A stretch of 64,000 nucleotides of DNA from Alentia gelatinosa (Eukaryota; Annelida; Polychaeta; Phyllodocida; Polynoidae). The stretch spans positions 80,735,193 to 80,799,192 of the forward strand of contig OX465579.1 in the NCBI GenBank assembly GCA_950022655.1, written 5' to 3'. Positions 1 to 64,000 of the stretch are shown here, piece after piece. The position numbers were made by a program, and so were the translations under genes. The first letter of the stretch is position 1, and each line of letters starts with the position of its first letter. Below the pieces are notes generated by a model that saw only the letters and a program-made list of their open reading frames with translations, was not told the origin of the DNA and ran no database searches.

Positions 1-2040
1 GGCATCTCCGATTGAAGATGACCGTCCTCAACATTCTCTACACTACCAATATTGCGTGCTCTGAATTGGGGCGGGCGAATGCATCTACATTATCATCAGG
101 AACACTTGGGTTGATGATTAATGATGAAATCCCAAATGATGAAGTTCGTATCTTTCAGTATTCGTCTTCAACTGAATAATTCAACTTGAAATATCAGGAG
201 TTTGCAGCACATGTTTCAGCGTGAGGTGGTGTTGAATCAATTGAACCATATGGGGCAGTTAGTTTTAATAAAGGAGTAATCTGGGAATCTGAAGTGGGTG
301 AGGAAAATGATAAAGTGAGTTAGAGTTATGATGCATAACGACACAAAGGGGAGGGAGTTGATGTATTAGAACTGATACCAGGTAATTATATAGGATGACC
401 TGACCATGCTTTAGAAGCTGCAAAATTAGATGAGAATTGAGGTCTGTACGGAACGAGGCATTTAGGCAAGTTCCGTGCAAACCGCTATTTCCCATCGAGT
501 TTTGTAGCTTCCACAGCCTGGTAAGGTCGTTCTATATTTATCATATACCCGAAATTGATAGAATCCTACAATCAATATTTTTGTCTATGCATATGGAACA
601 GGTTTCCATATTTTGCTGTACGGAAAACTGTTCCCTATGGTATTTTTACATATTATGGCAAAACAGTGCGTTTTTACAGTATTTGGGTCATTGTAGGGAA
701 AACGTACAATGGACAGTTTCTCTACCTTCCTACATTCTATAGATGCTCATAGTATTTCTATTTACCTGACAGAGTTATATTTGGTATTCATGGATAGAGA
801 ACATTATAATGTGACAGAAAATGTATATTATTAGGGCTTTCTTTCCCACCCTTGGGTTTGGAATCATTGAAACCTCTAATAACCTGTAAATTTAACCATT
901 CTCTTAGAAATATATCAAAAACTCACCTTATAAGTCAGTGTATCACTTATTACCAACCAAATAAATACAGATATTCACATTTACAGATGCTTCAGGTTAT
1001 AATACATACAAACTCCGGCTGATTCAATTAATTTATTAAGTCTCTAGAGCCTTATGAGAATATTCAGAAGGGAACGTTCGTTATGTAAATTTTAAAGCTG
1101 TATAAAGATATTCACATATTTCTCAAAATGTTAGATAACTGCAAATTTTACTATGGAAAGATTGGTCAGAATAAATCCTGAAAATATTGGCTTCCTGCTA
1201 CAAAAACCAACTCATGTATTTAGTATTTAACCATAGTATATTGCATCTCATTTTATACTTCTTCTATATCGAACGTTCCTAAATCCTAAAATACTTCTCT
1301 CCAAATTTTGTTTAAATCAAGCTTAACCACACCATTTCCATGGGGCCCTATTATTATTTATACTCATATGAGAGACCTTGCATTTTCCATGGTGTTAGAT
1401 AATATACCTTGCTATACTAAGAGCATTTTTTTAAATGGAAATTTATCTTCACTTGTGTTTAAAAAATTCTTAAGAATAACAGTTGCATACCAAATATATT
1501 CCCTGAGAAGGTAAGGTATTTTTCAAAGGTTGTGCCAAAGCTGAACCCCTGATAGAAAATGAGTATAGTTCCATATTTCATAAATACACATATATGTATG
1601 GAAGTAAACTACGTGTTCTTATAAGAAATAGGATTTATCCAACAAATAGCAATCTTTTTTTTCTATTCTGAAGTTCCAATTGTACGTTTTTCAGTACAGA
1701 ATCATGGTTGTACAATTAAGGGACGAATCTACTACTAATTCTTGTAATACAAGACTCACTGCGGCTCACAGGGTAGCCATTGCCATCCTCCACTGCAGAT
1801 CACGATAGCACCGCTGAACACAGCGTGCCGAGCCTCACGGTTCTCACCTAAAAACACAATATCCCATCACTTACCTCCCGAGCTCCACTCCCGCCACCAC
1901 CAAATCCTACTAGCTCTACCACCCCGATTCATTACTAACAGACACCGCTCATTCAGTACCGCGGCAGCATGAGATCTGTAGGGAGTTCCTCTTTCCTTTC
2001 AAGCTAACACGTACCATGCTTGTTGATCCCCAATAACAGA
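1..2040. other. non-coding, AT-rich; no gene seen
   Basis: Only short reading frames with no recognisable protein similarity occur here. The sequence is AT-rich with many stops in all frames and becomes more GC-rich after about 1740. I see no repeat, RNA gene or splice pattern that I can defend. Confidence 0.6.
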
Positions 2041-2960
2041 CCATCTCCTGTCACCCCTTTACAACGCGCATATCATCCCTCTCTACCAAGCTGATATTGC
2101 CAATTGCTTCTATGCACAGAGAACAATGTCTACCCTGCGCTCCTTCCTACTGATTATTACCCCTTTTTATGACTATATATATCCCCTAAAGCACCTCTTG
2201 AAAACCATTACCCTGTGTTATTTTCCGACTTCTGATGTACATTATTACCCTTCCGGTTTGCCTACCTGCTGTAAATATATGTACTCCTATTTTTACTGCA
2301 CCACCTTTACTACGGCACGCCAACCAATTAACTCCCCTAACCCCCTACACTCTACACACACCCTGCCGTCTTTCACTTCGCTGAGTCTCTCCTCCTGCCC
2401 CTGTGCCTACTCATCCAGTGCTCCCACCAGCCCCCCACCTCACATTCCAAGCAGCCTCCACGGCAGACCAGTCCATTAATCCCCCATCATTACGCCTTTC
2501 TCCACCCCTCATCCTTAATCTTCCGGACGTCGACATATCCCACCGCGCCCTTCACGCAATGTCGTCTGCTTGCATAAAAGGCGGGAGGCTGTTCCGTGCA
2601 GGACTATTGGTTCGATAATCCCCCCACCCACCCCTCGATCCTCCTCTGGCATCCCCCACCGATACCCCGACACTGGGACCGGCACCCTGCCCAGATTTAT
2701 CCGTGTTTAACTGAGACAGGTGAGGTTGGCGCCCTCTGGGGGGATTTACTCTTCATTAATCCGTACTTTGTCTGGCACGGCGTTCCGCCAAACGGTTGTC
2801 AGCGTTCCAGCTGCTGTCAGAGAATGGACTCTCTTCGCTGTCCGCTTCTCTCAGCTCCCTGCTGCAACCACATCAACAACACTCACATCCTCTCGACTCA
2901 AGCCATCTTTCGCTCGTTTACCCGCTTTCTAATCATCCGCTTAGTAGATGAAAGAGTCAT
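2041..2960. other. pyrimidine-biased non-coding stretch
   Basis: The plus strand is strongly enriched in C and T for roughly 900 bases. This produces several open but low-complexity frames rich in Pro, Ser, Leu and Thr. A CATAAAAGGCGG sequence near 2572 resembles a TATA box, and a CAG|GTGAGG donor-like site lies near 2717, but no credible ATG-initiated exon lies between them. I treat it as skewed non-coding DNA. Confidence 0.5.
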
Positions 2961-5900
2961 CTATAGAATTACCCAAGGCCTTCTGGGAAATTTAATATAA
3001 AGTCGAGGGTAATATTAACGATCTCCAATTGCCTTGAGGAGAATGCCTCTTCCTCATTAAATTTTCATTTCCCATTCATTTGGTAAATCGGATTATAGAG
3101 GCTGGAAAATGAGGAGTGATCATTCATCATTCCCGACATCAAAGGCTTAATGTGGGAGAATCTCGTTTAAAAGGCACCCTTTCTACCCTTTCCCCGTTGC
3201 TGCATAATTCTCATACAGGTATTCACATTCACTATAAGTTTTTATTCTTTCCCTTCTAGTTCTAAGCATTGCCTCAAGCTATTGTAATCATTCATATACA
3301 TCAGTTGTCTAATGCTGGCCTTGCCGTAGTTACAGTCCTATACATTCATTCAGTTGCTCCTATAATCAAAGTGCATTTAACTAGCAATACATAATTATTT
3401 CGCATTTTCCATCTCATTTATTGTATGTGTTTTGGACCTAAACCTAAAGCCCCTCGCTACCACACACTAAAAGGAAGACAAATAAAGAATAAAAGAAGAG
3501 GGTATTTCTTCTCTATGAGGCCTGATTCAGTATTCAGCTTCTAAAGACTCCTGCAGAAATCTCATCTTATTCAGGCTGACATCCTTTGTTCTCTCAAACG
3601 GTAATATAGAGATCTAATTCTAGATAAACCTAGCAAAAAGAAAAGGTCAACTGCCGTTCAGCTCAAAGATACCATAAGAGGAGCGGTCTAGTCTTTCAAC
3701 CCAACACTGCCAGTGTGCATTCAAGCTAAATTAGAGATACTTCTATATAAGTAATGTTCCCAACTCACATTAATCAGACACACATTCCCTTGCAGTTTAA
3801 TTAACCCAACAGCTGCCTTCACGCTCCTCTATGAACATTTAGGAAGCCGCAGGTCGTATTTCGATCAGAATGCTCTGGGCCTGAGACAATAGAAAACCAA
3901 ATAAGGCTTCACATAATCGACCAAACCAGTGTTCGAAGAACTCATTTTAGTTCACGACTACAAGCATTCAGAGGACAACAGAAACCTGTTATGATCTCAA
4001 GATGTTCCCTTTTTATGTGGCAATATCTCCCATCCAATTACTGATTTAGCTGACAACAACATCCACCCTAACATCAATTGTACTAGATAACGCATTAGTG
4101 GAATGAAGTACACTCGGAGTGATGCTCTTTTTATTTGCTTAAATGATTGCCTTTTGTGGAGAAAGAAGTCAGGAGATTGCTATGGTAGATGGGGCTTCAG
4201 CCTAGCTCCCTGGCTTGCTGCGGCAGTGACTGACACTTTGCACCGCATTGATGCCCAATCGACAGGCTGCTTAATTTGCTTCAGAATACTGATACGTTAT
4301 TAAGGAAATGGCTAAATAAAGTGATATTTTTGAATTCTTTTGCTCCAGAACACATCGACAAATTATGTATTGAGCAAATTTGGAGAAATTTGGAATTTAA
4401 GAAAGCTATATCGAACATAAACAGGCATTTCTATGATAACCCCACGCTTTGCTGATTACTAAGACGTACGGCACACTATTCGTACTACCATCAACAAACT
4501 ACATACCTCTGAAAACAGTCAACACTAAACTATTATTAAGTTCAATATTTGAAACGAGTTCACACCAAGTCTGCAAAGAAAAACCCATATAAAAATCTGT
4601 AAACCATTGTATTCAACGACAGTTCTTCTTTAATTAAAAGAAAACATGACTCATGCTTTATGTACTTTTTATTCTAGAGGAAGCACACAATAATATATCC
4701 AGACAGTACCTATCACCTTGCCGACAGTGCAGCACAGACCGCTGACTGAATATCCCGCACGTAGCTTCTCACGCTCTGCTGACTTGGTACTGGACAGACA
4801 GGCATTTCCCAATTACGTCCAGTCTCTAGGGTGTGGAGCCGAAGACAGATCACCCTGTAGTTCCCGCCCACTCACCAAGGCCCCGTCGTCTTCCTTCTGT
4901 ATAAGAAAGCAGTCGTAATGCTTTCTTAATGGAGCCCATGGTAATATCCAGGGTTGGCTGGCCCTTAGGGCGGCGCCAGGCAGGATGTGCCCGTGCTAAT
5001 GTGGTGCAGCAGTCACTCATTTGTAGGGGACAATTCCATGGAGGATCCTCGGAGGCGCGACCACCGGGAGACATCTTCGGCTTTCGGAGACTTTTTATGA
5101 CGGTAATCATCGAGGGGAACCCTGGGATGCTTCGCTGCTATCCGACCGACTTAATACAGAACACATGGGACACACCGGTCCATACGGTCATTTAAAATCA
5201 TCCTCCGCGCATGTCTGCCTGAATGGATTCTCCGGTTCCAAATGGGATGAATCTCCCCAATCCCCTTCTCTCATTTTAAAAATCGATAGTGTTCAAAAGT
5301 TTAGGCATCCGCCGCGCGTTGAAATGGGCCTCGGGCTGGAATTGTAAATGTCACAGAATGAGAAAAATGATGAGTGTAAGTGAAGCTAGAAACTCCCAGA
5401 AGACTTGACATTTCCTCTTGGAACCGTTCTTGGATAGAGCAGAAGTCATCAGAAACTATCTTTTAAATATAGCAAGAAAAAAACCTTACATCATAGCATG
5501 GCATGCATCTCCTCGGTGCATGGTCTTATACTTTCGCATACCGACCACCTCTCTCAGCTCCAAGGGGTTGATATGTTGCGCTTCGATATCCCGTATTTAA
5601 AGGGCTAACACATTTATTCACGATAATTGAAAGACATGTACCTATTTTGATTGGCTGGGTGAATACCGCGATAATTTCGTATAAAAAAAGATCTCAAACA
5701 CATCACATGGATACTTTCTATCACTACTCGACTGCAATAGGGGTTATTTTACCCCACGCAGCTGGCAATTATAATTGAGCACGCCTCTATAAGTGAAAAT
5801 ATCCTATTCACGATCTTGTAAGACCACTAACGAACTTTGTTCATGAGCTTTCCATATATAGAAGCAATGAAGAAGAATAAATGAAAATACCATAATCCCT

Positions 5901-7011
5901 TCAAAGCAACCCCCCCCCCCAAGAAAAAACCCACAAAACACCACAAAAAAACAACGACAAAGCAATATGACATGCATAGAAATTGCCATGAGGTATCAAG
6001 GAGTGATGTATCATTATAGATATCTTCAAAGATACGGGGAGATTTATATCTCCTGGTCCTTTTTTCTTTTGGTTAGGAGAAGTACAGTGGTAAGATTGCC
6101 TGCAGGAAAGGCGGATGCCGGTATGTTGGTGTCCCTTTCTCCAGGCAGCCCAACCAACTCCCAAATAAACACAATTATGGATTGTTGTACTTCCGGGCTA
6201 GGGGCAAGGCACTTCCGACATGTGGGGCGCCTCCTGGTGGCCGATTATACTGGTCTGGTCATGGGAAAATAAGTAGGCGGGTCCCTCAGGTAGAAAGGGG
6301 TAGTGCCTACCGGTTATTGTGGCTTGGAGGGCGAGCTGGGGATATCCTGCCGCAAGGAGCGTGGAGAGCTCAGCTAAATGGGCGAGCGACGTTTGGAAAG
6401 CGGCTTGACATGGCGTCAGTTCTAACAATATGCGATATGAGACTAGAATACTTTGTTTCTAGAACCGTGCAACTTTTTATGTTAAGAAGTGATTAAAAGT
6501 TCCAGGTTTCTAGCTGTGGAGTAAAAGCATAATTGAAATTTATTTTTGAATATCACTGATGATACAGTATTATCTAAATGCAAGGGATTTTAAAATGAAG
6601 ATGAAGAAGACACCATAATATCATCTCCTCATTACACCACATACACGGCAATTTGGCGTACATATTTCTTTATATTGCGTTAGAATGATATCTTTGAATG
6701 ATAACAAGCTGTTTGTGCTGGTTTATCAATGAGTGGCAAAGCCTTATGTATGGGAATTGATTATCTTAAATGTAGCCATATGCAATGTACCATGTCATAT
6801 ACTACACGAATTCCCCCATATTTTATGCTCTAAGCCCCTCCGCGAAATCCCTATTTGCTACTTTTCCGCATGCCATTGCATAATAAAATGGTGCTGATTA
6901 GTGTTATGATTTAGTAGTGTTGATTTTACAGCCGCAGTCACGACGATGTAGGAGAATACATAATGGGGGCACAATCTTAAATTAGGAAAGAATATGGAAA
7001 TATGATGTATG
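2961..7011. other. non-coding; no gene seen
   Basis: No frame encodes a protein I recognise. The longest frames (around 5.9-6.5 kb) overlap on opposite strands and have no domain signature. A C homopolymer occupies 5910-5920. A TCF/LEF-like ATCAAAGG lies near 3138, a single uninformative motif match. Confidence 0.55.
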
Positions 7012-7055
7012 CAGTAGAACCCCGCTTCGGGGACCCACACATAAGGGGGCACTCT
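7012..7055 (+). repeat. single pogo/Tigger-like terminal repeat fragment
   Basis: The sequence starts CAGTAGAACCCCGCTT and continues with alternating CCC/GGG blocks. It closely resembles the terminus of the complete element at 47395-48286. No matching opposite terminus is visible nearby, so this is probably a broken or solo end of a related non-autonomous DNA transposon. Confidence 0.5.
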
Positions 7056-8714
7056 ACTCTGAATGACAGTTTTGTTGGGAATGGATTTTTCCCGCTCTCA
7101 GATGTTTGCTTTCACACCATGTAAGTGGTCAATCTACTTAATGGGGCAGTATGTCTATGCGGGGAGAGTAGATTGGTTTGCAAACAATTACGCAATAGAA
7201 TCGAGCTTGGATAGGCCCATGAATGTGTCCATGTAAGTGTCTTTGTGAGTCTAATAGCAGCATTTCTGCTATAGAGAAGCCTGTACATGTATATGCTAGC
7301 ATTAAATTCTACTAGTGCGAGGGTGCAAGGCATGGAGTCTTTGGCCGGGTTAGCTGTTTGGCGGCCTAGTGAAGCGACCTTCGATGTCTCGCATTCATAG
7401 GTGGTCCATACCTATCTACTGCTATACCTGTACAGCCACCTGCTCCCCCACCACCCATGAGATGATGTTGAACTGTATATCTGCCATGTATATACATGTG
7501 TGTTTATATTATTTTTTATTTGTTGTTTTATATAGGCATCTATATAAACATTGAAATCCTGCAAACCCACATGAGCGGCCACCTGGCAGAAGGTCATACT
7601 TTGCCCCGAAGTGAAGGTAACCCCCTTACGCAGAGGCTTTGGCGCACCTCATGGAGCATGACAGGTATATGAATAATTGCATATCATCCCAGAAAGGGCA
7701 GGGAGAGAATATCATGACTGGAGGGGCCCAGGCACCCTGTAACCTCCAGGTCCTGAGGGTTGATTATATTTAACTTCATTTCAATCGTTTGATTTTTAAT
7801 TAAATCCACATGACCTTATAAGGTCACGGAGTGTCGGGGCTTCTTTAACTCCTTCGATAATATAGTAAATAAATATCCAATTAAATATGTGCAATAGACT
7901 CTTAATAATAAATGCCATAATTCAAAAGTCAATGTTGTATTACATAAGAAAGAATTTCAGAGGCATGTCTTCCAATCAAATCAGGCCTGATTCACAGCAA
8001 CAAATGTGGAATTAAATTAGTTTCACACCTGGCCTGTACTACCAGTTCAGATAGAACCTTGTAATCGTAGATGCGGATGTCCAGCTAGCAAAGTTCAATA
8101 TCCTTGCTAATAGGACATTCACCCAATCAGCAGTTGTCATCTATGCATGTCGACATGAATATGCCTGAAACCTGCTTTTAATACCAGAATCTTGCAAAAC
8201 TGACTTAACCATTCTTGACATTGTTTATGATGAGGCCATCCTGTAGGGTTCCTTAACTATAAAATGACAGAAGGCCTATCCATCATTGTTCTGACATCAT
8301 TGACATACCTCCTCATGTGTATACAGGCATAACCTTTCATTCTCAAACTTCTTAAAAATAAACACTAACAGGCTAACCACGTGGTTATTAGACTTAAGCT
8401 TAAAAAGGTAAGTAATAGTACATATGTCAGAGCCCCACACCATGTCTGTCGTCTTCAGCAAATGCAGTGCAATAAGCAATCTCCTCAAACACTGGTAAGC
8501 GGTCAGATAGATTTTAGATTACATCGATACAAATTCAACCAGCCGTCCGTTAAAACCCTAGCCAGGATCAGTGTCTACAGTATAGAAAATATACTACTTT
8601 CTATTATTTCTTATATAGATACAGAGGTTCGGGATATCAGACATACATATATTATACATATGAATGATTATAAATACAATTAGATCACCGGCAACAATAT
8701 CAAGGTTTATTCTA
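7056..8714. other. non-coding; no gene seen
   Basis: Only short frames without protein similarity occur. A 16-bp perfect palindrome at 7811-7826 is listed separately. Nothing else stands out. Confidence 0.55.
7811..7826. promoter_or_regulatory. perfect everted AGGTCA repeat, 4-bp spacer
   Basis: The 16 bases TGACCTTATAAGGTCA form a perfect palindrome of two AGGTCA nuclear-receptor half-sites pointing outward around TATA. Everted repeats of this half-site are known binding arrangements for some nuclear receptors. Here it is only a motif match with no neighbouring gene to support function. Confidence 0.25.
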
Positions 8715-9545
8715 TTAATTAAGTGCTTCCTTGAATTTTGTCGATTTACAATGTAAAAACCTGGATATCCGCTGGGAGACAATCCCATAATATGCTGCAG
8801 TAGTAAAGGGGGATTTCTTCAAAAAGTCAGTTTTTGGTCTTCGTACATTAAGTTTACGTTTCTTAGAACTTCCAGTAGCAGGTCTAGCCTGCTGGTCTCT
8901 GTCTATCACCCGTGTTTCTGTATAAATATTTGTCATTTTTGTACATGATGGGCCTACTCTCAAGCACCTTGGCCCTGTCATTCTCTAGTGCGGTGGCTGA
9001 CAATTGCCCAACTACCTGTGCAAACTGCTGAATATTTATCCTACGCTTCCTGAGGATACCCTTAACATTTGGAGTTCTGCAATTTCTTCCCAGGAAGTTA
9101 CAATCTACATCTTATAGAGTCAACAATAAACCCAGGTATTCAAAAGACGTTGCTGGCTTCACCACTGATTTCTCTAGGTTAACAGTAAATCTCCATTATT
9201 TGAATAGCCTCATGACTATGTGAACTGTCTTTGAAACTTCCCTCTTTGACACCCCATAAATCAATGCATCGTCTATAAAAAAAAACACTTGATTTTCCAC
9301 CTCTGTGCCAGGATGGCTACAACACATTTCATGATTCTAGAAAAAATCTCGGACCTGGGCTATAGCCATTCGGTAGACAACAGTACCTGAATCGTTTATC
9401 TCGATACATAAACTGTAGCAAATCCCTGCCCTTACCTTTAAGTTTTAGGGAATGATAGGCCTGGGTAAGGTTAACACTAGCCATGTACGCATCTCTGGGC
9501 AGCAAGTGTACTACCTTATCCAGGTGGTCCATCTTTTAACTATTC
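8715..9545 (-). pseudogene. decayed DIRS-type reverse transcriptase fragment
   Basis: On the minus strand, 9532-9329 encodes about 67 residues resembling fingers/palm of tyrosine-recombinase retrotransposon reverse transcriptases. It carries a DAYMASVNLTQAYHS block (the second catalytic region; the family usually has Asp where this has Asn) and a CLPNGYSPGP turn. After a frame change the strand reads FFYIDDALIYG-like residues near 9270-9240, matching the YxDD catalytic box, and then a YLGLLL-like block near 9140. Further frame breaks follow, and a weakly similar tail (GQLSAT...) runs into 8981-8715. There are several stops and frameshifts, so this is a fossil. It is distinct from the better-preserved element at 52-57 kb, which has YLDD and different surrounding residues. 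The family call is good; the exact limits are uncertain. Confidence 0.7.
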
Positions 9546-11751
9546 CATTATTAGTAGTCAATATCAAGCGGTGTGTGCAATGTCCAAATTGTTCATCCTT
9601 ATATCCTTTTTCTCCACATGTATCATCTGGTGGTGGGTATTCCTTTTTTACACTAAATGATAACTTATATATGTTCGTCTGTAACGTAATGTAATTAACT
9701 ACTGAATATAATATTATGAGAAAGATATGTTTTCCTTCTTTCTGAGATGTGATTATAATGAGCGTACATGAAACGCCATAAATTGAAGACCATCCATGTG
9801 ATGAATTTTTGTGCTAATTAAAAAAAGATCTTAAAGTGCCTATATAATGTGAAGTCGTTTAAGCTTAACAGATTTAATATAAGCCTGAAGTCCCAATTAT
9901 CGGTGTGGTAAACAAATCTAAATGAATCTCAGAAGAATAGGAAGGGGGACCTGGCAGAGACATATCTGCAGCAAATTCATTCAAGGCACCTATCAGAGGT
10001 CCACCACGAGGTGCTAATGACCCTGCTTTACGTGCCGTATGGGAAATCACGTCTGAACACGTTTCATGATGGCGAATGACATGCTCAATGAGTGGCCGCC
10101 ATGATGCAGGTCATGACCCCGACCAATGGATCTAAAAAAAAGCAGACACTATGCATCTAAGTGACCAGCGTTAATAACGCATGGAAAAAGGAGGTCAATC
10201 CGAACTTCCCAAGGAACTAATGGGGGTCTGCCTAGTTCCGGTTACAACTTACCTTCAACAAATAAAAGGAGTTTTCTGCAAAACTCTCATACTATGCTCA
10301 AGTCGAGCTGCTGTAATCAAAGCGCGTCTGTTCACCTCAACCCACGAGAGCTAACTGGGTCACACCATTTCCGCGAGGGGCGCCGATGCCCCGGCACTCT
10401 CTGACCTTATCAGGTCACTTGGGTTTGATTAAAAGCAAAATGGATAGACCTGTTTTGGACTGCTTGTTTAAGAACGTTATGTCTATTGTTGTTATGGAAA
10501 CACCAAATATCTTAGTCTTGGTGACTCAGGGGTTTACGTATCTACATTTTAAAAATTCAGTAGACATTTCCTGTGCAGTAGACATACAAGCTCTTCTCAC
10601 CAAAAAGAATGGCTTCACTGTAGGTGTACCTGTAGGCAGATGTGTTCCTTTGATATTTCTGATTGAACTTTGGCAAATAAAAGCCTTTCCCCTAAGTACA
10701 TTGCTGTACGTCTGAACAGGACATGGTCTCATATATATCTAGTACATACATCTAATATACGAGTTTCAGTTGGGTATCTGTAAAAACTGCTCAAGGAATT
10801 CCCAGCCACATTCCTGATAGCACTATGACCTTTGATGCGGATATTGCAGATGTAAGCGATTTATGAAAATATAAGAAGGGTTGCTTGAATGTAAAGAGTG
10901 TCCGTCTTTCATTTCATTTCTGCTTAGCCGGGTGCAACGCAAAAACGATGCCATGAACATATATACAGGTTTTTGTATACCAACCATCTATATATGTGTA
11001 TTATGTTCGATCAATAATATGGAATAGGAACAATCTCCGGCAATGAAGTTGGGCGGGGAATCTTTGTCTTGTATGCGGCAGTGCTGCGTCAAATATACGC
11101 CAGGTTGAGAGGATTTGTGTATCATCGACTTCCATCTTGTCATATTCCCAGTATACGACCACCTATATATTTTTAAAACCAAATAGCAATTATAAATTCA
11201 CTAATAGCGTGGATCTTTTCTCTATGTATACACATATATACCATACGTGGCGTATTCATCCGGTGATACCTACCCCTCGGATCCTCGTTTCAGCCATCGT
11301 CACAGACACATTTCCCTCGTGGAATGGCAGTGGTCGGAGATGTGAGTCTGGGTGTTTACGTTACCACCAGGGGAGTAAAAAGTATGAAGGAGCTGGGTAA
11401 TGGATGGTTGAAATCACTGGAGAGGTACTGGTGGCTGGCCGGTGATGCCCCGCGGGGCCGAGCGCGTCCGTCTGACGCAGGCTTTAGCGGATACGGCCAC
11501 AGCAACTCCGCTCATGGTGAGTAATAAATGAGTCAGGGAAAATGGAGACCACGGGCATAATACTTCAGGGGTGAAAACTAGGGAGCTTTAACATTAGGGA
11601 AAAGATTTTGGGAATACCTCTAGGAATTACATCATAGCCCCGATGTCAATATGAATGATGAATTACGTGTACTCTATACTATGTTCTCTAAAAGGATACT
11701 GGTCGAGGACCCAGGAGATTGCTAAAGTTGAAGTAACAGATTGAGAAGCAG
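9546..11751. other. non-coding; no gene seen
   Basis: Frames of up to 109 codons (10386-10715 plus) have no recognisable domain. A frame at 11324-11515 ends at a good GTGAGTAA donor-like site but has no supporting similarity. No repeats of note. Confidence 0.5.
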
Positions 11752-11802
11752 GAGAAGAAGAAGAAGAAGAAGAAGAAGAAGAAGAAGAAGAAGCAGCAGC
11801 AG
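11752..11802 (+). repeat. (GAA)n followed by (CAG)n microsatellite
   Basis: A GAA trinucleotide run of about 14 units passes directly into four CAG units. It sits at the start of a purine-rich stretch running to about 12030, which explains the Phe/Ser-rich open frame on the minus strand. Confidence 0.9.
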
Positions 11803-12450
11803 GTAGGAATGGAGTGGTAAAGAGAAATTAGATGGTTTTTTAATGAAGGAAAGTATGCACGAGACAGGAAGACGACAAGAATGAAAGGTCGGGAGAACGA
11901 ATGGAAGAACAAGTCAAAGAATGCTATGTATGAAACAAAAACACTATGGGGATTATGTTGGAAGAAGGAAAATGATGAATGAGAAACGAACAACACATTA
12001 GTCCATATATAAAAAGGAAGAGAGATCAATTGACAAAAAATATGCTTTCACTTGGCTTATTCAAGAAGGCATATGGATAAATAAGTGCGAAGTAACACAG
12101 AGGCTATAAAGATCTACAATCAGATCTGAGACAGGATAGCAAACGTCACCTTAACTGACATTGATTCATGGAGATTGCAAAAGCAGAAGCGTCACCTCCT
12201 CTACCTTCCCTCCTCACAGGACCCCGGGGACACCAATTCCCAATTGCTGGAGACAGTATTCATTAAATATCTATAACCCTGGCTTTGGCTTGATCCGCTC
12301 TGGCCCAGGAGCAGCTCCTGAGTGGCTCAGACGTCGGAGGGGCGTATAGAAGACGGTATATATAAAACGTTGCCTCGTTATTCTTTACACTCCCAGGCTC
12401 TTGGCCGGTGGGTGTGTCATTTTGTATGGTTTGGCTGTCACCCACAGGAC

Positions 12451-12452
<2 letters not shown>

Positions 12453-12520
<68 letters not shown>
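12453..12520. repeat. (AT)34 microsatellite
   Basis: A perfect AT dinucleotide run of 68 bp, followed by ACAT units. It creates Tyr-Ile repeat frames in several phases that are not genes. Confidence 0.97.
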
Positions 12521-12525
<5 letters not shown>

Positions 12526-12530
12526 CATAC

Positions 12531-13512
12531 GTATTCCTGTCTTTGGGCTTCTTTTCAAAGACGCAGAAGGCTACGTTTATTATGTATTTCATTTTAGGTT
12601 GGGGAGGAAGGTTTCTTTTTACGTATACCATACCCTCAGGCACATACGCCATTTAACACTTTCTCGGAATTGAACTTCAAAGAATATCACGAGAGAGACA
12701 TACAAATGAAATTGCGCACGCAAACCCACGGCTGAATCACCTTTGAGACGTTAAGTTCGGTTAACTGTTGAGGTCGGAAACTGAGCTGAATTAGGGACGG
12801 CATCTGAGATGAGATTGGCCTCTAGTTCAACGGCTTCTAGTTCAACTATTACAATTGTCTTAATGAATTAAAAAAAAAGGAGACTGTCGGGTATTTATCC
12901 AATCTTTCGAGCCTTCCGATGGTCAATAGCGCAAGAATAAACATTGAAAGGCTAATAAATGAAATATAACTGCTTCAATATGAACAAACAAAAACATGGA
13001 GAAGCAAATCTGTCCCGTGTTAGATTACTATGATATGTTACATTTATAATAAACACACAAAAAATAATGTCATTATTTAGGGAGTGGTATAAAATATTAT
13101 GATAATATGGCATTGCCAGAGAGCTATGTACTAAAAATTAGAATCCCACAAGCTGTCAAAATTTTTTAACTAGGAGCAAACATTATTTCCATTTATTATG
13201 GAAGAGCACCGTATACCTAACTAGTTTCATCAAGTAAAATTAATAGAATATCATAAGAAATCATTAATCAGTATAGACTTTTGTATTTGAAAGTATTAAG
13301 AATGTTGGCAACCGATGGCAACCGATTACCTAATTAAAACTAGTGTATCCTAATGCATTAAAAATGTTTCTTAATCAAGTCATATATGGATCCAAGTGTG
13401 ATATATTCAATAATCTGATCAGATGAGGAAGGTAAGGAGTGTCTGTGTGAGGGGTTGCTAATATGGAGTGACTGTCACTGGAAGAGCTATATTATGACTG
13501 CTATGTAGTCAA
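12531..13512. other. AT-rich non-coding; no gene seen
   Basis: Dense stops in all frames. A short exact duplication (GGCAACCGAT twice) lies near 13310-13330. Nothing else is recognisable. Confidence 0.6.
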
Positions 13513-13814
13513 GTCTGTCCCATCAGATATGATGCAATAGAGAATGCTCTATCCCATCAGATATGGAAGTTCTAATGCTAAACAGTTAGGTCTATCCCAT
13601 CAGACCCAGCAGTTTGAAATATACATGCATTGTGAAGTTAGAGTGGTAGCAATGAGGTGAAAGTACTTTGAGTGGCTTCAGGTCCAGAGTGTTTTGAATA
13701 GGTGGATGGGAGTTTTTTTTCAGGAATGGATTCTAGTGGATTCGAATATCAAGTCTGTTCCGTCAGATTTGACAGTCTGAGCACATTACAGTTAGGTCTG
13801 TCCCATCAGATTTG
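13513..13814 (+). repeat. cluster of five GTCTGTCCCATCAGAT motifs
   Basis: Near-identical copies of a 17-20 bp motif occur at about 13513, 13547, 13589, 13753 and 13795. Two of them are also preceded by a shared ACAGTTAG. The first three and the last two are spaced 34-42 bp apart, like units of a decayed short tandem array interrupted by about 145 bp. No coding frame crosses them. Confidence 0.7.
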
Positions 13815-14322
13815 AAAATTTGACGTTTAGTCATTATTATCATCTGATCATCCATTTAGTTTCCTAGTCTAGTAGCAGATTACAGTATTCATAACTAAGT
13901 GTTTATCATTTAATTACAGAATCGACATAGTGAATCCTTTGTCTTCGAAAAGGGATATGAGAAGGCTGGATACTGGACCCCTGCTCATTTTACCAGGCAT
14001 TTATAGTCAGCACATGGATAGTGAAGGGTTAGCTTTTTTGCAGTAGACTGGAAGTGTATACGTGTAACCATTCCAACCTCTAGGTGACGTATATTAGCGC
14101 GCATTCCCGCGCTCAAAAAGAAAGGTAAACAGCAATCAATAGCACCGCCAGGTCTATTTTTCCTTTATTATACCCATAAAATATCATTAATTTTAATACT
14201 TTATCTGTAATCACCTTTCAAAGTTGAATTGGGGCATGTAGAGCTGGTCCATCCGGCTCCCTATGGCCCGCCATATTGATATACAGACAGGTCACCTAGC
14301 ATTCAATTGAGGTGACTTGGGA
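13815..14322. other. non-coding; no gene seen
   Basis: No coding frame of note. A small hairpin with GTCACCT/AGGTGAC arms lies near 14290-14315, just before the dispersed repeat that starts at 14323. Confidence 0.5.
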
Positions 14323-14726
14323 ATAGGCCTTTTTCCATAGGCCGGTGTCGCACCTTATCTACGTGGTTACGCAATGCTTGTAGCCAAACAACCCCCTGGC
14401 AACGTATGCTCTAGAATTGGATCACTGAGTGTATGAAAGTAATACGTTTATAATACCTGTTTATATAATTTTCACCGAAATAATAATGATTGCATCATAT
14501 TCTGTGGTATTCCAGTTCAAATCTGGTATGTCATACATGTATATTGCCTCAATAATACTTTAGATATATCATAGATAACATGGGATCACCGAAATTGAAT
14601 ACACCTTTCTAGGTGTGATTGCTATATGTCTCTATATGAATGCAGTCGGACTCGCAGTGTTTGTCCGAGCGGCCGCGCAACAAGACAGTGGGCCGTTAGG
14701 CGGCGCTGAACGGAAAAACCTGTATT
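14323..14726 (+). repeat. dispersed repeat, copy A (404 bp)
   Basis: This segment aligns along its length with the reverse complement of 49554-50131. The shared landmarks come in the same order: AATAGGCCTTTTTCCA, CCGGTGTCGCACCTTATCT, GGTTACGCAATGC, TGGATCACT, a TCATACATGTATA block, GGTGTGATTGCT, GTCTCTATATGAA, TTTGTCCGAGCGGCCGCG and GGGCCGTTAGGCGGCGCTG. Copy B carries about 175 bp extra before the GGTGTGATTGCT block. The open frame through the last part (VFVRAAA...GGAER) is shared by both copies, but nucleotide similarity alone accounts for it. The first 25 bases resemble the termini of the palindromic elements at 20.2-20.7 kb. The family is not recognised. Confidence 0.8.
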
Positions 14727-14750
14727 CACAGAATTTAGTACAGAGAATGA

Positions 14751-15740
14751 CTGCATGCCACGACACCTTGCGGCATCCCGCTGCACCATGCCGCGACGAA
14801 AAGCCGAAAGAAAAACGGTAACACGACAGACGTGGAATCAATTGTGACAATCAAGAAAAGAATGGACGAGCGAGACAGTAAATTCGTGGAAATACATCTA
14901 GCCCTTGCCAATATTGCTGAAAGATCAAAGATGGTGGCCGAACATCAAGAGCAAGCATCCGCAGTTCCGTATCCTCAGGAAGCAGAACAAAGACTTACTA
15001 AAGGAATCTTAAACTCGGCGAAAGACGTTAGCGACAGTCAAGATTCGCTAGGTGCAGGCACCGACAGCAAAATCATTCTGATTATCGCAGGCTTGGCCTC
15101 AGTGATAACTTCAAGCATGCCCCCAGCCTTGACGAGCTACGCTGGAGTCAGCGCCCTGTCTGCGGCGTCTAACTACGTGATGTCAAGTGAAGCGCGGCAA
15201 CCAAAGGTGACGGACCCAGTATCCAGGTTCTTGGCAGCAATCAAGGCACTTGGCAGCGATGCAGGCACTTTGCAGTGCCGGCCCAGGGCCCAGTTTGCCG
15301 ACCACAGTCCGGGCGTCCCCATCTGACCAGGAGATTGATCATACGGTATGCCAAATACTAGAGTCTACAATGGCTCGGGTCTCAGACTCAGATATGCCAC
15401 TCTTCTTCATACATAAATATGTATTCCGTGGTTCGGTGAGGGCCAAGACTAAATAAACTGATTTAAATTTGGCTGAGTATTGCTGAGACCTGTTGCGTAT
15501 ATGATGGAGGACCCCACCATTCCAGCTCCTTTTACACAGCTCCTGTATAAGCATCTTTACGAGGTAGTAGAGGATGCCAGGGATCTTCAGTTTAGCCAGA
15601 TATGGTCCGAGCAAGTGTTCGCGGCCTTCGCAGAAGGCCGCCTAAGGGCCACCTGGCTAGATGATTCCAAGATTCCGTTAATGCATGTAGCAGTGACTCA
15701 GGTTTATGTCGGCTGCATAATGGCCAACGCCGGTCAATGA
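14751..15740 (+). pseudogene. unrecognised broken ORF cluster, possibly retroelement gag
   Basis: One frame is open from 14751 to 15326. It has no early ATG; the first internal ATG encodes MDERDSKF. It carries a basic start (KSRKKNG), a charged helix-like stretch and a central Ala/Ser-rich hydrophobic part. A second frame covers 15250-15456. The first frame resumes at about 15480-15740, with residues such as QLLYKHLYEVVEDARDLQFS that look like a helical structural domain. The alternation suggests one decayed protein with about two frame changes. The neighbouring upstream dispersed repeat and the gag-like composition make a retroelement structural protein plausible, but I see no zinc knuckle and cannot name a family. 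A TTGTTGCAG sequence near 15761 resembles a splice acceptor, so a host exon is the alternative. Confidence 0.3.
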
Positions 15741-17950
15741 CGTTGTTGCTGTTTGTTGCAGGGGTAGGGATTCTTCCAAACGCACAGGTTTGCTAGCGGC
15801 AGCTGAGGCCCCCTCCACCAGGAAGAACCATCTCATCCAGGCGACGACTTATCTGCGCTTCGCCTCTGGTCGCCTATCCCCTACCTCCAACTAACTCTCA
15901 CACATGCTGCCCTTTATACGCAGTGTTTAGCGAATTCCTTTAAGAGCCCAGCGACGGTCACGATCTACGTCGCAGGAGCGCACACCTGGATTAGGAGGTA
16001 CGGTGGGACCACGTCCTGTCTCCAGCTACAGTGAGTTGTCTCTCCCAGATCCGGATCATCAACAACTATCTCCTCAGAGCAGGCACGGGTCATGCGCTCA
16101 GCTCCCCTCACCAGCTACTACACGTTTCTGAGGTGTTCCAATCTCCTCTCCCTGGCGGTCAACTCATGGGGTCGACCCCATACACTCAAAACCACTGACA
16201 TCATTGTCACTCTTTCTGCGATGCACATCACCATCAGATTGACCAAGACCAGTCATCATACCGGACCACCAATTTACCATGACAACTGACTTAAAGTTAT
16301 GAAAATAAATCTCCAGTCCGCCTTAGAGTCATACTTACGAGTGATAGTTTCATATTTCAAAAAAGATTTATGCTAAAAGACATTTTTTATGCTAATCTTA
16401 TTTATAAAAAATATTGCGTCACTAACTGTGATATTTATCTATCGAGCTCATTTTCATTTTGATATTATCGGTCCCTTTTGCAGATACGCATTTAGGCAAC
16501 ATTGCACTGGTCGCGTAAGATTCTGGTAAATGACGTTCATACTCAGCCAATTAGCGGACACCGTGCCAACCGGGCCTCTGCGTGCTCAAAGCGGGTATTT
16601 TGCGCTTCAAGGCGAACCTTCTGTACTCACACTGGTCCATCCATGATTATACAGTATATTAGGGGAAAATGGTACTCAGCTTACCCGGAAATATGGTAGA
16701 TGTCCGCATGTTGCACCTTGTCCTGCGTTTGACAGTCCCGCTGTCTTCCACTGTTAACTATCATCATGGATTTTATTTGGACCCTGCCTGTTGATGCAAC
16801 ATAATAAATTTTTAAAAAATGTGGCATTATCGCAAGGTACACAATATTCAAACGTGGTCCAGATTTTCCCAAGATAGACCTAAGTAAATTGCTGAATTCA
16901 TATCGACATCATATTAGATACTCCCTCTACTCGAAAGCGTAACAGGCCGATTTGGTCGCTGACTGTAAAATTACTGTTTTGCGTCCACTGTTTATAACAC
17001 CGAATTTCCTTTTTTCTCTCGCATTTCCAGTAAGTGACCTTGAATTCTAAATGTCCTCTAAAATATGGAATATAGTTAATGGAATTATTTCTTCATAAGC
17101 TCCGTGGGAAGCGGTCATAATCTCACAGCACACAGGAAGGGATGTCTATGACTACATGCCATGCAGAAAAGCACGTTATTTCCGGTTGACTTTCTCTGAA
17201 TGCTTACGTTTTTCTATTGTCGAATACGATTTCAATCAGCCTTTGTCATTCTCCCATAAAAATGACAACTGTCATGGGCCGGCCGACTAAAATCCCTTTG
17301 AAGTCCTTTTAAGGGCAATTTGCTACTACATTTGGATCGCTGAATGTCGCTTAAATCCTTTTCTTTCGTTGCCAATTAATCATTTTAATGAAGCAAGCAT
17401 TTTATTTGGGAATATTATTTTAAAATAAAAGAAAGTAAACACCACTACTGGAAAATTGTTTTGGCATCGTAATTAAGTTACCATTCCTCATACACAAAAA
17501 AATAGCCTCCCTCATGTTGTCTTTTGAGAAAAAAAGAATTGCTTTCTTTTTGAGAGGGATTGATTTTGAAATTCCTGAAATTGATTTTTATTTCGAGCAG
17601 GGGATTGAGTCATTCAGTAAGGATCTCCAGCGGTCAAATGATGTCCTCGGGTCTGGCCAGGAGGAGGATTTGCTTTTGTTCTGACATTCATCATGGTTTC
17701 CCATATTTAACTACCTTTCGTCAAAAACGACAGGCTAACAGAAATGATTCATAATCGGAATTGATGAAGGGAGGCAATCGTTTGTTCCCCATTTGGTTAT
17801 CAATGGAGATTTGAATGTCGAATCCATACCTGTAGTATACCTCTGCGTACCTAAGCCATCAGGACAATTCATATGGACTGACGAGTTCTTATCACATAGT
17901 CTTTGGATAGACACTCCGCGAATGGTGAAAATCTGTTCTTTATCTAAACA
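15741..17950. other. non-coding; no gene seen
   Basis: The first 500 bases are GC-richer and contain no recognisable frame. From about 16300 the sequence is AT-rich, with several homeodomain-like ATTA cores near 17380-17400. I cannot assign any feature. Confidence 0.55.
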
Positions 17951-17968
17951 TTTTTTAATTTTTTTTTT

Positions 17969-17974
17969 TTATTC
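17969..17974 (-). promoter_or_regulatory. polyadenylation signal of the LINE
   Basis: AATAAA on the minus strand runs directly into the A-rich tail of the element, as is common at LINE 3' ends. Confidence 0.6.
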
Positions 17975-18178
17975 AGTAAACACAGTTTAACGACGATAAA
18001 TATTCGCCTACACAAGTGGCGATCTTCCATATTTATGTCACATTTAGTATATGCAAGACAATACATGTCAACACAGGACATACATGGACAGACAACATTT
18101 TCATTTATATTGCTTAATCATATATTCATACATTCTCTTGAATGCAGGTAACTACTCATATCCTTCTTCGTTTATCTA

Positions 18179-19531
18179 TCAAGCATCTTCTTCCTCTTGT
18201 AAGTTACTAACTAAAAATTCTTTTACTTTAAACTTAAATAAATCGCCTCCGTCTAATACCTGTATTTCTCGTGGCAAAGTTTCCCATATTAAGTTTCCCC
18301 TATAAAGTGGTGACAATCGATATTTTTTTGTTCTAGGTCTGTGTATTTTCAACCTTATTTTATTCTCTCCCCTTGTTCTAGCTACTTGATTGCATAACAC
18401 ATTTTTCTCATTTTCTACCCACCATCTTATCGTGCTCATTAAGTGACTTGCTCTTCTTAGTCGTAGAGGTCTAATTTTACATAACTCGTATATTTCCTCT
18501 AAGTGTAAATCCTTAGATTTTTTCCATCCTATAGCAGTTCTTAACGCATTATTAACACACACCTGTAGTTTTCCTCTCAACTCCTTACTCATACAATAGT
18601 AGACTAATTCTGAATACTCTATTATTGGTAATAACATATGTTTCACTATTTTCAGACTTGTCGCATCGTCCAGGCAGAACCTTATCTTTCTTAATTTGAA
18701 CAACTTGTGATTAAATTCATGTGTAATTTTCTGAAAATGGCCTGCAAAACTCAATTTATTATCAAACAGTACTCCCAAGTATCTATACTTTGAAACAGCC
18801 TGCAATATGTCTCTTCCTATCCTTACTGTTTTTTTTTCTATACCCTTTTTGTTACTGAACCACATTGTTTTCGTCTTCTTACAGTTTATTTTTATAACAT
18901 TATTTTTCGTCCATCTATCTATAACTCCTAAATCATGCTCAGCATTGCGAACAATGTCTTCCTGTTTATTTCCACTTACTATCAAAACAATGTCATCCGC
19001 ATAAAGGAATATTTTCGAATAAATCAAGTTTCTTGTTATATCATCTATAAAGATAAGGAACAGCAGTGGCCCTATCACAGACCCTTGTGGTACTCCACAT
19101 ACAGTTGTTGCTGGTTCTGATATTATTTCATTTAATTTAGTTTGCACTGTTCTATTTTTTAAATAATTATCAATTAAATCTACTAAATCTGAGTTTATTC
19201 CCTTGTTCCGAATTTTATTTACAACTATTTTATGGTTTACACTATCAAAAGCTTTTTGAAAATCTATATACAGGGCTAGTACAGTATTCGTTTTATCTAA
19301 TTGTAATAAAATTTCATTAAGGACGTAAAATATTGCTTGGGATGTTGATTTTTTTGGCCTGAATCCGAATTGCATTCTGTTTAATAAATCATTCTCTTGA
19401 AGATAATCAATCATTCTAGCGTGTATTACTTTTTCAAAAATTTTTGATATCGTTGATAGAACGGTAATAGGTCGCCAATTTGTGAACTGACTCATGTCTC
19501 CCCCCTTTGGTAAAGGTGTTATAAAAAACAA
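18179..19531 (-). CDS. LINE reverse transcriptase, N-terminally truncated
   Basis: This frame of about 450 codons encodes the RT of a non-LTR retrotransposon, which copies element RNA at a nicked chromosomal target. Visible motifs are FRPKKST at about residues 57-63, YIDFQKAFD at 88-96 (first catalytic Asp), GVPQGSVIGPLLF at 146-158, FLYADDIVLI at 175-184 (catalytic YADD) and KYRYLGVLFD in the thumb at 248-257. The C-terminus has the late W-E-LP-E motif common to Jockey/CR1-type proteins. The frame is uninterrupted, which suggests a fairly recent insertion. It has no genuine start: the frame opens from a stop at 19549-19547 and the protein is missing its endonuclease and early RT portion. It is therefore a dead-on-arrival copy even though it is open. 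Confidence 0.93.
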   Translation of the reverse strand: MFFITPLPKGGDMSQFTNWRPITVLSTISKIFEKVIHARMIDYLQENDLLNRMQFGFRPKKSTSQAIFYVLNEILLQLDKTNTVLALYIDFQKAFDSVNHKIVVNKIRNKGINSDLVDLIDNYLKNRTVQTKLNEIISEPATTVCGVPQGSVIGPLLFLIFIDDITRNLIYSKIFLYADDIVLIVSGNKQEDIVRNAEHDLGVIDRWTKNNVIKINCKKTKTMWFSNKKGIEKKTVRIGRDILQAVSKYRYLGVLFDNKLSFAGHFQKITHEFNHKLFKLRKIRFCLDDATSLKIVKHMLLPIIEYSELVYYCMSKELRGKLQVCVNNALRTAIGWKKSKDLHLEEIYELCKIRPLRLRRASHLMSTIRWWVENEKNVLCNQVARTRGENKIRLKIHRPRTKKYRLSPLYRGNLIWETLPREIQVLDGGDLFKFKVKEFLVSNLQEEEDA

Positions 19532-19545
19532 CAGTATATCATTGA

Positions 19546-20202
19546 ATTATAGTAGATGTCGCTGTCATCAGGAGCCATTCCTTTCTCAAAATTGAAATTT
19601 TTGAATCTTCTAAGATTTTTCTCCACTCACGAATATATAAAGCTGAGTATGGGAATAACTAAGAGAACATATTTCCCAAAACACATCTCATAGATTATTA
19701 AAGGAACAGTCCACTGGGTTGTATCGAACGTCCTATAATCCCATCATAATTTCCAGATCACTATTCCAAAGGGCACTCGATCATTGCCCTCCAGCAAGCA
19801 TATCACCAATGCTTCACGACTCAGATCAGTGATGAAAGGAATCTACTAAAAAGTGCATCGTATTTTAAATTCTCTGTGCATGGGTGGCCTCGTGCCGTGT
19901 TCTTTGGGTTTCTGTAGCAGAAAGGAGGCTGCTCTATCTGACCGCACCAGTCGCCGACCTTTCCGACCCTAGTGTCCCCAGAGAGGCACGGGCAGGCATG
20001 TGGGTGAGGGTGAGGGTTGTGGGGTGAGAGACGTGGGGTCCGCACAGTCGAGGGCTTGAATCCACCCCCTTGTCCTCCCCAACCACCTCAACACACCCAC
20101 ACCCACATATCAGTGTAGTCGCAGATCCCATGTGGCCAACCTCAAGACAACCAGACACACACGTGCACAGCTCAGCACCGGGGACGTTCGTAAACTACCT
20201 TT
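19546..20202. other. non-coding; no gene seen
   Basis: Opposite-strand frames at 19821-20158 are open but low complexity (His/Pro-rich) and lack similarity. The region around 19950-20160 is GC-richer with repeated CCCAC/GTGGG words. Confidence 0.5.
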
Positions 20203-20261
20203 ATAGGCCTTTATCCATTGTCCGACAAACACGGTGTAGATTTTCTGTTGGTGGTTCCTGA

Positions 20262-20320
<59 letters not shown>

Positions 20321-20364
20321 CTGGCCGATCTACACCGTGCTTGTCGGCCAATGAAAACGGGCCT
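20203..20364. mobile_element. palindromic MITE-like element with AT run in its loop
   Basis: A left arm starting ATAGGCC and ending CACGGTGTAG (20203-20240) matches the reverse complement of the right arm (20328-20364), with about five differences. The arms enclose a (TA)n run at 20265-20315. The termini resemble those of the neighbouring element at 20403-20711. Termini of the form AGGCC...TTTCCATTGGCCG recall some PIF/Harbinger-like MITEs, but I see no clear target-site duplication. Confidence 0.7.
20265..20315. repeat. (TA)n microsatellite inside the MITE-like palindrome
   Basis: An uninterrupted 51-bp TA run lies between the inverted arms of the element. Confidence 0.96.
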
Positions 20365-20402
20365 ATAGGCATGAAGTTAGGAAAGGGGAGTGGGAATATA
20401 GT

Positions 20403-20711
20403 CCCGGTAAAGGCCTATTTCCATTGGCCGACGAAAAGGGTGAAGATTGTTTGAGTTGCCCAGAAAGTCTGTCGGTGGTGCCACTCACTGTGGGTCTATA
20501 TAGAAGGGTAGTAGATTTCACCCAGTGACCAAGCTTACACTCAGCGGTGGGTAGTGCCGCATTGCATAGTCTAAGCAGAAAAAGTCCTGGATCATTTCAC
20601 GATCTGGGTCGTTTCCTTTAACCGATTTTGGTTCAGCAGTGCCAAAATGCCATCAGAGGTTCTTGACTGTATATCGGTGACGAGAAATCGGCCAATGGAA
20701 ACGGGCCTTAT
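20403..20711. mobile_element. second MITE-like element with related inverted termini
   Basis: The left end (AAAGGCCTATTTCCATTGGC at 20407-20426) is the imperfect reverse complement of the right end at about 20690-20711 (GGCCAATGGAAACGGGCCTT). The interior contains TTCTTGACTGTATATCGGTG near the right end, echoing GTTCCTGACTGTATA in the first element. The two therefore belong to one family placed side by side about 40 bp apart. There is no coding capacity, so mobilisation would have needed a transposase in trans. Confidence 0.65.
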
Positions 20712-21489
20712 CATTCAGGAACTACGCGACATTGATATATGGTCGTTCCCAGAAGCGCTATCGGGACTTTTAAAAGCACCCTATGATAAATAATATGAGG
20801 AAGTGGCCAGGTGGATTTTAATCAATGCCACAAACCGGATTTGCAATAAAAGGAATAAAGGTAGATCATTACGATAATCAGCCATGGGACTTTATGTACC
20901 TGTTTTTACCACGTTCGTATTATTCTGTAATTCAAATTTATTAGAAGTTTGCCTACCATAGCCAGACCAAATTAGGATGGTGCCTGAAAACACCAGAGCA
21001 ATTATATCGCTTTAGACTTCGCTGGAGGCTAGTTGGGAGCAACTAAAAACACAAAGGACTTATTCCTGAAATCAGATTACAGAATCTCTTGAAAAAAGGT
21101 AAGTTTAACGATACCCAAGAATGGCCTGCTCTTTTTAATTGTTTGATGTGAAAGCCAACGATATCCCTTGTTTTTCTGTCCCATAGAATTCGGAAAACCA
21201 CAAGAAAAACGATTTCAAAAAAAGCATTCAACGTTAGAATAGGATGTCACGTCTGAGTCTCAAACGAACGAATTTTCAGGGCTCATTTCAGCAAACGACA
21301 CGAGCTTTGTGCAAATCGTGCTCATTATACACAACGCCAACCGTTTTTATGCCAGTGCTCGGAACGTAATTGGACTTCTTGATCACCCTTTGGCAGGTGA
21401 GTGGGTCGGAGGATGGGTCGGTCTGTGAGCAGAACATGGGATGGGATGGCGATAGGTTGACGTTTGGCTGGAGATGGAAATATACGACA
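20712..21489. other. non-coding; no gene seen
   Basis: AT-leaning with only short frames. No feature supported. Confidence 0.55.
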
Positions 21490-22170
21490 GAGATAACTTT
21501 CCTCGCCGGACAATTTCCGAACGCGTGTTTTGATTGGCGGAGAGAGACGCGTCTATTGCATGCGCGCGCAGGCGGACGTGCAAGTAGCGCGTTTGTGTCA
21601 CGTGCTCGGCTCCTCAGGGCACCGCAGACCGAAGCGCCACCCGGCTCTAGCTCTCATCCCCGTGTCCGCACGCATGCGCCTCGGTCCTGCACGGCCACGC
21701 GCATGCACCGGCGTCTCGGCGACCCTTGACCGGCGTGCGTGCGGGCGGCGCGTAACGCACGTGAGTCCGGGGGTACTACTAGTGCCGCAGGCTGGCCGTG
21801 AGAAGCAGAGCGCACGGGAGACGAGGCCCTGGAGGAACGTACACGCTACGGAACGGACGGAGACATGGGCGGGCATGCCCACGCGCGTGCGCCGGATAAA
21901 GCAACCAGCAACGTCCGTTGTTCTGTATTGTGGTAGTTAGCCTCACTATAGGATCTGATGCCTCTGTGGATGGACTGACTGACTTGCAGTGGAGCGTGCG
22001 GGGCAAGGGCCTTGACACCGCTCACAGGGTGCCTATCGACAACTATTCCACCGGGTGGCTAACGGGGTCTAGCGGAGAGCGGGGCCTCAAGCTCGTCCCC
22101 GCACGTGGCCGTATGTGTCAGCGAGAGGGAAGCATCGATCTGAGGCACCCCTCCCCATCCACACCCCGAC
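21490..22170. other. CpG-rich island
   Basis: This stretch is visibly GC-rich with many CpG dinucleotides (for example GCGCGCGC near 21563 and clustered CACGTG and GCATGC words), unlike its AT-rich flanks. Overlapping open frames occur on both strands, as expected from GC-rich sequence with few stops. Arg/Ala/Pro-rich translations show no domain. It may mark an unmethylated promoter or first exon, or a GC-rich repeat. Confidence 0.5.
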
Positions 22171-24267
22171 AGCGCTCAGTGTATCTATCTCTCCAGGGTT
22201 TAGTGGCCGGATCCTATAGGATCCTGCCACACGTGGAGGATAAACGGAGCACTAATTGCTGTTCGTAGCACGTGATACGCTTGCTCGGCGATATGTGTCA
22301 TTCATTCGTCCAGGCTCTTCACCCCGACTCGTTCAACACGGACACATATATATGGACAGATATCTATATATCTATATATAGACTTGCCCCAACAAATATA
22401 CACCCAATGGCTTGGGTGGCTATAATATTGATATCAGAGGAACAGAATCTATAATCGACGGACTTAAGGACATGTTAACAAATGAAAGAGAGACATAATT
22501 GCTTTGGAATATATGCCAAGACAAGGCAGAATGAATCGCTATTGGGACATATGGAAAGGTGGAGTACTACAAAGAAAGTTCTAGAGCGTTGAAGGGAGTA
22601 TGCTAACAGAAATGAAGGAAGTTCATGAGGTGTATGGATTAGTGGAGAGAGATTGAACGAGCAATAGAAAGGAGAAAGGAGAATGAGAGTGAAATGACTA
22701 GGAGAGGGACCCCGTTTAGGACCACTCGCTAGTGGAAAGTGTGCTGGCCGCATACGAGTATCGCCTTGAGCTGTTGGCTTGTTCTGATAGCCATCATTAT
22801 TGGCACGTAGCCTACCGCTTTGCCGACCGATCGTTACACCCTGCTTCCATGCCGTCTCTCGTGGCATGACCCAGCCCGCACCCATTCACATCTACAAGTG
22901 CCCTTCCCTGCGCGTGTGAGGCATTTAAACGTGGCCACTCTCTCCCGCCTCACAATTGTCGTCTGATCAGCTACCATTGCCGCCACTGGGCGTCCAGGCT
23001 GTGCACTCATTTCCCGCACTGCGACTTGGGAGCAATGACTTTTCCATAGGAAACTGTATTTCTTCACTCTCAAAGGAATAGCCGTATTTTCCACAAGCTA
23101 AACACACAGCATACAGCCTGGTGCCCTGCTCGGTTATAGGACCATGTAAAACGTTTGGCCAATACTTGGAAAGACACACCCTCAAGAAATAATCATAAAA
23201 CGGTCAAAGAAAACTCCAGCATCGAATTGACTATGTTAATATGAGGTAGGTATGCGCAATATCATTAGTTACACATTTTGGAAGAAATATTATGGGATGT
23301 TTCATTTATTCTATGAAAATTTAGCAATTCAATTTAATTCGTCAAATGTCATGTTATTATCTTCCCAAGTTCAGAACACTCTTAGATCGACATATTTTCA
23401 ATTGGCTAATTCAGAATTGTCTAATCTCATTATCTAGGCAATTAGGACCGGTAATTTCTAGTTTTACTCTAATTATCCATCATCATTGACTATCATCAGC
23501 AATACCCGGCTGACTCTGTGACAGACACATTTTGCCAATTTTCAAAACTTAATTGGTATTAATGTCAGTTTACACAACAGAAAGCAGTTTCAACCAGCTT
23601 CAAACTTTTTAATTAGCCAATAAAGGAGGTAGAATGAATATTGAGCTATTTGGGGTCCCCAGCCTTTGGGCCATAACTGTAATGTCACCCTTTAGAAACT
23701 CATTTTCTAAGGAAGCATGTGGCCTGGGAAGATCCTTCCTACTGAGGCAGCAAAAAGGTAAAGGTGATATGCTTCTAGGTATGTTGGAGCATCCCTCTAG
23801 CACGGAGCGATGAAAAGACAAATGAAAGAAACGAAATTAAAATAGGACTGAAAATACTAGTAAAGAATATAGAATTCTGTTTACGACTGAATTTGAGCTG
23901 TAATTTTACTGGAATATATATGTGTATTCTGTCAAGTAGATGGTTTCCTAAGAAATAGTAACACCTGGGATATGAATTCAGGTGTATTCATATCTTATAC
24001 GGTTTCAGTATCTTAAAATATCATTGTATTTCAAACCTCACATCTAGGCACATCTCTAGGAGCCCAACTATCTGGAAAAATTATTCTCTCTCCATCGAAA
24101 CATATTTACATCGAGGAAAGACTAAAATATATTACGTGTTCTGGTTGAGATACAGAAGCAGATTAACTGTTAGTGCCAGGAACGTGCCGTTATAACCAGT
24201 TACTACGGATGCTCATCACATTGCTCATCACATAAACTGAGTGAGCACAACAATTTGTACATATATA

Positions 24268-24270
<3 letters not shown>
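22171..24270. other. non-coding; includes a purine-rich stretch
   Basis: A perfect 16-bp palindrome GGATCCTATAGGATCC lies at 22209-22224. The segment 22490-22760 is purine-rich on the plus strand and gives a Ser/Leu/Phe-rich shadow frame on the minus strand. No gene is recognised. Confidence 0.5.
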
Positions 24271-24362
<92 letters not shown>

Positions 24363-24363
24363 T
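24271..24363. repeat. compound (TA)n(TATG)n microsatellite
   Basis: About 32 TA units pass directly into about seven TATG units. The Tyr/Ile-Met/Tyr/Val/Cys frame across it is not a gene. Confidence 0.96.
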
Positions 24364-27300
24364 AGCCTATATGTATTCACCTACCATATGATGGCTTCAG
24401 GGCAATGCTTTAATTTCAGAAAAAAAATAGTCTGAGAATGTATCAAACTCTGGGTGATATACTGCTAGAACAGACTTTTGGTACTTGACTTTTGGCATTG
24501 GTACTCTGGTTCCCTGGGCCTCTGTGTGAGTCAGAGTTTATAATCCAGGGCACTAGGATGAAGTGGTAGGATCTATAACCTCAAAATAATCGCCTATAGC
24601 AGGGTAAATCAGGGGCGATATTAAGCTGACGCCATACCCAGTGATCCATGCGCGCAGCCCGCATAGTCGTCTTTGTGATATCATCTCCACCTGATGTCGT
24701 TGTATTCCATGAAGTGGGACATACATTCACAAGAAGGTGTGTGAGGGGAGAGTGGATCATCTCCACCAGAAATCGATGTAGGTTCTAAAGTAGAAGCATG
24801 ATCCCTCGCTACCAGCTTGGCGCGACACCAGTTGCCATGGTAACACAATTAGGTAACCCTCTGGGGAGGGATCATGTCTTATGTAATATCATAGCGTCAG
24901 CCTCTCTGTATGTGTTAGCTGGGGTCGCGAAGGGGCCTCAAGTTACTATATTGTGGACAACCCGAGTAGCCGATACTAGCTCATCGTGCCGCAGCTGTGT
25001 ATTTTAGGGCGAAAGCGGAGAGGGTGCGATATGTATACAATTCCTCGCCGATGTAACGTCCTTGTCGATGGCCCAGGCCTTCGACATAGACACAGTTGGA
25101 ATAAATTAGTGATTGGAGCGAGGCTCAACAGTCACAACCTAAAGCCTGGAGTCAGTGCCTGCACACCTGTGTGCTTTGTAGGTTTATTACCTGTATCGAT
25201 AGGTTCCTATGTAAACACAGACCATGTAGGCCCCATAAATATAACCTGTATACTTACTGTCTGTTCCGCCTCAGCATCTCTGTGAGGTCTACATGGCAAG
25301 TCTAATGATTGATATAAAAGAAGTGTAGTACCTATTGTAAAAGATCATATAGGAAATGTAACAGTTCTAAATGATAATAGTTCGATCAGATATAAAAGAG
25401 ATGAATAGTATATTCATATATTCATTTCATCTTATATAATACATATGGCACAAAATTGTTAGGTATAAGGTAAGGCTCTATGTGTCAATAAATCTGTCGT
25501 GTCTTTCTATCTGATTGGACTGCTCAGCAGGATAAAATTGAGATATAGATGGGGTGCTTGAATGATGAAAATCGTGTCATATAAGTGGTCGTAGTAGTGA
25601 ACAGATTAATAGAGGCAGTCAGTTCGTTACTAGAGGAAGCGTTGTCACTGTTGAATAGTGAGAACCAGTGTTAATAATATAGTAATATACCTAACTTTAT
25701 TTAATAGTGTCTTTCGAGGTACTCCTCTACTACTGATAAACGTATTCTAGGATACATTAGCGATAAGGTATCTAGTATCTAGTATTATTGTACTATCCGA
25801 CCAAAATGAGGTCTACTTATGGCAGATCATTACAGTAGCATTATAGATTAATCGTCATTAGAAAGGTATCCAAGCAGAACATGACAGATCCCCGATGCGT
25901 GTTGTGTGACAGAGTCATGCAATATTCCATTAGGGTATGGAGTTTTATGGAGATGTGGTTGAGCAGCTCACGTAGCTTTTCTACATGTGGGACGTGAGCC
26001 GATGGGATATGCTCATCCACAGGTACCGTCCGTTCTGAGAGGCACTTGTGGTGAGGGAAAATATTCATGTGGAGGGATATCACTGAGGTACAGAATCACA
26101 TTTATTTCTGCCTTTGCAAAAGTAATTTAGCAAAATAGTATTCATCTTGTTGGAAGTTCGTTACGTAACAAGTTTCTGTCGATAGAAATATTCAAAGCGA
26201 TCGTATGCTAGAATGACAAGAGTGACATTGCCTTAGCAGAGGTTATCATCTGTGAGAGATACCATATGGTACATACTGTAATATAATCATATTTTTTCCG
26301 AAATTCTCAGAAATCTCCACGATCTAGAGATTAAATATTTAAGATAAAAGACTCATACTGTTCGTAGCCGATATCATTCAATTTCCATTCAATTTTGATT
26401 CCGGTTTCGGCCAAATACTAAATACATACCGTCAGAGATATGTCTAGTTTGCATTTAAAATTGAGGATGTCTCGAGATGTTTTTTCTTTATTGGGAACTA
26501 GACACTTTAGGCTACAGAGCGATTGCTAGTTCAATCGTCCTTGGAAATTCAAGTGCATTATAGTCCATTGAAAACCACACCTACTGCTTGCCATTTTGTT
26601 TGGTGTTGGGGCATGGTGACGGCCTCCATAACGCAATAGCGATCATTCTTATAGTGTTATCAATTGAACAACCAGCACAGGCATTTCTGAGGTAATTCCA
26701 GGAGCCAGAAGTTGCTACTGCCATAGATTAATCTACGCATGCGAGAATTGAAACAGTTACATTTCAATAATTATGGATTGAAAACTAGTGCTCTGATACA
26801 CGGTTTTATCAGACGCATGATAGCAAAATAGCATAACACTCCGGGTTCAATAATTGAATTTGTTACAAGGAAATAGTTATATCAACCAGATAATGAAAGA
26901 ATACTAAAAGAATTCAACAGTTCTATCTTTTCCTCTGTTGAGTAAAGTCAGTATAATTAACAGAAAGTAGGCAGAAAAGGAAGTCTTATTGTGTAGGCAT
27001 CCACCAAGAGACACTAAACACTATTTTAGGTGAGAGAGTCCGCGTAAAGTGACTAAAATTATGTGTTTACTACCTAAGGGAAATCTGTTTAAAGTTTTAA
27101 AGTAATTTCATTATCATGTTCTCAGACTGCCATGTTTATGGCAAGGGTAATATGCGGGGTCCAACTCGTGACAGGAAAAGAAATTAACATGTGTTGCCAC
27201 CATGATAAGTCTGCCTGATGATTCATGGCGCACTCATACTTTCATCCTGGCAAGATAAATCTGCCTGGAGAGTGACCTAGTTTATGGGTGGGCCAGTCAA

Positions 27301-30158
27301 CTAGGTAGAAAAATCAGCTAAAATCATATCAGAGTGTTCCAGGTCAAGCAGATGACCTTAGCCCACATATATATGGACACCCGCGCATGGCATCTGATGT
27401 TTTCATTATGATGGGGTTCATGGGCCAGAATCACTGAGTGAAAATAGGTGGGGTGAAAGGGCTCAAGATTTACCGGCGGTCAGTGGTACGAGTCCATCCC
27501 CTATGCGCCCTCCCTCAATTTGTCTCTGCTGGCGCATGCGCCGACCGCCATGTTCCCGCCCCCGCCTTTAATGTGCCATCCCATAATTACAACCGTCAGC
27601 GTCTAATCAATAGCAGCACCATCTGGTGGGACCTAGCTGTTCCACACCGCCCGCTCTCGCGGGAAAGGGCAACCGTGGCGTTGTTGGCAGGGCTGTGTGG
27701 CTGGATTATCGCTCAACGGACAGAGACGCGCATGGGACGTTGATAATGAACAGATACCCCTGCTGCCCAATAGGTGGTGCTACAGCCGGGCCGGATTAAA
27801 TGCTTTGGGGGCAGGATAGGCATAGGGGCTCGTTGGAGCGAGGGCTTTGGGAGATTTGGGATAAGCAGAGGGCTAGGAAGGGATATCTGAACGAATCCCT
27901 GACAGTCAACCATGCTAGTCGCTTGGACAGCGATACAAAAAAAACTTACTTTTGACGTTATGTAGACTCCCGTTTCAAAAATGTTGGTTTCCTTTCATGT
28001 ATTTTTCTCTACAGGTATATAAGAATTGCCGGCCAGACGTTAGTAATTGATTTTCTATCGCTCTACCATGAATCAATAATACACAAACAAGCTACTTGGT
28101 TCTCTGCTTGCTATAAAATAGGATATACAAACATGTGCCTCTTACCAGACAAACGGTTCAAGGCTCACATCTCCAAGAGTATACAGTTGAGTCTTATGAT
28201 ACATGTATATCTAAGTAGCTGCGCACCTGTTATTGGAACTTGGTGTTTACGAGCCCCTAGCACCAAGGGTCCCGGCTGAGTATTAGCCAGCCTAGTTCAG
28301 GACGATTATACATATGCATGTATACATACACAATATTGACTGGCTTCAGATACAAGCGGTCGTATTCTCCGGGGAGTTGACGCATAGTAATATCCGAGCC
28401 AATGCGAGGATATTACGCAGAGGCAACTCAGAGGACTATACAACCGCTCTTATCTGGACCCAGTTAATATTGTAGTTATTATCCACCTTTCCTTGGCAAG
28501 TGGGGTACTGATATTAGTTCATTTAGATAAGCGGTTTTTTTTCATACGCACTATTTTCCTATGCGCCGGCTTTTGCTACCCGGATCAGCATACAACATAT
28601 CATATGCTCTGGCTATGTACATACATGCTGCCCATGTGTTTTCTATGGACACTTTGTATTAGGTGGTAATAAATACAAATACCACTGAGTCTACCTTTAT
28701 AGATCGTTAAAAAGGACAACAGAGGACAGTGCACTGTGGCCGTCTCACATCGCAGGCGTCTGGCTCCCGGGGATTTAATTTTGTGAGGCGCTCGTTTTAT
28801 TAATAGCAGCGGTGAGTCGGTGAACGTCTTGACTGTCGTCGAGAAGTAGCGGCGGTTTTATTGACATGCCTCGGCGGCCGACGCCTGCTCGTGTCGCCAA
28901 TAACAGGGTGCTTATCAGTCATTAGGGCCTGAGTGCTCCCGGGCCCTTTCCCCACCGCCACCGCCACAGGCAAGACAATTTACAAAGCCGCTTCTTTTAT
29001 CCCCATCTCTTTTTTAACACATGAGAGCCTGCTCCATGTGAATTAATCAAATGAAAAAATATTGCAGAATAGGAAATAAAACAATAGGAGTGGGGCGAGA
29101 GTAAGGTGGGTTGAATTTTAGCCGAGCGTTTCGTTTCGTGTTTTTTTTCCTGTAGACACCCGTGGTCATGTTTGAAAGGCCGCCACGCTGCAGATTAAGT
29201 CTGAAAGACTGTACAAGTTGTTTTATGACTTGGTGATTAAATATTAAAGACTGCCGATGGTTACTAAGATTAGAGCGTTTAAGCATGACATTCTCCCTCA
29301 GCACGTCACTGTATGCGTACCTTGACGTGAGTAGTACTAGGAAAATAGACGTAGCGTCGGGTATTCGGTTTCACTCACGATCATCTTTACTGTGACACCA
29401 ATTCATGGGTAACAGTACCCGGCATCTTTAACAAACAACGGTACTTCTCTTCTTGGAGAGTATATTCAGGATTTATCCCCAGCGTATGCAAGGGCATTAC
29501 ATAATATCCTTATTCACAATCGAGATAAAATCCTACACGACCATGTTTTTCATTACCGTGCTGGGGATAGTCCACTACATGGTATTTGGCTAGACTTTGT
29601 ATTTATTTATAGAATCTAGCTATCAAACACTTATTGCCCCAACACATACAGTAGCTTTCATTGATATATCTGACTGCTAGCTGTTAACCTAAAAGCAAAA
29701 GGACAGTAAACATAATCGTTTAAGATGGCTTCTTATGGAATATTAGGGAGAAGTGTCAACGGTGACCGTTATCTGACTTTTGAGAGCGGAAAGAGGTGGC
29801 AGGTCCGGCATGAAATTTATCTAATGTTATTTGTAGCTGTCTGGTGAGGAGGCAGTTCTGCAAAGAACGCAGCAAACATACACGCGAGGCGAAGAAGAAA
29901 AATCTCGCTCGGTCGTTCTTCTTGAGACACCATCTGTGTTTACCCACGCCAAATGACCAATGGGCCTATATTGCACCCATCAAACACTGCTCTATCGATT
30001 CGGTAGACTGCAAATACGGCTGGTTGTTGACTCGGGCCTGTGTTGTGTTGTGTCCACAGTCGCTGTTAACGCCGTATCGGGCTAGCTTCAGTAGTTCAGC
30101 TGTGTCCCGAACGAGGGCATATTCAAAGACAACCCGGCAGAGAAGACTACGGGGGGAT
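24364..30158. other. non-coding; no gene seen
   Basis: Nearly 6 kb of mostly AT-rich sequence without a recognisable frame. An RFX-like X-box lies at 24831. GC-richer patches occur at about 27450-27720 and 28740-28980. The latter contains TTTTATTAATA and TTTTATTGAC homeodomain/Cdx-like words within CpG-rich sequence. These are motif impressions only. Confidence 0.5.
24831..24844. promoter_or_regulatory. palindromic RFX X-box motif
   Basis: GTTGCCATGGTAAC fits the X-box bound by RFX transcription factors, which drive ciliary and other genes in animals. It is an almost perfect inverted repeat of the GTTNCC half-site. No recognised gene lies nearby, so function is unproven. Confidence 0.35.
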
Positions 30159-30175
30159 GGGGGGGGGGGGGGGGG
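30159..30175 (+). repeat. G homopolymer tract
   Basis: A run of 17 G preceded by GGGGGGAT. It is a potential G-quadruplex and is responsible for a poly-Gly open frame. Confidence 0.9.
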
Positions 30176-33100
30176 AGGAGGCTACATGGGCACCTCAGGC
30201 ATCGAAGTAGCATGGTCAGGGCAGGGATGGGGTGTTGTCGGGCACGCACCCTCCATTGATCTCCACATTAAAGTGTATTGATAATGTAGATAGCAGGCGA
30301 TAATAGGGAGGACTGGCGGTCAATTACAGTAGGCGCCCCCTGGGTGTAGACCCAGTTATTACGGTCGGCACGCCATCTCGCGGCGTGGGGGTACATAGAT
30401 CGATGGTCTCACACCATGGGCCTGAACGTATCCCGAGGGGTAGCCCCCCATCCCATCTCCTCTATACCCCCGCATACTCACACTCCCCTCCAGCGAATCC
30501 CCACGGCGGCCACCATGAAATAGTAATTATACCAACTTCTGGTGACGGGCGCCACCTCCCCCGGGGACCATATGACCTCCCTTGAATTTCAGTATAACAC
30601 CGAATCCGGCAGGATTCCCGCTACATATCGACGAGAACGTATTGGAGGGTTGCGTTCAATAACATAAAGGTTCCCCCTGTTTTGTTTAGATATAGGACCT
30701 CGAATATGAGGTCGATACAATCGCATACAGGATACCACCATGGCCGGGGCGTCCTGGGCAATTTAGGCCCGGCAACGGTTTGATATAGTTTGTGAGACAG
30801 AAAAAAGAGAGACAAAAAAGGATTGAGTTCAGATGTGAGAACTGGATGATTTGCTGATATGGCTTCGCTGCATGCCAATACGCTTCTGCAATAGTCAAGC
30901 GAGTATTAGCAGAAAGCGCACACCTAGCTCGCAATATGCCCACCAGGTGGCCAAATTGGACGAGTATCGTAAGTGAATTTTCTTTCCATCATGCCGAGAT
31001 GAGATTCCTAATTGCATTGGTTTGCATGGGAAAACGTCATTTCCAGTGCTTGCCGACAAAGTAGGCCCTTTTGCAGCTCGGAACGCGCATTAATCAGACC
31101 GAACAACGCAGCGTTATCCACCGGCTGACTCCGCGCGAGAAAGTAGATTAGATGGAGATATATTCGGCGGATTAATACAAATACGAAATCAGATGTAATA
31201 CGGCGGCCAGATGACGCGACCGCGCGACGACTATTCCCCAGACACAGCCGGTGCTGATCACGTGATCAGTATCCCAGAGTCACGTCTCATTGCACTCTCC
31301 CAGCATAGATCCTGCGCTTTGCTTCCTGTGCTCGCTTGTATCTCTGCACCGACTTGCCTGTTTGGGACACAGTCTGCCTCATGGGGCAATTTTTCATATG
31401 CTCAATAACACACACCCATTTATATCATGTATAATGCCAAATTAGGAATAGGCTGTAGGAATACTTTCTTCGATGGAAAGCACCAGATGTGCTGCAGCGT
31501 TTTGTTTGTCAACATGTCACATGTGTTCATTGGAAAGGGTAGTGTCATTGTGGATTCACATTATACAAGCTAAGAAAGAAACAGCTTGATTGTCTCGTAA
31601 GCTCATCTAACAATTCCATCATTCCCCAACTCATAATGTATGTGTTATTTGAGTTTCATAACGTTGACAGTTACGCAATCTTTAATCCTAAATGTAGTTT
31701 CTCTATGTGACGTCACTGGGTTGAAGCAGAGATTAGTAAGCGCTAGTGCTGCGAAAGATCTGCTGGGAGAGTGGTCTCGTCGATTAAGGTTACGAGAATG
31801 TGACGGCACCCGGGGCACAATGGCTTGTCTGTGAGTAACTCGGTGCATTCCAGGGCAACAGAACTTGCTCTGACATCGTCGAATTCGATTACTCCCTTTG
31901 TCCACGGTGTTGGTGCTAGTTTATTTCTGGTGTCGGGAAACCCCACTGTCCACACCACTGAGTCAGTGTGAATCAAATGGATTAAAACAAGGATACTTGA
32001 TTCCCCAAATTTACGACCGAGAAAAATGTGGCGATTTTATACTGTAACAAATGGCAAAACAAATCTATTCAGATAAATTATTTTGCAGTAGGAATATAGC
32101 AATTTGGCATTTTGATATCGTCGTTCACTTGTCATTTTATCTCTTGCCTATCATTGATATATTTGGTGTTGGATAAATTGTACGTCACTTTTGTTTCTTT
32201 ATCAAATGTTCATAATTAAAAACTCTTTTCTGTGTTGTGTTTAGTATCGACCCCGCGGGGTTCCCCATTTCCACTGAAAGATGTATCACCCCTCCCCACC
32301 TCTATATCAAATGTTGTTCGGAGATTACACTGGGGATCATGACTACCAACTATATTACCCGACTATATATTACTTACAAAGGCATTAGCGAAAGATTGCT
32401 TATCCCAACACGACGAATTTATGTGTAGATTTCCAAACCAAAAGACTCACGAGGGACTGCCAAAAGTGGGAATTGTTTAACTTATAAAATGTATTTAGAG
32501 GAACTGCAAGGTTCTGTAACACACGTGGACAGACTGTAGAACGACGAGTAGTCATCATCTACATGTTGGGATATAAATAGGCCATTAGAACCTATAGATT
32601 GATAACGGATACATGCAATCAAAGCACACAGGTCATAGCGGGGAGATTCCATTGATTCGCTACGATTCCGTTATACTCAATAACTGAAGGCGGGAAAAAG
32701 GCACCAGCCATCCAGCTTAAACCAACACGTGCCAAAGGCCCACCAGAGCAAAGCCAGCAAATAGCTGCCAACTTATTGATTCGGCCGAGAAACAACACGT
32801 GCGCGCGGCCCGTACAAATCTAATACCGCCAACAAACAGTATTAGAATGAAAACACCACTCTGCCGCCTGCTTCACGCAAACAATCCCCGCCGACAAAAG
32901 ACGGAGGCCGACTGTTGGTCGACGGTGGGCCGATTGCTGCCGATTGCGGGCGGACGATGGTTTACTGCACGACGCTCCAGCGAGCGACCAGTTTTGAAAA
33001 ACGACACGGAAACTAGGGCTGACAGACGTTCTATTCATAGCATTCTTAATCAGGAGCGGCACCGCTTGGCCTAATTATTGCGCCGAGCAGATGCCAGGGG

Positions 33101-33176
33101 GTGCAAACACCATCTATTTGGGCAGAGATTGGGGAATAAGTCAAATCAGGACAGGAGATTGGGCCATGAGGGAGGA
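30176..33176. other. non-coding; no gene seen
   Basis: No protein similarity is seen. CpG-richer patches occur near 31080-31330 and 32790-33070. A 16-bp perfect palindrome with a CACGTG core is at 31254-31269. No repeats of note otherwise. Confidence 0.5.
31254..31269. promoter_or_regulatory. 16-bp palindrome containing a CACGTG E-box
   Basis: CTGATCACGTGATCAG is a perfect palindrome centred on the CACGTG E-box recognised by bHLH-zip proteins. This is a motif match without a gene context. Confidence 0.2.
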
Positions 33177-33189
33177 GGGGGGGGGGGGG
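33177..33189 (+). repeat. G homopolymer tract
   Basis: Thirteen consecutive G within a G-rich stretch. Confidence 0.85.
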
Positions 33190-33429
33190 ACTGAAGGCAT
33201 GGTAAAGAGCGGGTGCCGGGGAGAGGAATGTGAAAAGGATTGGGGTGGAAAGAATGTAGATAATATGGGTAGACCCCTCTTAGTTTATACATTACATTTT
33301 ATATTATATCCATATATTTGTATATATAAATAGACACACACATACATACATATGTATACATAGTCCTACACACCATACTACCATTTAAAGGTAAAAATCT
33401 TTGTACTGTAATATATGACTTAGGCATAC

Positions 33430-34015
33430 TAGGACCCAAACCGTCCTCAAGAAATCGAAAGATGGATGTCGAGAGACGTAATTGGAATGCCATTGAATGA
33501 CTAAGAGGTTTAAGGGAAAGGGGATTTGAATGGGTTTCTTACTGAGCGGGGCAGGGATAGGAACGATCGAGGAAAAGTCAAGAGCAATGGACAAGAATGG
33601 AAGAAGTAATGTGAAGAGACCATCGGAACCGTGGCCCACCACAAAATGGACGAGAGAGAGGGCAAAATTCGAGCTGCTAGCTACCATAACAAAATGGACG
33701 AATCGTTAGAAATAGGTCATGAGGCAGACATTCGCAGTAGAAAGTAAACAGGACTATCGGAGAGGATAGAAGAAAGAAGGACCGTTCAGTATTATTTAGG
33801 AATTACAAAGAGCATGGACGTTTAGTGGAAAGGTAGAAGAGGGGCAGATAGAAAAAGAGCAAGCCTTTAGATGGCGTATACAAACAGGAAGCAGGAAAGG
33901 GCTGAATAAAGTATACGAATATCTACAAATAGAAATCAGACAAGAAGTTCAACTTAATAAACGAGGAAGAGACAGAAATAGAGGGAACTACAGAACTCTA
34001 GTAAGTAGTACATAA
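33430..34015 (+). other. long purine-rich stretch
   Basis: The plus strand is strongly purine-biased for about 600 bp; in one counted line (33541-33600) 46 of 60 bases are A or G. It has no simple repeat unit and no recognisable protein in either strand. Similar stretches occur at 11740-12030, 22490-22760 and 42530-43065. Confidence 0.55.
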
Positions 34016-34033
34016 AGAAAGTGGTTGGGATCA

Positions 34034-34336
34034 GGGACCTGTTTCACTATTTTCGTGACATGTCTGTGGCACCATACAGACAGATTGGGTTGTCTGGTTT
34101 TGTGACAACACAAGTAGCTGCCCTTGGGAAAAGACAGACCCCAAACATAGGAATTAGACACATCTACACATCATGGACATGTTTCACTAGTTTTGTGACA
34201 ACATGAAAAGCGGCACCAACAGTGCAAGCAAGAACGCACAAAATGAAGTTTAATGTATAGTTCTTATGAATCCGGACACACCATCTAGACATGTCACGCC
34301 ATCTAGACATGTCACGAAACTAGTGAAACAGGTCCC
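34034..34336. mobile_element. foldback (MITE-like) element with 32-bp inverted ends
   Basis: The left end (34034-34065, starting GGGACCTGTTTCAC) and the reverse complement of the right end (34305-34336) match at 31 of 32 positions. A third, diverged internal copy of the same end lies at 34171-34205. An 18-bp unit beginning CCATCTAGACATG is exactly duplicated in tandem at 34281-34316. There is no open frame of substance. The size and structure fit a non-autonomous inverted-repeat element. No target-site duplication is evident and the superfamily is not assigned. Confidence 0.8.
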
Positions 34337-37305
34337 AGGTGTGTGCACAGTGAGGTGTTGGAGGATTCTCTGAGCCATGTCTGGGAATGAGGAGAACATT
34401 GAGGAGTATGTGGCTGAGTTGGAGGGTGCATTGTGCATGGCGCACATTGCGGGGAGGGCAGACAATGTGGTCGGGCGTTATTAAGCACGGCATCAAATGA
34501 CGAGACCGCGTAGACAAATTGACGGTAGTGTTGGATGACGGTTATTCTGTCTTGGCTGTAGCCAATATGAGGGGACGGCACGCACAGCAAATACAGCTGC
34601 CAAATTATACATACATGTACAATTTGTACATACTGCCTATAATCCTATTTGTGTTGACCAGTGCTATCCATGCTCCCTACTTTAGAATAATAAATATAGT
34701 GTCTATTGCAGATGTACGCATAACCAATCTCTCTCTAATTTAATGGCAAATATAACGCCCCATAATACTATCCAGAACCTTATATAGCCGGGTAATGTTT
34801 TTAGAGTGTATCCTAGACAAGTTGTCTTTATTTTGATGTTTCCACTGCACCCACCTGGGGCGAGGATTTATTCCCGTTCTCCATTCCCCAACAGGATGTG
34901 ATCTATTTCCCCTCTGTGCTGAGCCCGCACCCCCTCGCTTTATTTGCCTGTCAGCAGTGTGGGGTTTACAGCTGCAGTTTTTTGCACTAAAGGTGAGATT
35001 TCATTTATCTACATACACCATACCTTTCACCATTATAATGCACCTGAAACTAGGTCTACAGACTGTGGCACATGTATTGATCGAATCCGGAATAGAAATA
35101 AGCTAGGATGTACAAGGGAGAGAATATGAATCATAACTTACGAGCGTAATATTGTATCACACAATCGAATACATTTTTATTTGACCTGCTTACTATAGTA
35201 ACACTATTGACCTTGAACCCCGATGGTATGTAATACATTACAGAAGCTATATATAATACATGTATTTCACTGAGTAAGGGATTAATACCGCCGGGGGATA
35301 TAAGCTCCATATTGTCCTTTAGAAGGTGGTCCCTGGAAGAGAACACTGCATATCATGAATTGACCGCCTTCCAGAATCATTATCGAAGTCTCCATAATTT
35401 GTTTGAATAGGAAATAAATAAAAAGACTTATACTAAAAAAGATACAGTAAACAAATATTCATATCTGTTGTTGACCAATATAGGAGAGTACAGACTTTGT
35501 CTCCAAATGAGGGCAAAACACTTGAATCCTCAAATGCAAATGTTCTTTAGCATTTGATAAATATTACAGCTTATGATGCTCACCTTCCACTGCCATAAAG
35601 AGCATCACATATCTTGCGCTTGAGTTGTCCGTGCTGTTATTGAATTTCTCTTACTTTCCATTCCCTACCTAGCCATGATTAGATAACGGATCATTTGCAT
35701 GCAGCACAATGTGTTGAGATGATGCTTTGGTTCAACGTGGAGGCTCCTACAGAACCGATGTTTCTGATAATCAGACCACTAAAGTCCTTTTTGGCTGGAT
35801 AAAACTATTCCTTTAAACTGGGTTTGTGAAATGATTTCTAACGAAATACCATTGAATTCTTGTACATGTGGATGTAATGTAGAGAGACTTAGTTGAAATG
35901 AACATAAGCAATTAAAGAACACAAATAACTGATATAAGGGAAATTATTGATTCAGGAGGGATAGGGCCTATATCTTCCTAACAACCATCCTTTTACTATC
36001 AACTTCTACTAGTAGATGTTTTGGCATGTCACATTGGCTGATACTATTGCCGAAAAGGGGTAAACAGACAGTATCTAAGTATTGAATAGGTAGGGCGTAT
36101 GAATACAGCACTACTGCCAGTACAGCAAACCGAGTGACATCTCTGTCCTAACGAGATATCAGTAGTCTGTGCGCGAAGTAGTCCCAGCAGTCGTCGCGTG
36201 CGCAGCCCATGGGTCATGCCGCTGGTAGTCGGCGTATCTGTGTATAGCCCCGTATTAGGGATAACGCTGGTGATTCATGGGCGCGAATGGATAGAGCACA
36301 ACCCCCAGCAGGGGGCGTAGCGGCGCCTTACGTGACCTCTGATGAACGCCCAACTACCCCACATTTCTACTATGCAAACTTCCACATGTACCCTTCTCTA
36401 TGAGGAGAGCATAAGCGTATACGCCCTTTTTCAGTTGTATTTCAGTGAGATTTCCAGTGGAACTATACATATATGATATAAAGTATATCAAGGATCTAAG
36501 CTTAATACTAGGGGTAGCACTTTTAGTCCTGCTCACACGAATATGAATAATGAGCTGATGTATCCTGAGCTGAACAATGTTTTGAGAATATAATAAAATC
36601 TAATAGTAACCTACTGTCATTGAAACAAAATATAAACATATAACCAGGAACTGATATACTATCGACCATGTCTCTGAGGTTGGTGTATAATATTATTTAG
36701 AACTATTTCATGATAAAACAATATACGAAGTAACAATGCGACATTTTGATCACCATCAAAAGGACAATGTTTAGAATGTAATGACTGCACATATAAACCT
36801 TGATGTAGTTGTTTGATCCTACCATATGATCAAAGAGCACTCTGCTTGTTGTGTGCCCACGTGTGTACCATGTTTGGCTGGTTTATACATGGACGGCTGG
36901 CACACGATACGCCAGCCATGAGTTTGTTTTTAATTCATCATCACAGAGGAGTCCTTTTTCCACACGCAGACATCAGTAGCATATGCCCGGTTTTGTCAAT
37001 ACATATGTGCTAGCTCCATGAAGCGGGGATGAAACATGGTGTCATCGAACGACTCTCTCTACCACGCCCATAGTGTGAGCTGCTCCGATCCTACTGTAGA
37101 AACATAAAAGATCTGTGGTGATGCAGCAGCAGTTGATATCAACATCCCCACATCCACTGTGGCATCATAATCTTCGTGCATGCATCATTTTACATTATCT
37201 GCAGTATCAAACGTGAAATAAGGCTCACTGGGAGGATACTGGAAGAAAATGAATACGACGACATCAATATTTTCTTTAATCGAAAGAACCACTTATTGTT
37301 ATATT
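34337..37305. other. non-coding; no gene seen
   Basis: A short frame at 34379-34471 (acidic, EEYVAELEGAL) is faintly reminiscent of retroelement gag, but too short to call. GC-rich text at about 36170-36350 has no recognisable frame. Nothing else is supported. Confidence 0.5.
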
Positions 37306-37408
37306 AGTAGAGGAGCAAATGGCCTAAAAATATGGCAAGTTTCAGCCAGTAGACTTTCGGGGGTCAATTTTACCCATTTTTAGGCCATTTGCTCTGCTCC
37401 TCTACTAT
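37306..37408. mobile_element. ~103-bp palindromic element
   Basis: The left arm starts TAGTAGAGGAG and runs through CAAATGGCCTAAAAAT. It is repeated as its reverse complement at 37377-37408, apart from a short insertion in the right arm. The loop is about 45 bp. It is consistent with a small MITE; it could also form a strong RNA hairpin if transcribed. Confidence 0.75.
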
Positions 37409-37419
37409 TTAACTGTTGG

Positions 37420-37475
37420 CGAATGTCTCACATTTATTGTCCAGTTGTATGAATTTCATTCGTCACAGTGCGACA
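37420..37475 (+). repeat. dispersed repeat fragment shared with 50360-50416
   Basis: Both loci contain GAATGTCTCACATTTATTG followed by a similar CAG-TGTAT-AATTTC/ATTCC-TTC/GT-CACAGTG order. The copies are clearly related but diverged. The family is unknown; the copy here directly abuts the palindromic element at 37306-37408. Confidence 0.6.
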
Positions 37476-37585
37476 AACTATAGATAATACTACCCTCTGT
37501 ACCAAGTGGCTTGTCGAGAAAGGAAAAACAATGGCGGTTTATATATAACATTAAAGAGACATAGTGAGGATAGCTGAATTTCATC

Positions 37586-37667
37586 TGTTCTGTGTTGTTT
37601 TGGTCGAAAATACGCACCTCATTCTTCAAAGTCAGTATGTATTTTCAACACAAAACAACACAGAACA
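37586..37667 (+). other. 82-nt hairpin of pre-miRNA-like size
   Basis: The 5' arm GTTCTGTGTTGTTTTG is perfectly complementary over 16 bp to the 3' arm. After a small bulge a second paired block (GAAAATAC) and a partly paired base follow, giving about 28 paired positions around a loop of about 18 nt. The size is in the range of animal microRNA precursors, but small palindromic transposon remnants have the same shape and one lies 180 bp away. The hairpin is visible; the function is unknown. Confidence 0.4.
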
Positions 37668-39199
37668 TGTCTCCCTATAGTATTTTTAAGTTGATATGAT
37701 TACAGTGTAACATGAAATACAGTGAAAATGAGAAACTCAGAAAGAATATCACAAGCCTCACATTATTTCCCCCTCTAATTAGTATTATAATCAGCTCATT
37801 TATTCTTTGGTATACTCTCCCCACGTACAGAACGGCATATTACGACATATCCGATATAAAGTGAAGCCATTAACTTCATCCTACCCTCATACTGTGACTA
37901 CCATTTTAAACTCTCCCTCGCCTAACTCAGTGTCAGATTTGTAATAGCTATGCCCGAATTCGAACTAAATTGTATATCACAACTGGAGAAGACTTTTTTT
38001 AGCATAACCACTGATTTCCCTTTCCTCAACTCCACCCAATCACGAATCATAATTCTCTATAGTTTCGCAAACAAAAAAAATCATTCTGAGTTCTACTCAG
38101 TCCATTCAGAATTCATGATTAGCAATGATAACTAGATGATGTAATTCCATGGTCTTGACGGACACCAGACTTTGTTATTACAATATTCAAGATCCTAATT
38201 TGCACCCTCAACAGAGGTGTGGCCTGGTAATATGGGCAGGTTTATGCAAACACGACTGCCATTTCCAGATCAGTCAGATAGTGGACTTTTAACAGATGGG
38301 ACTGATTGCATTTTACTTCGCAGTCAAACGGCTGTCCCCATAAGGGAGTCCTAATCCAATCAAATACACTAGCAACAAATGATGGTGCAAGCGCATTAAA
38401 CTTAATATGTGATGATGAATCAGATTTGCCTCACCTCTTTTTGAATTCGGCACATGATTTTCGAGAGACTATGGAGAGATACTCAAATTTCATTTATATG
38501 GATTCTACTATAATAAGACATCTTGAGGTTGTTTTTATATGATAATACTTCCACTTCAGCAGAAACCGAAAATGAAAGTAAATCAAATCTGTGTCTGTTA
38601 TGAACTGGAATTGAGAAACGATGTGCATTTCTTTTCTCTATTGGAAAATAGACAGTCATTATCTGAGAAGAGTCATGGAGTTTATCATTAATTTCTCGTT
38701 CGCTTATTGTAAAAGCATCAATAGTGAGATGAAAACGAACTTCAGCCTTTCTATTCATTGATTGTTTGTTTTAAGATTGTTTAAGGGTCATTCTTTTATT
38801 TTCGACATTTCCCCTACACACATGAGCTCGAGGCATGAGAAAACTTCGGCAGTAACACGATGCAGGGACATCTGCTGCCTCCTCTTAAAATCGGTCATAT
38901 AAGAATCTTCTCCTCAGATTAGAATATCCTCTGACAGTAAAGGCCTGCCTTGAGTAGTCACATATGGTATCATTGACTTCCGATAAATATTGGTGTAATT
39001 ATTTATATTTCGTCCCAATTCTTGGAATTGGGAATATGAATAAGATATTTCTACTTCCCTAACGAATTTCCTGAGTGGTTTTTTGAGGAACTTGTCCATG
39101 GGGATGTTCCTGCATTTGTCTTCCCTCTTTACGGACGAATGACACAACTATCGGCGACATCGACGTTTGTTTCATGTCGCGTGGAAGTTGTGACTGTCC
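37668..39199. other. non-coding; no gene seen
   Basis: AT-rich. A 77-codon minus-strand frame at 38914-39147 is lysine-rich but matches nothing I recognise. It lies just downstream (minus strand) of an X-box-like site at 39200. Confidence 0.5.
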
Positions 39200-39213
39200 G
39201 TTACCAAGGCAAC
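39200..39213. promoter_or_regulatory. RFX X-box-like motif in GC-rich patch
   Basis: GTTACCAAGGCAAC (reverse complement GTTGCCTTGGTAAC) fits the RFX X-box half-site arrangement. It sits at the edge of a CpG-containing patch (39180-39310), unlike the AT-rich flank. If a gene starts here on the minus strand, the site would lie within 100 bp of short ATG frames at 39175 and 39147, as X-boxes often do. The frames themselves are unrecognised. Confidence 0.35.
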
Positions 39214-42021
39214 CATCAGAGCGAGGCTGAGAGCGCGCATGCAGCGTCCCCTTTGACCTCCAGCCCGGTGTAGCCGTCGTGCCACTTTGCTAATGGAAAC
39301 TTGTCAGAAGGAAGCCGAGACTTCTCTTGTCTTTCCCTGCCTTCCCGACATCCCCCATCGCTTCAACATTAGGGATTCTTCGTCTACGTTGTGGAAGTGT
39401 CTCACTCGGCATCAGTGATTCTCTAACGAAAGCTTCTTTTGAAATCTTCGCGGGTTATAACCTCTCGTTGTTGGACTCAGTAAGCGTGACAAGACAGACA
39501 TTATGAAAAATAGAGTCATGTCGTGTATTACCCCTCATATACTATAGTCCAATTACTTCTACGTAAAATATAGGGAGAGAGTAGTTTCAAAATATGATAG
39601 ATACAAGATGTGGGGGGAATTGTACTGTAATAAAAAATATTTTCATAATACAATGGAGTAATCACAAAACAAATGTGAATAAAATATGTACAGAGAAGAC
39701 ATTTTCATCAAAGCAAAGAAATCTTGGTGTATCTATAACAAACGGAAATGAATAGACTGATAAAAAAGATCATCATGTAGCTAGGTTGGCTTTATATATA
39801 CTCAATAACGAACCTAAAAAGCTCAGAATTAATTCATCCGGAGGTAAGGAAGGTATAGAACACATGAGGGGCACTGATGGGTGTCTGGCTGGGGACACAA
39901 TCTAACATACGCCTTCTTATAACACACCTTGGGTGTGGACCACTTTGAACAGTCCCTACAAGCCCAGCGTCGGCAGTGAGACTCTTTTACTCTTGCTGTC
40001 TGGCTCGGCATAGGTAAGTGGTCATTAGCTAGGGTCGAGTCTCCGGAAGGAAAGCTATCTTGATGTTGTCTCGTCTTAATGATAATTTTTGACATTTGGA
40101 AACACACGCTGAGACATGAGTTTCCGGACTAATCTTAGAGTCTAAAAGCAATTTTTGATTGCAGCATTGTGGGCTGTATGTAAGCCTTGTCTAGTACCGT
40201 TATGTATCACTAGACCGCTACTAGTTAGTGCTACCTTCCTCCATTACGAAACAAAATGATATGGAAAAAATGGAAGATGGATAAAACCGGCAGCACATTC
40301 CAATGATAGTTGTCGTAGAAGCATTGGCCAGCGCCAATAGACAAATTTGAACCAGGAAACTGTCAGTTCGTAGCCTAATTGGCACAATTGGCACGAATAC
40401 AGTTTCCCGATACCGTATATTATAGCTCAGCCCAATTTTGGACTTGGCATTAGTTGAAGCCTCCTGGGACTTGAGAGAAAAGATCACTGCCAGTTCACTG
40501 CCGATGCAAATTTAGCTTTCATTTTATATTCATCGACTCCACGACTACCAAATGCATCCAAGGTTACAATTTGTTAGGGGATGGTGGTCATCGTTAGACC
40601 ATCATTGTCCAGCACATTAACACCAACTCCCTTCTACACGGCAAAAGCTCTATGAGTTGGATGTGAATTGGCGAGTGGCATGACCTCCTCCATGGTAATG
40701 GGCTATGCCAGGCATCTGAGGCATACAAGTGGCGACTGCAAGGTCCCAAGCCGCAGGGCATGAGGCTCGGATAGGAGTGCAGAAGTCGGGGGAGTCTCTG
40801 CCATTGGTACTGGAAGAGGTTTCACTGCGACCTCTACCTAGCGAATAAGTATTAGAGTGGGAATAGAGGCAGTGATTCTGTGAGAATGCTGGATCGGCCA
40901 CAGGGCCTTGTATAAAAGGGCTTGTCGAGGGAGGGGCTGCAAGGTATGTAGGCTTTGGATTGAGTAGGGTTTAAAGGAATATGAGTCGCAGTACTCGAGA
41001 GTAGGATATGGGAGTGAAAAGACACAATTTAAAGGAATATTCTTTATATTTAGTGGCATCCGGTCGGAGTGATTCGTTGATTATTTATCTCTTCTGTAGA
41101 TTATGTCCTGTGGAATTCTTACAAATATTTTCATGAAATACTGGTGTGACCTGGAGGTGATATACGGGCACATTGACGAACGGTTCTTTTCAGAGTTGCT
41201 CCAGCGAGGTGGCAGTTAAAGTGCCTACTGCGCTGTTTGGATCGGTGAGCTGTTCTTGGAGCTGCTCGCGCTGCTGGTCGGGCCCGGGATCATCAGCCAT
41301 TCACAGGGCAGCGATACGACCGCGCCGTGGCGCTATAAGCTCGGCCAGAGATAAGCGACCGGGGCTGTGCAAATCTCACCCGTCAGCATGGGCGGTGACT
41401 GAAGGCAGCCGTGAAGGGCTAGAGGTAGGGGGATGGGGATGGGAGGGGGTGAGTAAGGCCAGCCGCGGCCACGTGCATGTGTAATAAAACGATCCAGGAT
41501 CCCAGCCAGATTTAGAGACGTAATAAAGCGTGAACACAAGGAGCACGGCCGCCTGACAGCCAGGAGGGGTTGGGGGTCGGGGTCGGGGGAGTGGGTGGAG
41601 TCGACGTGGCGGCTGGAGAAGGTTGTGGGATGTGTGAGGAGGGTGGCAATAACATTGGTCACTTGTGCCAATATATACAGACTAAATATAACTAGCATAT
41701 AAAATTCATTAGAAAGGATAGAATAAAGCAGAAGGCGGGCAGGAGAAGTAGAAAATATTAGGTGAGAGTAACAAAAGAATGAACAGACTGAATGAAGGAA
41801 AAGGCAAGCTGGAGACCAGTGTGATTATTGATCTTTTTTTATGCAAATCATCCAAACAGATTTGAATGACGGGTTATGAGTTACTGATGACAATATTTAT
41901 CTCACAGCCAGGTGCGTGATTCTGGCATTATTTGACAGCATAGATCCATTCCCAAGCATAACTAGAACCCGCGGTCTCTCACTAGAGCCGCAGGATGCAG
42001 CCTCAAGTATGTTATAGTTGT
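39214..42021. other. non-coding; no gene seen
   Basis: Frames of up to 121 codons overlap on opposite strands without domain signatures. A consensus TATAAAAG is at 40911-40918. The 41180-41480 stretch is GC-rich. The 41700-41830 stretch is purine-rich. Confidence 0.5.
40911..40918 (+). promoter_or_regulatory. consensus TATA box, no gene attached
   Basis: TATAAAAG followed by GG in a locally GC-rich setting is the canonical TATA consensus. A donor-like AAG|GTATGT lies about 31 bp downstream. Without a recognisable downstream frame this stays a motif match. Confidence 0.2.
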
Positions 42022-42381
42022 CCCTACTGTTGCAGATCCTGCAAGCCAAAGCTTGGTGGATGCAGATAATTTTCCCTACTGCTGCAGACTCTACAAGGCA
42101 AAGCTTGGTGGATGCAGATAGTTCTCCCTACTGCTGCAGACCTTGTAACCCAGATCTTGGTGGAGGTACACAATACTCCCTCCAGCTGCAGACCCTAATA
42201 TCATAGCCTGGTGGAGACAAACATTTCTCCCTACAGCTGCAGACCCTAATATCATAGCCTAGTGGAGACAAACATTTCTCCCTACAGCTGCAGACCCTAA
42301 TATCATAGCCTAGTGCAGGCGAACAGTTCTCCCTACAGCTGCAGACCCTGCAGGCCATAGCATGGTGGAGGCAAACATTTC
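42022..42381 (+). repeat. minisatellite, seven 51/52-bp units
   Basis: Units starting CCCTAC(T/A)G(C/T)TGCAGA begin at 42022, 42074, 42126, 42178, 42229, 42280 and 42331. The first three periods are 52 bp and the later ones 51 bp. Units 4, 5 and 6 are nearly identical (CCCTAATATCATAGCC), indicating recent local duplication within an older array. The 51-bp units keep a reading frame, so a minus-strand frame shows a cysteine-rich peptide repeat (VCSCREKC); this is a by-product of the tandem DNA. Confidence 0.95.
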
Positions 42382-42529
42382 GCGCGGCGCCCCTGTTGTC
42401 AGCGGTGACGCAGATTAAATACTCTGTATGCCACAATCGGGCCGCCAAATTGCCGCCGTTTCCAAGTCCGATAGAGAACGGCTGGGACTGGAGGTACACG
42501 CGCAGGCTGGCGAGGGACGTGGGAATGGC

Positions 42530-43065
42530 ATAGAAGTATGAAGAAATCACAAATGAAGGACGAGAAGGGGAAGTAAAGGACTGCTGGGTATGTAGACAGG
42601 TAGAGATGGAGGGAAATCATGAGAGGAAATGGAGAAGGAGGCAAGTGAAAGTGAGAGTGAGGGAAAATAAGAAAAACGCGGAGAAAAAATGCGGTGTGAT
42701 TTAAGAGGTCACGACGGGGAGAGAAAATTTAAGTTTGGCATACTGGAAAAATGTATATTGTAGACCACCCACGGTTTTATGGTAACATATGAAGGAGATA
42801 TATGTAATTGGGTGAGAACAGTGAAGGGGCTGTTAGAAACGAGGCTTCGGAGGAAAGCTTGGCATAGGAAGAGATGAGAAAACGAGGAAAAGGTGTGAAT
42901 GGTTTTCAAGAAGCAGACAGAGGTGGCGAAAGGAAGTGAGTTCAAGCAGATAATTACGTCGCATATGACGAAGGGAGGACAGTAAGAATGATGGCAAGTG
43001 GGACGGGTAATGAGAAAAGAGACGAAGGAGGTTTGCCCGTGTCTGAAGGACGATGCCAGTGGCGC
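42530..43065 (+). other. long purine-rich stretch
   Basis: Strong A/G bias on the plus strand (46 of 60 in the line 42541-42600) with no simple repeat unit. The two overlapping minus-strand frames rich in Ser, Leu, Phe and His are explained by this bias. Confidence 0.55.
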
Positions 43066-43922
43066 CACTCAGTGGATCATTAAGGCAACTAATGTGTGCA
43101 CTGACCGATGAAGAGCACTGATTGACTGAATACATAATGGCCACCATATTGTGCGCCGTGGTGAATATTGTGTAGAGTCCGCGCAGATAGCTGCTCGTCT
43201 ATCTCAGTTTATTGCCCTCCAGAATTCAGCTTCTACCATCATAAATGCGCCGGATGTGGCCCACCTTATCAGTTGCTTAGATAGGCAGGTGCATGCGGCT
43301 CTATAACTATTGTTAGCTCTGTGGTGACCAATGGGACCTTCAGATCACACGAGGACTTCGATGGGTGGAAATGAAAAATACAGTGAAATAATACATTATA
43401 ATCACGCAATTTCTCCCATTGGCTCCATATTTTGGAAAGATAACATACTATTGCCTGCGTTATATTCCTCCTCACTCTACTACTGATACTGTGTCGCAAG
43501 TTGAAAACCGAAGTACATTTCCCAAAATTCGGAATAACCCACACCAAGGGGTATGAATAAAAGGGGAAATATTCATATACATTTACGTGTAAATCAAGTT
43601 GATTCACATAATTTACATTTTCTAATTTACTGTTATCAAATATTAGTCCAAGATAATCCTTAGTATGACTTCATATGAAACCTTGATGGAGAGGCCATAC
43701 CATACTGCAGAGACAGTAACACATTTTCGATATCATAAGAGGGAAATGCATGACAAGAGCTACATACAAAACAGGACCTTTACGTCATTGATTTTAAGAG
43801 CATGCTACATGTGGCTAAGAGGTTACACTTCATATACTGTGCTCAGCGATAAACCATGGCTTGAAACCTTTGGATCTGTTGGAGCTTCGTATCTAAGGCC
43901 CGAAGTCCACCTACTAGATAAG
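43066..43922. other. non-coding; no gene seen
   Basis: No recognisable frame. The right part (from about 43800) may belong to the repeat family that is clearly alignable from 43923. Confidence 0.45.
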
Positions 43923-44080
43923 AATTTAAGACTGCAATGCACTACAATACAGCTTGCCAAAATCGTAGACGATCAGGAACCTTTATATCGAAGAGAAACA
44001 TCAAAACTGGGAACGTCGGTGTGCATCGTTATCGGTTTATAGGTATACGATTAGGAGCTCAGTGGACGCCGGGTCTTAAG
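43923..44080 (+). repeat. dispersed repeat shared with 50139-50312
   Basis: Both copies share, in order, TTTAAGAC, CTACAAT-CAG, AAAATC-TAGAC-ATC-GGAAC, GGAAC-TGGCGT/CGGTGT, CATCGT-ATC-GTTT and then an exact GGAGCTCAGTGGACGCCGGG. A weaker third match is at about 59240-59290. The copies are old, and I cannot place the family. Confidence 0.65.
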
Positions 44081-44538
44081 TGGAATTCACATGGTGGGAT
44101 TCATGTACCTCACAGGGTTAAAAATCCCATGAGATTATGGTCCTTGTTAAGTGGAATTCACACGGTGGGATTTATGTACCTCACAGGGTTCAAAATCTCT
44201 GAACCGATTCTGTTCCTTTTTAGTGGGAAATGTCTTTAACAATTACAGGGGGAAAACATGCCTCAGGGAAATGAAATCCTATAATTTAGACAAAGAAATT
44301 GTGTTCGAGTACAGAATCTCAGCAGGATTTGTCTCAGAAAAACATCCTGTAAGGTACATGAATCCCAATGTGTGAATCCCACTTTAGGGATAAATGTCAC
44401 CAATAATTCCAGGGGAGCAAACATGTCTCAGGGGAATGGGACACTGGAACTTGAACAAACAAATTGTGTTCGAGTACAGAATCTCAGCAGGATTTGTCTC
44501 AGACAAACACGAATCCCATCGTGTGAATCCCGCTTTAG
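44078..44538. mobile_element. nested direct/inverted repeat element
   Basis: A ~43-bp block beginning AAGTGGAATTCACA and containing GGGATTCATGTACC occurs twice in direct orientation, at 44078 and 44149 (71-bp period). It occurs again as reverse complements at 44346-44387 and about 44509-44538. A second block, GTGTTCGAGTACAGAATCTC, is directly repeated at 44301 and 44466 (165-bp period). The layout suggests an inverted-repeat transposon whose two ends have each been duplicated. Short open frames across it have no similarity. Confidence 0.65.
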
Positions 44539-47394
44539 TGTCATTATCAGGGTTTTCTTGGTATATTTCTAACACTGCATGCTCATATTCGGGGCACAAA
44601 CATAGCTGTTTAGCCACCTGTATATACGGAACTTGGTCAGTGATGATAATTTGGGATACATACAAAGGATTGTAAAAAAGGGATTCCAAATCAAGGATCG
44701 TAGGTTAACTAAACAGGCAAAATACATGGCAAATGTGCAATGCATATGGTGTTTATAGATATTCTTCGTGACTTCTGCCCCTCCTCATAGCAAAGGTCGG
44801 GAAAATGTTGCCGACTTCTGCCCCTTGGCCTGCATAGTGGATTGTAGGGCCACGTATCGCAAGGCAATTGTGATCAGACTAGGCTACATTTGCCTGTGAT
44901 TCTTTCCCCTCTGAATGGGACAAAGGTCGCAATAGAGTGTTGTGTATATATGTCTCTTTTCTATTCTAGAAGATCGAAGTGGTCTTTATAGTGTTTGGGT
45001 TTATGTGTACTTTATGTTGATGATTGTCCAGTCACGGTATGTCTTTTTGGACTCTGCAAGGATGAACGGGTCACTGGATATTGCTCCTTACAGAATTTAA
45101 AAAAAGTGGGATTTAGAATAATTTGAAAAAAATTCAGATTTCAAAAATGATTAACCCATAGCATTTTATATTCCGTGCATTACTTTTATTGGCTAACCAA
45201 GAGGCAGGTAATCGCAAGGGGCAGAAATCGCAAGTCTCACTGAAATACAAGTGTGACTGCCTCACCTGCGCCTCATACCTTGGGTAGAGACCTGGGCTGT
45301 CGGCCCACCGAGCGAGGGGCAAGAAAAATAAGGGGACACCTCGCAAAGAAAATATCAAACATGTTTGATTTCTGCCGTTTTCGAGAGGAAAAAGTCACCG
45401 ATATATGCCCTCAGCGGGGGAGGGGGGGGGGGGGGGTGGAAGGTATGGTGCAAAAATTCAAGGGAGAATATTATGTCCAAGCAGTTCACACTTGGCGATA
45501 CTGTACCCGTATAAGGTCACAATGTGGCCACATTGTGGACGACCTTGTCCCAAAACGGACCGAAGTCGCTTGGTGTGTATTGATCTGTAAGACTGAATTG
45601 TATGATACTGGCAGAACACGTTATGAATTTTTTTAAGGTTCTGAAGATGAAATAATTAGGAACACGGTGAATAAAGACTAGTAGCTTACACAAAGATATG
45701 ATAAAATTGCCATCGTTATCTCTTTTTGATAGCATTACCCGCATCGAATTACTATCTAATTGAACTCATCAGCACTTTAATGTTCAATAGATAATAAAAA
45801 AGGTAGATCCATGAATTGCTGGAGTTATTTGCAATATCCGTTGTAATGACACTAGTACAGCTTCATAGGGGTGATTTTAACAGCCATATCATTCAAGTGA
45901 TATCATTAGATACCATTCTGTAATCATACATAGTCAAGGTGCAGCACAGCTACCACTACCGAGATACAACTATATCTGTGTTGATCACGGCTGTCATTTC
46001 CAAGCAGGTGGTCCCAAATGTTATCACAAATATCTAAAATAATGACCTAGTTTCCCATATATGTACCAGCACCCTATCCGATTTCCGCACACCCCGACGT
46101 ACTGGCATCAGTATTCAAGCCATCTCGCTGTTTTTGTACAGCTGGTTGGTAAGTAGGTCCCGTCTAGGCTGCTCTTTCTCTGTCTTTGCATGCTGAGGTG
46201 CTTACATTACTGTCACCAAAGAGAGGCCTGGGGAGGCATTACAGAGGAGCAGCCATGGATCACTTCATTAAACATTCATAATTAGCCACACAGCACACCT
46301 CCTGTTCTGGCGGCACCGTGGAGGCTGGTCGTAAACGTGTTGCTGGGTGACCGTCTTCCTGGGCTTGAATTAGCCATCAGCAGCCCGCACACTGAGCCTA
46401 TAATAAAGTATCACATTTTTACACGTCCTCGTGCATTAGCTAGAACAGGTTCGGTGAAAGAAATGGAAATTGATAGCGTGGTGTTAATAGTGACACTACC
46501 TTGCAGACTCGTATGTGTGCTGTTTCACTCATACAAAGGTTGCACTGCAAAGGTAGTTCACATCTAAATTGGTTCATATATATGTATAGAGAGAGAATGC
46601 GTTGTATATAAAATCTATAAACTGCTGTGGGGGCACCCAGACTTAGAAAAAAACCCAACTTGGAATGGAATCCATTCAGTGATTTCATATTTGATCACTC
46701 ACGATTGACGGAAAACAAAGGTTGTAATAGAATCTAAGAATGTTGATCGGCTTTCCCTGCCTCACCTGATGTAATCTACCTTACATCGTAATCTAGCTTA
46801 CATCCATTGAAACCGTGATGTCCTTATCCTCTGTGTTCCTATTAATCAGGAACTCCCAGGCATGATTAGTATTCGCAGCAGTCGCAGAGAGGATTCTAGT
46901 AGTATGGCAATGGTATCTTCAATTATCGCCCACAAGAAATATAGTTTGTCTTAGGTCATCTGAACTACTGGTTTTCGTCATAATGTTGCATGCCATGTTG
47001 AAACTCATTGGTGTTGGGGTTTGGGGTTAACATTACATGTTGAGTTCCTAAAGACTTTGCACATAATCAGTCGACCAACAATGAATGTTTCAATTCTTCT
47101 TGTAGTAATTCATGAGCTCACCAAGATTTTTGAAGCCACCGCATTTCGTTAAATACTATATGTTTATTTCTCAACTTCTTTCGTCTTTAAATAATAGTCT
47201 GGTATTGATAGTCATGTTTATGAGATTCAGTGGTGTAGGGTGAAATTATGAAAAAGAGAGAGCTATTCTAGGATTTCAATGGCAGGCTATTGGAATAAAA
47301 TAGTACTGTCTAAAGTTGTATAGCACAAAATAAAGATGAAGAGGCCATTGTACAGCATGCTAGGCTAGAGATTGGGTTTACTATATGCAATGTA
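44539..47394. other. non-coding; no gene seen
   Basis: No recognisable frame. G-rich tracts occupy 45416-45436. Around 46190-46330 the sequence has a mixed-composition patch with an AATTAGCC homeodomain-like core that differs from its flanks, possibly a regulatory element. Unproven. Confidence 0.5.
45422..45436 (+). repeat. G homopolymer tract
   Basis: Fifteen consecutive G, preceded by GGGGGA, give a potential G-quadruplex. Confidence 0.85.
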
Positions 47395-48286
47395 CAGTAG
47401 AACCCCTCTTAAGGGGACACCCTCCGTTCCGAGCCAACTGTCCCCTTAAGCGGGGTGTCCCCTTAAGCGGGGTTTTCAGTCTGCCAATGGTTATACAATA
47501 GAGAATACCTACATAAATGGAGGAAACGATGGTTATTAGGTTAAAAGGTTTATTGATAATATATAAATAAGCAAATACATATCAATTATACAATATAAAT
47601 AAATATAAATGTATATAAATTAAAAATAAATAGAATCGGTGTCGGTGTCGTGGGTGGTGCAGAAACTGTTCAGGTCGATGTCCAGGTCAATGTGCAGGTC
47701 AACTGTCCAGGTCAATGTCCCCCCGTAACTTCTGAGAGAAATCAGCGGCCGCTTAAGCGACTCACCTTGAGCCGCCCAGAGCCGCGAAGGCTCACTGAAT
47801 ACCGCACCTTCAAAGCCGCCAACCCGCCCTGAACCGCCCACCGCTAATCTGTAAGCGGGCCTCATACCCAGCACCTTCGGCGGGCGCGAAAATCAGCGGG
47901 TCTATAAGAGACTCACCGTGAGCCGCCCTGAGCCGCAACGGCTCACTGAATACCGCATCTTCAAAGCCGCCAACCCGCCCTGAACCGCCCACCGCTAACC
48001 TGTAAGCGGGCCTCTAACCCCCTACCGTCAACGGGTCCGAAAGTCACTGGATTTTCAGTGTTTTTGATATGATGTCCCTCCAAAACTGTCTTCTTAAGAG
48101 GGGTTTTTATGCATTTCTGTACCGAAAAACTGTCCCTTAAAGCGGGGTGTCCCCTAAAGCGGTGTGACCCCTTAAGCGGGGTTAAAATAAACTCTTAATA
48201 GAGGGGAAAATTTCCGTTCCGAGCAAATTGTCCCCTTAAGCGGGGTGTTCCCTTAAGCGGGGTGTCCCGGAAGAGGGGTTTTACTG
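47395..48286. mobile_element. non-autonomous pogo/Tigger-like DNA transposon, 892 bp
   Basis: The element begins CAGTAGAACCCCTCTT, and the reverse complement of its other end reads CAGTAAAACCCCTCTT. Both ends are flanked by TA (47393-47394 and 48287-48288), the expected target duplication of Tc1/mariner-pogo elements. CAGTA-AACC termini with subterminal CCTTAAGCGGGG words are typical of pogo/Tigger families. Subterminal CCCCTTAAGCGGGGTGTCC words recur at both ends and at 48120-48180. The interior has no transposase, only an AT-rich part and a GC-rich tandem duplication, so it depended on a transposase supplied elsewhere. Confidence 0.88.
47760..48052 (+). repeat. 151-bp tandem duplication inside the pogo-like element
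   Basis: Two GC-rich units (starting ACTCACC at 47760 and 47911) share long identical stretches, such as AAGCCGCCAACCCGCCCTGA. Minus-strand frames through them give the same MGGSGRVGGFE peptide twice. This follows from the DNA duplication and is not evidence of a protein repeat. Confidence 0.88.
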
Positions 48287-48288
48287 TA

Positions 48289-49553
48289 CTCCCTTTCATG
48301 TTGAAATAAATAGTTTGTAATCTACGAAGAGTACTGGTCTTGTAGTATTGTCATAGATGGATATTCACATGTAAATTAGGAAAGTGCACATGTTAAACAA
48401 AGATAGCTTATGGTAAGAGAAAAATACTACACTTGTGATTCCCCAGGTTACATTATCGCAGTTTTATCGCTGGAAATGACTGCACATGTTAATGACTAAA
48501 GCAAGGCGCGGGTATGGACATAAATTTATTGAGTAACAAGGTACGAGATAAGTTTATCGGTCCATAAAGCATAATATTCGAGATGAGATAGAGTTCAGGA
48601 GCTATTGATGAACCCTACGGAGTAGGAGAGAGAGGGGAGGTGAGGTTGAAGAGTTTTTGTAGGGTGGGTGGGTGGTTCCTTCTCGTCGGCGTGCCAGGGA
48701 TGAAGTGAGCGCCGGCGAGTAGAAGTAGGGCGGTCACGTGACTGGGACCATGTGACTGGAAACACGGGAGTGAGTCCATTGTGACGAGTCGTGAGTCCTT
48801 GACTACCGCACCTTGCCTCACATTACCGCCAACCCTTCGGTTAGTCCCAATCATATACATCTATCTTGTTCACATATTCATTAAAAAAATCCTTAGGAAA
48901 TCCAAGAGCTGGCAGTTTGCCTATACCCCCGGGTTTGTAAAACGTTTTACGTTTACATATTGCCATTTACTTGACATTCACTCATTATCGCCATGGGCCA
49001 GCAGACTCAAGACATTTTATGTCTCATAAATCATGTGGGAATTTGTGTAATACCCTCATTAAACTTTTAGTAGTAGCCACATGGTTTTGCCGACTTGCCA
49101 CAGATGCAAAATGTTTTACGTTCGGTTCTGCCCTGGTCGGGTGAGTAATGAGGGGAGAAATGTGATGATATTAATGCTACTGTCAGGATTTCCTGCCGAC
49201 AAGGATATTACCTCCATTAGAGTACAGGACCTTTTATTCCATTCACGATTGTTGCTAGCAGTACAGGAAAGTAGGTCGTCGCCCAGAACACATTTCGAAA
49301 AACAGTCATGGCATCACGTTTCCCGATGCTATCGAATCCATTCCAACCTTCCTGCTTCCTCCAATATTCTCTTGGGGCCACGCATAAGTTGAAATGTCAG
49401 GTTATTCGAACCCATCAACACGGCTCAGAAGGTTAGCATCGGTTTCACATGGTTCAATGTATTATTTCTGCCAAAATTAAAGTCCTTATTGCCATGTCTC
49501 TTAGTTCACGTGTGCAATACGAGTAAGTCCCGGCGTGCACCTACTGCGATAGC
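48289..49553. other. non-coding; no gene seen
   Basis: No recognisable frame; two frames near 48781-49392 show no domain. Purine-rich text occurs around 48620-48680. Confidence 0.5.
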
Positions 49554-50131
49554 AATACAGGTGTTGCCGTTCAGCGCCGCCTAACGGCCCACTGTCTAGT
49601 AACGCGGCCGCTCGGACAAACACTGCGATTCCAGCGGTGTTCATATAGAGACACACAGCAATCACACCTAATGTGTGAACGATGGGTGTGATTGCAGCAG
49701 TGTTGTTTTTTGACAGATTAAATTGTTGGAGCAAGCAAGGGTATTGTATCAACAAGTCTGGGATGTTTAAACTTTATAGTTGATAATTATCTTGGGTTCA
49801 GCTTGGAAAAAGATAAGCATATAATAGCTAGGCCTGCCAATGTATTACTGTATATTCAGTTTTGGTGTCCCTGTGTTATCTAACCTATATTTATAGTATC
49901 ATTGAAGTACTATACATGTATGATACATCAAATTGGAGCTGGAATACCATAGAATACGATGAAATCATTGGAATTTCTCTGAAAATCATATACACGGGCC
50001 TTATGAAAGTATTACGCTCATATACTGAGTGATCCAAGGCTAAAGAATGCGTTGCCAGGGGTATGTTTGGCTGCAGGCATTGCGTAACCAACCAGATAAG
50101 GTGCGACACCGGCCTGTGGAAAAAGGCCTAT
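49554..50131 (-). repeat. dispersed repeat, copy B (578 bp)
   Basis: This is the reverse-complement counterpart of 14323-14726, with the same ordered landmarks and about 175 bp of additional sequence between the GAATA and GGTGTGATTGCT blocks. At the edge of the extra part an 11-bp inverted repeat (GCAATCACACC / GGTGTGATTGC, 49658-49695) is present, suggesting either an insertion in this copy or a deletion in copy A. Its start (on the minus strand) abuts the separate repeat at 50139-50312. Confidence 0.8.
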
Positions 50132-50138
50132 TTAAGAC

Positions 50139-50312
50139 CTCCCAAAGCGCTACAATGCAGAATTTCAAAAATCATAGACAATCGGGAACATCTTTATTTT
50201 ACTGAAGAGTCTAGACTAGGAACACTGGCGTTCATCGTAATCAGTTTTTGGGTACATCGTAAGGCCTATCATAGACAGTTTGGAGCTCAGTGGACGCCGG
50301 GTCTAAATCTTG
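50139..50312 (+). repeat. dispersed repeat shared with 43923-44080
   Basis: It shares the exact GGAGCTCAGTGGACGCCGGG near its end and several ordered blocks before it with the copy at 43923. Lying directly beside copy B of another family, it may be part of one larger composite element that includes 50360-50416. Confidence 0.65.
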
Positions 50313-50359
50313 GCTAGTACAAGTATATTTTTGGGAGGCTTTGTTATCAAACCTTCGCA

Positions 50360-50416
50360 CGAATGTCTCACATTTATTGGTCAGCTGTATAAATTCCGTT
50401 CTGCACACTGTGCACG
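50360..50416 (+). repeat. dispersed repeat fragment shared with 37420-37475
   Basis: The GAATGTCTCACATTTATTG block and the following similar order match the 37-kb copy. A small hairpin (GCACGAA...TTCGTGC) follows at about 50411-50431. Confidence 0.6.
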
Positions 50417-51211
50417 AACTAATGATTCGTGCACTCCGTCCATTCACGTAATACAGTTTGAATAGCTCAAATATGCGAAAACAATCCATAGCAAGAAGTT
50501 CATTCGACAAGACCTGCAAAAAGTATTCTAGTTCCACCTGTCTTACTTGATGGCACCACCGTCTGTCAGTTGGATATGTGAATGAACTTATTTGTATCAG
50601 TTGATTTCGCATTTCTACGCTATTCAAACCGTATTGTATGAATGTCGCACGTTAGATACCTCAATATTTGGTCATTACACGCGTAAAAAAGATGTTAATT
50701 AACGTCACTCTCCAAAATGTGTTTGGGGATTGGAGATGACTTGCGCAGTCGGCACTTTTACATTGTTATCCACTTCTGGCACGCTTACCTCAATTTGTAT
50801 CAAGTCACTTTAACATCAAATTAAGGTAGGTTTTGACGATTTAAGAACGATTCTAGGTATATAATAATATGAAACCGTGGCTATGGGGCCAATAAACAGC
50901 TCGTTCTGAACGATTTCATCGGAAACAACTCAAAAGGCTAGCCTGTATTGGCAACATAACCATGGTTTCAGATAGTATACTGACAATGCAGTTATAGCTA
51001 TACCACGACTTACGTGTATGAACATACATTACTAGTCTAGATGACCGGTATTACAGGATCCAGTGGTATGGACTCAATGTAACTGTAAATCTATTTGCAT
51101 GACTTTAAGGCTTCAACTCCAGTCCTAATTCTGCCTTTTTCACGACTACTGAAAAGTTCATCAGTGACTGCAATAGTAACGTTAGGAATACTTATGGTAA
51201 TACATGTGTAG

Positions 51212-51212
<1 letters not shown>
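50417..51212. other. non-coding; no gene seen
   Basis: No recognisable frame or repeat. Confidence 0.5.

Positions 51213-51271
<59 letters not shown>
51213..51271. repeat. (TA)n microsatellite
   Basis: An uninterrupted TA run of 59 bp. Confidence 0.97.
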
Positions 51272-51277
<6 letters not shown>

Positions 51278-52305
51278 GTAATCCTGCCAAGGCCTATAAT
51301 AAGTAGTGCCAAGGTCTTTATCAACCAGTGAGATTGGCCCATGCCTGTGCTGGGTGCTGCCCTGCCGGATCTTCCTGTAAATCATCGGGTGCCCTTGCGG
51401 CGTGGGCTAACAGATTAAGGGCCGCCCTGCCGATATGACCTTGGTGGAATGAAGGGGGCGGACTCTGCCCCGCGTGGGGCCAACGGCGCTGAATAGAAGG
51501 CATTTGGTCGCTTCTGGTCAGCCTTAACGCCCTATCCGCTCACTACACCCTCCCTACACCCTCCCACCCACCAAAGGTCTACCATACAGCAACCCGGCGC
51601 CCACTGGCACATCCACGAGCCAGGAGGCGCTGCTGTTCGCCGCCGACGGGCTCCACGTCCCTCAAGTTATTTTTGCCCTACGTCAGGCAAAAACCTATCT
51701 TTATGGCGTGACCATTTTACACTTTATGGCCTCTTCTCTTCTGGGCGCGATCCTATTGGGAGGGATTAACTGAACCCGGTCCCCCAAGAGGGGATTATAG
51801 TTCGAGGAAACGACCTGTCTGGTCGTATCGTTACTTATTTCAAACGTCACCGCGGAGGCGGATCTGAAATGCGGATTGGTAATAAAAAAAAGGGCATATT
51901 CAGGCAGGATATTTTATCCAACCGTAAAGCATGAATAGAGCTTAGGATTAACAAAACATGGTAATTTTCTAGCCTTTACCTCCATTCACCTACACCCTGA
52001 ATCAGTGTAATAAGTTAGATATTGAATTATAATTCCAGTTTCGCATGGACAAGACACAAAAATAAGCCAATCCGTGGTCTATGCTTATTTTATTTTTATT
52101 ATTATTTTTTTTATTCAGCTTAATAGCATACATTCACCAATGTATTAGGCGTTTTTACATGTAGCTTTGATCAACAGTATATACAAATGCTGAGACTCCG
52201 CAGGAGGTCATGCATCAAAACTAATAAGGACATTACAGGACAATCACATGTGGGTACCACCAGTTCGTCGCTGAATTTATTTCATCATTGATATACTTAA
52301 ATCTA
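51272..52305. other. non-coding; no gene seen
   Basis: The first half is GC-richer (51350-51660) without a recognised frame; the rest is AT-rich. It ends at the outer B2 repeat of the retrotransposon. Confidence 0.5.
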
Positions 52306-52398
52306 GATATAAGTTAGCGACTAGACGGCTTTCTATAATGATAATAATAACAACAACATACAGGAAATTGGATTGGCGGAAAATCACATACATCGCAC
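52306..52398 (-). repeat. split direct repeat B2 (3' end of element)
   Basis: The outer 93-bp copy, whose outer edge marks the 3' boundary of the element. The plus-strand start GATATAAGTTAGCGACTAGA is shared with B1. Confidence 0.93.
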
Positions 52399-52415
52399 TT
52401 TATTCAATAAATACT

Positions 52416-52615
52416 AAAACTAAAACTTTCACAGTGAAAATGTGTTTTCAGCTCAGCAACACAAGCGTGACTGGCGTGACCGTTTGGAAGCGTGACGTAT
52501 TAGCACGCGGGGCGTTGCCGGGCTACAAATTGTTGGGAGTAACCCCCCTGGTTACCCCGTTAGCGACCTCGCCTCTGCCGCAATTATATAGTGTATACGG
52601 CTATAACTGGATATA
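52416..52615 (-). repeat. split direct repeat A2
   Basis: The 3' copy of the A repeat. It overlaps B1 by about 6 bp and is separated from B2 by a 17-bp AT-rich spacer (52399-52415). Confidence 0.93.
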
Positions 52616-52702
52616 AGTTAGCGACTAGACAGCTTTCTATAATGATAATAATAACAACAACATACAGGAAATTGGATTGGCGGAAAATCACATACATCGC
52701 AC
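52610..52702 (-). repeat. split direct repeat B1
   Basis: A 93-bp repeat with one difference from B2. It sits 28 bp beyond the recombinase stop codon. Confidence 0.93.
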
Positions 52703-52730
52703 CAATAACCAGCCAATAACAATTGACCAG

Positions 52731-53686
52731 TCACGTAGTCAATTCCTTCAAACGGCTAGCTACAATGGAGTCTTTGCTAAGAAGCACAGACTGCGAATCA
52801 TGAATATACAGTTCCACCGCTTTGGACTTCCAGTTGCCCCTACGTTGAATGTCTACTAGAGACATCCCAACACGTGATGGGAAGGTTGTTCCCCCATGCC
52901 TCAAAGAGTGGGTAGACACACCAGAAATACTCAAACCAGCCTTAAATGACAGGAGCTTAAGTCTAACATTGAAACAGTTATAATCTAGGCGACAAAGTTT
53001 CCCCTTGTAATTCTCGAGAAAAAAAAACTGGTTGGGGTAATAAACCCTAGATTCCAACATCTTCTTTATAAACCTACATGGACATAGGGGGGAGTCAGCA
53101 ATGGTCCTTAAAAATATTTTTACAGGTTCCTTCCCAAATTAGGCGGTTTTGGAAGACCTTAAAATCACGGTGACAAAGTCTGAAACTTGTAGCGAGTGTA
53201 CAGATTTCACTACATGTGAAACTCTTAACAAAGCCCTGAAACATAACAAGAGGGCACTCCAAAAAACTACATCATTATAGTCTGATAAATCCAATAATAC
53301 ATATAATTTTAACAAGTCTTCAGGGGTGAATGGGTATCTCTCTACCTTAGGGGTAGAAAATAGCCTCTCAATACCCTTCAATGTCTGAGATATAAGAAAA
53401 TCCCCCGTGATGGGTGGAAACCCAGATTCTTTTGTTCAAAAGACACTGCAGATAAGTAGTTCCTTATGGAAACTGGTTTCTTTTTATCAGATAAATACGT
53501 TAAAAATAGATTACAGCCCCGACTTGTGGCAGGGAACGGTTTTAAAGAAACTAACCTGCAAAAATCGTAATAACAATTTAACTGAGTACCCCTGGCTCGA
53601 GCGGTATTAGTTGAAATCGCAGATTTCTGGAGAAAACGTTGTTTTGACTCCAATTCAAGGATCAATCTACCTGGAAAAAACAACAC
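52731..53686 (-). pseudogene. tyrosine recombinase of the Ngaro-like element
   Basis: The integrase that joins circular element DNA to the chromosome. The N-terminal SAM-like part is at 53686-53378 (ARGTQLNCYYDF, TYLSD, IRNYLSAV). The catalytic part continues in another frame from about 53400 (FRALLRVSH, box I Arg). It crosses an in-frame TAA at 53141-53139, where SKT-stop-FG replaces the usual SKTxQFG, consistent with a C-to-T change of CAA. It ends with HSLRHGG (His-x2-Arg) and W-S-AV-LY (nucleophilic Tyr). One frameshift and one stop make it a pseudogene, although all catalytic residues remain recognisable. It starts about 45 bp after the RNase H stop. Confidence 0.9.
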
Positions 53687-53730
53687 ATTTCTTTTTCCTT
53701 CAGAACTTTTTCACACTTTCCGATATTTTT

Positions 53731-54165
53731 TTAATTGTCTAGACGAGACAGGCAGTCGGCTAACACATTTCCCTCAGACTTGATGTAAGTCATGAAAAAT
53801 TCAAAATTGTACATAAAACTGAGCCAAAATAGTTCCCTCAGCCAGCCCATACACACTTTATTACGACTTCTCCCTGTATTCAGCATGGCAAGCACTTGCA
53901 TGTTGTCTGTAACTACATGCACTTTCCGATCTCGAAAATGTATTGCCCAACATTTAAGTCCGACCACTACAGGCCAGAGCTCCAATACATTTATATTTGA
54001 GGTGATACATTCAATATCTGGGGGTGACGTTTTATGTCCGTTACCAAGACAAACTTCAACATTTTTATCCCAAAAATCGTAAAGAAAATCACGCCCACAC
54101 CACCCCCCAAAGCCTGAAAAGGAAGAATCGGTGACTACTGGTATCTGAAAACAATCTTTCAGAAT
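53731..54165 (-). pseudogene. RNase H domain of the Ngaro-like pol
   Basis: It continues the RT frame directly after the TGA at 54168-54166. Visible catalytic-type residues are Asp in VVTDSSFSGFGGW, Glu in NVLELWPV, Asp in VHVVTDNMQ and Asp in GNVLADCLSRL, the usual order of RNase H. RT and RNase H are normally one polypeptide in this group. The intervening TGA therefore probably disables this copy, unless it is read through. It ends in TAA shortly before the recombinase frame. Confidence 0.88.
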
Positions 54166-55398
54166 TCAACTTTTACCATTGAACACCCTAGTCAATTCTC
54201 TCCACCACGATAAGTCAGCTATCAATGAATCGCTCAGGGTCACCGTTTTCCCACGTGGTGTTACTGCGCACAAATCGAATAGGCGCCTGCTACATGTGCG
54301 ACCCCCACGGACAACACTCGAACAGAAGGACATTAATCCTCCCAACCTCTCCAAGGATTTTTTAGTCACAAATCCCTTTTGAAAAACGCTGTCTATTTCA
54401 TTCTCTAAGCGATTAACCTTCTCCAACAGCAGAGAAATTGACATGTTGACAGTGTTAATTTCAATCCCCAAGAAAATACATGTTTGACTTGGGTGAGTAA
54501 CTCTTTCTTTCGCTACGATAAAGCCTAAATACTCCAGTATCCCAGTGAGCCTATCCCTGTCTGTTAGGCACCCCTCTTCACTCTCAGAAATAACCAGAAA
54601 ATCGTCAAGGTAGTTAAAAATGCAGGATACTCCAAAGTGTTTCGATACAGATACAATGAAATTTGAGACTGAGTTGAAAATATTAGGCGCGCATTTCAAA
54701 CCAAAACACAATCGCCTATTGCTGTAATAAGCCATACCCGTGCCATCGTCCCACGCAAAACCCTGAAACCTAACCTGGTCTGGGTGTATGTTGATAGAAC
54801 GGTAAGCCGAGCGAATATCAACCACAGAAAAAAATTCTTTACCCTTCAAAATGTCGCAAACATCGTTTACTGAATTGTATCTAAAAGATTTAAAAGTATC
54901 AGCCATGTTATCGTTGATACTATTACCCTCAGGCCTACTGCAGTCAGTGATGGGCCTAAGTTTCCTGTTTGATTTCACAACTGCGCCTAACGCGTGAACG
55001 CATTGAGGTCTATCGTCAGCTTTAGATACCTTTCCCTCGCCTAACTCATTTAGCAAGAGGTCGGTCATTTCATGACAAAATTTATCGTCAGTTATCGAAT
55101 CATAGTTTTTACATTCATAAGAAACATCGCAAGTATCGTCTACAATTTTAAAACCATTGCAAAAACCTTGCCTCAGGAATTCTGTTTCTTCCTCCCCAAG
55201 ATCCTCAACAATTTCAGGGATTTCCAAAAGGGGAATAATACGGCAAACTTTTAATTGAGAAACATTATTCCCAACATAGTGTACACATTTACACAAACCA
55301 TCATAACACAAATTTTGACGAGAAAAAACGTTCTCAACATTGTTATCGGTTAAACTGACGTCCCTCTCCAATTCCGAATTGATACAATCAGCACGCAC
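54166..55398 (-). CDS. Ngaro-like reverse transcriptase (pol, first part)
   Basis: The coding frame is open from the gag TGA (55498) to a TGA at 54168-54166. The coordinates given start at the first usable start-like codon (GTG), 410 codons. RT motifs are LRPITDCSRPEGNSIND at residues 147-163, SVVDIRSAYRSI at 191-202 (Asp194), FGLKCAPNIF at 232-241, NYLDDFLVIS at 262-271 (catalytic YLDD 263-266) and an FLGIEIN thumb motif at 309-315. YLDD and the surrounding order place it with tyrosine-recombinase retrotransposons. The N-terminal part is Cys-rich and not assigned. The protein copies element RNA in the particle. No frameshift is visible inside it. Confidence 0.93.
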   Translation of the reverse strand: MRADCINSELERDVSLTDNNVENVFSRQNLCYDGLCKCVHYVGNNVSQLKVCRIIPLLEIPEIVEDLGEEETEFLRQGFCNGFKIVDDTCDVSYECKNYDSITDDKFCHEMTDLLLNELGEGKVSKADDRPQCVHALGAVVKSNRKLRPITDCSRPEGNSINDNMADTFKSFRYNSVNDVCDILKGKEFFSVVDIRSAYRSINIHPDQVRFQGFAWDDGTGMAYYSNRRLCFGLKCAPNIFNSVSNFIVSVSKHFGVSCIFNYLDDFLVISESEEGCLTDRDRLTGILEYLGFIVAKERVTHPSQTCIFLGIEINTVNMSISLLLEKVNRLENEIDSVFQKGFVTKKSLERLGGLMSFCSSVVRGGRTCSRRLFDLCAVTPRGKTVTLSDSLIADLSWWRELTRVFNGKS

Positions 55399-55497
55399 GC
55401 CAGTAGAAACGTCTTCAACAAAATCTAGGTTACCACAATTGATACATTCCTCATCGATATTTGTGTCAGCGCTATTAATAGCGTACGTTACATTGTA

Positions 55498-56483
55498 TCA
55501 TTTTTGAGTGACCTGTTTTTGCTTACCGTTAGCGCACTCAAAAGCAGCATGGCTGTTGCTGTGACAAGTATTGCACTGATGACGGTATTTACAAGACTTG
55601 AAAGAGCAACCTCCTGGAGTCTTATTGAAATTAAAACAAAATCCCTCTGAAGATTTACTATTGGTTTTTCCTTTAGACTTTCTACTTGCTGATGCTGCAA
55701 TTGTCCCCTCATAAGACAAAAAACGTACAATCTCAGCCGGATTAACATCCGAGAAAACGTTCAAACCATCACATTTTGCCTTTTCTTTGAAAGAATTATC
55801 GTAACAGATGAGAGCATCTGCTGTGAATAACCTAGAATTCGCTTTCTCTGAAATCAAAATCATGTGGTTTATAAAACCCGATACGTCTTTCCCAGCATCT
55901 ACTAGTTTCTCCAATATCTTAGAGTTTACTAACATCAATCTTTCAAAAGAATTCAATTTCTCGCTCTTATTCAAGTAATTCTTTGAATCGTACACAGATT
56001 TTTTACCTTTTTTCCTGTGTTTCGAACTGTGTGAGGAATCATCAGAAGTAGCTGAATCGCTACTATCGCTTGTGTCAGTCGAAAAGTCTCTTTTTCGTTG
56101 ACTTCCAGAAACGCACAGTCTTGACTTTTGCCTATGGCGCTGCTTAGACGAACTTCCATAATCCGCTATTGAGTCCTTTTCCCTCAGAACCTCAGTAATG
56201 TCTCTCACCGCGTCTGTCACATTTACAAGTTTCAAAACAGTAGAATTAAGTAAATCCTCCATCAACTCAATCTCTCCAGTTCTGGTGTAGACTCATCACG
56301 ATTTTGAAAATCCTGGGATGTCTCCGCAGCTGCCCCCGTCTGGTCGACAGACTCCTCTAAATCACCCAATGACGATTTTGGGGGTTGTACCTCCGACACA
56401 ACCGATTTAGAGGGCGTACTGCCCGAAATCCTCAAGCCACGACTTTGGGATGAAGAGGCCCCAGACCTCTTATTTCTCCCCAT
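55498..56483 (-). pseudogene. Ngaro-like gag with CCCH and CCHC zinc motifs
   Basis: Two overlapping frames make up the structural protein. A first frame (56483-56262, 73 codons, Ser-rich, starting at an ATG directly after A1) overlaps a second (56265-55498, 255 codons) by 4 bp. A one-base frame change between them is likely, though a real overlap is possible. The second frame has an Arg/Ser/Asp-rich region at residues 38-90, a helical stretch at 100-185, and a C-terminal CCCH motif (Cys210, 220, 225, His229; spacing 9-4-3). This is followed by a retroviral-type CX2CX4HX4C knuckle (Cys231, 234, His239, Cys244). Tandem zinc motifs of this kind occur in gag of DIRS/Ngaro elements and bind element RNA. 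The frame ends in TGA, and the same frame stays open into pol. Confidence 0.85.
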
Positions 56484-56489
56484 CTTGGA

Positions 56490-56689
56490 AAAACTAAAAC
56501 TTTCACAGTAAAAGCGTGTTTTCAGCTCAGCAACACAAGCGCGACTGGCGTGACCGTTTGGAAGTGTGACGTATTAGCACGCGGGGCGTTGCCGGGCTAC
56601 AAATTGTTGGGAGTAACCCCCCTGGTTACCCGGTTAGCGACCTCGCCTCTGCCGCAATTATATAGTGTATACGGCTATAACTGGATATA
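56490..56689 (-). repeat. split direct repeat A1 (5' end of element)
   Basis: This 200-bp copy is about 97% identical to 52416-52615. It lies a few bases upstream of the first gag ATG at 56483, so it should hold the element's promoter or RNA start in the usual model for these elements. Confidence 0.93.
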
Positions 56690-56866
56690 TACATATCTGG
56701 CAATTCTTGTATGCCTTCCTTTTGATACATATCATAAGTATGCAGTATAAATAATGTTCGGGCGCACTGCGCCCGTAGTGAATATTCGGGTGCACTGTGA
56801 CCATCGGGTCAATTGGTACATTTAGTAAGTATCTAAAATAACAGTATTTTTTGTATTTAGGTATGT
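56690..56866. other. short GC-word repeats next to the retrotransposon
   Basis: Two related words of the form TTCGGG(C/T)GCACTG(C/T)G occur at about 56757 and 56788, the first forming a GGGCGCACTGCGCCC palindrome. They may belong to the same element as the adjacent foldback at 56867. Confidence 0.4.
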
Positions 56867-57032
56867 AATAATAAGAAAATGTAGTGACTGATCCAGAAGG
56901 GATGCCATTCTCGGCCTTTTATGCCATAAATACGTCCCTCCGCCTGCTGCGTCGGGACGTATTTATTTCATTAAAAGACCTCGAACGACCATCCCTTCGG
57001 GCTCAGTAAGGTTCCACGTTTTCTCTTATTAC
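56867..57032. mobile_element. ~165-bp imperfect palindrome (foldback/MITE-like)
   Basis: Arms beginning AATAAGAAAA on the left and reading AATAAGAGAAAA as the reverse complement of the right end share GAAGGGATG and TAAATACGTCCC in the same order. They fold around a centre near 56945. A GAGGCGAAGCCGAGTGCAGT word follows outside the right arm. The structure fits an old inverted-repeat element with no coding capacity. Confidence 0.65.
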
Positions 57033-57111
57033 TGTGCGAGGCGAAGCCGAGTGCAGTAGCGAGCAGACATTGCTGGAATGCGATAAACAACATGACTAAC
57101 TCGAGTTTGGT

Positions 57112-57543
57112 TTAGAATTTATCCTACCCCGTATAAATTACTTCAGCAAATTAAGAAATGCCATAAAACTCACCGATAATCAGTGATAATCATTGGTCGC
57201 TTTTCAAATGACGTCAACTGTATCCCACTAGAGCGATAAATTTTATTTTCCTGCACCGCACACCAAATACAGTCCGCTAATGTTAAGCCTATGGAGTTTT
57301 TTTTATTAGGGGTAGGATAATATCACAAGGTGGAGCAGAGTGACATCTGTAGCGGAAGATGACGAATGGCATATAAACAAGTAAATGAAATTGAGTGATG
57401 TTTAGATTTTATCCTATCCTGTCATATGTTTTTAACTTCATATGTCACCAGTGTCATATAAATAATTTATGGCATAACTGTGGCATACAGTCTCACCGTG
57501 TTAAGTCTACGGATATATATATCAGGGGTAGGATAATCTTGTG
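57112..57543. repeat. two related units with TATCCTACCCC / GGGGTAGGATA ends
   Basis: Unit 1 runs from ATTTATCCTACCCC (about 57116) to GGGGTAGGATAATA (about 57311). Unit 2 runs from TTTTATCCTATCC (about 57407) to GGGGTAGGATAATC (about 57527). Each unit is itself bounded by inverted ends, and the parts before the right ends (ACAGTC...GTTAAG.CTA.GGA) are similar. It looks like a duplicated small inverted-repeat element. Confidence 0.55.
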
Positions 57544-60409
57544 TATCTCGGTATCTAGTTTGTCATATTATACGTTATATATCACCTAAGATTTCCATTT
57601 GGAACATAAAAGAGATATACCTTTAGTGGCACCAAACGTAGTTAATATAGGGACAATGATTTATTCCCGAAGTAATAAGGCACTATGAGATATGACTTGA
57701 GCACAACTAATGACCTGGCGCTCACGGCTGGTTAGGTGGGCACCGAGGTGGGAGGTGACCCGAGGACCTCACAGGCGCCCCCTAGCGTCGATCCGCGCCG
57801 GAAGCGAGCCAGGAGGATCAAAGGGATGTGGATCATGCCGCCCCTACTGAGCACACACAGGTGGGCCACAGGTGTAATTACACACCTAGAGATAGCGGAA
57901 CACATACCTGCATGCTGGCCGTCTCTGCCGAACCATGCTGATTTATTGTACGACTCCAGTGACTGGAATTCATGAACTCGGATAATATAGATCACTACTT
58001 TGACATATACATTAAAGACTGCATTGGCATATATATGTTGGATACATCACTACAATTGATATTATATCTATGTAAATAATTCGATTCACCAGTCCATTGA
58101 CAGACAAGTGAATTGAATCATCTGCGGGTCCTTAGATCGAGGACATATTTCCAAGACGATACCAGGGAAGTGTCTCATAGACAAGGTGTTGCATAAACCT
58201 GTTGGGTTGAGACGATCACTGATGGCTTGAGACCCATTTGAATGTAGCTGTGCCATACAAGCTTAGTCCGAGAGACTTTGACTGCCTAGCAGACAGTCAG
58301 AGAGCACAACCGCTTATTCCCATAGTACAAAATATCAGTTCCTTGGTTCTCTGTAATCCTGTCAATGTTAGTGCATGTTTATGCTCCCTTACCTTCAGAA
58401 ATGTATAATAATTCCTTTTTTATGATTAAACTCCTGTTTTGTTCCTTTGTGTTACTTTTGGGAGCCTTTTTTGTACAACTCATTTAACCACATTTTACAA
58501 CTTCCTACTCATGTCGGCCATATTTGATAAACTGGCAATCCCGTGTGTGGGATGTGCTGCACTTTTGAAACTGCCATTCTCTTATTTTTGGCGCCTGCAG
58601 AATGCATTGACATGGATTTTACAAACACTGGCTGTTCTATTAGTTAGAACTAATGCAAAAGTATAAAATTACTGTCATTTTACTGCATTTTGCCTCAAGA
58701 AACTGTCTACCACAAAATCAGAAAGATTCAACCTATATCTATATGAAAAATGGCTGCTGAGCTGAGCTGTACCAATCTGGTCCACCATTTAGCCCAGGGC
58801 TATATTGGACTGCTCTCTGACTGTCTGCACCGCTTGACAGTCAGAGCCTCTCGAACTATACATGCTCAGATAAGATACTTCAACTATGCAACGGAAACGG
58901 TCATCAACGATCGTCACGACTGCAAAATACTTCCCAGACTTTCCTTCTGACAGGATTCTGTAATTACAGAACCATATTTGAAATCGAATCTTTAGGACCG
59001 ACCTTAATGAGACAGACGTGGTGGTATATCTAAATATCTGCTAACATTCTTTAATGGATGACATCGGGTTCAATACTCTCGGAAATTCACCCATGCTGAC
59101 TCATTGAATTTAGACACATATGAATTTAATTCCGTCGAAAAAGATACGAAGCAGTAATACATTGTGGAAATACCGGGTGCGCACTGATGCAAGTATTGGC
59201 GTCGACTTGAAAACTACTTCAAACTCAGGTATTATTAGATTATCTCTACAGAGAATCTAATTGGAACTCTGGCGTTATTAGCGTCAATTGTCCACCTCTA
59301 TTGTGTCATACATATATATACTGTACCTCTTGAGTGGCAGGCTTATACCGGCTCGTCCCCACCTGTATCATTAAAACTTGAGTACCCTGAGATTGCCTGC
59401 CAGTATTCTGAACAGAAACACACTCCCACAACGATTTCAGACGCCCTACGCATTTAAAACTCTGTTGAAGCCGTATGAACATAGCAAATAGGGGCCAGAC
59501 ACAGGGCCTCTGCACAGAAAGTGGAATGGCATTCAAAGCCTTCTGTTTACATTCCTTCACCTCTACACGCTGTCACCCTCGCAAAGATTTACACCCCCTG
59601 AAAATTGACTCCTCCTTGTAGCGGCCTCAACCTCAAACACATCCGTCCACGAAAAAAGATGGACATTCATCCTTGTGAATAAAACGAGAGAGAGGAAGAT
59701 GGGAGGGGGTGAAGGGGAGCAGAGACGGTCTGGCTCCAGTCTGAGGGGCCACTTATCAGCTGACTACAGCTCTATACACCACCTCAGTCACGCTCCCCAC
59801 GACCGACAAAAACCACTTAGTAGGCACCTAATCAGTGTTTCAATCGTTTGCCGTTTGCATCGCTTCGCTTGGGCGCCTCCCTTTGAATGGAAACCCAAGC
59901 CTGAACTGCTGGTCCATACCCCAGACTTGGTCTCTCTTAAGGTATTTTTTATTCATTGTCTCGCCTTTGGACGCACATATATTGTCGCTCCAACCCGGCT
60001 GGCTGAGTTAGAATGGTTCGGTGGAGATGAGATAGCGTGAGATAGATGGTAGACGAAATGTGTGATAGGGTCACTGAAGCGTAAACAGTGCATCGGGGCT
60101 CACGCCTGGCAAGGATCTGCCCTACTCTGGATCTTCTACTCTGTCGTAAAACAACCTGATTTGTCCTCACCCACAAAATATATTCCACTCGCCGCGTCTC
60201 ACGATTTAAAACTAAGGTTCAATGATCCTCTCTTCCCCCACAAGATTCACACTCTTCGTCTCGTAAAAAGCGCCCAACAATCACCTCCGTCACAAAACCT
60301 CTTGCCTGCTCCATATCGATACATCACCCCATACCACTCTATTCTCGCCCCTCTTCTTCACACACACAATCACTCTTCTTAGCTACTAAACGCAATGCTA
60401 AATTGAATA
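57544..60409. other. non-coding; no gene seen
   Basis: Frames around 57736-57975 and 59675-60040 show no recognisable domain. A weak third copy of the 43.9/50.1-kb repeat lies at about 59240-59290. From 60150 the plus strand becomes pyrimidine-rich. Confidence 0.5.
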
Positions 60410-60423
60410 CCCCCCCCCCCCCC
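60410..60423 (+). repeat. C homopolymer tract
   Basis: Fourteen consecutive C at the end of a pyrimidine-rich stretch. Confidence 0.85.
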
Positions 60424-63400
60424 AAATACCAATGTTCAGACTCCACTTCACTTCTTAGCACTGCACGTAATTACCAGTCACTTCTTTAATACTAAACATT
60501 CACAAACCAAAAGTGCTGAATGTAGTCAGTCTACCGGCCTATTTCCTGTGTAAGTGCCTTTTATTACATTACTGCCTATTATGATGAAGTGATAATTACT
60601 GTTGATGAGTGTATGAATATAGGTGTACCATGAGGGTTTAACTTCAGGTCATTCTATGCCATGAATAACTTGAAAAATAGGAACCTTCATCTCATCTCTT
60701 TCTGGCCCTTTCGACATCAAGAATATTTCCGCAATATAGCATGTTTATACACCTCTATGCAACACAACAGCATATATGCCCACACCAATACAACACCATA
60801 AGTGATTTTTCCCCCAGCAGCCAGTGGGCCACACAGTAGAACCGCACTCTCAGTACCTGCAGATTGCCTCGTGACCTTCCAATTATACACTCGTCTATCG
60901 TTCATAATTGCAATGCCTTTCCTGATTGTGACCAGAATATATGAATGACGTGCCTCTTACTGTTGGTAATATGGACCGGTAATACCAGACGTAATTTACA
61001 TCAAGCACTGCCGCTTCTGTATTACTATGTTCGCACTCCTATCGTGATTTAGTGTTCAAGGGGGCTATATGATGACTATCAAGGTGTATGGAGTTCGCAC
61101 GATATTTCACTGGAATTTCTATCAGTGGTTTTTAATTACCGAACATCATTCAATGAGTTTACCCCGCCAACAAGGGGAGAAGGCTGGGAAATGGAGCCAG
61201 GCGAATTGGTTTGAAAGGTAGGTGGGGTGGTTTGAGTAAGAAAGTGGTTCGATAAACCGGTGGGTGCTTTAGGATTGGTTGGTTTGCAGGATAGATAAGC
61301 CTACAAAATTGAGTTGGAATAGGGGATAGATTAGGTGGCGCGATCGACCGCAGAGATCGGGTGGGGGATTAAAGGGACGCACGGCTGGAAATGCAAGGAG
61401 TCACAGGTGCGACGTCCACAGATGGCTAAGAAAAACTGTCATACAGATAAGCCAGGTACACGCCCAGGTCAGGCAGGTGGGCGGTCGGGATGAGGCACGG
61501 GGTGAGGGGCTGAAGGGCCGGGATCAGCGGGCGTGCGGGCGGGTGGCCAATGAGACGGACAGGGACATGGGGACGAGGGGCATTCACAGGGAACAGGTGG
61601 GCGGTGGATGTAATACGGCCCGGCTACGAGTCAACAGGCACCCCGTCTACCAGTCCATAAACGTCACGGTGACAAATGATGCCGGGAGTGCGGAGTCTTT
61701 CAGTGGCCGTCAACTTGCCGTACACTCCCTGGCCCTCCCTCCCATCCCTCTCACGAGCGAGCTCACACCCTGCTAGACTGTGTTCCAACACAGCTTGGCA
61801 CGTCTACCGGCCGGGGGTATAGTGGAGGGCACAGAGTCACGTGACTGTTTGTTTCGGTATCATCTGCCAGGAGACTGAAATGGCGCCACTGCAGTCAGAG
61901 GACAACCACTATTATCTGCTGTTATAATGTATAGATAATCTTGAGACGATGCGAAAACCCCTCGATGGCAAATTTAACTATTTTTTTAGAATCCATTAAT
62001 ACCTACCCCCGCCACCTAGTGTTTTGCTTCGCGTCGAGGGCAAGATGGTCATCTCCATAACTCAATAGCTATGTGCCCTATAAAGACGTAGGGTTCCCTA
62101 CATCTTGTAGTTAGTTTTGGAAAATTCCATACTTACAATACAAGGTATTTCCTACTCTTTGTTTTCATATTTGCTTCGTTTTATGATCGTTCATTGCCCT
62201 CCCCCTATTTCATTGCACTATTATGTAACTTGAATGATGGGTCTCCGAATCCCTATACAGAGGTTTCAACAACTCTAAACTTTTTTCACTTTTACAATAG
62301 AGGGCAGTACCGTTTACCTACTGGAAGGAAGCATGGGACTTCTTTGATATAATTCACCATAGAAAATAATGCAAAATTCTATGACTTTTGATCTCATAAG
62401 GATATCGGGAAACAGTGTTGATACCTTTTCTTGCCTTCGTTATTCTTCAAAGCGGTATACAGATTTAACAGACCTGAAATTATTGTGCAATACCTCTTGC
62501 TCATTTTGCATATCGCACATTTTCATTATCATGTCCCTCTGGTTTTCGTTAAGCTCGTACTGGGGGCAGGTAGATAACGAACCATCTGCTATCATCTATG
62601 CGTCAACAAACAAGATATCCCTGATCGACATAAGAGCACATGGAGATATGGTGGGGATCTCCTATCAGCTATCTGAATTCCCCCTGAACAGTTTGTCATA
62701 GGAAACCCACGAAGGAGATCTAATTTTCTGCAGATGATTAAGAAGCGTTAATTGATATTTTCATCAGGATGCATCAAGGAGTATAATTGTTTCATAGGGT
62801 GGCAACTAGACAACACTTATCGTATGGCGTGATGTAGTGTGAAATATATGTGTGTATTCAGAGGGGTGGTGGTAAGTAACAGAATTTCAGGATTCTGTAT
62901 TAAAGGAAATGTTATCGCGGAAGTACTTACTCAATCAATTATAAATCGATTTTAGTCTAATGATAGAAATGATATACACTTTACCAACATCATGGACTGT
63001 ATAGGTCAGTGCCAACATGTATCCATTGAAAATATACAAAGGTATAAGGTCGAGAGAAATATCAAATTCCTGGAGGTGGCGGGCACCATGCCACAGGAAC
63101 ATGAAGTTTAAGATTCTCCAATTACATGATAATATCGACGTGCTCAGTTTCAAATCACTCTGTCGGTTCTGTCAGGAATCAAAATAGCCAATTTCCCTGC
63201 CAGCAATTGCCAACGTAATGCAGTACAAATTATAGATTGGTAGCTGCGGGACCTGGGATCTCGAGTGTTTGTCGGCTCCTGGCTGCCCGTTTGCACAGTC
63301 AGGTTCGTGGGCCGATGATCATTTTACCCTTTCCCCACGGCAAACAAGTGTGCCCAGACGTTGCCATGCGTGCATGTGTAAAAGTTATCATCTATCCCAC

Positions 63401-64000
63401 CCGCGAACTCTCCTGCCACAAGCGCTGTGATAGGAAGCCCGCCCGTACATATATAAACGCCGCAGGTCTGTGTACTGGAGGTGAGTAATAGAAGCTCTAA
63501 ACACGGTGATTGATGCTGGAGGATGCACAATAACACACGTGGGCAGATTTGTATTGACACGCCGCGGATGAGAATATGAAAAGCCCACTTTCCGGGGACA
63601 ATCGACAAACTGCCTTTTAATGCAGCGTTAATTCTGTCACACTTGGCAAACGCCTGGACATGTGTATGCTGCATCGAGTACCTGTTCAGTGTGCTTGTGA
63701 GAGGAAGCTGACGTGAAATCACAGCCGCGTGGCATGCATGGTCGGATACGAGCACGAGTTTACCCGGTCATTATCGTCCGACCGTGAAGGATTCAATTTA
63801 CACTGCACTGGATTCAATGGACCAAACAGCTGAATGAGGTAATTGTCATATCACTCATATTTCTTGAGTCTGAGAGGTGGGCTCTGTTGATAAAGGTGAA
63901 GCCACCGAGTTAGTTGACCAGAAGATCAATAGCGAGCACTTCATTTTATGCTTTGTGCGGCATCATTTGTTAAGACTGGACTGTTTGTGTGAGGCTTTTG
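60424..64000. other. non-coding; no gene seen
   Basis: No recognisable frame. GC-richer text lies at 61330-61860. A TATATAAA consensus at 63450-63457, followed 23 bp later by a GAG|GTGAGTAA donor-like site, is promoter-like, but no exon can be defined. Confidence 0.5.

Follow-up and report, generated by a model that had tools for sequence, protein, structure and literature searches.

Results

The window, that is, the whole stretch of 64,000 nucleotides analyzed here (Alentia gelatinosa, contig OX465579.1), carries at 52306-56689 an element that reads, on the minus strand, A1-gag-RT/RNase H-tyrosine recombinase-B1-A2-B2. Its features are as follows:

52306-56689, minus: whole element; 52306-52308 are probably host bases matching it by chance
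56490-56689, minus: A1 repeat, 200 bp, 97% identical to A2 (6 differences)
56687-56689, minus: TAT core at the left end
55498-56483, minus: gag, starting at the ATG of 56483; the frame is broken once, near 56265, and the piece 55498-56265 is open
55534-55647, minus: gag cysteine/histidine motifs, which we take to be of the CCCH and CCHC types
55498-55500, minus: TGA between gag and pol, which share a frame; all 11 copies that hold this point read AAA-TGA
55470-55483, minus: short inverted repeat, CGCTA-TTAA-TAGCG, within the block conserved downstream of the TGA
54166-55497, minus: pol, reverse transcriptase part, Pfam RVT_1 E 1.6e-14, YLDD at 54601-54612
53731-54165, minus: pol, RNase H part, RVT_3 E 7.4e-4 (below the Pfam cut-off), TDNMQ at 53896-53910
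53378-53689, minus: tyrosine recombinase, N-terminal piece, 57% identity (tblastn with the L015 recombinase)
53139-53381, minus: tyrosine recombinase, middle piece, first catalytic Arg in LLRVSH at 53214-53231
52731-53060, minus: tyrosine recombinase, C-terminal piece, HSLR at 52890-52910, Tyr in YIHDS at 52794-52808
52610-52702, minus: B1 repeat, 93 bp, 1 difference to B2
52610-52615, minus: B1/A2 overlap, 6 bp
52613-52615, minus: TAT core at the internal B1/A2 junction
52416-52615, minus: A2 repeat, 200 bp
52399-52415, minus: A2/B2 spacer, 17 bp, ending in AATAAA (52399-52404), a putative polyadenylation signal directly before B2
52306-52398, minus: B2 repeat, 93 bp
52309-52311, minus: TAT core at the right end

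An earlier, sequence-only reading had proposed this order on this strand, with 200-bp A repeats differing at about six positions, 93-bp B repeats differing at one and a 17-bp spacer between A2 and B2, all of which held when counted. The alignment of A1 with A2 is ungapped over its 200 bp, and transitions make up five of the six differences. Four inverted pairs were found within 51500-57800, none of which joins the ends of the element, the terminal repeats being direct. Scanning the window for Rfam families (gathering scores) and for tRNAs returned no match.

Gag, RT, RNase H and tyrosine recombinase, as that reading had named them, were all recovered as domains or motifs, none of the genes being intact. 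The window copy is dead, with gag, pol and recombinase all interrupted: the pol frame has an in-frame TGA at 54166-54168, its RNase H part an in-frame TAA at 53731-53733, and the recombinase lies in three pieces. RT and RNase H are followed by a recombinase with the expected Arg, HxxR and Tyr; across 13 aligned rows the H, S and R are invariant and the Tyr is present in at least 90%. The C-terminal piece in the window matches Phage_integrase at E 0.0017, below the Pfam cut-off, whereas the open recombinase of its relative L015 passes it (E 1.5e-7). One protein search for gag homologues gave none at E <= 0.001 among 603 candidates, and the predicted gag fold is of poor confidence (mean pLDDT 39.9). 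The lack of a methyltransferase, also noted in that reading, held: the six window pieces scanned gave no match at E <= 1, and none of the 38 rows of a pol alignment matched Dam at E <= 0.01. The TAA at 53731 aside, the pol frame continues to 53662, and the recombinase frame reaches back to at least 53689; the two frames overlap and therefore leave no room for a methyltransferase after RNase H.

A search of the 1.23-Gb host genome for further copies, which the sequence-only reading had called for, retrieved both full copies and solo AB units. We obtained 185 pol homologues at E <= 0.001, of which 120 were listed and 37 were aligned with the window pol (the 38 rows above). The B1-A2-B2 arrangement recurs at 10 of 15 other places found with the RT, nine of these 10 also having A1, and because of this recurrence the layout is not a product of chance. 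AATAAA stands at the start of B2 or one base before it in nine of the 10 copies compared, L009 having AATAAT. Grouped by identity, the full copies represent about three families. No relative of the window RT was found among viral contigs and phage records. Six pols of this genome that bear a methyltransferase form a 100/100 group of their own, with a YIDD box, and the window pol falls outside it at the same 100/100 support; the six may be DIRS1-like instead of PAT.

Taken as a whole, the element is very probably a Ngaro-like retrotransposon of the tyrosine-recombinase group, a known kind to which the earlier reading had already assigned it, and the copy is decayed; this placement is supported by structure (split direct repeats, with A1 5' and B1-A2-B2 3' of the recombinase, and RT, RNase H and recombinase), by published definitions and by the missing methyltransferase. 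LTR retrotransposons have two identical LTRs, a DDE integrase and a protease; here the repeats are split, and no such match was found in the six window pieces scanned. DIRS1-like and PAT elements are tyrosine-recombinase retrotransposons too, but bear a methyltransferase, in PAT-like elements after RNase H, and the inverted terminal repeats and internal complementary region of DIRS1-like elements were not found in this direct-repeat element. A PAT-like element that had lost its methyltransferase would have split repeats of the same type, and such a loss is suggested, for a Caenorhabditis briggsae lineage, in a passage of PMC4157794; we consider this origin very unlikely, given the 38 pol rows without Dam and the separate grouping of the methyltransferase-bearing pols. 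A VIPER-like element would share the repeat order (as outlined in PMC6681497) and the absence of a methyltransferase (as outlined in PMC4157794), but VIPER is described from kinetoplastids and the assembly, with contigs of up to 181 Mb and a LINE-type RT, would suit an animal, so that we give this assignment almost no credence.

For the Ngaro-like element, the earlier reading had also noted an overlap of about 6 bp between A2 and B1 and treated it as an exact junction. The six bases are there, but as the junction we prefer a 3-bp core plus chance: judged on the sequences, the core common to the copies is TAT, not six bases, and the other three seem to agree with the right host flank only by coincidence. 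Exceptions to TAT comprise four left ends (TAG in L012, GAT in L033, AAT in L039 and an unclear end in L035) and one right end (GAT in L017), although ends were located via TAT-like strings and these counts are thus partly conditional. At every right end that could be read (26 of 26), the core is followed by a host A (against 0.31 expected, p 6e-14), and the target is therefore TATA. Paralogous empty sites were found for two elements, of which one is a solo AB unit and the other a full relative (L025, five places; L012, one nearby copy). They hold one copy of the core and no further duplication, as predicted for a Ngaro-like element, in which nothing beyond the putative circle junction would be duplicated; this outcome applies to those two elements rather than to the window's own site.

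Solo AB units account for 17 of the 30 loci listed from 42 matches and outnumber full copies there. They would have arisen by later loss of the stretch from A1 to B1, either through homologous recombination between A1 and A2 or through the recombinase. Some of them could instead be integrated mini-circles: a full circle would carry two identical B|A junctions, and by acting at these the recombinase would split it into an A-ORFs-B and an A-B circle, the latter then integrating. The abundance of solo units would fit this route, as would the 15 with a complete right end, in which TAT is followed by A as in full copies, and locus L010, which ends in a single B at TATA. However, recombination between A1 and A2 yields an identical sequence, L010 is truncated at its 5' end, and isolated AB repeats are attributed to homologous recombination in the relevant part of PMC8547959. 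We regard a contribution of mini-circles, besides deletion products, as unlikely.

Stop-codon readthrough at the UGA between gag and pol is possible, not proven. A block after the UGA is conserved in 10 of the 11 copies, L021 being the exception. Its small hairpin is 100% paired in 10 aligned copies but almost invariant, giving no covariation support, and two-sided changes occur in one of 16 pairs of a longer stem found with RNAalifold and in none of the small hairpin; neither is good structural evidence. It is possible, though rather less likely than not, that Gag-Pol is made in these families by readthrough of the conserved UGA, aided by this RNA block of ~36 nt and its hairpin. The chances are about even that the UGA is an ordinary gag stop and that pol starts separately, at variable or non-AUG codons. 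Consistent with a separate start, the 63-codon linker has no codon periodicity between the window and L015 (dN 0.61, dS 0.56), the block is not conserved in L021, and four of eight open copies have in-frame linker Mets (codon 33 in both L011 and L017, 11 and 30 in L019, 45 in L021). However, no Met is common to the copies, the other four (the window, L013, L015 and L016) lack one upstream of the conserved N-terminus of pol, and the pol frame is open from the UGA, against 2-14 stops in the other two frames (five copies counted). This openness is only suggestive, because simulated neutral change keeps the linker open in 7-16% of runs. Identity of the stretch from the TGA was not outstanding between the window and L015 (355 of 1464 comparison windows as high) or L017 (338), fairly high against L011 (86), high for L019 against the window (16) and L015 (8), and among the lowest against L021 (1348 and 1372). 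An AUG overlapping the gag stop (AUGA) was considered as a pol restart and rejected, its frame closing after few codons in the copies shown.

Discussion

Passages of PMC4157794, PMC9210276 and PMC3783388 describe Ngaro elements of zebrafish, sea urchin, fungi, cnidarians and molluscs with the same A1-ORFs-B1-A2-B2 order and, as here, gag, RT-RNase H and tyrosine recombinase but no methyltransferase. Unlike the Ngaro elements compared, as far as those accounts go, the present one has its gag and pol in a single frame, with a UGA between them, and it lacks the hydrolase ORF outlined between recombinase and B1 in Xenopus Ngaro. In the part of PMC8547959 that treats them, Ngaro types 1-4 of Cafeteria burkhardae share the repeat layout, solo AB repeats and copies without ORF1 (L009 here), whereas the shared TATA target sets the present insertions apart. 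In the model for DIRS1-like elements given in a section of PMC3266345, integration takes place at a circular junction of 3 bp and duplicates no target sequence; 23 of the 28 annotated there begin and end with NTT, compared with TAT here.

The DNA itself shows the layout of the repeats, the domains, TAT at the junctions, TATA as the target, empty sites of two elements with no further duplication, and solo AB units. The circle, the transcript and the transposition steps are a proposal read from it. Transcription would start in A1 and end shortly past the AATAAA that precedes B2, and the internal B1A2 unit would be a copy of the joined ends. By using this unit, reverse transcription could restore the terminal parts that the RNA lacks, closing the circle. 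The recombinase would then bring about a crossover between two TATs, that of the circle's B|A junction and that of a TATA site in the host, so that each end of the insertion keeps one TAT.

Knowledge of Ngaro elements comes mainly from their layout, and the way they join the genome is inferred. Here, full copies, solo units and paralogous empty sites occur in one genome, so that the sequences themselves reveal the TAT core, the TATA target and the lack of further duplication. The gag-UGA-pol arrangement could bear on how such elements set the ratio of Gag to Pol; if true, readthrough of the UGA would give a tyrosine-recombinase retrotransposon a recoding device like that of retroviruses.

Structure and state of the element

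Re-delimiting the split direct repeats of the Ngaro-like retrotransposon at window positions 52306-56689 (minus strand) gave the same repeat lengths, differences, spacer and overlap as the sequence-only reading, and its gag-like, RT, RNase H and tyrosine recombinase segments were recovered in the stated order in the minus-strand frames. The copy is dead, because its gag, pol and recombinase frames are all interrupted; the recombinase is spread over two frames and carries a further stop.

Interruptions of the gag and pol frames in the window copy
Near 56265, minus strand: break in the gag frame
54166-54168, minus strand: in-frame stop in pol
53731-53733, minus strand: in-frame stop in pol

The RNase H and recombinase frames overlap at 53669-53689; the pol sequence there is MCC, and that of the recombinase is NVLF. 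No AUG lies ahead of the N-terminal domain in the open recombinase frames of two related loci, L015 and L017. Just beyond the 5' end of the element is an inverted repeat (56917-56975) whose 27-nt arms are 81% complementary and separated by 5 nt. Elsewhere the window holds a 450-aa open reading frame with a reverse transcriptase domain (18179-19531, minus strand; RVT_1 E 5e-36), which we take to be of LINE type, and tandem arrays at 47754-48035 and 42014-42349, with units of 151 bp and 51/52 bp, respectively.

Relatives in the host genome and the wide database

A 601-base RT query retrieved 17 matches from the 1.23-Gb, 101-contig assembly, the window and 16 others; as one copy is split between L004 and L005, these 16 represent 15 places, all of which were retrieved with flanks. 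Ten of these contain B1-A2-B2, nine of them together with A1, which is absent from L020. A1 and A2 differ by 1 to 5 mismatches per 200-214 aligned bases in these nine (gaps uncounted; the L012 alignment has 11 gap columns), compared with 6 per 200 in the window. L010 and L011 have a single B only, and the full repeat set is missing from L018, L019 and L023. The copy in L009 (3768-3967 and onward) has lost gag together with the initial portion of RT, the gap opening at the 3' end of A1; it resembles Ngaro copies without ORF1 that have been described in Cafeteria. L040 (1497-3288) and the overlapping L049 contain a relative whose parts have been rearranged to A-B-gag fragment-recombinase-B-A-B. 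The wide database yielded 185 RT homologues, with a best identity of 53% among 120 listed, and 26 homologues of the open L015 recombinase; six of the recombinase homologues lie on contigs that match in length those of six RT homologues.

Junction core and insertion target

When the window element and ten copies were aligned at both ends and at the internal B1/A2 junction, the internal junction read ...AACT-TAT-(ATC, GTG or GTA)..., and TAT was the sole part common to all junctions. The ~6-bp A2/B1 overlap described earlier has the proposed length, but only TAT is general, and the extra ATC at the window's right end probably represents host bases matching by chance. A B1-A2-B2 query gave 42 matches and 30 loci were returned, 17 of which had exactly one A and one B match and no ORF match (solo units). 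Junctions were read in 28 insertions, namely the 11 aligned copies and these 17 solo loci, with L034, L038, L040/L049, L043, L046, L047, L051 and L052 omitted as split, partial or rearranged.

The right-end core was TAT in 25 of 26 readable ends and GAT in one (L017); the end of B is missing in L050 and L053. At the left end, TAT was found in 21 of 22 counted ends and TAG in one (L012). Left and right ends alike were located via TAT-like strings; the left ends of two full copies were placed manually, and a solo left end entered the count only when it read TAT. Five solo left ends were dropped (L033, GAT; L039, AAT; L035, unclear; L037 and L048, truncated). The base preceding the left core was A in 15 counted ends, T in six and C in one. 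The base after the right core, which was no condition of end location, was A in 26/26, whereas A follows TAT in 31% of cases in 43.6 kb of flanks (p 6e-14).

Empty sites were available for two insertions. The solo unit L025, whose A is 98% identical to that of the window, lies inside a host repeat. Five other copies of this repeat (L028, L039, L015, L042 and window 400-682; 72-84% identical) carry no insertion, and their sequence at the joint is GGGTATAT. In the filled site, the left joint is CGGT-TAT-ATCCAG and the right joint AACT-TAT-ATAG, so that one base beside the core differs too. For the full copy L012, whose filled left end reads TAG, a nearby empty copy of the host repeat reads TTTT-TAT-ATAACC. 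Together, these comparisons indicate that a single core copy becomes two, with nothing else duplicated or lost, which for these two relatives is the outcome expected of the suggested empty-site check. In the standard recombinase reading, one TAT would be contributed by the circle and the other by the target.

The gag-UGA-pol arrangement

The end of gag is held by 11 of 16 copies (window, L010-L017, L019 and L021), all of which read AAA-TGA there, with the pol frame continuing in phase. This frame is open to the conserved C..G.C.C motif in eight and broken in L010, L012 and L014. In four open copies (window, L013, L015 and L016), Met is lacking ahead of the motif; in the others, Met occurs in the linker at codon 33 (L011 and L017), 11 and 30 (L019) or 45 (L021). 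Over the 36 nt directly after TGA, the window and L015 are 75% identical at each of the three codon positions, compared with third-position identities of 38% for gag and 44% for pol. Beyond this block, which L021 does not share, the linker of this pair has no codon periodicity; in other pairs, linker dS modestly exceeds dN. The literature searched contained no report pairing Ngaro with readthrough; the 2004 Ngaro paper (10.1093/molbev/msh072) lay outside that search, and the arrangement may already be in print.

Putative RNA ends

AATAAA closes the A2-B2 spacer in nine of ten copies compared, a set outside which L020 falls; L009 reads AATAAT, and one base separates AATAAA from B2 in L021 and L022. 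If this putative polyadenylation signal is used, the RNA would be without most of B2, which B1 could supply, as would fit the annealing model mentioned in PMC6681497.

Placement of the element

As a yardstick, we took six methyltransferase-bearing pols from the 61 Pfam Dam matches in the same genome. In a tree of pols they formed one 100/100 group, distant from the remaining 29 rows, which comprised the pol of the window copy, three relatives from its own genome and 25 selected homologues. None of the 38 aligned pol rows, window included, matched Pfam Dam, bearing out the reported lack of a methyltransferase. Many of the 61 Dam pols have open frames of about 700 aa with no stop inside the match, and are better preserved than the Ngaro copies seen here. 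Combined with published definitions, as given in PMC4157794, PMC9210276, PMC6681497 and PMC3783388, the Dam-free pol rows and the separate Dam group identify the element as Ngaro-like, a placement made by these definitions and own-genome Dam pols rather than by named reference sequences. The element is ordinary in kind, a member of the Ngaro group, and unusually clean in detail, its core and target being directly readable.
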